Assembly (NCBI GenBank): GCA_011634665.1
Contig: WAEK01000006.1
Span: forward strand, 2,672,001 to 2,736,000
Source of the DNA: Mortierella sp. BCC40632
Lineage: Eukaryota; Mortierellomycota; Mortierellomycetes; Mortierellales; Mortierellaceae
Length of the DNA: 64,000 nt
Direction: 5' to 3'
How positions within the stretch are numbered: position 1 is the first letter of the stretch; each line of letters starts with the position of its first letter. The notes beneath the pieces were generated by a model. The model saw only the letters and a program-made list of their open reading frames with translations, searched no databases and was not told the origin of the DNA. This document shows positions 1 to 64,000 of this stretch, one piece after another. A program made the position numbers and the translations under genes.

Positions 1-22
1 CTCTCTCTTTCTCTCTTTCTCC

Positions 23-56
<34 letters not shown>

Positions 57-59
57 TTC

Positions 60-106
<47 letters not shown>

Positions 107-1038
107 TCTCTGTTTGTCCTTGCGCATCTTCGCAGAATTGGGATCATGCAGACCACACGGGCCCAGATTTTCCTCACCCCAAAAGACGAATAGGAAGTGT
201 GTGTAGGAAAAAAAAATGAATCGCGTCAACTAAATGCCACGACTATCGGTCTGGCGATACCTCCCCCCCACTCCTTGATCTCTTGCTTGTTCTGTCCTCC
301 TCTCTCCCGACTTCCCGCCCAATCAGAGTCTTTCAGTCGGCCGAGGCTAGGATAGTGCAAACACTCATTCTATAGAGACAAGACCTTTTTTTTTAATGCA
401 GTTCCGCTCAAAAAAAGAAAAAGATCGGGAAGGAAATGACTTTGGAAGTGGTTTATCCAATGAGGGTCAATGAGTTGTAAATCTTTGGTGTAAGTAATGT
501 GCTATGGTACCCCAACGCATGTGAGAATGAGTGCGCCATCAGGGTGGTTTCGGCGTACAGTAGATTGGTGTTCACTGCAGACACTCTCCGTCGGACCCAA
601 TGTGGCACACTCCTCTCCCCGACTCTACTCTCTTTCTCTCACGCACGCACGCACGCACGCACGCACGCACAAACACACACACATACACATACACACACTC
701 ACACTCACACACAGATACCCTCTCTCTCCCAAACCTCTCTTGCTTGGTCACTTATTTTCCTACTCTTACTCCTTTCCTGTTCATTCAGGACTGGGGATTT
801 CATGCATCTCTATTACACCTCTTTTGTCCCGCACCCCGTTTTCCCTCGTCATAGTCGTTTCGCTCAAAGTGCTAAGATGAGGAAATGTGGGAGTCTGCGT
901 CCAAAAAGTAGGGGCTACATGGGTCACGATACATATGCCAACAATGTACTTTACCTGAACACCGACAGGGCAAGACAATTCCCTCTCCCTCTCTCTCTCA
1001 TATGCACCTGCGGAAAGAAGAAAGAAAGCGAACAACAA

Positions 1039-1082
<44 letters not shown>

Positions 1083-2287
1083 GTGGTGAATAAGAGAAGG
1101 GGTGCAAAACATTTTCGAATGGGCTGTAGTCCAACCATCCCCTTGACCCTCCTCAAAACTCGGTCAACGTAAGGAGACAGCAAAAGTGAGAGAGAAGGAA
1201 GGAGCGGGGTCATTTGTACACAAGTGTTTGGATCTCAAGGAAGGGGGGAGTCCCTCCACCCCTTCTCTCCTAGTCCTTCTCGTCTTCTTTCCTCTCTTTC
1301 CCCTCTCTTTTTTTTTTTTTTTTTTTTTTTTTCTTACCACCCCAACTTCATATGCATTGGACGGTCCCTCTCTCTCTTTTTTTTTTTTACACTACGGAAG
1401 GAATGAAATATGCGATGATCCAATATATGTGACCTTTCGAGTATTTACCATCCTAGTGTGATGCAATTCAAATGACAAGGTAGAAGATTTGGCCCCATTC
1501 CCTTCATGTCAGCGCCCCGCTCGGCTCCAAATGCTGCGTCTGCATGTACGTCCAGAAAGAAAGAAAGAATGCTCAGATCCCGATCCTCCACTAGTAACGG
1601 ATACACAAGGGTAAAAAAGAAAAGAAAGCCGGTTCGACTGATTTAAAAATTGGCCAATCCCCAGTCGCCGTGTTGCTGGGACAAAGTCGCCATTCTTTTC
1701 CGTTTGCATGTTACCTAGCCCGAGAGAACGAGAGAGAGAAAAGAGCCAATAGACTAATGGATAAAGGGGGAATGGCAGGATATAATGATTGACACGAGCA
1801 ATCTCTGTGTTCATTCTGCAAGTGTCCTCTAGAGAACTGTGTTGAATTAGGAATGGTGTATAGTCAGACCAATCTAGGTCAACCTTAAACTGAGCTGTAT
1901 GAAATGGTAGCCCACAGCATCCCACAGGAGCTCACAGCAATCCATTTCTAACGCCCAACGAACAGTGTACCTTTTTTTTAAAAAAAAATCTCGAACAAGG
2001 GCGAGGACGAGATACCTATCTAGAGTGTAAGCAGGCTGTTTATTGGATCTTACGTTTTTCGCAAAGATAATTTTGGTCCGCGAGCCCATCCTGGCCACAG
2101 CACACAGGCGACCTGATCCACTTTGCATTCAGGATGTCAATGTCCGCGGCATTGGGCGAATCGTTCACCCGAGATGGACTATGATTTGCTGTGTGGGACT
2201 CTTTAGCTATTGTGTGATGGTTTTACCTCCCTCACTCACTCAGTTCTCTCAACACTCTTTGGTCTACTACATACATACATATTCCTG

Positions 2288-2324
<37 letters not shown>

Positions 2325-2673
2325 TTTCTGCTCATATCCCTCGCCTTGTCTGTATGTCTAGCCTGTTTGTCTTTGTGCGAACTGTACCTGTTCTCGAACA
2401 CTCCTCGTTTTCTTTCTTTCTCTTTTTCTCTCTTTCTCTCTTTTTCTCTCTTCCACTCTTTCTCTCTTTCTCTCTCTCTCCCCACCTGTTTAAGCTTCTC
2501 TTTTGAGCTTTTTTGCCCGACGACGGATTGTTTTGTGGTACCATTCGGACATTGTTGTATGCGTCCTCCGGGTCACAGAAGTCTACGAGGTCGATTGCTG
2601 TGTTCGAACGCTCGCCTCAGACAGACACAGAGGAGATACAAGCTCACCAAGCATTTGCTTGTTTCTCCCACTC

Positions 2674-2728
<55 letters not shown>

Positions 2729-4703
2729 GTATATCTATCGGGACACATGGCGGACATATAGTGGTTCGAACAAGATGAACAAGAGGGCGCGCCTACCAAC
2801 CTTGGTTGCCCGCCAAGCTGCCTGTTTCTGCAAGATGTGCATGAGCGCCTTTGTGCCTATGTTCACAAAAGAGCCCCATTTTATTCTTTTCTTTCTTTTC
2901 TTTTTTTTTTTTTTTTTTTTTTTTCGCCCTCTTGTGATAGGCAAGATGTCCGTATTTTTTTTTTTTTTTTTTTTTCCCTTTCTCCCATTTGCTCACCCGT
3001 TCGCCCTCCCCTTCTCACACTCCGGCCATAACCTTGCATTTTCAGCCATGTTCCCGCGCATGTTATTTTTTTTTCCTGCAATCATTTCTATGGGGGGAAA
3101 GAGACATGAATAAGGAGAGAAGAGAGAAGAGGGGAGAGAGCATCACCAAGCAGGAAAAAAAAAACAGCCGAAGATTGTGACACCATAGAGAAGCGATTGC
3201 AGTAGTGGGCGGGAACTGCTATGCTTTTCTTCCACTTCTCTCTTTGCTCCCTGTGTTCCTCTACTTTTTACTTTTTTCTTTTCACCGATCTTCCCTCTAT
3301 GCATCCCGTCCGAGAAAGATAACAAAAGAGTATATACTTTTTTTAGGTGGGAAGAGGTCCATGTTAGCAGTAGCAACATTCTTGGCCATGCTTCCAGTTA
3401 GGCCATGCAGCCAACCATGCGACGGATCGGAGAACGTTCAAGGTTAGGGAGTTTTCCGGACGATGGATTTGTCCGAACTTGGTGAAACAACACAGCAGTT
3501 GGGGAACTAGAACTAGTTTGCTGGGGGGAAAGAAGATGGCACTTGACTACGCCTATGGATGCAAAAACTGGTATCGAGCCGAAAACTACCTGTATGTAGG
3601 CTAAAGAGCATCAACAAAAAAAAAAGGATATGAGCTTGATTTATTAGTCTTTAGAAAGAAAGATAGGGATATATCCATGGAGATCTGGTTTTTTCGCTAA
3701 TTCCACCATTGGTTCATCCAGCTTTCTTGCATTACCCAAAGGCAAAGGCGAGCCTCTCGTGCAACACAAATCGGATAAAGCACGACCCCCCAAGGACCAA
3801 GAAGCATAATTTCCTCGATCATTCTCTCCCCTGGTCGGCTCAACCGTGCTCAGCACGACCTTCAATATCACCTTGCCCAATCTACCTTTCACGCCCTCTG
3901 TCTCTGTGCTTTTCTCTGCCAGGAAAGAGATCAAGGGGGTTAGGGTGAGGAAGAGGTATCAGGGGAAGAAAATGCTGATGCTCTGCATAAGGAATGTGTT
4001 GCATGAATGTCTAGGGGCTCTGTCAAATCATCAAAGATGAGGAGGAGGACGAGGAAAGAGGAGGGCAGCGTACATCTCGCTCCTTAATCTGCCACCAAAG
4101 GTTAGGAAGCTGCGCTGTTTGTTGCGTTGCTGACTCTAGCCTCAGCCGCCGGTCCCTACATCTCTCTCCCAGTCCCTCACCTCCTTTCTTCGTCAGAGGG
4201 CATGAAGGAGTGGAGACTACATGCATCTCATGTATACGGCATTGAGAAGTTTTCTCTACACTCTCTGCATCGCCTCATCTTTCTCTGTGCCCTCTTTTTT
4301 TTTTTTTTTTTTTTTTTTTCAGAGAGACGCGATGTTCGGTCTCTCTGAAAAGAAACCTTAGGACTGGCGCTTGGACCACTTTATCTCCTCCCATCTTTTT
4401 GGATATGTTAGACTAGATAGACAATATCAGCTACCGTCACAGAATTGGCTGCTCCTCTTCATCCTTTGGAGAGGAAAAGTAACGAAATAGGAATAGTGCC
4501 TGCAATAGCAGTGGAGGAGGTGAGAAGTAGCGACTAACAAAGATGATACTGCCATTTAAACCAGATCATCCCCTAGATTGGAAAACTTATCTCATGCGCA
4601 GAATCCTGGACTCTCAGTTGTTTTCCCTCCCTCTTTTTTTTAGGTGGGCGCCTCTTTATTGCGAATGCATTGTCTTGTTTACGCCTCCTCTTCTTCCCTC
4701 CTT

Positions 4704-4757
<54 letters not shown>

Positions 4758-5081
4758 TCTCCTTCAGCTCAAAATGACCTTCCCCCTGTTTTTTTTTTTT
4801 TTTTTGTCCGAGCACTAGATGTGTGCGCCAGACTAGCCAAGGAGTGCAGGTCCAATAATACCTAACAAAAGCACGCTCTCAGAGGAACTCGGAGTCCTTG
4901 ATTTGAGACTCCAGCTAGTCAAGTCGTTCTATCCTGAAGACGAGGATGCTAGATAGCTCGCAGCAAGCCTTATAGAGCGCTTTCTTTGTTTTCTTTTCTC
5001 TTCTTTGTCTATGTATGTCTCCTAATTGGACAACCTCCCTTCTCGCCAAAGGGCTATCAATAATGTGTAAAGTCTCTCTCT

Positions 5082-5130
<49 letters not shown>

Positions 5131-6992
5131 CAATTTCGACGATTGAAATTTTTCATTTGTCACCCCCGTTTTTCTTATTTGCGCTGGTCCAGCCTTTTTC
5201 TTTCAGTCTGCTCATCATTTTTGAACCGCGTTCCGTTCATTCTTTGCGTTAGGGTGAGAGTGGTCGGCTCAGCCCTTTGTTCCGACCATAGTAGTCAAGC
5301 AGCGAGGAGAGGAGAGTGTGTGAACAAGGAAACGAAGGGGAGAGAAAGAGAGAGAAAGAGAGAGAGAGAGGGAGAGGGAGGGAGGTAGAAAGAGGGGAAG
5401 ATCGCACCCCCCCAATCCCAACCCCAACCCCTTTCTCCACCGGCTACACCTGCTCCTGGCTCGCTGCGTTTCCCTCGCTCGCTCTGTCTTTATTTCTTTC
5501 TTCCTCTTTCTCCCTTAGCTCTTTACCCCCGTTTCTCTTTTCAGGTGGGTGGGAGAGAAGAGACTCGGTCAGCCCTTTCTTCCTGGAGAAGGCACGGTCA
5601 CGGCGCCAGCCAACCAGGGCGTGGCATTATCTGAACGGCGCCCCCTTTCTGGAACGCAGCCCATCTTTAGAGACTCTCTTCTCGCGCTGAGTGACGGAAG
5701 GAGAGGAGAAAGGAGGGCGACTTGGCGGAGCTCAGGATTTATCAGAGCTAACACTGGTTCCCCGCCGCTAGTGACAGGAGTCAGAGGAGTGCAAGGACGA
5801 GGGCGAGGGCGAGGGCGAGGGCAAGTGTGAGGAATGGATACGACCGCCTTCGCGTGTCGATGATGGTTCTGGCAACACGACCTAGCGTGAGAGAACGAAC
5901 CGAAAGGATCTTCGTGGATCTATTTTCTTTTCTTTTCTTTTCTTTTCTTTTCTTTTCTGGTTCAATTTTGTAGGGTCTGTGGGCATGAAAAGTGGCCCAA
6001 TAGGTTCGGGGGAAGAGAGCTACCCCTCGCTCCTCTCCCGTCGAGCAACGAAGATGGTGGGGGATGAGGCGGGGGTGCGCGGAGGAAAAGGGCCCTGTTG
6101 TGTCTTGTGTTCCGATAGACTTGGTATACTGCTGTGTGATTGATAACTCTTGGAATGAAAGGAAGCATATAGAGAAGCGGGCGGGAGAGCGTCCTGAAAG
6201 GTTTCTCTTTGGCTTGCCACGCTCTTTCCTTTGAACAGAGCTGTCGAGTCTATTTGTCCGCATGTAACAAGTGTTTGCCCCTCTGTTTTTTTTTTTTTTT
6301 TTTTTTTCTTTTCTAACGGGCCCAATCAAAAGTCAAGGGCTACTCTTTTATCTTGTCTCCCTTCTCCAACGATGCTGTCTCTCTGCTTTCCTTCTCGAAG
6401 ACTCTTGGCTCGTCTTCAAAGGCAACCATGTGTCACCACGCAGGCGGACGAAACCTGGACCAGATCTCCACAAGAACGACTTGCTTGCCTCTGTTTCCTG
6501 TGCGTACGCGAATGTATGCGTGCGCATGTGTGTGTATGTATTATGTATGAGTGTGTGCGTGTATTTGTCCTGGAAAAGTCACCCGGTCCTTGTCGAATGT
6601 GGACGATTGTCACCATTCCACCCTTTTTTTTTTATTTATTTTACACACCTACCGGCGGAGCAGCGCCGATGAGAGTAAGCATGTCCATCCCTGATTGTGA
6701 ATGGTCTTTCTCCGTTGAGGGTGTCTTGTGGGCTTGGTTAGTTCTAGCAATGTGAGATGCACAACATTCCTATCGGTCTCTTTGGGTGGTCGTTCCTTTG
6801 GCCTTTTGTTTCTCAATCGGTAGCCGAGAGAGGAGTAGGGAGAGGATGAGTGCACGGGTAAACGAGTCAGGGAGAGATGACACAATGCATGGATTGGATT
6901 GAATGACCTTATGAGGGTGTCTGTCTACTGCGGTCTATCGTTGCCGTCTTTGTCGGTCGGTTCGTTCGCATGTCCCTCCTTTGCATCTGGTC

Positions 6993-7023
<31 letters not shown>

Positions 7024-7838
7024 GTCAGTCAGGCAGTGTTTGTCAGTCAGGCAGTCTTGTCCTCTTTTTTTTTTCCTCTTTTTTTTTGCCCCTTACCCCA
7101 TTCTCGCGGCCACCTGGCATGCCTTCAGCACACCCACCCTTGTGAGCCAATTGCTTCCTGCTGTCCTGCCGCTTCGTCACCCCTCTCTCTCCTTTTCTCT
7201 CACAGCTTCTCTTTCTCTCTTTCTCTGTGTCTCTTCTTTCCATCCCCCCATCCCCCTTGTCGCGCGCTACAGTAGAGCAAACACTCGGACAGGATGAGGG
7301 AGCAAGAAAGAAATAGACATAAGCCAAGGCCACAAGACTTGACAATAGATCAATATGGTGGCCGCGAGTGGTGGTGGAGTAGAGAGGGGGAAGAACGAGG
7401 AAGAACTGCGGTGGAGACAAAGAGTCGATGTGTGTGCTGGATCGCGACCATGGTACTGGAGCAGACAAGCATTAGGCATGCCCGCACATAAGAGGCGGCA
7501 AGGGAGGGACGAGGGAGGAAAGGGAGGCGAGGAGTGCGCGGAAAGAAAAAAAAGCAAAGAAGGGGAGTAAATAGAAGAGTAACTATTTACATTGAATAGG
7601 CACCTCAATACATTTGGACCACAGATGCTCTCGCGTGTGTGCTGAGCGTGGGTTGATTCAATCGACCCATTCAATCGGCCAGCGGCAGAGTAGCTTACTG
7701 CGAACTATATTCGTCGGGTCTTCACACACACCCGTACAGCATCCGCCGCCAGACCTCAATACAATCGGCGTCATTCAATTCTTGAATCTGGAGCAGCGCG
7801 CGGGAACGAACCTGCCCTGGGCGAGCTCCTCTCACCCC

Positions 7839-7926
7839 ACCACCACCACCACCACCACCACCACCACCACCTTCCTCCTCCTCCTCCTCCTCCTCCTCCT
7901 CCTCCTCCTCCTCCTCCTCCTCCTCC
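7839..7926. repeat. Abutting (CCA)n and (TCC)n trinucleotide arrays
   Basis: A run of CCA/ACC triplets passes directly into a run of TCC triplets, with strong strand asymmetry (nearly pure pyrimidine in the second half). No convincing ORF uses it. Long pyrimidine tracts of this type are length-variable, so copy number here may differ between isolates or be misassembled. Confidence 0.85.
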
Positions 7927-8237
7927 TTCACCACTACCTTCTTCTTCATTGCTAGTATCACCTCCTTCACACTTGATTCTGGCCGCACCTTGTGGATGTC
8001 ATGCGCAGCCATGAGTCGTCATGTCTAGGTACAAGAAGCCCTGAAGAACCAATGATAGGAGTGTGTCAAGACAACCAGGCCCCAGGAAGTTGGTCTGGTC
8101 GATCGAACCCTTGTTTACGTCTCCGCCCCTCGCCCGCGCCGGGCTGGGCAAGCCGGCGGAAGGCCGAGAGAGAAGAGAGAGGCTGTGTACAAATACAAAG
8201 CGCGACCCTCTCTTTTTTCTCTTTTGCTGCGTCGTAA

Positions 8238-8264
8238 CCTCTCCCTCTCCCTCTCCCTCTCTTT

Positions 8265-8295
<31 letters not shown>

Positions 8296-8314
8296 TTTCT
8301 CTTTTCTCTTTTCT

Positions 8315-8370
<56 letters not shown>

Positions 8371-8722
8371 CTCCCCCGCTCCCCTCCGCACCCCCCCTTC
8401 GCTGCTTGCTCTTTGCATTCGTTGCCTGCCTGCGATCCCCCGCCGCCATCGGCTATCAGGTGTTTCGTCACGGGGGGACGACGTTGCCGTGTTGATCTTG
8501 CCTATGATCTGGGCTATTTCATTGGCTTTTTCGGTCGTGCTGTTGTTTTTTTTTCATTGTTCTTTTCTTTCTTATCTCCCCAGTTCGGCGCCCCAGGTTT
8601 TTCTCTTTCGCTTCTCTTTCTTTCTCTCTCTTTTCTCTCTCCCTCTCTCTCTCTCTCTCTTTTCTCTCTCCCTCTCTCTCTCTCTCTCTTTCTCTCTTTC
8701 TCTCTTTCTCTCTCTCCTTTGG
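8238..8722. repeat. Pyrimidine-rich (CT)n tracts in the zinc-finger gene leader
   Basis: Two blocks of CCCTCT, TTTTC and TC repeats (about 8238-8367 and 8600-8722) lie between 150 and 630 bp upstream of the first in-frame ATG of the downstream zinc-finger gene. CT-rich stretches just upstream of start sites are common in fungal promoters, so these may be promoter or 5' UTR sequence. The in-frame translation is a meaningless Ser-Leu repeat with no ATG. Confidence 0.7.
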
Positions 8723-8868
8723 ATTGCGCCCAACCGCACCTCCCTTTCTTCTCTACTCTCTTCTTTCTTTTTTCATTCTCTCTCCCGCCCGATCCTTGTG
8801 ATCCCTGTTGTCCCTGCGAGCCCGGCGGCCCCGCTTATCCCCTCTTCGCCTTCGCCACTACCGCTGTC

Positions 8869-11704
8869 ATGGCCGCCGCCTCCTTTCACTCCGTGCCAAT
8901 CACCCGCCCGGTTCTTCAGGACCACCGTCCACATCCGCCTCTTCCGCACCTTGCCCAGCTCTTTCCTCACCATAACCCGCCTACTCCCGCACAGCAACAG
9001 CAGCAGCAGCACTCATCATCTGCGCCTCTTGCTCACGCATCGTATTACTTTTCAGGTCACTCGCACTCCTCTCCGTCTCCAACTTCATCCTCTTCATCAT
9101 CGTCGTCATCCTCTGTGTCCTCTGCTTCCTCTGTCAGCTCGTCCTCTGCCTCCCCGCCACCCGAGTCCGGATCGCGGCCAACACACGACGATCTGCGCGG
9201 TCGCCCACCATACCCGCACATGATCTCACAGCCCCGCGAGTCGTCCCCACACGGCCACGGCTCCGTATACCCACAATACTTTTCACACTCGCACTCACTC
9301 CATCACAACAATAGCAATAACAGCTCCCGCTCCCGCCCACGACCTCTATCTTCGCTCTCCTCATCCGACGACCCTTCTTCGATGATGATGGAAGACATTG
9401 TCCCCACTGAGCCCCGGCCACCTCACGCGCTCTTCGATTCACCTTCGCCTTCTCCCTTCTCTCGCCCAACTCGCTCCCAGTCGCGCTCGCGTTCACCCTC
9501 GGTGCCTCGAAGTCCCCACTCCCGTTCGCCTTCGTCAGCGGCCTCGACCGGCACATCACCCGCTACCTCGCCTTCGTTCACATTCTCGACGCTTAGCGTT
9601 GATGGCCGCACGAGCATGGGATCCATGATCGACATGGACGAGATCCAAGTTGGACCTGATGGCACACCACTGCCATTCGTTTGCTCAATCAAGGACTGCC
9701 GAAAAGCATATAGTACCCACCAGGGTTTGCGGCGGCACATTCGCGACCACCGTGAGACGGATGCGAGCGAGCGGTTCCCCTGCACGGTGCCTGGCTGCCG
9801 CGTGAGCCTTCGCACGAAACAGAGCTTGTCGGCCCATGTTCGACTTTGTAAGCAAAAGATCTCGGGCCAACTACACCACTGCCCAGAGCCTGGTTGTGAT
9901 GCTTCCTACGGCTCGACAGAGAACTTGTCGCGGCACCGGCTCAAGCACGCACGCGGGCTTGTTGGTGTCAAATACCCATGCACATGGCATGGCTGCTACA
10001 AGACACTTGCCACTCCCAAGAGTCTAAAGGACCACCTGCAGATCCATGCAGAGCGCGATGCAGGTATCCAACTTTTCTGCCCCGTTGAAGGTTGTGGCAA
10101 GGTTTTTGGCACAAACCGGTGTCTTCGTGCGCACGAATTGCGATGCAAGCAGGTCAAATCTGGCGAGCGGCTACCATGCCCGATCGAGGGTTGCAAGGCG
10201 ACCTTTGGCAGCACAGATTATGTGCGACGCCATGTGCTCGACCACGAAAAAGGTCTGATCGGGATCGAGTTCCGATGCGACTATGCCGGTTGCCAGGCCG
10301 TGTTGGCCAACCCACTGACGTTGCAGCGGCACAAGCAGCTTCATGAGGAGCAATCGCTCGGTTTTGAATGGATGTGCCTTGTTGAGGGCTGTGGAAAGGT
10401 CTACTCGGGCAGTAAGCAGCTTACCGACCATCAGTCGCGGATCCACAAGGATCTCGATTCCAGCTACCGATTTTCCTGCCCATACAAGGGCTGTGATGAT
10501 AAGTTTGAGTGCCAAAGAACCGCGTACAAGCACCAATGTCTCTATGAGAAGGTAGGCACAAACACTTTTGTATTCAAATTGTTCTCGTCATTTGGTCCAT
10601 CGATCTCGAACTCGGGCGAACAGTGCCTCGCCTACGAGAGCAGCCTGTCGATGCAATGCAATGCAAGGGCTCTCTTCCTCTCGCTTGCGCTGGTATGACT
10701 CGAGTGAGGGCAGATGAGAGGGACACTGGACGACACTTGAGCAACCAAACCCCACCCCAACCTCACCCCACACCCATCCAACATACACACAACAACACGC
10801 AAACACATACACATACACACACACACATTTACACACATACACACATACACACACGGAGAAAGAGCGGAAGAGAAAGATTGAGCGAGAGTGAAAGAGAGGT
10901 ACACATGCGCCTCCCCCACGCTGCTCTCCGACTCGTCCGTTCATTCTTTGGTCCCGTTCTCGTCCTCTCCTTTGCTTCCCCCACCTCACCTCCCTGGCTC
11001 TGCTGGGACCCGAGCGGTTGTCTTGTTTAGCCTGAGGGTGCATGGAAGCGAGAACCTCAGAAGCTGAGCGCAGGATCCACGGCCCGCCTGCTTTGCGTGT
11101 GTTTGCTATCCCCGGCTGCTCTCTCGCCTCTGGGCCTTTCCTCTTCTGTACCAACACACAAGGCCTGGCCTCCGGCCTAGCCTAGCCTAGCCCCCCTCCC
11201 TTCCCTTTATCCCGTCGTTTGCCTGCCCTCTCCCCTTCCCCTGAACACTCCAAGATAGCCGATTCAATCGGGGACGCTACTCATTTTCACCGACAGCGTG
11301 TGTGTGTCTGTGTGTGTATCTGTCCGATACCGACACACACGTTCTGGATGCATCCTGCATCTCTGATCTGGGGGAAGGAAAGAAGCCGCTTCCGCCTGGT
11401 CACTCTCCATCTCCCGCTCGGCCTTTTTTTTTCTTTTTTTCTTGGATCTAACGCAACAATCAAACCGCTTGCTTTGCTTGCTTCGCTCTATGCAATCTAT
11501 CGATCTCATTAGAAACAATGTCCGTTCGAAGGCTGCACATGCCTGTTGCCCAACTCCGAGGCGCTGGAAGCACATGTGTGGATGCACGATACGTTGACGA
11601 CCAAGCCGCCATACCCATGCTTTGAAGAGGGATGTTCTCGAGTCTTTGATACAAAGCAAGGAATCTTGGCCCACGCACTTACTCACATCATCACCGACCT
11701 GTAA
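8869..11704 (+). CDS. C2H2 zinc-finger protein with 11 fingers
   Basis: Two exons, 8869-10551 and 11513-11704, phase 0, giving about 624 aa. The start is the first ATG in a frame that is open upstream only through simple repeat. Residues 1-255 are low-complexity (Ser, Pro, His, poly-Gln and Arg-Ser stretches). Residues from about 268 to the end carry 11 C2H2-type fingers of the C-x4-C form with GC before the second Cys (PCxxxGC). Fingers 2 and 5 end in Cys instead of the last His (HVRLC, HELRC), and finger 9 is atypical (HQC). Two fingers are encoded by exon 2; its reading (CPFEGC, PPYPCFEEGC) confirms the join across the 961-bp intron. It is probably a nuclear DNA- or RNA-binding protein. 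The fingers lack TGEKP linkers, so I do not call it TFIIIA; the target is unknown. Confidence 0.85.
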
Positions 11705-12150
11705 ACACTTTGCACAACTCTATATACCGTAATATAATAAACCTCCTTTGCTTTTTTTTTGCAGCTGCCTCCTCTCTCTTCCTCTCTCTCTCTCTCTCTC
11801 TCTCTCCACAACCTGGGTCCTCTTTCTATCAAATTTTTTCTTAATACTATAATTTGGTTTGCCCTGTTCATTCGTTTTGCTCCAAAAGAGCTTCACAAAC
11901 GAACCGACAGAGCGAAACGAAGCGAACAGAAAAGAACACCCTTGTTGTTGTTGTAAACAAAGGCGCAAGCGTCTACAGTACACTCACTGTCTACAGAAAA
12001 CAAAAAAATGTGTATGGATCATGCATGACAGAGACCAGGTCAGCCTCAAAGAAGGCCACGAGTGAGCGGAGAAAGAGAAGGGTGTGTGGGACATGTTCGC
12101 GCGGTCAGCCTCTACTGAATTGAGAGAAAAGGAAGCCCACTGTATTGGCC

Positions 12151-12219
<69 letters not shown>

Positions 12220-15200
12220 TGCTTCCTGTCTGAGTGTCTACACCCTGTTCCCTGTTCGACCCGCTTGAGTGGTCGGATAAAAGGGTGTCGTGCTGACTGT
12301 CCAGCGTGGCGTAAGAACAGGGAGGTCTGGCACAGACTCGGCATGACCGCAAGGCGCGTGTGTTTGTATGTATGTAGACTACAACAGTGGGGTGTGTTAG
12401 AATGTTTTGTTGTATGTGTGTATTCTTTATTATTTTGGTCTGTTGATGATGAGAGCGTATTGCTCGAGGAAGAAGGATAGGGAGCCAGGTTTAATGGTCG
12501 AAAAGGGTCTTTGTGTGCAAGTCAAAGTAGAACGAGTTTGTAAAGAGAGTTGTGTGCGACCGGCCACTCTCTGTCAACTTGCACACAGAGAAGCATATCC
12601 CTGACCCTGTCCAATGTCGCACGGAGAGACATCCCCGTCATGAACGATTTGGGTGATGGAACGATCGAGACGCGGACAGGGGTCGGCGGCGCATGCTCCT
12701 CTTTCACTGGCCACGGAGAAGGATTGGCCCGGGGGCTGTACCATACTCTGTGTCATGTACCCCTCACACGCTGCTAACGCTTGCTCTGTTAGTAGAGGAA
12801 GCAAAAAAGGAGAGGAACGATTGCAAACGTCCGATATCCCTGCCCCCTCGTACCACTGCTCGCTTACTCGCTTACTTGCTTACGATCTCTCTCGTCACTC
12901 TGACCAAAAAAAGAACGAAGTGAATTGAAATACGTTTTGATAACTCTTGGGTAGGCTTAGCTTGGCCATGCGGGGAGAAACCTCACCCTTACTCATCCTC
13001 CTCCCCCCTCCAATTTGACCAATCCCTTGCACCCTGTCCCCAATGGCATGTACTACGATGTACAACTAACCTGAGGAGAGTCGGAGGAAACGAACAAAAG
13101 AACGAGTAAGTCAAGAGCGGGCGGAGGAAGAAGTGAAAGGCCTCCAACCTTACACCAAGCACGTTTTTTCATTTCGAGATGGCCGCGCGCTCTCGGGGTT
13201 GGTCATGCTCAACTTTTTTTTTTTTTTTTTTTTCCCTCTCGCGCTCTCGCCTGCTCAGTCTTTCTGTCTACAACAATCCGTCCACACGCCTCTCCCCACA
13301 ACTTGCTCTCTCCAAACCAAACCATCCCAACCAGCACAGGAATTTAGAGTTCCAGACGGGTTCAAGGTTCTAGGCGTCGGACCGACAGGTCAGATTGGGC
13401 TGGGCTGGCCTACTGACTGGGGGGTGTTGTCTTGAGTGCAGATGCGGAGCAAAAAGTTGAACAGCTGGTTCTGCTGATCACCCTTGCTTTTCCAGCCTCT
13501 CTATTCTCTTTTCTCTCCCCGCCTGGCCCTTTTTAAAACTGTTGTGCGCCCCCGCTCACACATAAACACACTCTATCTCTCATTTTCTGCTCTCATTTCT
13601 GTATACCCGAGTCGGTGGCCTTGATTTGTCATGGGCGGCTAAATGAATGGACAGAAGGAAATGCTGGCCTCACCTTTCCTGGCGAAAGATACACAGATAC
13701 GGTTCGTCATCATTGCATCTCACACACCACACACATCGTTCACACGCAGAGCGGCTACACGATATTACAATAGACAGTGCGAGAAGAAGAAGAAAAGCAA
13801 GGAGAGACAAAATGAACCCAGGGGAAGGAGAGAAAAAGCGACGATTTGGTCAACGTCTCCTTAGTGCGTTGCGCACTGTTGGCTTTAGATTGAGCGAAAG
13901 GGGCGAGAGAGAGAAATGAATAGGAGTGTTCCATTCACTCGGGATAGAAAATGAAGAAAAAATTCGCCGCCGCTCTGCGCGCCGCGAGTGTGCTACTGTC
14001 ATCGCCCATCGGGGCGAGTAGAGCAATCGTACCTGAAGCTCTCACAGCCCCCTTATTTTTTTTTTTTTTTTTTTTAGTCTCATTGTAGGACTGAATGTTT
14101 GCGCCTCTTTCATCTCGCTCTTTGTCGTCCACGGTTCTTTGGTTCCGCTGCATGCTACCAAGACATGGAGTTTTGTTCCCGGAGGAAGAAGAAGGGGGTA
14201 AAAGATGTATCTCTGTAAAGATGTGCATGCTCGAAAAGCTGATCACGCCTTTGTTTTTACAGGTCGTGTACCTCTCTCATTCATTCTTTACCTCTCTTCT
14301 TTTTCTATGCGCCTTTTTTTTTTTTTTTTTTTTTTTTGTCCTAGAAGGTTGTTGGGTAACTGATCATCTGGGCCAAGATACACACCATTGTAGCATGAAT
14401 GTTTGAACGATACCTAAAAACGAAAGCAACCAAAATAAAAAGTCTGGCCCTCTTCTATTCTCGCTTTTCTCCCGCCTTTGGAGAGCTTTTTCGCTCTCGC
14501 CTTTTTTTTTTTTTTTCTCCCTCTACACCTATGATACCCACATCTGTATCGTATGTACAATGACCAAATAACAAGGTTTTTGAAAGGTTCACCAAAGAGC
14601 TTTTGTTTGATCGCCCACCTTCTTCTTCTCCTCCCTCTCTTTGGAGGAGAGGGGGTTGAGTTCACGCCCGTCTGTTGAAGCCAAAGCAAATCTCATCTGT
14701 ATTCCCCCCCTCTTATTCACAATGCTAGTGCGGAATGAATTGAAGGCCCGTATGGAGATACAATGAAAAAGAGAACAATCCAAAAGAAAAAATATCTACT
14801 GTTGGTGTAAAAGAGTCATGTTGAGCAGCACAGGAGAAGAGGAGGGCAAAGTATCTTTCCCTGTGTGCTCGGTCTCCTCTTCAATTGCACCATTCGCGAA
14901 AAAGACAGCAAGACAGGGCTGAAGCAAGCCTTGATAACGAGAAGGGAGAAGGAAGAGATGTGGCACGGATAGTAGGAGCGGATTCCAAAGTGAGTTTGGA
15001 GACAAAGGGTGCTTTCAGCTCCACCTCCTCTTCTCTTATCCTTCACTGCCACATGGTTCATTCCTAGATCCAAGTGGGAATATTAGTGTAGAGTAGACAG
15101 ATTCTGAATCCCCTGTTTCCATTCATCTGCTGTCCCTGAACTCTATGCCCCACCCTACCCACGCACAAGATACCCAGGGAGAGCGGCAATCTAATGAACC

Positions 15201-16255
15201 CCAAAATGCTCCCTCTCTCGACTTCTTCCCTGTCACTCGCAAAACTGGCCTGTCCATAGATTGTAGCGACGCCCAAGGGAGGGTGCGTGTGTAAAAACGC
15301 ACCAATAGTCTACCATTTGGGCTTTTCTCTTTTCATTCTTTTTGCTCTGTGGTTTGGGCACATTGGCAAACAACACAACATTTACGCATACACACTCACG
15401 CGTGAACATAAACAAAGCTAGAGGGGGGCATGATGATTTCTCGCACTTTTAGTCTCATTTTTCCATACTTTTTTTTTCCCTCCTCTTTTTTTGGGTGTGC
15501 AAAGAAACATGAATGCCAAGAAAAAACAAGAAAGGGTCCGAAGTGATGGACTAGCGCACAGAGCATCATCAGGGAGTGTTCACGCCTCCCGTATCGAAAT
15601 AAAAAAAAAAAAAGAGACCACAACGCAACAATGTGCAATCGACTCTCTCTACTCTCTTGATGTATCTGCTTTTTTTTTTTTTTTTTTGGGTCGGCTCTTT
15701 TGTGTGACCCATCGTAACGCGGTTCGTCCATCGCATGACGCCCTCATCCTCTTTCTTTGCAAAAAAAGAAAACATTCGGTCGTCAAGCAGATCTGTCCGA
15801 CCATACCTCGAACTCGCCATTAGAAAGGGGACGTTTTTTGCATAAAGAGCATCATTTTGGGGCGCAGTGATGAACCGAGACGGAAAGATGGGCAACGAGA
15901 GGAACGAGCGGGAGTGCAGACGAGGTAAACATCCTTCTCCTACACACAGAGTTCTTTCCTCTTTTGAAATGTACCATCTTAGCTCAATAGCCCAGCTCAT
16001 CTAACCCCCCTCCACGCTGACAGAGAGTTCCGTTTCCGACACAATGAGCACATCGGAGAGATGTCCCACCCTTTGGGTTCATTTAGCCGTATAGGCGCCG
16101 GTCTCCAACTCTATCCCAGTGGCCCAACATGTGTATATGTGTTGTGTGTGTGGGTCGATAGCGCTAGCCCACAAGGCTCTGTCGTTATCGTTCTATCCCA
16201 CACACACAACACATAACACACAACACAACACACAGCACACACACATAGAGTCCTG

Positions 16256-16294
<39 letters not shown>

Positions 16295-17580
16295 CCAAAA
16301 ACCCGCGCACTCTCACACTTAACACAAAGTGTGTGAAAACCAGAAAGAGAACAAGAAGTACGTGGGCTTTGCTACCAATCTTTGGCGTCTTGGATTGAAC
16401 GCTAATATTGAAAGACAAGGTTATAGAGGAGAGAGAAAGAGACACGGAATCTCCAAGTCTAGATGCCCACTCCAGAAGAAACAGGGAGTATGCCGTTGCG
16501 CAGAGAATCGGATCGGAGCAAAAAAAATGCAATAAGCAGATGCAGACCATGCGAGAATGGGTCATCTGCATAGTGACCCAATCGATCATTTGTATGAACG
16601 GCCCGAAACTGCCTTCTCCGATCCCCAACTGCAGCCCAAATGTGTGTACCTCAGAGCTAAGGAAACGCTGCGCTGGAACAAGACCGATAGATGGCGTTGT
16701 CGGAAGAATTGGAAGGTTAAAGAGTGAGAGGGAGCGGACAAGAGCAAGAAGGCGTTACTTGTTGTGCCCCGACTGCCTGCCGCTTCATCTCTTTTCCTCT
16801 TTGCAACCCAACCTGTTCTTGTCCGCCATCGATCAACTTTTTGAACCTTGTTCAAGAATGGAGGACAGAGGGGAGAATGGGAGGTGCCTGGAATTCGTCG
16901 ATCGAATGGCCGCGTACTCCTGCAGCACACATGTTCTGCCCACAAACTCTGATCCTCTTTGGGTTCTCCTCTCTTCGTTGGTTTCCTTTTGCTTACTCTC
17001 ACTCCCTCGCTCTCTTACTGACCTTTACCTCATCTTACCAGCCCTTACCCGCCATCTGTGATACTCCATGGCTACCCACTCTTTCTACAGGTCCATCTCA
17101 AATCATTTGTACCACGTGGGTACGAGGGTCCCGTGGCTATATCATATACAGGCAACGAGAAGCTGAAGGCGCAACCAAGAGAGAAAAAATGAGAAGGAGA
17201 GCCCCGTCTCTCCTCTCCCTCCACCGTTTCAATTCCTCGTCTGGAATGAGCAGAGCCTGTTTGGAGAGAGAAAGAGAGGAAGAAAGAGAAAATACAGTTT
17301 GACCGAACCAAGTTCATACTTTACTTTTTGTAGCACGCAATCTCCAAACTGACCATTGGCAAAAAAGTGGAAGGGCAAAAAATGAACCGAGCAGGAGGAT
17401 AAAAAAAAAAAATCGCACGCAATTGAGCCAAAATTCTCACCGCCCAACCAACCAAGTCTTGTACCACCGATTCAGCCGAATGAGCTTTGCCACGCGAGAG
17501 AAAAAAAAAATGCCGAAGAACCCTCGAATCCACGAGGAGAAGACCCCTTAACATCGAGGTCAAGAAAGGCAAAAGAATAG
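11705..17580. other. Long intergenic region, no gene recognised
   Basis: I found no exon-like coding segment with recognisable motifs on either strand. It holds A43 followed by (GA)n at about 12153-12218, several T tracts of 15-25 (13213, 14058, 14313, 15670), and (CA)n at about 16198-16293. Short ORFs present are isolated, repeat-driven or without supporting splice structure. Confidence 0.5.
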
Positions 17581-17663
17581 TGGTGGAAGTGGGATTTGAA
17601 CCCACGCCTCTTTCGAGACCGCAACTTGAGTGCGGCGCCTTAGACCAACTCGGCCATCCCACC
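17581..17663 (-). tRNA. tRNA-Leu (anticodon CAA)
   Basis: Read on the minus strand this folds as a type II tRNA. The acceptor GGTGGGA pairs with TTCCACC, followed by discriminator A. The D-arm/A-box carries TGGCCGAGTTGG. The anticodon stem CCGCA/TGCGG encloses the loop CTCAAGT (anticodon CAA). There is a long variable arm and a T-arm/B-box GGTTCAAATCC. It has no intron. A short T run just past its 3' end could serve as the Pol III terminator. The LINE target duplication begins 92 bp upstream of its 5' end. Confidence 0.95.
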
Positions 17664-17755
17664 TTTTTATATGAAACAGAATATAACTTACTATTTAAAA
17701 TTAATTTCTAAATAAGTTATTTCCAATAAATTAAGTTAATTCCTGTCATTATTTC

Positions 17756-17775
17756 TCTTTGATTGGCTGGCTGGC
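17756..17775 (+). repeat. 5' target-site duplication of LINE copy 1
   Basis: The 20-mer tctttgattggctggctggc occurs here and again at 24941-24960, directly after an A10 tail. The two copies are identical. This fixes the element's ends at 17776 and 24940. Confidence 0.93.
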
Positions 17776-18644
17776 CAACAAGTTCGGAACCGTCCAGAAG
17801 GTCAGCCTCATCGCTGTACCTAATGGAAAGAAGATGAAGGCTGTGGTGGTATTCGAGGAGCAAGAGGCGGTTGACGAGATCGTCAGAAGCGGCAAGAAAC
17901 ATGTCGCAATCGGAAGAGACCTCGTCCGCATTGGGACCATCGGTGGCGTCCAGCTGAAGTGGGCACTAGAGTATGCCTGCAAGCTTTCAGGCCTACCAAT
18001 CGGAACGACTTCCCTGGATCTACAGGGCCTCTTGGAAGACGTACAAGCTGACTTCATCGAAGTTCCAAGATATTACCGAGGTAAGACTGCAGAATTCAGA
18101 TACAGACGTGAAGCCTTTTGTATATTTCGCTTCGAAAGAGGATATGGAAAGGGCAATGGAAAGAGGAGTAGAGGTGAAGGGGAAGAAAATGGCGTGGTGT
18201 AGTTTGCAGGAGAAACTATGCTACGCGTGCAACGAAAAAGAGCACGGGATTGGGGGCTGCGAGAAACAACGGCAATGGATCGCGTCGAGGAATCACGTTA
18301 AGGAAGTGCAGGCGTTCAGACGGGATGCCTTCAGAAAGGTGCAAAGTGGAATATCGTACAGCACAGTGGCAAAGGACGATCCGGCGAAGACCACTGGACC
18401 AGTGCTAGAGAGGAGAACTGAGGTTACGAAAATGGGCGAAGTCAACGACGAGAATTTCCCAGCGCTTGGAGGGGCTCGTAGCTCAACGGCGACCCGTCAA
18501 GTTCAAGAGAACAAGCAAATGGAAGAGCAGTTGAAGATACTCAAACAGACAGTACAGTCATTGAATGAGGCACTAAACGCTCTCCAGGAGCAAAACAAAT
18601 GGCTAATGAGCATGATGGTGAGCTTGATGCAGGGAAAACCGTGA
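17776..18644 (+). pseudogene. LINE ORF1 (Gag-like, RRM-like region and zinc knuckle), 5' truncated and frameshifted
   Basis: The frame open from 17776 to about 18080 encodes an RRM-like beta-alpha pattern (KVSLIAVPN, AVVVFEE, RDLVRIG). A frameshift near 18070-18110 moves the rest into a second frame ending at 18644. That part contains one CCHC knuckle, CYACNEKEHGIGGC (C-x2-C-x4-H-x4-C), a FPALG motif common in LINE Gag proteins, and a heptad-like C-terminal stretch (KQMEEQLKILKQTVQSL). In related elements ORF1 protein binds the element RNA. The N-terminus was lost at the truncation point. Confidence 0.85.
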
Positions 18645-18969
18645 CAGGGGGGGGAACGACAGAAGAGGGAAAAAAGGAAAGGAAAAAAAGAGGTTGAGGA
18701 TGGGGAAAGGGTCGAGACGCTCGCGGAGATGGCAGCATTCGTCCAAAAAAAGAGGAAAACAGGAGCACAGACGCTCCCAGAGTACAACCGGAATGTGCAC
18801 AACGGGGCGATAGCTGGAATAACGTCAATCGCAGTAGAAAGTGATGGTATCCGGAAAAAAGAAACAACAACGCAGGGGAAGACAATGACCACACGCTCGA
18901 ACAATGCAGAGAGCAGAAAATAGTGTACAACAACGGCGATCGTAGGGGGAGAGGAGAGGGGCGAGGCCA

Positions 18970-21900
18970 ATGCAACAGTTTCTGCGAGTTGGTTCGTTCA
19001 ACATCAGAGGAGCAAACCAACCAGGGAAGTTCGATGCACTATGTTAGTGGGGAGATTGGAAGGAGATGGACATGATTGCAGTGCAAGAGACGAAACTGCC
19101 CAAAGAAGGAGAAAGGGGGGATGTTCACAAGAATAGAAAATGGAAAAATAAGGAAAAAAATTAAGCATGAGAAATACGAGGTGTATTGGGACCACGGGCC
19201 AGAAGAGCAGAGAAGGGGCACAGGGGTAGCGCTAATAGTGGCACCACACTGGGCGAAGCACTACCACCCCGAAGAGAGTCCTATGGGGGAAGAGTGCAGG
19301 CGATTGATTTTCATTTTCGAGACAATTTTTCGATGCGGGTAATAAATTGCTACATACCCAGTGCCCAGAATGATGAGCACAGGAAAGCAACACAGTGGAC
19401 CCAAAGGAAAATAGAAGAAGCACAGAGTAGATCAATGGCAGTCATCCTCATGGGAGACTTTAATGGCGTCATGGAACCGACAGTGGACCGACACAACGGA
19501 CGAGGAACTAGACCCGAAATTGACCTGCTACGATGGATCATGACACAGCCACTCCATGATACATTCAGATCGGCGAATGAGGTCGCTAGGAAATACTCAT
19601 GTCAAGAGAAGAGCAGAATAGACATGATCTTCGTCAGTGGGCAGCTCGCAATGCGAATCACAAAAGCATCAATTCAGGATATGGAAGGGGTCGTCGCCTC
19701 GGATCACAGAATGGCAAGAGCGACCTTTTCAATACACGGTATTGAGCAGCTGCAACCACCAAACAAACAAAAGTACAAAAAGGCGAAGGGATTCCGTTTC
19801 TGCTACCGTGACGCCACAGAGGAGCAATGGGAGGAGTTTAAGAATGTGCTGACAGGGAGGATGACTGCCACAACGATGGATAGGCTCGGGTTTGCCGCGT
19901 ACGAAAGACTTGATGAGCCTGTCGAGAAGGAAATACTCAAAAAGCTCGATCTTAACGCGGCATGGAACTGGTACGCAAAGACGATCGTATCAAGTGCCAA
20001 GGATACCATCCCAGGGAGGATAGTGGGTCGATCTGGAGCCAAGCCAGAGAAGGAAGTGTCTCTCCGACACATTATCTACAGGGTAAGAGATCTCAAACAC
20101 CTGGCAACACCGTTCTCAGGCACCTGGGAAGTCAACGATGCAACAGAAAAATGGCAGGAGATTCGATATTCAAGGGAATCGATAGCAGAAGCGATTAATG
20201 AACACAACGCTACTACTCAAGACGACCTAACAAATATTGAAGAGCCACCGCTATGGTCAGGAAGCATTGGGGAGTGGACTGCTTGGTCCAAAAAAATCAA
20301 GCAAGTCTGGAAAGACATACTTCACAGGATCAAAGCCGAGACAGAAGCGACTGCACGTCAGTTCATCCAAGACGCCATTGAACGACGATGCGAGCAGATG
20401 AAGACGGCCACAGGGAAGATGATAGATAGTATCCTAAGCAGGCAAAAGGGCAAAGTGGTACTGGACAGAGTTCAGTACTCAGACGAAGATACTATAACTA
20501 CCCCTCATTGAACCAGGAGATATTAAATCACATGTCCGTAAGTGGTTCAACGAATGGCATGGGCCCCGACCATCCCAACCGATCGAGCAAGGCTCAGCGT
20601 GGAAACGACAATACGAGCCTATGGAGTGGGTACAGGATGGTTGGTACTATGGACTCATGGACGCCCCTTCCATGGAGGAGTATGAGAGAGCAGTTAGGGG
20701 AGGCCCCCCTGCGCACAAGGCCCCAGGTTCGTCAGGCACGGCAAACGATCTGTTCAAAAAGCAGGGCGATATCGGGAATTGGGCTTTATTTCAGATTATC
20801 GCAGCATGCATTATTCAGAGGAACATGCCAGGTGAATGGAAAACAGGTATTCTTTATTGCATTCCCAAAGCCCCAGTATGGTCAGGAAGTCTAGCTGAAG
20901 TGAGACCGATCACCCTCCTGGAGCACGCAAGAAAAATCATGTTCGCTATACTCATGGTACGCATGGGGAAAACACTGTCGAGGCATGACATCCTTAAAGG
21001 GCCAAACTACTCGGTGTTGAAAGGGACCACAACGAGAGACCCTATTCATATTCTTCACGGAGCCATGGAGGACGCTCGGGAGTTCAAAAAAGAGATGTGG
21101 GTCGTCTTTCAGGATATGAAGCGCTGTTTTGACTCGGTCAACTGTCAAGACGATGGAATGTTAATACGGGGATTAAGACGAATTAAGGCACCAGAGGAAT
21201 TCATCGAACTGTGTACAAACATCGCGTGTTCTAAAGTCAACAAAGTCATCACGGAATATGGACTGACCGAGGAGTACCACCCGGAGTGCGGACTGGATCA
21301 AGGAGGGGTTGAGTGTCCACTGTTATGGCGGATAGCATACGACCCACTTTTGTGCGAGATCATGGAAGGGAAGGATGGATACACGATGAGTAGCGGCAAC
21401 ATTCCGATACAGATCGCAGACGTGGCATTTGTGGATGATACGACGTGGATAGCTCGTTCAAAAGGCGCTGCACAGAGAATATTGGATACGGCAATGTCCT
21501 TTTTCACTTTGAATGGAGTGGAGATCAACACAAAAAAGACAGTGGTATTGGCGATCAACCCGAGTGTAGAGGACAGGACACTGCGGTTCGGGAAAGACAG
21601 GGATGTCATTTCACCGACTGGCGGGGCAGAGGCAACAAGGATATTAGGAGTCTGGGTAAACGCGAAGGGAACAACCAAGCCCACGATCGACCTTATCTCA
21701 AGGGACACCGAGACGATCTGCAACACGCTTCGAAGGAAAAGGATTACAGACAAGCAAGCAGCATACATCGTCAACTCGGTTCTCATCCCAAAGGTGCTGT
21801 ACAAGATGTCAATCCAGGTCATCCCTTCGCCGACGCTCAGGAGGATCACAGGCAAGTACATGTCAATGATCAAGACTAAATTTAAGATGCCAAAGACCAC

Positions 21901-24514
21901 GCCAAACAGTGTTATGCACCACAACCGTCTGGGAACCATCAGGAGACTGGAAGATTTGCAAGCAGAGGAACAAATCACCAGCCTATGGCTACGTCTGGGG
22001 GATGCAGGTTTGGTAGGAAGGGTTGCAAGAGCCAGACTCTTAGCCCTTCAACAAGCACAACAACTGCCAACACTACCCACGAGGATACCAGATCAAGTCG
22101 AGATGACCAGGAACAGTCTGACGAGCGGGGTATGCCGGATCCTGGCAGAGAGGAAAATGACTCTCACGGTCAACGTCGAGAGAGACATTGGACTCAAAGC
22201 CGGAGCCGTGAGCATACAAGAATGGCTTGGGGAAGGATGAAAGAAGAGGCGAAGGAGTTGTGTAGGAAGGGAATCTTTTGCGGAGCAGATCCTCCACAGA
22301 AATACTCATGTCGTGGAAGGACATTAGAGAGAGATCCCAGATGGGAAAAAGAGGAAAGTGATGCCTCCATGGTTCCAGAGGGTGCAGGCCCATGTGTGTG
22401 TGGTGTGGAGGAGCAGAGGCAAACACGAGAGAGGTGGGTGGAGAAGCAAAGAGGAGAAGGTGGAGACACTGCTGGACAATATCGAAACGGACGCGTCACA
22501 CACCACAGAGGAAGAAGGGGGGAAGAAGAGGAAAGCGACGATGAGGGTGAAGATGAAGAGGTGAGAGAGATGGAGGAGATAGACCAACCAAGAGTTTTTT
22601 TTTTGCAAAAAAGGGCTAACACCAAAAGAATGGTGGGGAGACCCATGAACAAAAGAAGAATGAGGAAGGAGGAAATGATGAGAGTGAATGCCAATGAGGG
22701 AGGAAACAAGTGGATCCAGAAAAAGAGAATCGTGAGGTCGAGTTTGAAAAAAAAAAAAAAGATTGGAGAAGGAATGGGGAAAGAGAAGAAGAAAGAAGAA
22801 GGAAGATGAGGAAAAAAGAGAGAAGGGAGGGTGTGTGAAGAGAGAGAAGAGGGAGCGAGCGAGACACTCATCCTCAGACGGAGGAGCCAGAGGAAGAGGC
22901 AGGCAAAAGGGACGGCCAAGAGGCGAAGAAGGCCCTTGCTGTACAGGCTTGCAGCCCTCCAGGACTTCAACAGCCTTCGGAAAGACAACAGAGTCCGCAA
23001 AGAAGGCGATGAGGCGTTTGCAAATGCCGCAATGCCCATTTGGAACGCCGAGGAGTGGGAGCAAGGGCTTGACCGACCCGAAATCTTGCAACTGAACGAG
23101 GAGGCCACAAACAACATCAGCCGGTGGAGAGAGCAACTCAAGGATGAAGTATGCCTGGAGTTGTATACAGATGGATCGCTAAAACACTATGCCACCGAGC
23201 AAGCCAAGATGACGTTTGGAGTGGTCGTGAAAAGCGGTTTAGGGTACGAGGAGGTTATTGCAGGGACGGTCGAGGGATATGCATCATCGACTAAGGCCGA
23301 GTTGCTTGGACTTCTTGCAGCAATTATGTGCAGCCCGCGAGGGAAGGAAGTAACAATCAGGCTCGACAACGATGCTGTGGTCCAGGGGTTTGAGAAGCTG
23401 GTGAAGGGAAGAGTGGACGCCACGAGGAGGATGAAGCAGAGAGCGACGTATGCTGAATGGTGGACATGGGTGCACCAGTCCTACTGCGACCAAGGTGGAA
23501 AGATTGAGGTAGAGAGGGTAAAAGGCCACTCAGGAAATCCAGGTAACGAAGCAGCAGACCGCTTAGCGTCCAAGGCACATCGGACGGCTAGGATCCCATG
23601 GGAGCTTCCAAAGCTGGTTAAGGATGGATATGGGTGCAGGGCTAGTTTCATGGATCACGCAGTGGAGGACGATGTTCGCCAAGTCTTGAAGCTACAGTCG
23701 GCAGCGAGGGCCCACCAGCACTGGGTCAGACAGAACAGGACGAGGCGATACATCTCCGATTGGAAAGCAATCGAGTGGAGCGCGACACTGGAGATCATTC
23801 ACGAGAGGAACGCACCGAGGAGTTTTACACGAGTGAAGGAGACTGCCAGAGGCGATCGCACAGGTTGAAGAAGCTGCACGGGATGCTTCCGACACTGAGC
23901 GAGATGAAGAAGCGACACCCAGACCTGTATGATACCGACACGTGCAGGGTCTGCGAGGAGGAAACCGAGACGATGGAGCACATCTGGGAATGCAGGGCCA
24001 CAAAGGAGGAGCAGGAGGAAGGGTGGCGAGAGGCGGTGAAGGCCGTGAAGGAGAGTGGAAAAGAGGAAGTGGAAGAGAGAGTGCAAGGCGTGGTTGGAGG
24101 AAGCGAGGGGACGCTAGGAGGAACGGTGGTTCACCCAAGAGGAAAAAACCAACGTTCACGGAGAAGAGTGAAGGGGATCTTTGGGACTCCTTGGAGGGGA
24201 TCTTTGAAGGAGTTGAAGAGATCAGACCCAGGGAGGTTGAACAGAGATCGAGGCACAGGAGGAATGCAGAGCCGCAACACACAATCATGGAGGCGTATCA
24301 GGGAATGGTACCTGAAGTGATGATAACAAGCTGGAAGAGAATGCACAGGACGACAAGACCGATAGCGAAGGATATGGCGACTCGATTTATCGAAGCCATT
24401 GAGGAATTTGGACGCACGCAGATCTGGGGACAGAGGTGTACAGCCACAGTGGACTGGGAAAAGACGAAAGGAATCACTGCGGTGAGCAAACGCGCCGGGG
24501 AGACGCAATGGTGA
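18970..24514 (+). pseudogene. LINE ORF2: endonuclease, reverse transcriptase, RNase H, CCHC; multiply frameshifted
   Basis: The protein can be followed through at least six frame changes. The APE endonuclease starts at 18970 (LRVGSFNIRGA, then DMIAVQETKLP), with INCYIPSAQ, GDFNGVMEPTVDR, SRIDMIFVSG and SDHRMARATF at 19346-19730. Reverse transcriptase runs about 20621-22240: RPITLLEHARKIMFA, FQDMKRCFDSVN, GLDQGGVECPLLW and the catalytic AFVDDTTW. RNase H runs about 23150-23590 with LYTDGS, STKAELLGLLAA, RLDNDAVVQGF and VKGHSGNPGNEAADRLAS, all catalytic acids present. A C-terminal CRVCEEETETMEHIWEC knuckle follows near 23943. The catalytic residues are intact although the frame is not. Confidence 0.9.
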
Positions 24515-24867
24515 TGGGGAGACACCAACCTAGCCACAGTGATTTCTCAGACTTGAACAGTCCACAGCGGCCGAAGCCCGACCTCAGAGAGGCGTACAGA
24601 GAGGCGGATGAAACAGTTCTGAAGTATGTGCAGGGAAAGACTAAGCTGAATGTGATGGAGCGGCTAGGAAGCTGGAAAAAAAAGTGTTGACAATGGACGC
24701 CGGCTAAAAGACGACGAATGAGCGCAACAGGCCACGTAGGGGGGTGGGCGGACAATACTCGACCCATTCATGCGATGTGAGTGATGCCGAAGAGTATATG
24801 GACACTGTAGACTAGGTTCTGTAGTATCCATTTGCGAGATTCCTTCTCGTTTAAGGTCCAGTGACAA

Positions 24868-24889
24868 CAGGGCGGCCCCGGCCGCCCTG
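24868..24889 (+). repeat. 3' UTR hairpin of the LINE family, copy 1
   Basis: A perfect 9-bp stem (CAGGGCGGC / GCCGCCCTG) closes a CCCG tetraloop about 50 nt before the A tail. The same stem occurs in copy 2 with a different loop. Conserved 3' stem-loops are used by the reverse transcriptase of some LINEs to select template RNA; that role here is inference. Confidence 0.8.
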
Positions 24890-24940
24890 GTATACCATAA
24901 ACTCTGCATGCCCACATGGGGTCCTTGTTAAAAAAAAAAA

Positions 24941-24960
24941 TCTTTGATTGGCTGGCTGGC
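24941..24960 (+). repeat. 3' target-site duplication of LINE copy 1
   Basis: Identical 20-bp partner of 17756-17775, directly after the A10 tail that ends the element. Confidence 0.93.
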
Positions 24961-25016
24961 TGGAAAAAAAAAAAAAAAAAAAACGCACGCACACATCTTT
25001 TTTTTTTTTTTTTTAT

Positions 25017-25727
25017 AGGGCGCTACCAAGATCCCTTTGGATGTGGGACGAGGCCATAAGGAGGATCGATGACTGGGGGAGGAGAGCTGTCAGCGAAGCC
25101 AATAGGGAAGCCAAGGAAGCATTCGAGAGGCAAAGAAGGAACAACGTGCCAGGATTGAGGACTCCTAGACAGATGGTCTGGAGAGGTGCACCTGCCAGTA
25201 TGGTGGCCAGGAGCCTAGATTTTATCAAGGAGAGTACGGACTCCTCACCGAACCCTCAACATAATGGTAGGGCGCTACCAAGAGCACCTTGGACCTTTGG
25301 CTCTCTCTGTCGAGGGCTGACACCGACAGATCTAACTGCGGCATGGAAGAGATTATTCGCGGTAACAGAATCAGTGGCAGCTCGGGTGGCCCACTGTTTT
25401 GTCAGTTACATCAAGTCGCAGTCAACTGAAGTCTTATGGAAAGAACGCTGTGAGACAACAGTGGCATGGGAGACAAGACATGGAATCACCCCGGGGAAGA
25501 AGAAAGGCCCTTCCCAAGGAGCAAGAGGACGTTGGAGCGATGGCTATGGGTTTGCATGCCCTGCTGACGCCTGCCAGTGCGGATCCCCTCTTGTTGATCA
25601 CCAGGAGCAACGATGCCCAGGAGCACAGAACGACGCAGCGTCGGCTGATACCTCCCTACTCGATAGTCTAGCAGGACGGCGACATTTGGGGGTGTTAGAA
25701 AGGATGGGGAGGATACCTTTCCGGTAA
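25017..25727 (+). mobile_element. Older, divergent LINE 3' tail
   Basis: The plus-strand frame reads LWKERCETTVAWETRHGIT, which aligns with the C-terminal ORF2 tails of copy 1 (IWGQRCTATVDWEKTKGIT) and copy 2 (GGQRCETTVEWEKSIGIT). It therefore derives from a related but distinct LINE subfamily. The 15-mer agggcgctaccaaga occurs near the start (25018) and again at about 25269, suggesting an internal duplication. I see no tail or target duplication that defines its ends. It has the same orientation as copy 1 and lies on its tRNA-distal side. Confidence 0.65.
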
Positions 25728-25862
25728 CGATCTTTTTCTCAACTATTTAAACGTCTCGAGAGACGGCAATCGTTGCTCGGGGCAACAGCCACGTGAGCCG
25801 TTATGGTCGATGGAGGGTTGCCACCTTTTGCGGGGACCGGGGCTAGATTAGGCTTTCTTAGT

Positions 25863-27289
25863 TTAGTTTTGCCAACACGGGCAGAAGAAAGAGGAAGCAA
25901 AAAAAAAAAAAAAAAAAAAAAACTCATCGCATCCGGCTGATGAGACCTTGGATGTTGAGAGCCTGATTGTCCCAGCTTGATAACTGGTGTTAATACCATA
26001 GAATCGACAATTAAAAGGATCCAGTGTACCCCGATCTGAGGAAAGCAATAGAGAGGCTCCAGCGATTGCAATGCACATGGCTGCATTTTGATCGCGCCTT
26101 TTGATGGTGTTGTACAACTTGTATGATTCCCATGCTTGGTTGGTGTATTCAACTGCTCCGTGAACTTTGAAGATCTTGACCTTGCCTTTCATGATCCTTT
26201 TTGAACGCGCTAATTGCACCTCTTTGAAGCAAAAGGGGCATGTTTGGGAACTGCGATATTCATCCTGAAGTCCCACTACTCCATGTCGCATATATAGATT
26301 CTGTGTTTTTTTGCCTCCTCATCGAGAGTGACCCTTGGTTCGGCTTCCTATGCCAGTGCCTGCATTGCCATACAGAAAAATTGGAATGGAATGGATGACT
26401 TTATCCTTTTGGCAGGCATTCTGGTGAACGGAGTTTTTCCTTGTGCAATTAGCGACGTGACTAGTCTGACACTTCCTACACTATTCGTCTAAAGCAATGG
26501 GTCAGAGCCATCGTCATACAGTTGGCTCAACGCGGCAATCTACATTCGCTCGTTTTTTCCACTTACCAGATGACTTGGGCTCAACGGTTACATTTTGTGT
26601 GCTTTCCGTCGTTACATCCGCAGCTAGTGTTTCCTTTGCTACTCTTTCAGACCTTCACTGACTGAATGGGCGTGCCACTGGACACGTCTTTTTTCTTCAA
26701 CAGCCAGCTCGGCCCATACTCTTTTCGTGCGTAAACATTGGTAACGAAGTTCTTTAAGTCGAGCCTTGGAAGACTCAAATGAACTTAGATCTTTCCTGGC
26801 AGCCCGTCGCACCTTGGAAGCGGCGTTGATTTCTTCCATCGACTGTGTCAGCTTGAGACTACCCCGATGCGTGATGTTTTCATGTGCAGCCTTAACATTC
26901 TGGTTCGATTTTTGTCTCAGTCCGCGGTCTCTTTTGCTTGTAGTCTTTTTTGTTCCTGAAAGGTTATCAATCTGTGCCCCTGTGATTGAGTATGCCTCGG
27001 GCAGCTGTGCAATACTAGGCGCTCCCTGATCTGGAGCCTGCTTGGGGTTCGCTTCAGCTATTAAAATAAGACAATGGTGTCTTGACATGACCCTTCTGTC
27101 TGGTCTCATTCCTGCATTACCAAGCCAACCACCATCGCAAGCATGATTAAAATTTGAATACACATCACTTTTTCTCATGACTAAAGTATCCAAGGCACTC
27201 AAGATGCCCATAGCGCCCATGGTGCTCGAAGCGAGGATTAGGGTATGACAGACTTTGTATTGCATGACGAATACCTGATTGATAACCAT
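25863..27289 (-). pseudogene. Decayed Fanzor (eukaryotic TnpB-like RNA-guided nuclease) gene
   Basis: The downstream open segment (26291 to 25863) encodes DEYRSSQTCPFC at residues 10-21 and IKRRDQNAAMCIAIAG at 64-79. This is the TnpB/Fanzor order: a DEYRTS-type motif, a zinc-ribbon CxxC, then the RuvC-III RDxNAA with catalytic Asp (D67, bases 26091-26093). Between them HGAVEYTNQA matches the usual HG-x-x-x-C-x-x segment, but Tyr replaces the expected Cys, so the second zinc pair looks lost. The upstream segment (27289-26639) has a Lys/Arg-rich region resembling the middle of Fanzor1 proteins (YSITGAQIDNLSG, FESSKARLKELRYQ). Stops and frame changes separate the two parts at 26292-26638. Family assignment is from motif order only. 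Confidence 0.68.
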
Positions 27290-27471
27290 TTAGTTTTTCT
27301 TAACAATTGATCGGGGGCCACGGGACTAGGGGACATTCAAGTATCATCAAGGGGAAGCCCTGAGTGATTTCTATCTAATACAACTTATCCTGTCACTCTA
27401 GTTCGTCTGCAAGTCGAGCAACCTAATTCCATAGTGAAAACGAATCTGTCGTTTTCAGCTTTGAACGCGAG

Positions 27472-27565
27472 TGGTGCGTTTTGATGATTTTTGACTTTTA
27501 CGGAAAGAGGTTCGTTTTTTGAGCCCTTCTCCCAAAAACGGGAGTCGCACCAGAAAAACGCACCA
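27472..27565. repeat. Imperfect inverted repeat with 11-bp arms
   Basis: TGGTGCGTTTT at 27472-27482 is the reverse complement of AAAACGCACCA at 27555-27565. A partial third unit, CGCACCAG, sits at about 27546-27553. The arms are 72 bp apart. It lies just upstream of the Fanzor relic (minus strand). It could be a hairpin or a miniature-element remnant; I found no target duplication. Confidence 0.6.
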
Positions 27566-29759
27566 GTATTAAGATTAATGTTTGACAAGGGCCGGTCATC
27601 GCCTTTTCAGATTCTCGATACAACGTTCGTAGCAGATCTGGAATTTAGTAGTAAAATAGTTGAATGCACCATCCTTGGGAAGATCGGCTGCTGGAGACTT
27701 GAATGATGGAATACAATGCAAAAATCCACCAAGAGGTATTGCTCTTGTGCTCAGTGAAATTTGCGATTGAACTGAGCCTATCCAACATCAGTTCCGATGA
27801 TTCTTTTGTACATCGTAAATGACCTGCAGATTGATGAAGTATCTTAAGAAAAGAAAGCGTGAGGAAAAGATCAAAGTGAGCAAACGACCATTAGATAGAG
27901 CACCAAATGAACAACAAGAGAGTAGATCGTAAGGACCGCCCCTAGAGAACTGAGTAAAAGAAAGCGCAATGGTATTTGAAGCATACTTCATCTTTAGATT
28001 GAGCCAGAGATAGCCAGTCTTTGGCGCAGATTAGTCGTTGACCTGTCAATAAAATCAACGCAACTTGGAAAAGCATCTTCGTGCGTAATTTTGACCGAAC
28101 TATTTCTCTACTCCTTTTACAGGCCACTTTATACATGTGCGAGGGACACCTACGCCTCACAAACTCGCTTAGTTTGTCTCTCTGCTGAGTTAACTGGTAG
28201 CTCTGAGTCGAAAGCAACATAGGAAACTCTGGTCTTACTCCCACTGTACCTGAAGCGGTTGAAGGCAACTGTGAGTTGTTATCTAGGATAAGTCTCGGAT
28301 AGATAGACTTGTGAGAACTTGCCGGGTAGTCCCAAGAATAAGCTAGGGCTCGGCATTCGTAGGAGATGGGTACTTGTAAGTGAACAGATGATTTTCCGTG
28401 ATAGACAATCCTGGCTAAGACGTAACATGAATCTAAAAGCACCTCATATACAGTGATTGCCAGCTCTTCATCCTGGACACTTCCTTCCAAAACACAGAAG
28501 AAAAATCCATTGCTCTAAAATCCTAAGGGTACTCTTGAGAACTGATTTGAAAGCCATCCAGGAAATGAGGAAGGAGAATGCGAGGCAAAGGGTAAATAAT
28601 GGGCATAGGGTGCTTCGTTTTTGTGTCCCATATACAGAAACGGTCAGAAGGGTAAAACGGTCAGAGTAAGCAGCCGGCTCAAACCTCGACGTATCCATTT
28701 TTCTCTTTTATGTAGTAAAGCATTCTACCTTGGGAGATAGAAGCACGAGGCGGATCCTCCAGGTTAGAGAGCCTTGATGAGGTCTGCAAGATCATGTCAC
28801 ATAGGAGAGAGGTGGATGTGAAGAAGAGGGAAGAGAGGAGGATAGGAAGAAGAATGAAGAGAGACTTATCCAAAAAGGCTCTTCGACGCTTGAGAATGTA
28901 GAAGACGACAGAGCGCCCAGAATCAACATTAATCTTGACACTTCCAGATCACAAAAAAAAAGAAAGAAAGAAAAGAAAAGAAAAGAAAAGAAAAGAAAAG
29001 AAAAGAAAAGAAAAGAAACGCGGAGAGTCCAAGGTGCAAGGTATAGTTTTAATGCAAATTGGAGTCGTAGAGGGCATGGGATAAGAGCAGATCAAGCGAA
29101 CCCGAGGCGGGCTAAGGCACAAGATCGAGGATCCCGCAGGTATCTCAGAACCGGAGCGCTGCCTGGAAATAGAACTAATCATGAGAAAAGAATATGCTGC
29201 TTCCTGGGACCTCAATGGCTTTGTAGTATAGAGTGTTAGGCCCTGCTACCCAACTAGATGTATCATTGCAGCTCTATGAGCAATAGTCCGTTACTGAGTG
29301 TAAGACTCCACAAAGAGAGCTCCCTTCGGTAGGAAAGGCACTTACTGTATACTTTCCTCCATAGGCTTTGGTGTTAAACATGGAACCTTCTATTTGACAA
29401 AGGACGAAATAAACGAACCTTCATTTTTATTCTCATTATACACTCAGCTCCTTGGACATTTCAATGGGTTACTCGAGGTAACCTAACAACTACAGGACAC
29501 CGACTGTTGGTCAACCTGAGACTCCGAGCTAGATGTATTGTGTGGAGGGATCCTCTGAGCCGGCGGACAATGTTAGGAAGACACTAACTGGATGAGCTTG
29601 AAGTCATGACGCCCTTGGTTCATGGATAAGGTTAACCTCCACTTCTTGCCTTTTTTTAATCTGGTTTAGTTGGAATAGTCATGCAGGCAAAGACCTAACT
29701 AAGAAACATAATCTAGCCCCGGCCACCTCCTTGGGCCCAGATCGCGATTGATGGGGAAT

Positions 29760-29761
<2 letters not shown>
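27566..29761. other. Transposon-flanked region, possible decayed membrane-protein exons on the minus strand
   Basis: No known family is recognised. Two minus-strand segments look exon-like. About 28935-28728 encodes a hydrophobic stretch (FILLPILLSSLFF) and ends at a donor-like CAAG|GTAGAA. 28490-27942 is an open frame of 182 codons lacking ATG. No clean join was found. An (AAAAG)n array occupies about 28966-29017. This may be a relic of a multi-exon gene or chance open frame. The remainder holds nothing I can support. Confidence 0.3.
28966..29017. repeat. (AAAAG)n microsatellite
   Basis: About ten tandem AAAAG units, slightly degenerate at the left end (AAAG units). It is an uncoded purine-rich tract. 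Confidence 0.9.
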
Positions 29762-29794
<33 letters not shown>

Positions 29795-30212
29795 TTTGTT
29801 AACGAGGGCCTCATGTGGGCATGCAGAGTTTATGGAATGCCGGGGCTACTGTCCCCCCTTGGCCATAACAGGATCTAGCCCTGCAGATAAACACTAAATA
29901 GTTCTACCTAATGTCCAGATACTCTGTTCGCCATCACCCACGTCGCATGAGTGGTCGTAATGCCAGCTCCCTACGCGGCCTGTTGCGCTCATTCATCGTC
30001 TTTTAGCCCTCTTGGTCCATCGCTAACACTTTTTTCCAACTCTCTAGCCGCTCCATCACCTCCAGCTTTCTCTTTCCAAGGTAGTACTCATGCACAGTAC
30101 GATCTGCTTCATCGTATGCCCACTTGAGGTTCGGCTTCTGCCTCAGCGGATTGTTCAAGTCGGAGAAATCTCCACAGCTACCGTGGTGTCCGTCAGCACT
30201 GTGGCGTCTCCC
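29762..30212 (-). mobile_element. LINE copy 3, short 3' tail, interrupted by copy 2
   Basis: A 32-nt T run at 29762-29793 is the poly-A tail seen from the plus strand. The minus strand continues with the family 3' UTR (gcatgcccacatgaggcc, compare copy 1 gcatgcccacatggggtcc) and ORF2 C-terminus (DFSDLNNPLRQKPN, KLEVMERLESWKK). The hairpin stem is degenerate. Homology to copy 1 stops at about 30212, inside the target duplication of copy 2, so copy 2 landed at the 5' edge of this copy. I could not find a target duplication for copy 3. It is the oldest-looking of the three same-family copies. Confidence 0.8.
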
Positions 30213-30224
30213 AGTCAGAATCAG
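30207..30224 (+). repeat. Left target-site duplication of LINE copy 2
   Basis: tctcccagtcagaatcag here matches 31348-31365 exactly (18 bp, 19 if the following t is counted). It abuts the T16 tail of copy 2. Confidence 0.9.
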
Positions 30225-31347
30225 TTTTTTTTTTTTTTTTGTTAACAAAGACCCCACGTGGGCATGTAGAGTTTATAGAAGACCAGGGCGGCTCCGGCCG
30301 CCCTGTTGCCACTTGGTACCAAAACGGGATTACACCCGCGAATGAAAACTATCTAAACAGCCTCCAGACACTCAACAGCCATCACCCACGTACGCATGAG
30401 TGGTCGTATTGCCAGCTCCCTACGTGGCCCCGTTGCGCTCATTCGTCGTCTATGAGCCTGAGTCCATCGCTAACACTTTTTTTCCAGCTCCCTAACCTCT
30501 CCATTACGTCCAACTTTTTTTTTTTCCCAAGACATACGCCAACACCGTCTCGTCTCGTCTGCTTCCCCATATGCCTCTCTGAGGTCTGGCTTCAACCGAA
30601 GTGGATTGTTCAAATCCGAGAAATCACCGTGGCTACGTTGGTGTCCTCCGTCACCGTTGCGTCTCTCAGCGCGTTTGCTCACCGCGGTGATTCCTATAGA
30701 CTTTTCCCATTCCACTGTGGTCTCACACCTTTGACCCCCAAATCTGCTTTCTACCATACTCCTCAATGGCCTCAAAAGAACCGTGTCGCCATATACTTCG
30801 CTGTCTTGGTTGACGTCCTGTGCATCTGCTTCCACTTTTGGACCACCACGTCTACAACCAATCCCTGGTATGCTTCCCTAATCGTGTGTGGCCTGGTCAC
30901 CTCTTCCTCCTCCTGTTCTCTCTCGCGCTCCCCCGGACGGATGTCCTTGATGCCTTCAAAGATACCCTCCAATGAGTCCCCACAAGTCTTCCTCATTCCT
31001 CTCCCTGAATCCCGGCTTCTTCGAATGGTCCGATCTTCCTGCTTTCCTCCTTCCTTGCTCTACCCATGCCTTCAACTCCCTCCTGTACTGCGTACGTCCA
31101 TACTCCTCGACCTTCTCTACTTCTCCTTTCCAATGCTCTCCTTGCTCCTTCACTGTTGCCTTGCATTCCCAAACGTGCCTCGTCGTCTCTGTCTCTTCTC
31201 TACAGACCCTGCACTTGTCATCCTCGTAGAGTTCTGGGTGGCGCCTCTTCATTTCCGTCAGAGTTGGAAGCATCCCATGGAGTTTCTTGATCCTGTGCGC
31301 CCTCCTCTTGCAGTCCCCCTCGCTGGTATACAGACTTCTCGGTGGGT
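30225..31347 (-). mobile_element. LINE copy 2, 1.1-kb 5'-truncated
   Basis: A minus-strand insertion ending in T16 at 30225-30240, with an 18-bp target duplication. It encodes only the end of ORF2: SLYTSEGDCKRRAHRIKKLHGML at the left of the frame, the knuckle CRVCREETETTRHVWEC, then GQRCETTVEWEKSIGIT and DFSDLNNPLRLKPDL. These match copy 1 from about 23817 onward. The 3' hairpin stem is intact. Frameshifts split the frame into three parts. Its 5' end faces tRNA-Ser, 121 bp downstream of its target duplication. Confidence 0.92.
30284..30305 (-). repeat. 3' UTR hairpin of the LINE family, copy 2
   Basis: The same 9-bp stem as copy 1 (CAGGGCGGC / GCCGCCCTG) with loop CGGA in sense orientation instead of CCCG. 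The stem is unchanged while the loop differs, which points to selection for pairing. Confidence 0.8.
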
Positions 31348-31365
31348 TCTCCCAGTCAGAATCAG
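31348..31365 (+). repeat. Right target-site duplication of LINE copy 2
   Basis: Exact 18-bp partner of 30207-30224. Its right edge is 121 bp from the first base of tRNA-Ser. Confidence 0.9.
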
Positions 31366-31486
31366 TATATCCTAACTTAATTTCTGACACTCATTATTTC
31401 CTCTAAGAATAGGACTTGGAATCAGGATCTGAGCGTTTGAATAAAACGGCGCTTTGAAGCCCCGGTTTTCATCTGGCGCCTAAGTT

Positions 31487-31567
31487 GTCAACATGGCCGA
31501 GTGGTTAAGGCGTGAGACTAGAAATCTCATGGGTTCTCCCGCGCAGGTTCAAGTCCTGCTGTTGACG
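31487..31567 (+). tRNA. tRNA-Ser (anticodon AGA)
   Basis: Type II tRNA fold. Acceptor GTCAACA pairs with TGTTGAC, then discriminator G, as expected for Ser. The A-box TGGCCGAGTGG is present. Anticodon stem TGAGA/TCTCA encloses loop CTAGAAA (anticodon AGA). A variable arm is present and the B-box is GGTTCAAGTCC. There is no intron. LINE copies 2 and 3 lie immediately upstream. Confidence 0.95.
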
Positions 31568-31784
31568 AGACGCGCTTCTCTTTTTTGCACCTGGTATCCA
31601 GCTTCCCAATCTGGCTCCTCTGCCCTTCGGGAAGCCCGAGCATTTGATGTCGCTCGAGATGATCATTTTGCACCTGGGATTCTTTTTTCGAAAAATCTAA
31701 CTGCCGGATCAGTCCGGCAGATAATTTTCGTTGGAGCAGATAACCTTCCATTTTGATCATTTAACAGTCGGATCCCTCAACCCA

Positions 31785-31815
<31 letters not shown>

Positions 31816-32109
31816 CTCTTTAGAAACTTTATTCATTAACGCACGTCTGCCCATGCCCTGCAAAGGACATGGCCACTGCTGCCTCTTTTAGAAAAGAAAG
31901 CTATAAACAAAAAAGGTAAGAAGAGGAGGATAGCCCCAGAAATGATATATGTAGGAATAAAAGTACAATGCAGACGGGTGAATTCAAGAGAGGGCACAGG
32001 GGCGCGATTTTTATTTTTTTTTTTTTTTTTTTTTGGTCTTCTCACGAAGGTTTTCTACGTCGGTGTCCATCCATTGTATTTTGCTGGTACGGTCGCCATC
32101 ACTTCTTTA
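31568..32109. other. Intergenic, poly-T rich
   Basis: Separates tRNA-Ser from the fucosyltransferase-like gene. It contains T runs at about 31787-31815 and 32017-32034. It presumably includes the 3' UTR of the minus-strand gene to the right. No further gene is seen. Confidence 0.5.
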
Positions 32110-34109
32110 TTACTGATTTTCTTGTCCCTCCGTAAGAACAGGTCCTCCTGGTTTGATCAAGTATCCGTAGTTCAATTTTTCTCCTAAAGAGCCTCCCGAT
32201 CGCATCCGCATGTTCACGATACCACTTGTAAAACTACTTGACATGGTTCCGACAAATCGCGTGGCTCTCGCACAAATCTGTTGCTCTACCACCCCAATCC
32301 AATCATCGAACACACACAGGTGGCCAAACTCTTCTTTAAAGGCGTTGTCCATTAAATCTTGAAACACAATGGCCCCAAGAGAGCGAAAGTAGCTCATGGT
32401 CTGCGACGAGATCTCATCCTTAGCCAAATAGAATCGCTCCTTTGCAGAGTCGATTCCATCCACAGTCACGCCAAAGACACTCTCGACTGCATCTTTAACA
32501 AGCCCCTCCATCCAGGTATCATCAAATTCTTGCCATCCCATGCCAGATATCAAAAAGTCTCCTCGACGGACGTGGATCGACAGTTGAAACCATGACCTTT
32601 GGCTCCCGTCAATTCGGATACTGTCCTTGTGCGTCACCATTATCATGTTTTGTAAATTGCCGAGTAAATGCTCAGTAGCCCTGTCAATGACAGGTGCCGA
32701 TTGCAGGTAAGAAAGGGCCATATCTCGATATCGTTGAGCACTTTCCAGTGAGGAATAGACAATAGGGATCCAGCCGGTGATGTGGAATTGGCCATCGATC
32801 GAAAGGAAGCGCGACTGAATGGGCTCTAGCTGTTGTTTGAGGCCAACATAATGATCAATCCGACAGGTTGCAAAAGATGGAAACCTAGCTTCCCACGGCA
32901 TCGACTCTACAGAAGGATCTTCTGTAGGCGGTTGACATGAATCCTCATCGAGAAAAGGAGTCAAGACGTATGAAGGCTGTTCTTGGTCGTCCACATCCAT
33001 TATGTAACTAAAGTCGAGAGACCATCTTACGATTCGATCCATTCCTCCGCCTCGGACATCAGCAAATGCATAGAATGTCTTTCGAACACGCTGATGCTCC
33101 TCGGGTGATTGGGTATCGGAGCTAATAGATGTATGTGTCACGAAATCGTCTACTAGGCCGTTGCGGACTACATTGTCAACGATGGAGTGTTCCTCTGAAA
33201 AATCGGCATTCCAAGCGTCGCGATGGACTCTAACCAACTGAGTAGGACGATGATCGCCGCCTCCACCCACCACATAATCTTCCTCATTTCCATCAGGCTC
33301 GTCATCAGTGTATGCGGCCGCCTTAAATTCTGGTACAAACTCAGGTCTATTTTGTTCCTGCTGCCTCACCCTCTCGTTCCAGTATGCAACCTGAGCACCA
33401 AACTCACTATCCACCAATGCAGAACGCTCTGGTATGCCCACAATATCCTCCATGAATCGTCTAAAGTCAATGACACGACCACGGGATTCTTTGAAAAGAG
33501 TTTCAAGGTCAAAGAAATATCCGAGTTCGAGGGCCATGGTACTTTCTTGAGGGTTATGACCGATGGTATCGAGGTTTAGTTGGGTAGCCATGAAAGCGCA
33601 AATAGCTGGGTTGGAACAGCTTCGGATCCGGAGGTGATTTGGAATGACAAGAGTCCTGTTCAGCAAATCGGCAATGTAAAGCCCTCGTTCAAGCATGTAT
33701 CTGCGTGTTTAGAGGATGCAAAGTGGTAAGTTATAGGCGGAGGAACTGAGCAGGAGATATCATATATGAAAGCCGTCTAAAAAATATAATACCGCATATT
33801 GTTGAGTCCTAGCCATGGGCTATAGTCCATGAGTAGAAATCTTTCATCTTGAGGATAATCTCTCTGTGGGATGTGTGTTTCGTATGAGAAAGCCGATCGA
33901 GACCCAGTTGATGAGATTTGACTAGGTGTAGTCAAGCATGTCCACCAGAGCACATTTACGAGCAAGGCAAGAGCAAGACCACAGGCGCCCTGTCTGCAAG
34001 CACGTCCATTGGCCAAACTCCGCGCAGGGCGTTGCGGGTCTGTTTTGGTGTTTGCTTTCAAGGGTCTTTCATGAGGATCGATATCTTGCAGCTGAGGATA
34101 AGATTCCAT
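32110..34109 (-). CDS. O-fucosyltransferase-like type II membrane protein
   Basis: Two exons on the minus strand, 34109-33793 and 33700-32110, giving 635 aa. The join (donor GTATTA, acceptor CGCAG) restores GLNNMRYMLERGLYIADLLNRTL. This matches the N-terminal GxNNxR substrate-binding region of GDP-fucose protein O-fucosyltransferases. A single hydrophobic segment at residues 42-60 gives a Golgi type II topology. HVRRGDF at about 482-488 is the family's GDP-binding HxRRGD motif, and a C-terminal FVGTMSSSFTSGIVNMR is typical of the fold. It probably transfers fucose or a related sugar to secreted proteins. The long insert at residues 230-330 is acidic. Acceptor and exact family are not determined. 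It is divergent from the FYR gene by 180 bp. Confidence 0.82.
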
Positions 34110-34289
34110 TGTGTTCAGCTGGAAGTCTTTTTTTTTTAGTGCGGGTCAGTGCGGGGACAAGTCACGTCAAGAGAGGGTAAAATTCGTTGCCCTGGATCTT
34201 CAGCTTTGATTCATTCAAGATCTTTGGCCGCAGTTGCCATCAGGACAGGGAACAACAAGAGTGATCTTGAGTGCACTTGTGTGCCAGAG
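34110..34289. promoter_or_regulatory. Divergent intergenic region (fucosyltransferase-like / FYR gene)
   Basis: The 180-bp space between two opposing first ATGs must hold both promoters and leaders, unless hidden 5' exons exist. No clear TATA box is visible. It is a candidate bidirectional promoter. Confidence 0.4.
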
Positions 34290-35845
34290 ATGGGAAGGAT
34301 GATTGTTCAGGATGAGCCAGTGCCGGCATTGGTGACCAAGGAGATCAGAGCCTCTCAGAATTCATCAGAGGGCGACATTCAGAATCAACACAAGGGGTTC
34401 ACTTCGACACCCCTGAGTGACGGACATTCTAAGGGTGAACCCACTTGCAAAGGGGTGGAGAGCGACAAAGAAGACAAGAGTCATGAGGCAAGCGATCAAG
34501 ATAAAGATGATACAACCAAAGCCGACAGCGATCCTGAATCCAGTGATGAGGCCCTCGACTATGAGACTCAAAGACAGCGCAACATCCAACAGAACCAAAA
34601 GCTAATGCTTGAGCTTGGTCTCAATTCAGTGCTATCTGCTCGTCATTCCTTTTCAGTAAAGGATTCTCCACAAAAGAAAGGTGCTGACAGCGATTATTAT
34701 ATTCCTGAGGATCGACCATCGCGGAGCAAATCAAAGCCAAGTCGTGGTTATAAGCGGCGCCCAGTGCCTATACTTGAACCAATCCAAACGCGATCTTCTA
34801 AACGGACACGAGGTGAAAAGGCTGAGGAATTCAACGTTGATCTCGAAAAACTCGAGAAAGGATTGCGTCTAAACCCAGAAGGGGAGCCTGAGCCTGGACA
34901 CGATTCGTCTTTTGAGTCTTCAAGAAAGGGCAACAGCTATTCGAAATCTCTCTGGAGAGGCCGGAAGCAGACTACGGGATTCAATGTCGAGACTGAATTA
35001 TCATGCGCGAGTGCACCATTGACTCTAGGTAAGAGGGAAATCACCTAGCAAATTTAGAAAAGAAAAGGAAAGCTCTGGTTTGTCAAAGTAAGAGAGAGGA
35101 GGAGGGGAACAGCATCAGTCAATGGACGTTAATGTTGTCTGCTACACTGTACTGTCTCTAATAGATAGCATAGGAACAACCATCTGGGAGATTGGTTCGT
35201 TGTACAAAGGCAAAGAGAACAGACGAAAATACTGGAGCGGCAATGGGGTAGGACAGTGTCTTTGTTTACTGTCATTTTGGTTCTATGTTGATTGAGATGA
35301 CCAAAATACTCACTAGTCAGTGTATGGTGTCGCATTGTGTTCTTTAGAGTCTCTTCAAGCACCCATATCCCATTGGGTTCAAAGCAGAAAAGTTCCATTT
35401 CCGTGAGCAATACATGATGTACATCAAAGAGGGACCGGATGGACCAATCTTTATAGTAGAGTCGGCCGGTGGAAAGAGGTTTGAAGGATCAACACCCACA
35501 CAGCCCTGGACTAAAGCATGTCTAGCCAGTTACTCAAGAGGGACCAGGATCAGTGGGCCACTATTCTTTGGCTTCTCTGACCCGATTACCCAAAAGATGA
35601 TCGAGGAGCTGGATGGCTACCAGCCGTGGGAGGTTCTTGTGGCAGAAATCAAACAAGAAGAGAGGGCAAAGGCCGAGGCCGAAGCCAACGCGAATGAAGA
35701 GGTTGATGATAACGTCGATGCGGAGTCAGCTGCAGCCAACCAAGCCAACGAAGGCAATGTTGCCAATGACGCAGAGACTGACGAGCAAGGGCTGGTGCAA
35801 GATGTCAGTAACAGTGCGGCCAATGCCGGGACGCCGCCTGCCTGA
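34290..35845 (+). CDS. FYRN/FYRC-domain nuclear protein
   Basis: Three exons, 34290-35028, 35165-35247 and 35348-35845, giving 439 aa in one frame. The start is the first in-frame ATG (MGRMIVQDE). Residues 1-245 are charged and disordered, with basic clusters (YKRRPVPI, RSSKRTRGEK) suggesting nuclear import. Exon 2 plus exon 3 give SIGTTIWEIG, then HPYPIGFKAEKFHF and GPIFIVESAGGKRFEG (FYRN), and FGFSDPITQKMIEELDGY (FYRC). In MLL/Set1-type proteins and TBRG1 the F/Y-rich pair forms one folded unit in chromatin regulators. No SET, PHD or bromodomain is present, so it resembles stand-alone FYR proteins. The tail is Glu/Ala/Asn-rich. A polyadenylation-type AATAAA lies at 35989. Confidence 0.8.
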
Positions 35846-35988
35846 AGAGCTCTTTTGAGGAACATACCCTGGGGCCGTCACTGTCTTCCAGTCCTTCCAA
35901 ATCCCACGGCCACGGAGCACAGAGCAGAGGCCAACAAAGAATTTTCATCCCAGCCACCCCGCGTTTGCTTCCACAATGCACATGTGTA

Positions 35989-35994
35989 AATAAA
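35989..35994 (+). terminator. Candidate poly(A) signal for the FYR gene
   Basis: AATAAA 144 bp after the stop codon and upstream of the next gene on the same strand. Confidence 0.45.
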
Positions 35995-36345
35995 AAACCT
36001 CTCTTCTTTCTCTCCCTACTTAAGCTCCACGCCTATTTCACGGTTGTCCGGACCTCATCCTCTCCACTCTCCCTCCGCTCTGCCGCTTCCCACCTTCTAC
36101 TTACCCACTCTCTTCGTCCCTGGTTCTCACAGGGTCTCGTCTCTTTTCAAAGTGTCCGAGCCACAGCATCTAATGTAAGCTTGAAATGCACATGTCACTT
36201 CTCCATGCTTGATCCTGATTCTCAAGCCGCAAGCGAATGACTTCGTTATCTGAGCTGTCCACCCTATGACGAGTGCTCTAACCAACCCTATGATTTCCTC
36301 TTCATTGGCTATCCTGACTGTACTATCTACAGAACAAAGCCCGAT

Positions 36346-38002
36346 ATGCGCAAGACAAAGATCTTCCTTGGAACTTCTCACCCTGAGCTCGGTGGGCTCG
36401 TTACCGGCCGTCTCGGGGTGGAGCCTGGTGCTGTCAAGCTCTCTCAGTTCAAGAACAAGGAAACCTCAGTTGAGATTGGTAAAGTCAAGACTGGAGTGTG
36501 TCAATTGGGGTGACAACCAGGGTGCATTTTTGCAAAAGCTGTTGTCGACACCGTTCAATCGAGTTATCGTCTCTACCCTTGCTTAACTCATCCAATTTTT
36601 TGTGGTAACCTAGGTGTCTCGGTCCGTAACGAGGATGTGTTTATTATCCAGTCTGGTTCGCCAAAGATCAACGACTCGCTCATGGAGTTGCTTATCTTGA
36701 TTAATGCCTGCAAGGGTGCATCTGCTCAGAGGATCACGGCCGTTATCCCATACTTCCCTTACTCAAAGCAGAGCAAGAAGAAGAAGCATCGTGGCGCTAT
36801 CGCTGCAAAGTGTAAGTTGACCAAGATTCCCCCTCCTCCCTCCCACGGCATGACTGTCGTATTTGACAGTTACTGTGGCGTCTTCGTGTACGTGCAGCTA
36901 ACACCTGCATGCATGATTTTTTATAGTGGTGGCCAATATCTTGTCAATCTCAGGTGTCGACCACATCATTACCATGGATCTTCATGCCTCACAGATGCAA
37001 GGCTTCTTCAATGTCCCCGTTGACAACCTCTATGCCGAGCCAACCATTGCCAAGTGGATCCAGGAGAATATTGAGGACTGGCAGAATGGTGTCGTTGTCA
37101 GCAAGAACGCTGGTGGTGCCAAGAGGTAAGAAAGCAACAGTAACTTGAGTGTGGCCCTAACATACCTTCTAGTCACTTCTTATTGTCCATGCGATGAGAA
37201 GGTTCACACAGAGCGACAGCTAACTAACCTTTTCTTTTCTATTTGCTTCTATGCGACAGAGTGACATCGCTTGCAGATCGTCTCAACATTGACTTTGCGC
37301 TGATTCACATCGACCGATCCAAGAGAGGTCATGCTAACGGCCCTGACCACTCGCTCTCCAGGCCCGAGAATATCTATAACCGCATGGAGGAGGAGGACGA
37401 TGATGACGATAACAGCATGGTTGATGCCGAGACCGGCCATGAGATCTTGCGCCCTAGTGAGGCTGCAGATGAGACCTCGATGATGACCCTTGTCGGTGAT
37501 GTCGATGGCAAGGTGTGCTTTATTGTGGTACGTATCATTCTTTTTGACTTCAAAGGGCTCCAAGCGGTTTCTCTTCAATTGCTTGTCATTGCTAGCCGGA
37601 TTATCCAGGTTTATAGGATATTTGTCAAGGCACAGAAAAATACGGCTAGAGCCTTAAACAACTGTGTTTCGATCTTTAATATACTTTTAGGATGACATGA
37701 TCGACGGATGCCACTCGTTCTTGGAGGCTGCAGATAACCTTGTTGGCCATGGAGCCAAGTCGGTCAACATCATTGCCACTCACGGAATCCTTAGCGGAAA
37801 CTCATTGCGCCAGATCGAAGAGTGCGCTAATGTGGACAGGATTATTGTCACGAATACGTACCCTCTTCCTGCGGAGAAGCGTGCTCTTTGCTCTAAACTC
37901 CATATTCTGGACATTAGCGCTACCTTGTCAGAGGCTATTCGTCGCACACACAACGGCGAGAGTATCAGTTACCTGTTCTCTCAGGTTCCTAAGAACTTGT
38001 AG
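36346..38002 (+). CDS. PRS1: Ribose-phosphate pyrophosphokinase (PRPP synthetase)
   Basis: Five exons: 36346-36478, 36614-36811, 36927-37125, 37260-37527 and 37691-38002, giving 369 aa. It makes PRPP from ribose 5-phosphate and ATP, feeding purine, pyrimidine, His, Trp and NAD synthesis. Visible family blocks: [16 protein letters not shown] at the N-terminus, [65 protein letters not shown], the DDMID loop, [13 protein letters not shown] and [13 protein letters not shown]. Between them an acidic insert of roughly 50 residues ([12 protein letters not shown]) occupies the place of the long non-homologous region of yeast Prs1. The symbol reflects closest resemblance. A 5' UTR intron ending at CTACAG just before the start is possible. 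Confidence 0.92.
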
Positions 38003-38392
38003 ATCGCTCTAATAGGGCCTGCCTAGAGCACACATCTGACTGGTAGTGTTATCTTGGTTCCTTTAGACTCTGTTAAATATTTGCAGAGAGCGTAGGAGCT
38101 GGAGCCAAACCTGCTAGGAGAGAAGAGTGCGTCTTTTAACTATCCATACCATCGTCATTTTAAAAACAGCATATTGCATCATCAATTCTCCCGTACTATA
38201 CAGACTAGGAATAAAAAAATATATCGGCTTTGCCTCCAGCTTTCTTCCAGGGGAGCCATGCATGGGAGTCATAGAGTATCACCGACTGTCCGCAGGCGTG
38301 GTCGCGCCTCCAGAATCTGGAGTACTCACTCATCAGGTGAGAGCAATTTGTGGCTTGCACACTGAGCAAGCTCCGCTGAGGTGTTTGTGCGG

Positions 38393-38400
38393 CTATAAAA
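38393..38400 (+). promoter_or_regulatory. TATA box of the eEF1B-gamma gene
   Basis: CTATAAAA lies 70-77 bp before the ATG, followed by a T/C-rich tract. Its placement fits a strong, TATA-driven translation-factor promoter. Confidence 0.6.
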
Positions 38401-38469
38401 ATTTTTCTTCCATCTCGTTCTTTCATTTTTTTCCCTTCCCACCACCAATACCCCCTCCCTCCTCACACA

Positions 38470-40231
38470 ATGACTGTCGGAACCATCTACTCATACCCCC
38501 AGAACCCCCGTGTCTTCAAGGCTCTTGTTGTCGCTAAGTACAACGGCCTTGAGGTCAAGGTTGACGACAAGTTCGTCATGGGCACCACCAACAAGACCCC
38601 CGAGTGGATTGCCAAGTTCGGTGCTAGCCAGGTAAAAAAAAAGAAAAACTTTTTATCTTGAGCTTGACGCGCGTCTCCCACGCCACGATCCTCTCCTTTC
38701 ATGATCGTATCGAAACTAATGGTGATATGATTTTGCATGAAATAGGTCCCTGCTTTCGAGGGTACTGACGGCACCGTCATCATCGAGTCTGGCGCCATTG
38801 CCTACTACCGTACGTACTCTTTACGCCACATATTTGTTTATTTATTCTTTGGGTCCTCGCTTGTATGGCTGCACTCTTCTCGGAAAGCTCGCCTGTGTGC
38901 AGTCACTGAGCAGCTTGACCTTACCCAGAGCAAAAAAAAAAAAAAAAAAAAAAGGCGTCTTCATATCCAGGAGGAAGAAAAAAGAGTGTGGATGATGAAT
39001 TATTTTTTTATACAGTTATCCCTGACTTAATCATCTATGTCGAGATTTGTATTCTGAACCTCTTAAAAATAAGTCCTTCCTGGCGCTCTTGGGAAGGAGT
39101 GGAGAAGTGCACAGCCTTACAATGAGATGAATCCATTGGTTTCTATCTATTGTCAGTGAAGAGATTTCTAATCCTTGTTCTTGTTTTAATTGATAATTTA
39201 CAGTTGCCCACATGAAGGAGGGCTCCACCCTTGTCGGCCGCTCCAAGGTCGAGGAGGCCCTTATCCAGCAGTGGATCCAGTACGTCGACTGCGGTCTCGC
39301 CCCCACTCTCGGCTCCTGGATCTACCCCATCCTCGGCTATGTCCCCTACAACAAGCAGACCGAGGTTGCCGCCATTGAGCGTGTCAAGTCCCAGCTCGAG
39401 GTCCTCGAGCGCCACTTGGTCAAGAAGACCTACTTGGTCGGTGAGCGTGTCACCTTGGCTGATATCTCTGCTGCCGTCGGTGTCTACTACGGTTACAAGA
39501 TGGTCTTCGACCTCGAGTACCGCAAGGCTTTCCCCGCCGTCACCCGCTGGTTCACCACCATCATTAACCAGCCTCACTTCAAGGCTGTTGCTGGCGAGTT
39601 CGCTTTCTGCGAGGTCACTGCTAAGTTCACTCCCCCCAAGAAGGAGGCCAAGGAGAAGAAGCCCAAGGAGGAGAAGCCTAAGGAGGAGAAGCCCAAGAAG
39701 GAGGTCAAGGAGGTCGAGCCTGAGGATGAGGCCAAGGAGGCCCCCAAGCCCAAGTCCAAGTTGGATCTTCTCCCCCCTGCCAAGATGGTCTTGGATGAGT
39801 GGAAGCGTCAGTACTCCAACAACGATACCCCTGTCGCTATGAAGTGGCTCTGGGAGAACATTGATCTCACCGCTGACTACTCGATCTGGAAGGTCGACTA
39901 CAAGTACAACGATGAGTTGACCAAGTTGTACATGTCCAACAACTTGGCTGGTGGTTTGATGAACCGTCTCGAGCGTGCTCGCAAGTATGCTTTCGGTAAC
40001 TTGGTTGTCGCTGGTGAGGATAACGCCAACATCATCACTGGTTACTTCATTGTCCGCGGCAACGCCGATGAGATGATCGAGGAGATCACCGATGCTGCTG
40101 ATTACGAGTCGTACAACTGGGTCAAGGTCGCCGTCATTGACGATGCTGCCAAGGCCAAGATCGGTCAGGTCTTTGCTTGGGATGGTGAGATCGATGGCAA
40201 GAAGATTGCTGACGGCAAGACCTTCAAGTAA
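38470..40231 (+). CDS. TEF3: Translation elongation factor eEF1B gamma subunit
   Basis: Three exons, 38470-38631, 38746-38809 and 39204-40231, giving 417 aa, the usual family length. It is the scaffold of the eEF1B nucleotide-exchange complex that recharges eEF1A with GTP. Domains: a GST-N-like fold (residues 1-80), a GST-C-like fold (about 90-215), a Lys/Glu/Pro-rich hinge (about 218-262, KPKEEKPKEE), and the conserved EF1G domain (about 263-417; VLDEWKRQYSNND, WLWENIDLTADYSIWKVDYKYNDEL, WDGEIDGKK). Codon use is strongly biased to C-ending codons, unlike its neighbours, as expected for a highly expressed gene. That bias creates a 400-codon open antisense frame that is not a gene. Intron 2 contains an A21 run. 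Confidence 0.95.
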
Positions 40232-40315
40232 ACAACAAAAAAAGATAAATTCTTTTTTTAATCGATATCGTTGCGCATGTAGCAGAATGATATCGTTTGT
40301 ATAAAGCGAAAAAAC

Positions 40316-40321
40316 AATAAA
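40316..40321 (+). terminator. Candidate poly(A) signal of the eEF1B-gamma gene
   Basis: AATAAA, 85 bp after the stop. It lies only 30 bp from a minus-strand AATAAA at 40351-40356 that would serve the convergent myosin gene. Confidence 0.6.
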
Positions 40322-40350
40322 ATTCCAAACACAACAAAATTGCAAAGAGT

Positions 40351-40356
40351 TTTATT
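40351..40356 (-). terminator. Candidate poly(A) signal of the myosin gene
   Basis: Minus-strand AATAAA (plus strand TTTATT) 30 bp after the myosin stop codon. It is tail-to-tail with the eEF1B-gamma signal, so the two mRNAs' 3' ends probably overlap. Confidence 0.55.
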
Positions 40357-40385
40357 AGGGAGAGAGAGGGAGAGGGAGATGGTGA

Positions 40386-43300
40386 TTAGGCTACAGGGAT
40401 GGCTGCTCTGGTCTGTGTTTCTAGTCGAGCGCGCAGCTTTTCAACTTCACGTTCGTGTCGTACAGATCGTTCTTTAGCCTCGACCGATTCTCGTTCAGCT
40501 TTTCGTTTTGCAATCGTAAGGCTGTTCTCTGCAAGGACCAAGTCCTCTACTTTTTGTCGAAGTGTCTTGATCTTTTGATCCATCTTTTGGGCTTCCTCTT
40601 CTTGTCGAGCTCGGACTTTTTCTCGCTCCTCAAGTTGATGTTGAAGATCACGGATAGAGCGTTCGCATCGACGTTGGATCCTCAGGGCCTCTTGCCGGTT
40701 CCGGATTTCGGCATCCAACTGACTTGTCTTTTCATCCAGTCTCTGTTGGAGGATGATCACCGATCGGGGTCCACTTGCTTGGGCGCTCGCTTCCAGATCA
40801 GCAATACGCGTGCTTAGGTCGGCAACTTGTTTCTCGAGCGTGATCTATAAACAAAATAGAATAAAATAGAATAAAAAAAAAATCAGCCTCGTTTCTCGTC
40901 TCTCGTCTCTCTTTCTCTCCATTCATTCTTCCTCTCCGATTTTGCGCCATGTCTTGACATTACCTTTGCCCGCTTGCTCTCTTCACTCATGGCCTTTTCC
41001 TTGGTCAGTTCACCTTCAGCCTCAATCACAGCCAATTCTGCCTTGCGTAGCTTTTCTGTTCCAAGCAACACGAGGTACTGCGATTCCTCCAGCTGTTTCC
41101 TCAAATTGACTGCCTCTTGGTCAAGCGCCATTTTGATCCGCTCGGTTGATTGCTTGTTTTGAGTCACAGTGTGGAACTGTTCACCAACATCGTCTAGTCG
41201 TTGCTCTAATCCTCGCTTGGTCTTTTCGAGAGCCACACGCGCCGACTCAGACTCATCCAGGGCAGCTCGAACCTCTCGCAATTGGGACAGCAGGTTTACG
41301 ATCTGAAGTTGAAGATCATCCTGAGAGACTAACAAATCCTGATAGCTCTGGTTCAAGTCCTGGTTTCGGACCTCTAGTCGTTCTTTGTCCTTCTTCCAGG
41401 CCTGGTTACTTCTCAACTCCTCATCATATCGTCGGTTGATCTCTTCCAACTCGGTCGACAGGGTCTTGTGCGTCTCTCGCATCTTTTGGAAGTTAACCCG
41501 TTCCAATTCCACCTCGGACGAGTACTGCCGAATCTCCTTTTGATGCTTCACTTTGAGTGACTCGAGCGCTTGTTCTACCTCTTCAACCTCCTTGCGATGC
41601 TTCTCACGTTCCAAGGCAATTTCATCATCCATTTGGCGGCGCATCAACTTCAGGTCGGCATTCAAGATCAGGTCTTCTTCCATATTATCCTCAAGCTCTC
41701 GCATCTGCTGGAGATAGGTTGAAGCCTTCTCTTCTGCCAACCGACGCTCGTTAATAGCCTCATGGAGAGACTCTTCAACATCCTTGAGGTGAAGTCGAAT
41801 AAATGCCTCAGATTTCTCGGCCTTGAGTCGATTCAAATCAGCAAGCTCGAGTCTTGAAAGGGCATTGTCTGCACGAGCCTTGTAAAGCTGAACAGTATCC
41901 TGGAGTTCATTCATTTTGGCTGCCTCGGCCTCAGACTTGATCTGAAGTTCTTGCATATCGGCTGCAAGGCGTCGCCGTTGAGCGCTTTCTTCATTCTTGG
42001 CCAAGATCTCTGATTCCAATTGGGCCTTGATATCGTCGAGCGTCGACTGAAGAGACTTGCGCTGTCGTTCCAGATTAGACAGCTCGCCTGCCTTGTCCTC
42101 CAATTCGAGCTGGACGAGTCGCTGCGATGCTACAACTGCCTTTCGCGATTCTTCTAGGTTCTGTAGCTGACTCTCCATCTCTGCTCGAACCTTGGCAGTC
42201 AAATACTCCAAATCGTTTGCATTACCTGCACGAGCCGTCACCAGCTCCTTTGAATCCATGTCCTCGATCCGTTCCAAAAGTTGCTGGTTCTCTTGCTCTA
42301 GGCGCTTGAGTTTATCATTCAGGTTGAGCTTGGACTCGTCGCTCTCCAGCTCGTGTCGGATTGCATCCAGCTCCTGGGTAAGCTGCCGATTGATACGTTC
42401 AAGGTTCTCCTTCTCGTCTTGGAGGACCTCAAACTCAGTCTGAATAGCATTTGCCTTGCGTTCAGTCCTACCCGAGAGTTCCTCAAAGTTCTTTCGTAGC
42501 CGTTCTTCGGACTCGAGTCTAGCCTGATACTCTCGTAGACTAGTCTCAAGCTTTTTCTTGGTTCGCTCCATATCCGTCTTTGTCTTGGTTGAAGATTCAC
42601 GGGACAGACTGGCCTCCTCGAATTGTTCCTTCAACTTCCTGTTGGCTTTGTTGAGTTCGTTGATCGTTGCCATGTTGTCAGTCACCTGCTGACCTAGTTC
42701 ATCAATCTCGGCAAGCAAAATGTTCTTAGTCTCATCTTGTTGCTTTTCCTTGGCTTCCATATCAGCCATGATGGCCCGCCGAGACTCCACAAGTTGCTCT
42801 TCAAACCGGCGCTTCAATTCCTCGGCTGCATATCGGAGTGTCTTTTCCTCCTCTAGTCGACCTTCTAGCTCTTGAATATGTTGCTCCAGTTTACGCTTCA
42901 TCTTTTCAGCCTCGAGAGAACTCTTGCCTCCACCGCTGTGCTCGTTGATCAATGTACCAAGTTCCTTCTCCAGGTCGGTCTTGGACCGGGTCAGACTGGC
43001 CAACTGTTGGTTCTGGGACTCTAGATTCAAGTTGAGATTATCCAAGTTGGTCTGAAGCTTCCTTGCAGTGGACTCGGCCAACTCACGGTGATGGCGCTCC
43101 ACCTGAGCCTGTTCTTTGGACTGTGCAAGCTGAATCTCCATTGATTTGGTCGTCTTTTCTGCAGCCTTGGTAGCAGAATGTTCACGCTCAAGTTCGTGCT
43201 GGAGGTCTTCCACCTCAGCTGTCAGGCGAGCCCTAGTCTTTTCGGAGGTACTAGCAGAATGGGTGACTTCGTCGTAACGACTCTGTAGTTCCTGTAGTCC

Positions 43301-46300
43301 CTTCTCAAGACGCCTGTTGGTCTCTTCCAGATCCATGTTTCTTTCCTTGATCTCATTCTCGTACTTAAACTTGATGTCCCCTAGTTCTGCGGCCTGTGCG
43401 GACGTCTTTTTCTGGAATTCAGCTTTCAGGATCTCATCTTCAGCTAACTGCCTGCGAGTGTCCTCGTTCTCAATCTCAAGCTCTCGGCGACGAGCCTCTG
43501 CTTGTTGACGTCTCTGAGTCTCCTCTTCCAGTTCCTCCCGAAGCATGTCGAGCTGCTTTTGATAAGACGTCCTCTCGCGCTCAAGGCGAGCCAGGCGATC
43601 ACTCGTGTCATCGTTTCGAGTGTTGGCAGTACCCAGTTGGCGCAAGTAGCTCTCTTTGGTCAGTCGTTCTTGATCTAGAGCTTGCTCGAGCTCCATTTCT
43701 CTGTTTCTAGAGACCTGGAGCTCATTTGTTGTCTGCTTGAGTTTCTTTTGCCAGCTATCGACGAGCTGGATATGTCGCGAGACATGGGCTTGGACCTCTT
43801 CAAGTTGCTTCTCAAAAGAGTTCTTGGCCATCAACATCTCAGTGTTCTCCTGAACAAGCTCTTCAATCTCAAGGCGGTGTTGTTCACTTTGAACTACAAC
43901 CTTCTTCCTTCCATCCTCCAACTCGGCTTGGAGGCCATCAATCTCTTCCTTGAGTCGATCCATCTCTGTCTCCCGAAGTCGCTGGAGCTCAGACTGTCTG
44001 GTTTCTTCATTACCCTTGGCGTCGAGCATTGTCTTGGTCTCCTCGAGTTGCTCCTCAAGCTTCACGCGCACCTTCTCCAGCTTGCTGAGCTCATATCGTT
44101 CGGTCTCCAAGGCTTGTTCACTCGTCTGTAGCTTGGCCACCATCTCTCTTCGAATCTTTTCACTTGTGGTGCGCTCTTGTTCCAATGCAGTCTCAAGACT
44201 TGCTACCTTGTTTGATTTCTCTTGGATCTGACTCTCTTGTGTGGTGCAAGTCTTGGCAAGGTCAAGCGCACGTTCTTTGGCCTGCTTTAGCTCGGACTCT
44301 GCAGACACATGTTTGTTCTTGACCACCAATCGTTCATTCTCGACAGTCGCAATCTTTTGTTCGAGTTCTTCGGTAGTGCTCTTGAGTCTCAGTCGGATCC
44401 GTTCTAGCTCAAGATCCTTGTCATCGACCTCCTTGATCAGTTCCTCAACTCGAGCTTCAAGTGCCTGGTTCTCATTCTCAAGTTTACGAGCTAGCATAGA
44501 TTCTGCACTCAGTGCTGCTTGAACCTCCTTCAGTTCAAACTCTTTGGCGCTCCTCTCCTGCTCCAGCTTAAGGATCGATTCAGATTGTGCCTTGGACGTC
44601 TCTCCTAGCTCATCTGACACCCTTGAAGCCTCAGCCTTGGCCAGACTAAGTTCTTCTAGCTGAGATTCGGCACGAGTGAGTTCTGCCTCAATCTCCTTGA
44701 CTCGATCCTCCAGCTCGGCAGCTCGAGACTGAGTTCTGATCAGGATCTGTTCGTTATCGATCGACAGGTTCCGTTCAGTCTCGAGCATTTCCTGAAGCTT
44801 AGCCCTTTCAGCTTCGTGGAGCCTGGATGCTTCCTCAAGTTTAAGTCGAGCAGCAGCCTCTTGCTCCTGTTTCTCTGCCAGGACACGGACGCGTTCCTGA
44901 TTTTCACGCAGCTCCTGAGCAACTCGTGAGACATTCAAGAGAGGCTTGATCTGGATGTACATCTTCCACCATGACCACTCGCGCAGCTGGACATAGACTC
45001 GAGCGTTGTGCTGGATGATCTTGATAGCCTTGGCACGACTCAATTTCTGGCGGAGAAGCTTTCGAGCAAGGTAGCCTCGACATACAGATTGTGTCTTGGT
45101 GAAGAACTGAGAAAGTTTTTGGTCACGGCTGTCTTCGAGTTGAGCAAGCTGGCGGAGTCGGACATTATCACAAGTGGAATCGTTACAAAATGTTAGTAGG
45201 TCTCAAGTATGATTTGAAAAAGAAAACGTCCAAGGCTTAGCGCATATTGATACTTTTTAAGTAAAATACTACTTACTACACCAGATCTGAAAAAGACTTT
45301 GCTTGTGCCGACTCGGTATTGCGATTTGTCAAGCTGCATTGCCTCCAGAAGAGTGACGGCTGCTACACGTCCATCCATGTAGCCTTCTGGCATTAGCCCA
45401 GGCGGCGAAAGAATCTCGTACCGCTGTCTAAACTCTGCAAACAAGATCCTATTCGGGAAGCCTGCACGACAAATACGGATGCCTTCAAGAACACCGTTGC
45501 ACCGCAGCTGGTCCAAAACAAGGGGAACATGGATCTTGCCCGCGCGTTTCTCTTCGTTGGGTAGAATACAGCGTACGAAATGTGGTTTGGTCTCATGGAG
45601 ATGGTCCATGAGGGATCGTAATTGCTCCTTGTGGCGCTGAGCGACGGTTCGGAAGGCACCTTTCTTGACACGATTGCGTACGGAGTAGTCATCTTCCTCA
45701 GCCAAGTAGTCCATGAACAAAGACGCGACATATTTCTCACTCGAGTTGGCAAGCAACCGGGTGATATTCTCGTTCAATGGGTCCTTGTTCTTGTCAAGCC
45801 ATCCAGAGACTCTGTACTCGACCTTGCCAGCATAGTGATGAAGGATAAATCCTTCTTGGAACCGTGGAGACTCAAACTTGTCTGACTTGCCTGCCCACAG
45901 ACTGGAAAGCTTGGCAAGGAATGACTTGTCTGTACCCTTTGGCACCACACACTCTTCATCCAAGCACGATAGGATACCGATGGGCTATAACAAAATGGGG
46001 GAGGATAATTAAGAGTTAGAATCGGGACCCAGTTGGTACATAGAGACTCTGTTGAGAACAATTTGAAAAGCCTACGTTTGAGTCTTCAATCAGTTGGATA
46101 GTAGGCTGAAGATCTTGGCCAAAGTCGACATATTGCCATTCAATGTTCTCTCGCTGGTATTCCTCCTGCTCCAGGATGAACATGTGATGGTTGAAGAACT
46201 GCTGAAGCTTCTCGTTGGTGTAATTGATACAGAGCTGCTCAAAGCTGTTAACCTCAAAGATTTCGAATCCTGCAATATCCAGGACGCCGATAAAGGAGGA

Positions 46301-47439
46301 GGCCTTTTTTCCAGGGGTGTCGATCGCCTGGTTAATTCTTGCAATGATCGAATCAAACATGCGTTCGTAAAGTGCCTTAGAAAGGGCTTCGATCGAGTAG
46401 AGCACTTGTTGGCCCGTTCGTGCCTGGACGACCCATTCTCGTCCAGCTTTGACTTTGGGCTTGAGTAGACCCTTGACAAACTCGGCCAAAGGAATTCCAA
46501 GAACATGGCAAACCTTTTCTGCGACGGATGTGTCTTTGAGCTGAGCTTGATCTTGTCTATCCGTGGAGATGGAGATATTGCCAAGATGTAGAATAGCAGC
46601 AATGATTTTAAATAGATTATGTTGCTCTTGCTGTGTGAAGCCCATGACATTCATCGAGTCGAGAAGAAGTTTGTATTCATCTGAGTCGTTCACGCCAGAG
46701 ATGACATGGTTTGAGTTCTTGACGTAGCCATAGTCGTCCACACCTCCTGTCAGTAAGAGTTGTTCTAAATGCATAGATCAGATTTTTTTTTAAAAAAAAG
46801 AAAAAGAAAAGAAAAATATTAACGAGTCAGTTTATCGAACAGATGCCACGAGAAAGAATTTCAAAAGCATTTTCTTTGTCTTCTCCTCCTTCCTCTCCTC
46901 TTTTTCACCTACTCTTAATGTCTGGTGTTGCTCCAGCCAGCAATTGGTAAAAGATATGGTAGTTTCGTTCACGGGATGTCTGGAACGTAACACGCGATTT
47001 CTCGAACAGATACCGCTCAATGTTGCCTCCAGCAATATGGCCAGCCGATGTGAACTCAATTCTAATGAACTTGCCCTATTGACCATACACACAAAGGTAA
47101 AAAAATAAAAAAATACATGTCAGAACTTCCCTTTTGACCTTTTAAATTCAAAGCGCGGCTGGCTTAGATAGAACACTAGACACTTACAAATCGAGAAGAG
47201 TTATTATTACGAATGGTCTGAGCATTGCCAAACGATTCCAGAATCGGATTGGCTTGCAAGATCTGTTGCTCTAGTCGTCCCATCTTGGCTTTTCCGCCAT
47301 TAGCCTTGTCTGAGGCTATAGAGGCCAGATATTGGATGACCTTCTTGGTATTTTCGGTCTTGCCTGCGCCAGATTCACCCCTATTTTTTTTTTTTTTTTA
47401 AATAATTTTTTCACGCGATCAGTTGGTAGAACAAAAAAG

Positions 47440-47478
<39 letters not shown>

Positions 47479-48254
47479 CGCAAGCAGAAAGGTCTATTCC
47501 ATTGTCACGAGAACACAAAGTAAAGTAGACTCAAAGACATACGTAATGAGGACAGACTGATTGTCGCGGTCTTGGAGCATGTCATGATAGGCAGCATCCG
47601 CAACAGCAAAGATGTGAGGTGACATCTCATGTCGCCGCTTGTTCCTGTATGAAAGGACGACTTCATCGGTGTAGATGCCAAGTTTTCGGTAGGGATTCAC
47701 TGCGACCAAGAAAAGCCCTGAGTAGGTCTAGATAAGGTAGATTCGCACAATGGTATAGGCCTTTTGGATTAGCCTTTGAGGGAGCAGAGGGCGAGGGTGC
47801 CGCATTGGAATCCACAAAAAAGAGAACATACATAGATGAGGTTGGAGTGGTAGCGTAGCCGCATGTTGTGGATGACAGAGGCTTCATTAAGGTAAGTGAG
47901 TTCAGCCATGTCCTCAACTTTGTCAAACTTGGGAGGGTTCATCTTGCCCGTTTGGTTAATGTGCACTATCTTGACCTATTAGTGACATTGAGGAGTAGAA
48001 TGGTTAAGGCTTGCACCTCTCTGGAAAGAGAGTTATGTTGATTTGGGAGACGTAGGTTAGCGACCACCACTTACAAGGCCATTGTTTAGATGCACTTGAA
48101 TCTGGTCGCCCTCTTCCTTGGAGACCCAAGCAGCAACAAAGCCTTCTTCTTTGTCTTCCACCCAGACCCATTTTTTCTCGTTAAAGGCCGCCTGTGCCAC
48201 TGCATCGACGACCACGCCCCGGTACGCCTTGGATCGTTGGGCAAGATCTTCCAT
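40386..48254 (-). CDS. myo2: Conventional class II myosin heavy chain
   Basis: Nine exons on the minus strand: 48254-48075, 47975-47832, 47727-47543, 47380-47188, 47075-46913, 46764-46076, 45984-45277, 45148-40964 and 40844-40386. Together they encode 2,301 aa in one frame. It is the actin motor expected in the cytokinetic ring and septum. A short SH3-like N-terminal region (residues 1-60) precedes the motor: [21 protein letters not shown]-loop GESGAGKT (171-178), switch I NNNSSRFGKF, switch [22 protein letters not shown], and the actin-binding [11 protein letters not shown] converter and neck follow with an IQ-like [10 protein letters not shown]. Residues from about 850 on are nearly uninterrupted heptad coiled coil in a single 4.2-kb exon. 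The start follows an in-frame TAG. It is longer than most fungal homologues. Confidence 0.95.
47381..47542 (-). other. Myosin intron 3 with facing T18 and A35 tracts
   Basis: The 162-bp intron between exons 3 and 4 holds T18 (47382-47399) and about A35 (47443-47477) on the plus strand, about 43 bp apart. In the transcript these become U and A runs that can pair. The splice sites themselves are canonical (GTATGT, TAG). Confidence 0.8.
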
Positions 48255-49291
48255 CAGCAAGTCGGCTCTGTTCTTTATCTGGTTCGTGTCAAGTTGGAAT
48301 GTGGGCAGTTGCTAATCGCTACTGATCGTCCTGAGTGTTGCGTTGGAGGCTCTTGTTGCACTCTTTTTGTTTTTATGTCGGTGAAGAGGAATGTTCTCTC
48401 TCAAATCTCACTGGTCAGCACGCGTGACTTTGCTACGTCTAGAGAAGCTTATTTTGTTTCGCGCCCTGTGTGGTCTGAAGGAAGCACGGTGAGGAGGAGG
48501 TGGGGATGTCGGTCAAAAGGTGGAGTAAGAGTAATGAAAGAAGGAATGAGAGGAATCGTAGAATGGTGTGATGCGTAAAAGTGCAGAGGAGAAAGAGGGA
48601 AAGAGAGAGTGGTGGCGGGAAGGCGGAGGAAGGCGATCCACAGACCAGGATAAGAAAAAAGGGGTGAGGCGGTTCGAGAGAGAGAGCGAGAAAAAAAAAA
48701 AACCGTGTCAGCTGCAGCCAGCATCCGCACCACATGAGGTCGAAAAGGGGTGGCCCTGTGTGAGGGTCAAGTTAGTCCTCCTCGGCACTGCCCGCCGTAC
48801 AGGGCCTTGCCATGCCTTTGGCCATACCTCTTTGCTCATGCTCATGCCCACGGTGCCATGCTTTCTGTGTTCACTATCTTTCCTTGGCTTGCGCTCCACA
48901 AAGCCTGCCCTGTGTATTCTCCTGTTCTCAGGGCTGCGTGTATTGTCATGTCGTCAGTGGTGGTCATCTGCCCCGGTCAGGCCATGCTTCTTTGCCCCTT
49001 TTTTACCCCTCACCCCCATCATTGCCCAACAGCCATAAGCCCAGTCGCATTCCAAGTTTGATTAGACGTTGTTAACACTATATTTCATGAACATGAGATG
49101 AAAAAGAAAAAGAAAAGTAAAGGAAGAAAAAAAAATAAAAATCTGCCAGTGTTCCCAGAAAAAAACAAAACAAAACAGTACTGTCGAAGAAAAAAAGTGT
49201 TCCCTTCATATCATTTCCTCTGCAAAAGTGCTCTAGTAATACCCCCACGTCGCAGTGCTTCGAGAGAAAAAGACAGAATGCTCAGGGTTGC
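48255..49291. other. Intergenic region upstream of myosin and downstream of CCT3
   Basis: Presumed to be the myosin promoter and leader plus the CCT3 3' end. It has a pyrimidine/purine asymmetric stretch at 48490-48700 and A-rich sequence at 49100-49200. No gene is supported. Confidence 0.5.
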
Positions 49292-51740
49292 TTATTGCTC
49301 GGGCTGCATATCGCCTTCAGGCATCTCCTGTTGCTCGGGTGCTCCCCTGCCTCCCTGCTGTGCACGCTGACCAGACAATCCAGAGACAATATCATCAACT
49401 CTCAGGAGCAGGCATGACGACTCGATAGCTGTCTTGATCGTCTGCACCTTGACAGCATTTGGCTCCCAAATACCATACTCGTGCATGTCCACAATCTTTC
49501 CTGCATGTCCGTCAATGCCCCAAGAGTGGTTGCCAGTTGCATGCTTGGCACGAAGAGATGTCAGGATCTTAATTGCATTGCCACCGCAGTTCTGGATCAA
49601 AGTGCGAGGGATCACTTCCATGGCCTCAGCAACAGCTCTGTAGGGCCATTGAACAGTGCCCTCGAGGGTCTTGCTCTTCTCCATCAAACCCACAGAGATG
49701 GCCATCTCGGTCGCTCCTCCACCAGGGGACAACTTGGGGTTGAAGTAAACGTTGCGGGCCACCGACATGGCGTCCATCAAGTTGCGCTCAATCTCGTTCA
49801 ATACATCCTTAGAGGGTCCGCGAAGGACAACAGTGCATGCCTTGGGGTCCTTGCATCCTGTCAAGAATGAGAAGTACCTAATCAAAAGTGGACATGGACA
49901 CGAAGGAATCGTTAGCATTCGAGCAATGCCCTTGTAGAAATAAGCAAAAGGGATCAAAGAACAAAATCTTAAGATGACAAAAAAATGAGCCTACTCGTCA
50001 CCAATCTTCTCGACCGCGAAGAGACCGCAGGCAGTTCCGACATCCGACTCCTTTAAGTCATCAACTCTGTTAACGATTGTTGCTCCAACAGCACGTGCGA
50101 TACGGTTGTTGTCAGTCTTGCGGACACGGCGAATAGCTGTGATGTTGGCCTTGACAAAGTAATGCTGAGCAAGATCGGAGACACCCTTCTCCGTGAAGAC
50201 CAGATCAGGCTTCAATTCAATAATCTTATCACACATGGTCTTGATCTGCTCTTCCTCAATCTGCAAGATTCTAGCCCAGTCCGACTCCTTGGTCACCTCA
50301 ATGTTGGTCTGCGACTCGCCCTTCTTGTACTCGAGAGGGCAATCCAAAAGAATAATACGTGGGTTCTCGATACGGCGACGCATCTTTGGGTGGGTAACAT
50401 CCTTGTTGAGCATAACTCCATCCAATACACGCGACTCTTCGATCTCTCCTCCAGGGATCTAATAGCAATATTAATAGTGGCGGTTGACTCGGTTAGTATT
50501 TAGTTGTGATCAAGAGACAAGACGGGACGGGTAATAAAAAGAGCATACCTTCTCCACACGAGCATAGCGCTTAATGTCGACCTCCCGACGTCCATCGACC
50601 TCAATGGCAACACAGCGGACGGCATCCAAAGCAAGCTTGCACATCATGTCGCTCCAGCGGCTGACAAACTTTGTGCCGATCGAAGTCTTGACCAAATCCA
50701 GCATCTCCTTGGGATCGTTGACGTTCACGGGGACAGAGATCTTTTCTACGATCTCGATCGCATCCTCCAAGGCCTGCTTGAAGGCAGCAATGATGACAAT
50801 AGGGTGAATGTTACGCTCGAGATAAGGAAGAGCCTGGGCAAGAACCTCACCAGCTATAAAGAGTGGTTGGAAAGGTCGGGGACCCGATTTGTTATTAGAT
50901 CAGATGGTCTACTCTCGAGTCTCTTTTTGAAAGGAAGGCATAGAAGTTCCCCCAAAACGACACACTTACCAAGGATAATGACGCTGGTGGTTCCATCACC
51001 GACTTCCTCGTCCTGTGTTCTGGCAAGTTCGATCATGCTCTTAGCAGCTGGGTGAGCAACCTCGACTTCTCGCAGGATGGCGTTTCCGTCATTGGTCAGC
51101 ACGATGCCTCCCATGGGGTCCAGCAACATCTTCAACATGGAGCGAGGTCCAAGACACGTCCTGATGATATCCGCAACGGTCTGTCCGCCAAAAAAATGGT
51201 TGGGAAGAAGCAAAGATGGGTAATTTAGACTCGGCTTCAGGTTTTCTTTCTAAGATCAGGCGCATTGTGATCTGTGCCACCTTCCATCACCTATTTCTCG
51301 GCCATTTCATTTAGAGTCAATTTCAGAGATGAATAGGTTTACCTTAGCAGCGGTAATGTTGGAGACTTGAGCCTTGCGACCAGTCTCGCGCTCCATGTTG
51401 GTGTCTATTTTCGTATCATGGTTGCATGAGTTTCTTTTAAGATTAGTATTCAGGCCCAAAAGAACTCAACATGAACATCCTGGCTGATCTGGCAACTATT
51501 CGTGGGCACGCGTTAATTGAGGCCTAGTCATGGAGGATGGGCGTCAAAAGGTTCTTCGTGCGTGGCATTCGCGGGATCAGCGGCATTCTTAAGCATGTAA
51601 AGATGGTGATCGCGCCGGTAAGGACCAGGATCAGGCTCCACAGCACGAGTCGTGTCGCTTTGAGGTCCGAGAGCTATGCCAACGTGTGTCAGAGAGGGGG
51701 GGATGGATGGTGACGTACTCATCACAATGACTTGACTCAT
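49292..51740 (-). CDS. CCT3: Chaperonin CCT/TRiC gamma subunit
   Basis: Six exons on the minus strand: 51740-51719, 51404-51343, 51180-50970, 50853-50549, 50458-49995 and 49877-49292, giving 549 aa. It is one of eight paralogous subunits of the cytosolic ring that folds actin and tubulin. The first exon is only 22 nt; it gives MSQVIVMNTN, matching the short N-terminal strand of CCT3. Group II chaperonin blocks are present: TCLGPRSMLKMLLDPMGGI, TNDGNAI (57-63), GDGTTSV (89-95, ATPase Asp), and GGGATEMA. CCT3-typical segments are IPGGEIEESRVLDGV, MRRRIENPRIILLDCPLEY and EYGIWEPNAVKVQT. The tail is Gln/Glu-rich. It is divergent from the PTH gene. Confidence 0.96.
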
Positions 51741-52113
51741 CTTGGATAGGGTAATGGCAAGGGGAGATGGGGTGAGGGTTCAAGGGTGGTGATGGGATGG
51801 GAGAGAGTAAGGATGGATAGGATGGCGAGTACGATCTCGTTTTTACAACAGGCGCTGCTTTTCTCTCGAAGCAGAATTAAGCCAGAGGGACTGTGAAGCT
51901 GATGGAACGAAACAGAAGGCGGCCCCTCAGGGACACTACTGGTACTGCAGCTCGAGGAGGTACAGAACGAACGAGTGAGAGAGGGGACCGCTTACGGGGC
52001 ACATGGCCTCACACCTCCCACGGAGAGGACTTTGGAATGGTTCGACTGCGGCCAGGCCAGGGACGATGACAAAAAAAGAAAAAAAAGTTGAGACGCAGCT
52101 CTCTCTGCGGCAA

Positions 52114-52120
52114 TATAAAG
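52114..52120 (+). promoter_or_regulatory. TATA-like element upstream of the Pth gene
   Basis: TATAAAG sits about 105 bp before the ATG at 52225 in the divergent CCT3/PTH intergenic region (484 bp). Confidence 0.35.
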
Positions 52121-52224
52121 GTGATCCGGATCAGCATTGATCGGGACAAATCATTCTCGCCGCTCCTCATTCTCTCTTCTCTTCTACCATCGTTCATCCA
52201 CTCGCCAACCCACTCTTTCAAGGA

Positions 52225-53160
52225 ATGTCCTCACCACTAATCTTTCGCAAGAATATCCTGGTACGAGCCCCTCGTTCCTGCCTGTCTACCTTTTTTTTTT
52301 TTTTTTTTTTTACGCTTTGATCGCCTAGCATTAACGCAGCTCACTTTTCTGTACTCTATCGCTCTTGTTTTTGGTAGATCGTCGGGCTGGGTAACCATAC
52401 CCACCCAGGAACCCGCCATAATGTCGGCATGATGGTCGTTGATAGCCTTGCTCAGCGGTTCAATGCCAAGTGGTCAAAGAATTCCGTTTGGCAGTCCGAG
52501 GTGGCAGTTGCAACTACCACCCTCACATTCAAGGCGTCAGCAAAGTTCTTGCATATGCACACATCAAAGTCAACCCCTAAACCTCAAAATGCCATCATCA
52601 AAGACCCAGCAACTCCAGAAGACGAAGCATCTGATGACCCTGCCACAGCCAAGAAGAGCAAACCAACCTATAGTGTCGAACTGAATCTCACATTTCTCAA
52701 GCCTCTCCAGCTGATGAATGTCTGTGGCTCTTCGGTTTCCCGTGCAGGTAAGATAAACTAGTCTCTGACACCTTGCCTCGTATTACCAACACGAAGACAG
52801 CCGTTACTTACACTCAGTGTTCATTCTTTTCTTTTAGTCCGCGACCTCGGCATCAAGTCAAACGATATCCTAATTGTCCATGACGACATGGAGCGTGATC
52901 TCGGGAAAATTTCATTCAAGAGCTATGGATCTGCAAATGGACATAACGGCATCAAATCATGCATGAAATCCCTCGGTACTCAACACTTTCAGCGTCTTCG
53001 TATTGGCATTGGTCGTCCACCTGTCGGAGGTCGGTCACCCGAAACCGTTTCTCGCTTTGTCCTCGGAAAATTCAAACCCTTGGAAATTCAGGCATTGGAG
53101 GACCTTGTCTACGACAAGGCTGGAGATGAGATTCTTCGGGTCAATGCTAAACCCAACTAA
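52225..53160 (+). CDS. PTH1: Peptidyl-tRNA hydrolase (Pth1 family)
   Basis: Three exons, 52225-52260, 52378-52747 and 52838-53160, giving 242 aa. It cleaves peptidyl-tRNA released from stalled ribosomes; in fungi this family is usually mitochondrial. The 36-nt first exon joins to give NILIVGLGNHTHPGTRHNVG, with catalytic His26 in RHN. FLKPLQLMN, VHDDMERDLGK and GHNGIKS follow in family order. An acidic/Lys-Pro insert of about 40 residues (near 73-108) separates the first two blocks and is absent from bacterial enzymes. No clear targeting peptide precedes the fold, so location is uncertain. Confidence 0.93.
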
Positions 53161-53623
53161 GTCAGCAAATACCCGCATTACCACTGTCGATTGCCGCCTG
53201 AACCCTCTGACGTAACAAGACGGGAGTTTCTACCGACTTGGCCCTGGGCTCGACTGGCAAGCTGCAGCCATAGTCCACACATTGTGGGTTACAGTAGAGA
53301 AATAGTGACTCAAGGAACGGTCAGATCCGCTTTGCCTCCTTTGACAGAAAAACTCCCGACTGCGGCCATGGCTCTGAGCTGGCCTTGATACAATTACAGT
53401 TCGTACCACCAAGAAAAAAAAAAAGGCTAGGACTTGTACATACCCCCATTCAAGCGAATCCATTGCATAGAATAAAAACAGTTATAGAATCGATTTCTAT
53501 GGAGGTGCTTGGGAGAGTAAGAGAGTGAGAAAAAGAACGGGGAAATGTCATTCGCCTCCAATCATCTGGTTACACTATGGTCTTTTTTATATGAGGCAGT
53601 GGATTAAATAGTCCTTTAACTAT
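53161..53623. other. 3' flank of the Pth gene up to the LTR element
   Basis: No gene is seen. AATAAA at 53471-53476 may end the upstream transcript. Confidence 0.45.
53619..53623 (+). repeat. 5' target-site duplication of the LTR element
   Basis: actat precedes the 5' LTR. The 3' LTR is followed by ctat, preceded by the LTR's own terminal a. The duplication is therefore 4 bp (ctat) with TG...CA ends, or 5 bp if the element ends one base earlier. Confidence 0.6.
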
Positions 53624-53994
53624 TGCGGCGTAGAGGACCAGCACAGGGGGAAAGAGCTCGCACTACTTGGCAGGCAGGTGTGTGAAACCTATTGGGAAAG
53701 GGGATTGCCAGCATAGAAGAGGGAAACATACTGATCACGACGCGTATCACCGTTCTATAGAAGAGAACAAGGCAAGAGAAAAGACTCGCAAATGAACAAT
53801 ATCTAGCTACAGGATCGCACCCCCGGGGCGGGCGGACGAGTGGACCTGCTCCAGACGGTAAGTATTCACAAACGGATCGGGAAAATAAAAGGAAGAAAAA
53901 AAAAACTGTCTTTATTGTCTGGTGTCGAGGGACACCATTTATACCCCCAGGCCCAGGGGCCAGAAGATCGCCCAGTCGTATTTACTACACCACA
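53624..53994 (+). repeat. 5' LTR (371 bp)
   Basis: Begins TGCGGCG and ends CACCACA. It matches 56461-56831 along its length; I see only two single-base indels (a G gained in the GA run after TCTATAG, and one A in a poly-A run). It contains AATAAA and a perfect 6-bp hairpin GGTGTC-GAGG-GACACC. Confidence 0.88.
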
Positions 53995-54068
53995 CCTCTC
54001 TGATCCCCGTGCCTCTTCGATACCCAACTGGATATCGCAGCTGCCAAGTGAGTAGCTCTACTCTTTTG

Positions 54069-54099
<31 letters not shown>

Positions 54100-54377
54100 T
54101 GTGACATCTCCTTGCTCAAAGCACCACCAAGTGATCTTGACGATCTGATTGGTCCACCATCATCATCTGATTGACTCAATCTCATCTGATGTTTCCAAAA
54201 AATAAAATAAAATAAGAGTTCGAACATGGGCTCGACAAGAAGACATCCCCTCTTCATTTGTCCTGTCCACTCGTTGTCTGCTTTTTTTTTTTTTTTTTTT
54301 GAACCTGCTCTTTGACCTGCCACTTCTGCTTTGATACCCTTCCGGGAACGCCCTTTCACCGTTATCACCCAACCACC

Positions 54378-55483
54378 ATGCCCCGCCCACGTTCAGGAAA
54401 CAATCAGCAAGGTCGTGTTGGCGATGGGCCGAGCGCTGGGACTCTTCGACAGCACATCCCAAGGCCACCCTTAGGGGGAGGTCAAATTAATATCCTGTTT
54501 AGCCCCCCAGTGGTTGCGGAGGGATCATCCGAAGAACCTCCTCCATTCGATCAGCCGACTCAGATACTGGAGCGCGAACTGTGGTCGGATGCGTTTGTGG
54601 CCAATTCGGACGGCGAGGATGGCGATGAGTCTCCCCGCGCACCGCAAAGGTGCAGACCAAGACAGGAAAAAGACTCTTTCTTGAGGACGCGACGGACGTT
54701 GTGCCTGCAACAGAGAGGCCTCTCATCGATCGGCATGTAGGGTCCGAGAGAGACGAGGAATCATCTATTCCGGGTGCAAGGGCTTCTGCGGATGCTGGAT
54801 CTTCACAGCGTCCAAATGAGACGACTCGTGGGGCAAGTCCTTCGGGTCCAGGCACGAGGAGTTCTCCTGCGCTGAATTTGCAGGGGTCGGGTTCTCGCTC
54901 ACAGGAGGGGAGTCCATCTGGTCTCGGTAAACGGAAACAACGAAGTGATGAGGAAGTTCCTGGCTGGTCCAGGAAGGCTCACGGGACCCCTTCGATGCTC
55001 GCTGATCTGTCGTCCTATCAGCAGTTGTTCCGGCGTTGGGAGCACCTAGAGCTACTCCGTTCCGAACTAGCGTTCAAGGCTCTCCATGATCCGACGATGT
55101 GCGCCAGACCCATAGATGTTCTTGGGGCCGCTCAAGACCTGGGCCGCTATACAATCACTGGCTTGGGGGTCAGCAGGACTTCCATGGATATCATCCATAG
55201 TCAATTTCTCTTGGAGAGCTCCCTTCGTTCCTTAGTCCAACATCAATCTGCGCTAATGCAACATGAGGCCGCCCTTCGCGAGAATGGACAACGTCTCGAC
55301 GCCATAGGCCATAGCCTGGATCGACATAACCTGGAAGCCTGGAAACACGCCAAGCGTATCAGGCCTTATATTCGTGAGGCCGAGGAGATGGAGGAGGAGA
55401 ATCTTGAAGCCGCTCGAGGTGGAGAAACTGATGAGGATGAACCAGAAGAGGATCAAGATGGAACGCACGGCAGAAATATGTGA
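54378..55483 (+). CDS. Unfamiliar Gag-like protein inside the LTR element
   Basis: ATG at 54378 opens a frame (MPRPRSGNNQQ) that runs to about 54645. The coding then continues one base out of frame (QTKTGKRLFLEDATDVV) to a stop at 55483, for about 368 aa in all. The N-terminal half is Pro/Ser/Gly-rich and disordered. The C-terminal 170 residues are predicted by eye to be helical (SYQQLFRRWEHLELLRSELAF, LVQHQSALMQHEAALRENG) and end in a strongly acidic tail. It has no zinc knuckle. Position and architecture suggest a capsid-like Gag, but I recognise no family. The frame change could be a mutation, an assembly indel or a programmed shift. Confidence 0.55.
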
Positions 55484-55502
55484 AATGGGGAAACCAAGGT
55501 TG

Positions 55503-55535
<33 letters not shown>

Positions 55536-55714
55536 TTTTTTTTTTTTTTTTTTTTTTTTTGAGATGATCATGGTCGCCACAGGGAATAGGGGAAGGGTGA
55601 AAGGAAAAGGACAAGGACGAGGGGGGAAAGGACAGGGAAGAGAACAAACAAATGGAAGGAGTCAAAGAGAAAGGACAAAAAATAAAGATAAATAATAATA
55701 ATAACAAAAAACTG

Positions 55715-56185
55715 CTTTGCAAACTGCGGGCACGAGGATCTCCTCCCTGCTCCCTTCTAGTCGATCCGTTCATTTACTTTATCACCCACCAACGGCGAGC
55801 CGTCCGTCCTCAACCTGAACAACCGTTACTTAATTTCCGGAGACGACTTCCTGCCTTTTCTACAAAAGGAATCGAGGGAGTGTGGATTGGGAAACTGTTC
55901 GGGGTCATCTTAAGCTTTGAGCCGGCAAATATTGAACATCAGGGACCTTTGGCCGTAGAAAGAATAGAGGGAAGAGAGCAGTTGGTGATCCATGGCAACC
56001 CGTGGCTTTGTCATTTCAAAGTGGTAACGAAAACACTTGAACCGACAACTAAACTCCGGCTGAAAATATTTTACGGATCTGAGGGGTGGTGGGGGGAGGC
56101 ATGCCATCAAAGGACAAATATTTTGAAAAGGGTATGTCGTGGGTGCAAGTGTGAAATGGAGCAGGGTCTGGCGAATCGCTTCTGA
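55715..56185 (+). other. Possible degenerate protease-like segment of the LTR element
   Basis: An open frame reads REQLVIHGNPWLCHFK and then TTKLRLKIFYG. This faintly resembles the C-terminal 'hLGxPWL' part of retropepsins, but no DTG/DSG active site is present. It may be chance or a decayed pol fragment. Confidence 0.25.
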
Positions 56186-56460
56186 TGGAGATAACTTGTG
56201 GTGGTGGAGGGTATCGCCCATCGATGGCTCAGCGTGTGTCAGAAAGGTCGAAAAAAAAGTAATGTGATGAAAAAAAAAAAGAAAAAAAAAAAAAAAAAAA
56301 GGTACAAAAATATGAAAACAACAAGAACAGTGAAAGCAACGTCTTGATCGGTTGTTTGTTTTATCTAGGGGGAGAGTGCAATCATTGAAGATGACCTTCC
56401 GCTAGAACCTCTTATTGAGTATCCGACAATGGTTGCCCAGGTTCTCCACCATTTTTTCTG

Positions 56461-56831
56461 TGCGGCGTAGAGGACCAGCACAGGGGGAAAGAGCTCGCAC
56501 TACTTGGCAGGCAGGTGTGTGAAACCTATTGGGAAAGGGGATTGCCAGCATAGAAGAGGGAAACATACTGATCACGACGCGTATCACCGTTCTATAGAGA
56601 GAGAACAAGGCAAGAGAAAAGACTCGCAAATGAACAATATCTAGCTACAGGATCGCACCCCCGGGGCGGGCGGACGAGTGGACCTGCTCCAGACGGTAAG
56701 TATTCACAAACGGATCGGGAAAATAAAAGGAAGAAAAAAAAACTGTCTTTATTGTCTGGTGTCGAGGGACACCATTTATACCCCCAGGCCCAGGGGCCAG
56801 AAGATCGCCCAGTCGTATTTACTACACCACA
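56461..56831 (+). repeat. 3' LTR (371 bp)
   Basis: Partner of 53624-53994, nearly identical, followed by ctatatgac. Its right edge is 131 bp from the stop codon of the tRNA ligase gene, so it may lie in or just beyond that gene's 3' UTR. Confidence 0.88.
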
Positions 56832-56962
56832 CTATATGACATGGTCAATGGGTAAGAAGATCATTGTTCGTTCAGAGCCATAAAATATGTATTCTCAGGG
56901 GGAGGAGGAGGGTTATCTTTTCTTTAATGATTTACTTGGTCTCTATCTTCGATTCTTATAGC

Positions 56963-59900
56963 CTAATAAAACATGCCCCTAATCTTGCCGGTAAACTCTA
57001 CCGCGCGCGTCAACTTGATGAAAGAAGTATTACCATTTGAATCACTAGTGCTCTTCTTCTTAGAATCTGGATGATTTGTTGAGAGCCATTCCTTCAAAAC
57101 TGTATTTGATTCCACTGGCCGGACCTTGTCATCAACTGTACCAACGGTGATATGGAGAATCGCTTGAATAGTTTCAGGCGGTTGACTACTTTGATTCCGC
57201 TTGGCACTTGACACCCTAAAGGAAATGACTCGACTCGTCCATACAATGTAGTCCACATATGCAGTACACTCGACATTATCCACCACTGCAGAGTTTTGAG
57301 CCAATGGAGGCGAGGAAGAAGAAGAAGGCGCTGTTGCTACTACTGCTGTGGGGCCGGGCAAGGGCGAAGAGACCGAGGAGCCTGATGTGCCATTCCCGAT
57401 TGTGGAGTCGTAGAGTTCCTTGCGGTAGTTTTGCCATAACGCCTCCGCTCTCCTTGACTTTTCAGGGTCTTCATTGACTCGTGCCGAGGAATGGATGAGT
57501 GTGATATGGTGAGCAGGCCCAATTCGACCCTTTTGACGCCACGCCGCTACCTGATCCCTGAGCTGAATCCACTCTTTGCTATCACGGGGTCCTAGAGCGT
57601 CACTCGGGAGTGACAGACTATCCTTAGGGAGCTCGGCAAACTGCTTGTCCAAAAAGTCTAGGACCGAGTTATTCTCCAGTACGATTCCAAAGTACTTTGG
57701 CTCTCGAGCCTTTTTGGGCTTTTCAGAATCTGGGGCTCCTACTAACGATCCTTCCGCCTCGGCTTTAGACCTCTTCTCTTGCTTATCCTGCTGAGCTTTA
57801 TGGAATTTCTCTGCTTCGCCAGTAGTGACACGATGTGGCTTCCACTCTTCACGTGCATATCTCACGGCCTCCTTGATCTGCGCCTGGGTGGGTATTGCGT
57901 GGTTGCCGATCCCTCCAGCTCCCAGTACTGGGATAGCAAACTCTTTCACGATTCGTTCCACGTAATCAAGAGATTCTTCGCCAATCTGGCTACTGATAAT
58001 GACGCTAAAGTTGGAGTCCGGCTCAGTCAGTGGGTCCAAGGGCTCGAATCCTCTCAAGAACCTTTGAATCACAATGTCAAAGTCCGGGCAATACTCGGGT
58101 GTAAGTGTTTGATGATTTGGTCCGCGAGACTTGACACGCTCGATTCCGATATCCCGCATCTTGGCAATCGGTATATTGTCATGCGACCAGTAGAGAGCCA
58201 CAAAGCGCGTCTTTGGGTATTCTTCCTGTACGGCACTAATGATCCGCTGACGATGCGCATACTCAAAGTTGTTGCGATCGGCAATAACCACCATATTAAC
58301 CTTCAGCTGCTTTACAACTTCGTTGATAAAACTCTGACCGGGTCGTTTTCGGACATGATTAAAGTCATCGCTGCTGACATGAGTCCATCCAAACAACTTG
58401 TTTAAAGCAACACCAACTGTCGTCTTTCCACAGCCAATTGTTGCAATCGGGATGATCACTGTCCGCTGAAAGTCTCCGGCCATGATTGAGCCCTTGGAAT
58501 CGTTCTTCGTGACAGATGCGAGGGCTGCATTCTGTTCATTGGGCGACTTGAGCTCCCACTCTTTCAAAAACATGTCGCGGATAGCAATGATGCCTTGATT
58601 CTTGTTATAGTTGACAAACAATTCGGGTTGTTTCTTCATCAGTGCCTTCACAAACTCGACATATTTCTCTGTCAACGGGTATTTCATCCGAATCTTGGCT
58701 GGCGTCTCTGTCTCGGCTTTGGTCGCTCCTGCCTTTCCTGCCTTGTTGCCCTTTGTCTCTCCAGTCGCTTTCTTGGTCTCAATTGACCAGAGACGCTTTG
58801 TGACTTCTCTCCATTCGCGATACATCAAGTAGGGCTCATCGTACTTGATCTTGAAGAAATGCGTCTTTCCAGCGCCAACGTTGCCATGCTTGACCGTGCA
58901 TCGGACCACAAATCCTTCTACTGCCCGGTTGTCGTATTCGCCTGCATTTCGAACCTTGTCTGCAAATGCTACGACCTGCTCATACTTGTCAAATGTCACA
59001 TATTCAGTAACCTGGAATCCCCATTCTTTGGCCACTTCCTGCACCTTCTTGCTGGGCATTGTCTGAAAGTCTGCGGTGTTGTAGTTTAATCCATGAAGAT
59101 AAAGGCCAGCCTTGTCTACAGGATATTCCAACACGTGTTCCTCAAAGCTATCATCGCACAACTAATGAGAAAGAAATTCATCGCGAATGTTAGTAGGCGT
59201 GCCTATCGATCTATTGGGCATTTGAATCATGAAAGCTCCTGCCTTTCCCCCCTCCATGTCATCGACACTCACCTCTGCAACAGCAGTGAGATTCTGACTC
59301 CAAAGCCATCGTCCAAACTCCTTCACGGTCTTGCCCTTGGCAGCGAGGGAGCGCTCAAGCCACTCCTTGCCCTTTGTTGAGTGACTGACAACAGGTTGTT
59401 GTACCGTTCCATCCGCGTTGTCATTGTTCTGACCAAGGTTGATCTTGGGGTCAAGAGTGCCCATGAAGTGCTTGCTGCTGACCACACAACCACCTTCAGG
59501 CCCGACAAATTCTGGCGGCATTCCCGACATGAAGATAATACAGCCATTCTCTTTCAGCGTGACCTCGTATGGTCCTTCTGTCTGCTTCTCAAGCCATCCC
59601 TCTTTGGTCCTTTCTACTTCGCCAACATTGAAGAACTTGTCGTAGCCGCGAATCAAAATACGGTAGTGGGTCTGATCCTCTTCTTCAGTCATCGAAGGAG
59701 AACCGTGCGTCTCAGCGGTAATCTTGGTTTGTGTTACTGTCGTCTGCTCCGCCTTGGGCTTGGATGACGATGACTCGGCCGTAAACTTCAGATCATCTTC
59801 CCGGTAGGTAAAGAGACCTCGTGCAAGTGACGGCAGAGTTCCCTTGCTATACTCGAATTCGTTCATCCTCCAAGAGGTCACATCAAGAGTTCTTTCCTTG

Positions 59901-60235
59901 GCCTTATCCTTTGCATGGTCGTTCTTTTTCTTGGTTTCTGCTGAATTCTCGCCTTCGACATCATTGGATGGGTTATCAGAGGAGTATACAGGAGTCGCGT
60001 TCCCGAATGAGTCGAGCTCAAAGTGGTTGTCACGGACCAGGTTGCGGCCTCGCTTGGAGGAAGCACCTTTCACTCTACTGTCGGCGTAAACAACAAGTTC
60101 GCGGACAAGTCTGTCTGTGCGGTCGCGGTCACTAAGAGTGTCATGGGGACGTTTCTCGTCGGCATGGATACGGGTTTGTTCCAGTTGTTTCGTCAATTGA
60201 TTCATGTTGCTGGTCTGATTCTGTGATGCTACCAT
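56963..60235 (-). CDS. TRL1: Fungal tRNA ligase (ligase, kinase and cyclic phosphodiesterase)
   Basis: Two exons on the minus strand, 60235-59273 and 59161-56963, giving 1,053 aa. It heals and seals tRNA half-molecules after intron removal and, in fungi, HAC1 mRNA in the unfolded-protein response. The donor GAG|GTGAGT joins to TTAG|TTGTGC, giving LTAVAELCDDSFEEHVLEY. The adenylyltransferase domain has KENG with nucleophile Lys228, plus motif V HFFKIKYDEPYLMYREW. The kinase P-loop is TIGCGKTT (about 562-569). The phosphodiesterase has two HxT motifs, HHIT near 872 and HIT near 991. The protein is about 200 residues longer than yeast Trl1, through a charged N-terminal extension of roughly 100 residues and low-complexity inserts. 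Confidence 0.95.
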
Positions 60236-60834
60236 GGAGTGCGGAAGAAAAGATGGTAAAAAGTGGTAATCAGGGATTGAAGATTATAGGGAGGGGGGTA
60301 ATGAGTAGCGGTGATGGTGGGAATCTCCAAGCGTTGGAACGAAGGCGGGAAAAGCGGGTGCTAGGGGTGATGTTGTCTAACTTGGACCTTTTATTTCTAC
60401 ACCTGACCGAAGCCCCAAAACCCCATTTGACTGCTCTCACATTTTTTTTTTTTTTATTTTTTTGTCCCCAGATGGTTTGTTTGACTGCGGCAAAGCATGA
60501 GGCGATGCCATGAATATTTCTAGGGCGTCAATCGAGGCGCGGCTTGTTTCCGCGGGTCATTGCCGCAGTCGGGGAAGTTACAGAGTCAAAATGATTTCCA
60601 CTTGCCAGGGGCTTCTATGGCTCTTTTTGCCGCATCAACTAACCTATTGCATTTCATGCCGCCTTGATCGGAGCCTTCAAGTCGGCTATGCTCCCTCTTA
60701 TCCATAAATGAACATAGATCGGCTCTGTTGTCTGTGTGCTGATCGTTTAGCTAGAATAACAAGGAAACCCCGCCAACAACGACCTCTTATCTTAACCCAC
60801 TCAGAGATTCTTTCTCCTCCTTAATCTTTAATGG

Positions 60835-61937
60835 CTATTGATATCGAGGTCGATTTGTATAATTGTCGGGGTCACGCCCATACGAAAACCTTCTGGCCCC
60901 ACCTCCAAGACTACTACGATAGTTTCCGGTTAGACCGCCTCCATATCCACGAGAAAGAGATAAAATAGATTTGTTTCCTGTGGCAGCCTGATACTCTTCG
61001 CGAGCATTCGAGGTCCTGGATGAGAGTGGCGGGCGTGATGTGCTCCTATAGAGCGGGCTCCGTAAAGTATTATTGCTGCTTCGTCTGCTAAGGGTATTGC
61101 CGCCACTGTTGTTATTGTTGAGACTGGATCCGAGTTCGTTATTTTCATCGTTGGAAACTAGGCGGCCTGAGTCGCCACTGCTGAAGCCCGCTGTATTGGC
61201 ATATAACGACGACCTCCGGTGTGGCTGTTGCGTGTATGAGTAATGAGATATTGACTGTTGGAGTGGATCCTGTTGGAGGTAGAGTCGCTCATGTTGATAT
61301 GTCCGTGGGCGCTGAGGCTGTGATACATGAACATTATCCTCTAGCTCTTGTTGACCTTGAGTCTGGCCGTGATCATGTTCCTGAGCGTGGTCAATTTCAT
61401 TTGCTTCCTCTTGAACTTCTGGATGCTGTTCGAAATGAGTGTATTCTTGATGTTGCTCCTGGATCTGCTCCTGGATCTGCTCCTGCTGTTGCTGTTGCTG
61501 TAGTTGCTGCTGTCCATCTTCTTGATCGTCTTGATCCTGCCCTTGCATTGTCACAGCATAAACTGAAGACTATTTAAGAGAGTTAGAGTGGTCTGTTTTG
61601 TAGTGGTGCCGTTCTCTGGCCTTCAGGCCCACCATTTTGTGATAAAGTCATCGCCCTTGAGGATGGGATATACCTTGAAAAAAGTGTAGACGAGCCCCAT
61701 CTTGCGCTCCACTATCCTCATCTTGTCAATGAGTTGTGTAATGTCCACTGCATTCATCTCCTGTAACGTATCATTGATCTGTCAGGAAGTAGGTCAGGTT
61801 TTCAACGCATTCCCCAGTTAGCTTCTCCATGCACTGCAAAGTACGCGAATCATGTAAGCTGCCAGGTTCCGTCGAATTACATGGTGTAGTGTAGCTGCAA
61901 GCTTGGCATACTCTCCCAAGAGCTCTTTTGATGACAT
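60835..61937 (-). CDS. DAD3: DASH/Dam1 complex subunit Dad3 with long Gln/Ser-rich tail
   Basis: Three exons on the minus strand, 61937-61881, 61778-61674 and 61569-60835, giving 298 aa. Spliced, the first 65 residues read LLGEYAKLAATLHH-INDTLQEMN, then QLIDKMRIVERKMGLVYTFFK-SSVYAV. This is the whole Dad3 family core (LxEYxKLAxxL ... LRxLERKxGLVxTLFKxSVY). Dad3 is a small subunit of the ring that couples kinetochores to microtubules, normally about 80-100 aa. Here the frame continues for 230 residues: poly-Gln (LQQQQQQEQIQEQIQEQ), acidic/His-rich, then Ser/Asn/Arg/Gly-rich (RRSSNNTLRSPLYRSTSRPP). The tail is co-linear in exon 3 with the SVYAV end of the core, so it is likely translated. Confidence 0.85.
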
Positions 61938-62271
61938 GGCGCTATTTAGATGACAGCTATGCTCTTCCTGGGTTGGCTATGATATCGAGCGTGTAGAGTT
62001 TTGCTATTCCTGCCTAGAGGTGTCCTGATCCTAATCGAACATCAGCAGCGGGACGCGGTGTCTCCCTACTATACGACTTTCCTGGCTGGGCTCAAAGCCA
62101 CTTTTTTTTCCCCAATGGCTCTGGCATTTTAGACTTTTCTATAAATGCCTTGGGATGAGAGCGTGAGGTTCTATTTCCATCAACTTTCAGGACATCTCTC
62201 TCTTTTCATCTCGGAGCAACTTCAGGGCAAGGATTACTTTCTTACGACAAGAACAGCGAATCCACGAGGCC
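61938..62271. promoter_or_regulatory. Divergent intergenic region DAD3 / ALG8
   Basis: 334 bp between opposing start codons. It must hold both promoters. No clear core element is seen. Confidence 0.35.

Positions 62272-64000
<1,729 letters not shown>

Follow-up and report, generated by a model that had tools for sequence, protein, structure and literature searches.

Fungal LINE retrotransposons lie upstream of RNA polymerase III genes in TRE5-like placement, at about twice the TRE5 distance

The placement of LINE retrotransposons beside tRNA genes in the Mortierellomycota genome analyzed here is far beyond chance. It amounts to targeting of the TRE5 kind in a fungal host, with approximately twice the TRE5 distance. 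We consider it very probable that these non-LTR retrotransposons, which encode endonuclease, reverse transcriptase (RT) and RNase H, insert through target-primed reverse transcription at sites defined by their distance from genes transcribed by RNA polymerase III (Pol III).

LINE insertions at two tRNA genes

The window, by which we mean the whole 64,000-nucleotide stretch of DNA, contains two tRNA genes, and upstream of both lies a divergent LINE copy. The features of the two loci are as follows.

17580..17663, minus strand: tRNA-Leu(CAA) gene, target 1 (ARAGORN; Rfam RF00005, 58.8 bits)
17756..17775, plus strand: 5' target-site duplication of copy 1, near edge 92 bp from tRNA-Leu
17776..24940, plus strand: LINE copy 1, family A1, 5'-truncated by ~880 bp, with 3' poly-A (sequence and genome-wide relatives)
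19171..20511, plus strand: endonuclease part of copy 1 ORF2 (Exo_endo_phos_2, Pfam E 2.3e-07)
20498..22240, plus strand: reverse transcriptase part of copy 1 ORF2 (RVT_1, Pfam E 2.9e-17; relatives)
22810..23868, plus strand: RNase H part of copy 1 ORF2 (Pfam E 2.3e-16)
23646..24320, plus strand: candidate zinc-binding tail of copy 1 ORF2 (zf-RVT, Pfam E 0.0028, below cut-off)
24941..24960, plus strand: 3' target-site duplication of copy 1
25015..25921, plus strand: family B1 LINE tail with its own poly-A, on the far side of copy 1
29762..30213, minus strand: LINE copy 3, a 5'-truncated tail, its 5' edge placed to within a few bases
30207..30225, minus strand: distal target-site duplication of copy 2, its last bases being copy 3 sequence
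30226..31347, minus strand: LINE copy 2, subfamily A2, heavily 5'-truncated (zf-RVT trace below the Pfam cut-off)
31348..31366, minus strand: tRNA-proximal target-site duplication of copy 2, near edge 119 bp from tRNA-Ser
31486..31568, plus strand: tRNA-Ser(AGA) gene, target 2 (ARAGORN; Rfam, 62.4 bits)

Copy 1 is flanked by the repeat TCTTTGATTGGCTGGCTGGC, found at 17756-17775 and again at 24941-24960. The near edge of this duplication lies 92 bp from tRNA-Leu and the edge of the element 112 bp from it; the former value matches the distance upstream of tRNA-Leu(CAA) given in the initial annotation of this DNA. That annotation had also placed copy 2 upstream of tRNA-Ser(AGA), which is correct as to position, although the distance is 119 bp rather than 121 bp when measured to the edge of the 19-bp duplication present on both sides of the element. 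At both loci the 5' end of the element indeed faces the 5' end of the tRNA. The Pfam matches place RNase H downstream of the RT in copy 1. Relatives of copy 1 across the genome share 93-100% identity with the window copy, and those with a more complete 5' end (L053 and L055) start ~880 bp upstream of the start of copy 1, which shows that copy 1 is 5'-truncated, inside ORF1.

An additional LINE tail had been reported on the far side of each locus. Both tails are present, but the one near copy 1 (~25015-25921) belongs to a different family, B1, and its start would be ~166 bp from tRNA-Leu by computation once copy 1 is taken out. A Pfam search of the open reading frame in this tail gave no match. 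Its similar C-terminal stretch, together with B-type loci encoding a related RT, suggests that it derives from a related LINE of another family than copy 1. The tail near copy 2 (~29762-30213) is copy 3, as had been proposed, and alignment showed that its 3' UTR is common to copies 1 and 2. The copy 2 duplication spans the boundary where copy 3 meets the flanking DNA, from which we conclude that copy 2 inserted at the 5' edge of copy 3. The window also holds a 372-bp direct repeat (53624/56461), which seems unrelated.

Distance and orientation across the genome

The survey of targeting was carried out on the window's own 49.9 Mb assembly. A tRNA or 5S rRNA gene was found 103-238 bp from the 5' end at 14 of the 24 loci of A1, the family of copy 1. 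All 14 genes are divergent from the element; 13 lie at 103-150 bp and the remaining one at 238 bp. A further 4 of the 24 A1 loci lie within stacks that have a tRNA at their base. The chance probability of this result is ~2e-30 under an analytic null with a generous tRNA count, in which all 1589 first-look tRNA candidates were treated as genes. The genome-wide A1 check therefore bears out the suggestion of tRNA-upstream targeting made from the window, and the accompanying reservation that two loci could be chance no longer applies, the genome-wide counts being far above chance. Chance placement was set aside given the computed probabilities.

When all families were considered, the upstream match was divergent at 49 of 49 Pol III genes, representing 24 gene types, and 38 of the 49 edges fell at 100-170 bp; most of these loci were located via the elements themselves, and edge positions are accurate to about 15 bp. 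The single 5S rRNA case is divergent and lies 103 bp from C25:84737. An apparent edge of 77 bp at L013 is a library effect, as the matching piece had been cut from L013 itself with its flank; at that locus the A2 5' end, read visually, is actually ~138 bp from the gene, and the edge of B2 is at 165 bp. Loci L067, L081 and L106 also matched library pieces of their own, and other loci matched those pieces at similar edges. A tRNA-centred sample, not chosen for LINEs, had an upstream LINE match at 6 of 40 tRNAs, with 6 of 6 divergent and four at 110-123 bp.

The insertions have target-site duplications of 16-24 bp and poly-A tails. At 11 insertions the near edges of the duplications lie 90, 92, 96, 97, 97, 110, 116, 119, 128, 129 and 148 bp from the gene. 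All but one of these 11 gene-proximal edges thus fall at 90-129 bp upstream, the exception being at 148 bp.

These counts would be inflated if a few tRNA-LINE units had been copied around the genome by segmental duplication. Such copying did occur: there are two clear inverted duplicate pairs (L041/L042 at tRNA-Ala and L094/L095 at tRNA-Lys), and the tRNA-Arg flanks of L080 and L081 are 98% alike over 195 bp. As an account of the whole pattern it is nevertheless next to impossible, since 5' truncation points and target duplications differ between loci, 24 gene types are involved, the 11 insertions have private target duplications, and counting the inverted A1 pair once still leaves 13 of 23 loci, with P ~5e-28.

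For some copies, the DNA examined contained no nearby tRNA. At 6 of the 24 A1 loci (C1:601221, C4:1966995, C25:159419, C3:3472999, C4:2292903 and C9:2132223) no tRNA was present in the ~3.8-3.9 kb of upstream DNA examined per locus. Sixteen tRNA-less stretches, among them those of six B-type loci and of five of these six A1 loci, were also scanned with Rfam at a loose threshold (E up to 0.5) and yielded no Pol III gene; the only hit, in L090, was to part of an LSU rRNA and fell below cut-off. Among B-type flanks, 14 of 30 likewise had no tRNA in the examined stretch, as did 6 of 12 flanks of A2/A3 type; for many of them the stretch may not reach the true 5' end.

Copies of this kind would fit random insertion in gene-poor or AT-rich DNA with retention only where harmless, for instance beside tRNA genes, and it has been argued that compact genomes offer safe sites upstream of tRNA genes (PMC5006619). 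Survivorship of this type predicts neither a narrow distance nor a single orientation, whereas we observed divergence at 49 of 49 genes and duplication edges at 90-129 bp in 10 of 11 insertions. Moreover, the 93-100% identity of A1 copies to the window copy implies that there has been little time for selective filtering. We regard this explanation as very improbable.

Insertions stacked on older elements

In four nested cases a newer copy sits on the 5' end of an older element: copy 2 on copy 3 in the window, a SINE in A1 (L052), B2 in A2 (L013/L066) and B1 in A1 (L060/L044). In all four places the duplication of the newer copy coincides with the older 5' edge or falls slightly within it, in agreement with the earlier proposal that older elements were pushed outward.

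Insertion within the 5' ends of older elements, seen several times, could also reflect direction by sequence, either through an endonuclease motif or through homing to older LINE 5' ends or to LTRs adjoining tRNA genes. In the same direction point L052, L055 and L073, which are inserted ~100 bp into LTR-like sequence, almost at one and the same point of the LTR; in L073 no tRNA was found, as LTR homing would have it. However, most of the 11 target duplications fall outside LINE-5'-end or LTR sequence, their near-edge bases have no common motif by eye, and the tRNA types vary, with a 5S gene as one target. In the nested cases the 5' edge of the older element is itself near the preferred distance, so that position accounts for both insertions. 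Direction by sequence is accordingly judged very improbable, and homing to LTR or LINE sequence was set aside as the main cause.

A tRNA-derived SINE with the same placement

A tRNA-derived SINE of ~808 bp follows the same pattern. Among its 13 copies with a preserved 5' part, defined as a query start <=45 and at least 300 bases, 10 adjoin a divergent tRNA (P ~6e-24). Because its placement is identical, the SINE probably uses the LINE machinery in trans. To our knowledge, it is unusual for a tRNA-derived SINE to land beside tRNA genes. For three 5'-truncated fragments of the SINE (L160-L162), no tRNA was seen out to about 350 bp.

Relation to known elements

The L1-type element TRE5-A of Dictyostelium discoideum, described as having an endonuclease, an RT and a zinc finger, inserts upstream of tRNA genes in opposite orientation and also upstream of 5S genes (PMC5911963, PMC5391098), with 80.2% of tagged insertions reported within 47 +/- 3 bp upstream (PMC5391098). 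The fungal LINEs resemble it in position, in orientation and in the combination of endonuclease, RT and candidate zinc finger, and the one insertion beside a 5S gene may be a counterpart of its 5S targets. They differ in their fungal host, in possessing an RNase H, which is not among the domains listed in the TRE5-A description consulted, and in distance: the target edge is at 90-129 bp (10 of 11 insertions) or 148 bp (one), whereas the TRE5 family inserts ~44-54 bp from the mature tRNA. In the TRE5 family the ORF1 protein binds TFIIIB, and the B box is needed. No named dictyostelid element appeared among the 104 matches of a protein search for RT relatives, and the organisms named there are fungi, with relatives in Mortierella, Podila, Linnemannia and Rhizophagus.

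The non-LTR elements NLTR-B of Polysphondylium pallidum and NLTR-A of D. purpureum are described as having RNase H downstream of the RT and as lying upstream of tRNA genes (PMC5006619), as in the fungal LINE. Their listed distances are 39-64 bp and 2-6 bp, respectively (PMC5911963, Table 1), and the fungal duplication edge (90-129 bp in 10 of 11) lies outside both ranges. Among fungal elements, the LTR retrotransposon Ty1 of S. cerevisiae uses an integrase and a ~1 kb window upstream of Pol III genes (PMC5911963). It shares with the present LINEs a fungal host, a position upstream of Pol III genes and a window reaching well beyond the gene start, but it depends on integrase and not on target-primed reverse transcription, the probable route of the LINEs studied here. 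The Ylli LINE of Yarrowia lipolytica is similar in having endonuclease and RT, poly-A and 5'-truncated copies; unlike the present elements, it is reported with no target duplications identified, and the portions of that report consulted state no tRNA targeting (PMC5014426).

In the table of tRNA-adjacent elements of a 2018 review, the fungal entries are LTR elements only (PMC5911963), and in the literature surveyed, social amoebae are the only hosts in which non-LTR elements are documented to lie at a set distance from tRNA genes. As far as we found, in a search with most subscription journals outside its coverage, tRNA targeting by LINEs is known in social amoebae and has no description in fungi, which is consistent with the remark in the initial annotation that none was known in this group.

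Proposed mechanism and implications

In the mechanism that we propose, the first strand would be nicked ~90-130 bp upstream of the 5' end of the mature gene, and the element would be laid down with its 5' end toward the gene and its 3' end away from it. The assembled Pol III complex may supply the tether for the ribonucleoprotein, through TFIIIB, TFIIIC or Pol III itself. Such a tether would set both distance and polarity, and the endonuclease would contribute little sequence choice.

We lean towards a joint reading in which a LINE lineage of Mortierellomycota gained targeting to Pol III genes independently of the dictyostelid elements and inserts one step beyond TRE5, past the TFIIIB footprint; a tRNA-derived SINE has this targeting in common with it; and the LINE lineage coexists at the same genes with LTR-type elements that sit 13-17 bp from the gene, a slot like that of Ty3, giving layered stacks on single tRNA genes whose order reflects insertion time. 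Ordered stacks of this kind are a natural chronicle of insertion. The SINE offers a direct test of whether targeting derives from the LINE proteins, and a second system with another distance provides a way to ask what sets the insertion position. With a case from fungi, it would seem that Pol III guidance can arise repeatedly among LINEs of the endonuclease type.

LINE insertions at the two tRNA loci of the window

The window holds two tRNA genes with LINEs on their 5' sides. Both arrangements are divergent, that is, the 5' end of the element faces the 5' end of the gene and the two are transcribed in opposite directions.

Features of the two tRNA loci (window coordinates)
17580-17663, minus strand, tRNA-Leu(CAA), called by two methods
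17776-24940, plus strand, LINE copy 1, with a 20-bp target-site duplication
~25015-25921, LINE tail beyond copy 1, of family B1 and not of the copy-1 family
30226-31347, minus strand, LINE copy 2, with a 19-bp target-site duplication
31486-31568, plus strand, tRNA-Ser(AGA), called by two methods

The near edge of the target-site duplication lies 92 bp from tRNA-Leu for copy 1 and 119 bp from tRNA-Ser for copy 2. If copy 1 is removed, the B1 tail starts ~166 bp from tRNA-Leu. Copy 3, itself a tail, belongs with copies 1 and 2. The ORF2 reading frame of copy 1 is broken into pieces, which match the Pfam endonuclease, RVT_1 and RNase_H domains, with a zf-RVT match below the Pfam cut-off, and the copy lacks ~880 bp of 5' end that its relatives have. 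Among 104 reverse transcriptase relatives, the named ones nearest the top were from Mortierella sp. GBA30, Podila minutissima and Linnemannia schmuckeri; Rhizophagus appeared lower in the list. These relatives make a Mortierellomycota fungus the very probable host. The window corresponds to G000:C6:2672001-2736000 of an assembly with 62 contigs and 49.9 Mb.

Elsewhere in the window, a match to the C/D-box snoRNA snoR38 was found at 38982-39064 (Rfam, 56.8 bits), and a 372-bp direct repeat with 99.5% identity lies at 53624-53995 and 56461-56832, 2.84 kb apart. Neither a tRNA gene nor obvious LTR ends were present in that part of the window.

Divergent Pol III genes upstream of LINEs across the genome

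Copy 1 was used in a DNA search of the assembly, in which 40 of 111 first-look candidates were scored, so that all counts are lower bounds. A tally of the table gave at least 24 separate loci, the window copy included, that match copy 1 at ≥93% identity (family A1). The 5' flanks of the other loci were fetched in pieces; ARAGORN served to find tRNAs in them and Rfam to find other RNA genes. The initial annotation had proposed that these LINEs target sites upstream of tRNA genes, and the family-wide distances and orientations bear this out: at 14 of the 24 loci a Pol III gene turns its 5' end toward the element at 103-238 bp. These genes are Leu(caa), Thr, Leu(tag), Trp, two Ile, three Ala, Ser, Tyr (238 bp), two Asn and, as the single such case, a 5S rRNA gene at 103 bp. 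Two of the three tRNA-Ala loci belong to one inverted duplication, and at the Thr and both Asn loci the true 5' end was found by eye beyond the truncated query. Four further loci lie inside same-strand element stacks that have a divergent tRNA at their foot (tRNA-Ser on contig C26, tRNA-Val on C10, tRNA-Leu(aag) on C7 and tRNA-Gly on C22), as inferred from match coordinates and partial sequence, the intervening bases having been fetched incompletely. At the remaining six, tRNAs were absent from the ~3.8-3.9 kb upstream of each.

Were all 1589 first-look tRNA candidates genes, a divergent one would be expected at 80-250 bp with a probability of 0.0027 per locus, in an analytic calculation that presupposes few tRNAs missed by the first look. 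Finding 14 of 24 by chance then has P ~2e-30, or P ~5e-28 for 13 of 23 when the duplicate pair counts as one.

A second sample started from the tRNA genes. The first look scored 63 of the 1589 candidates, of which 12 had been seen before; upstream DNA was taken for 40 of the other 51 and 11 were left out. LINE matches were found upstream of six of the 40; each was divergent, and the edges lay at 76, 110, 112, 122, 123 and 419 bp. LTR-like sequence, its first base being the 14th to 17th base upstream, was present at four, one of which also had a LINE; thus nine carried either and 31 neither. Over all stretches, such LTR-like sequences begin at the 13th-17th base upstream in L011/L068 (one locus), L052, L053, L127, L129, L146 and L150. 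They are Ty3-like by position, not classified by protein, and in some cases a LINE is inserted ~100 bp inside them.

Among 30 5' flanks of the separate, related B-type LINEs (L077-L106), 16 had a tRNA and 14 did not. In 13 of the 16, an element match lay ≤700 bp upstream of the tRNA. The others were L086, where the element is 147 bp from tRNA-Met by coordinates and the fetched stretch was too short to match; L078, with only an unclassified repeat 115 bp from the tRNA; and L097, a head-to-head tRNA pair with the element 2.6 kb distant. Of 12 flanks of the copy-2 subfamily A2 and a further A-type group, A3, six had a tRNA (L067-L070, L072, L076) and six did not, one of the latter (L066) running on into a stack that ends at tRNA-Leu in L013. 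Because the true 5' end may fall outside the fetched stretch in many of the tRNA-less B and A2/A3 flanks, they cannot be scored as clear negatives, nor do they lend support.

When a library of element pieces was matched against ≤700 bp upstream of tRNA or 5S genes, LINE or SINE matches occurred at 49 loci covering 24 gene types (23 tRNA anticodons and 5S), and all 49 were divergent. Edges fell at 100-170 bp in 38 and at 100-250 bp in 44. Most of these loci were located via the elements, so that presence is biased, whereas distance and orientation were not selected by the search. On the downstream side, the 33 loci with ≥300 bp scannable gave one weak 38-bp match (L048).

A putative tRNA-like SINE with the same placement

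An element of ~808 bp (L052:276-1083; G000:C10:553775-554582), which has a tRNA-like head and a poly-A tail, appears by eye to be a SINE; its head carries stretches that we judged A-box-like and B-box-like. A genome search with it, all 20 candidates being scored, returned 23 matches. Of the 13 copies whose 5' part is preserved, ten have a divergent tRNA, the element starting at base 107-135 (P ~6e-24). The other three are one copy in the C22 stack and two in a rearranged region of C9. No tRNA was found within ~350 bp of the 5'-truncated fragments L160-L162.

Target-site duplications and nested insertions

In the established model of target-primed reverse transcription, the first-strand nick falls at the gene-proximal edge of the duplication. 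Clear duplications of 16-24 bp were obtained for 11 insertions (nine A-type LINEs, one B2 and one SINE), with proximal edges at 90, 92, 96, 97, 97, 110, 116, 119, 128, 129 and 148 bp, some uncertain by up to ~7 bp owing to A-runs. Among the edges two clusters seem to emerge, one near 90-97 bp and the other near 110-129 bp, but 11 sites can do no more than hint at this. By eye, no common motif was evident at their edge bases. From one set of 13 cases examined for duplications, eight were kept; none was found in L050, L045 showed only a CT repeat, and those in L041, L042 and L033 were left out as short or inside repeats.

At four places a newer element has its duplication within the initial bases of an older one or over the 5' junction of that older element.

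Nested insertions
Window: copy 2 on copy 3, the copy 2 duplication spanning the 5' junction of copy 3
L052: SINE in A1, at tRNA-Asn
L013 and L066: B2 in A2, at tRNA-Leu(aag)
L060 and L044: B1 in A1, in the C26 stack

A position measured from the tRNA gene would force every new copy to insert near the 5' edge of its predecessor, which would thereby be moved outward. The four nested places fit this expectation, and with it the earlier suggestion that newer copies displace older ones.

At two different tRNA-Asn genes, A1 copies break off at the same position in ORF1 (L052 ~2342, L053 ~1545), beyond which lie two different sequences, LTR retrotransposon-like by eye. Two inverted duplications (G000:C4 near 311400 / 321800; G000:C1 near 2105700 / 2119200), both ~98% identical in the parts compared, carry a tRNA gene and its LINE on each arm. 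In the element nest at G000:C9:2117000-2137000, an A1 copy is apparently split by inversion, its last part being on the opposite strand.

Relation to known systems

Position, polarity, duplications, poly-A and the variety of Pol III genes are what is observed at the insertions. R2-type sequence-specific non-LTR elements, which insert inside small RNA genes, are a different thing. The fungal LINEs and the dictyostelid NLTR elements have RNase H in common, a likeness at the level of domains. A table in a 2018 review of tRNA-adjacent retrotransposons has non-LTR entries only from dictyostelids and fungal entries for LTR elements only (PMC5911963). Among the titles and abstract openings listed from the open-licence literature, none described a fungal LINE with such behaviour; PMC7175516, PMC6875170, PMC1431731, PMC5014426 and PMC5006619 were also consulted.

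By analogy with the dictyostelid element TRE5-A, the particle of the fungal element would be tethered by one of the Pol III complex proteins. According to the TRE5-A literature, that element depends on a B box and inserts at 5S genes as well, and in vitro binding to TFIIIB subunits is described for its ORF1 protein (PMC5911963, PMC5391098, PMC5006619); its position is given as 47 ± 3 bp, just past TFIIIB (PMC5391098). The fungal elements, in contrast, lie about twice as far from the gene, which suggests that their contact or chromatin stop probably differs from that of TRE5-A.
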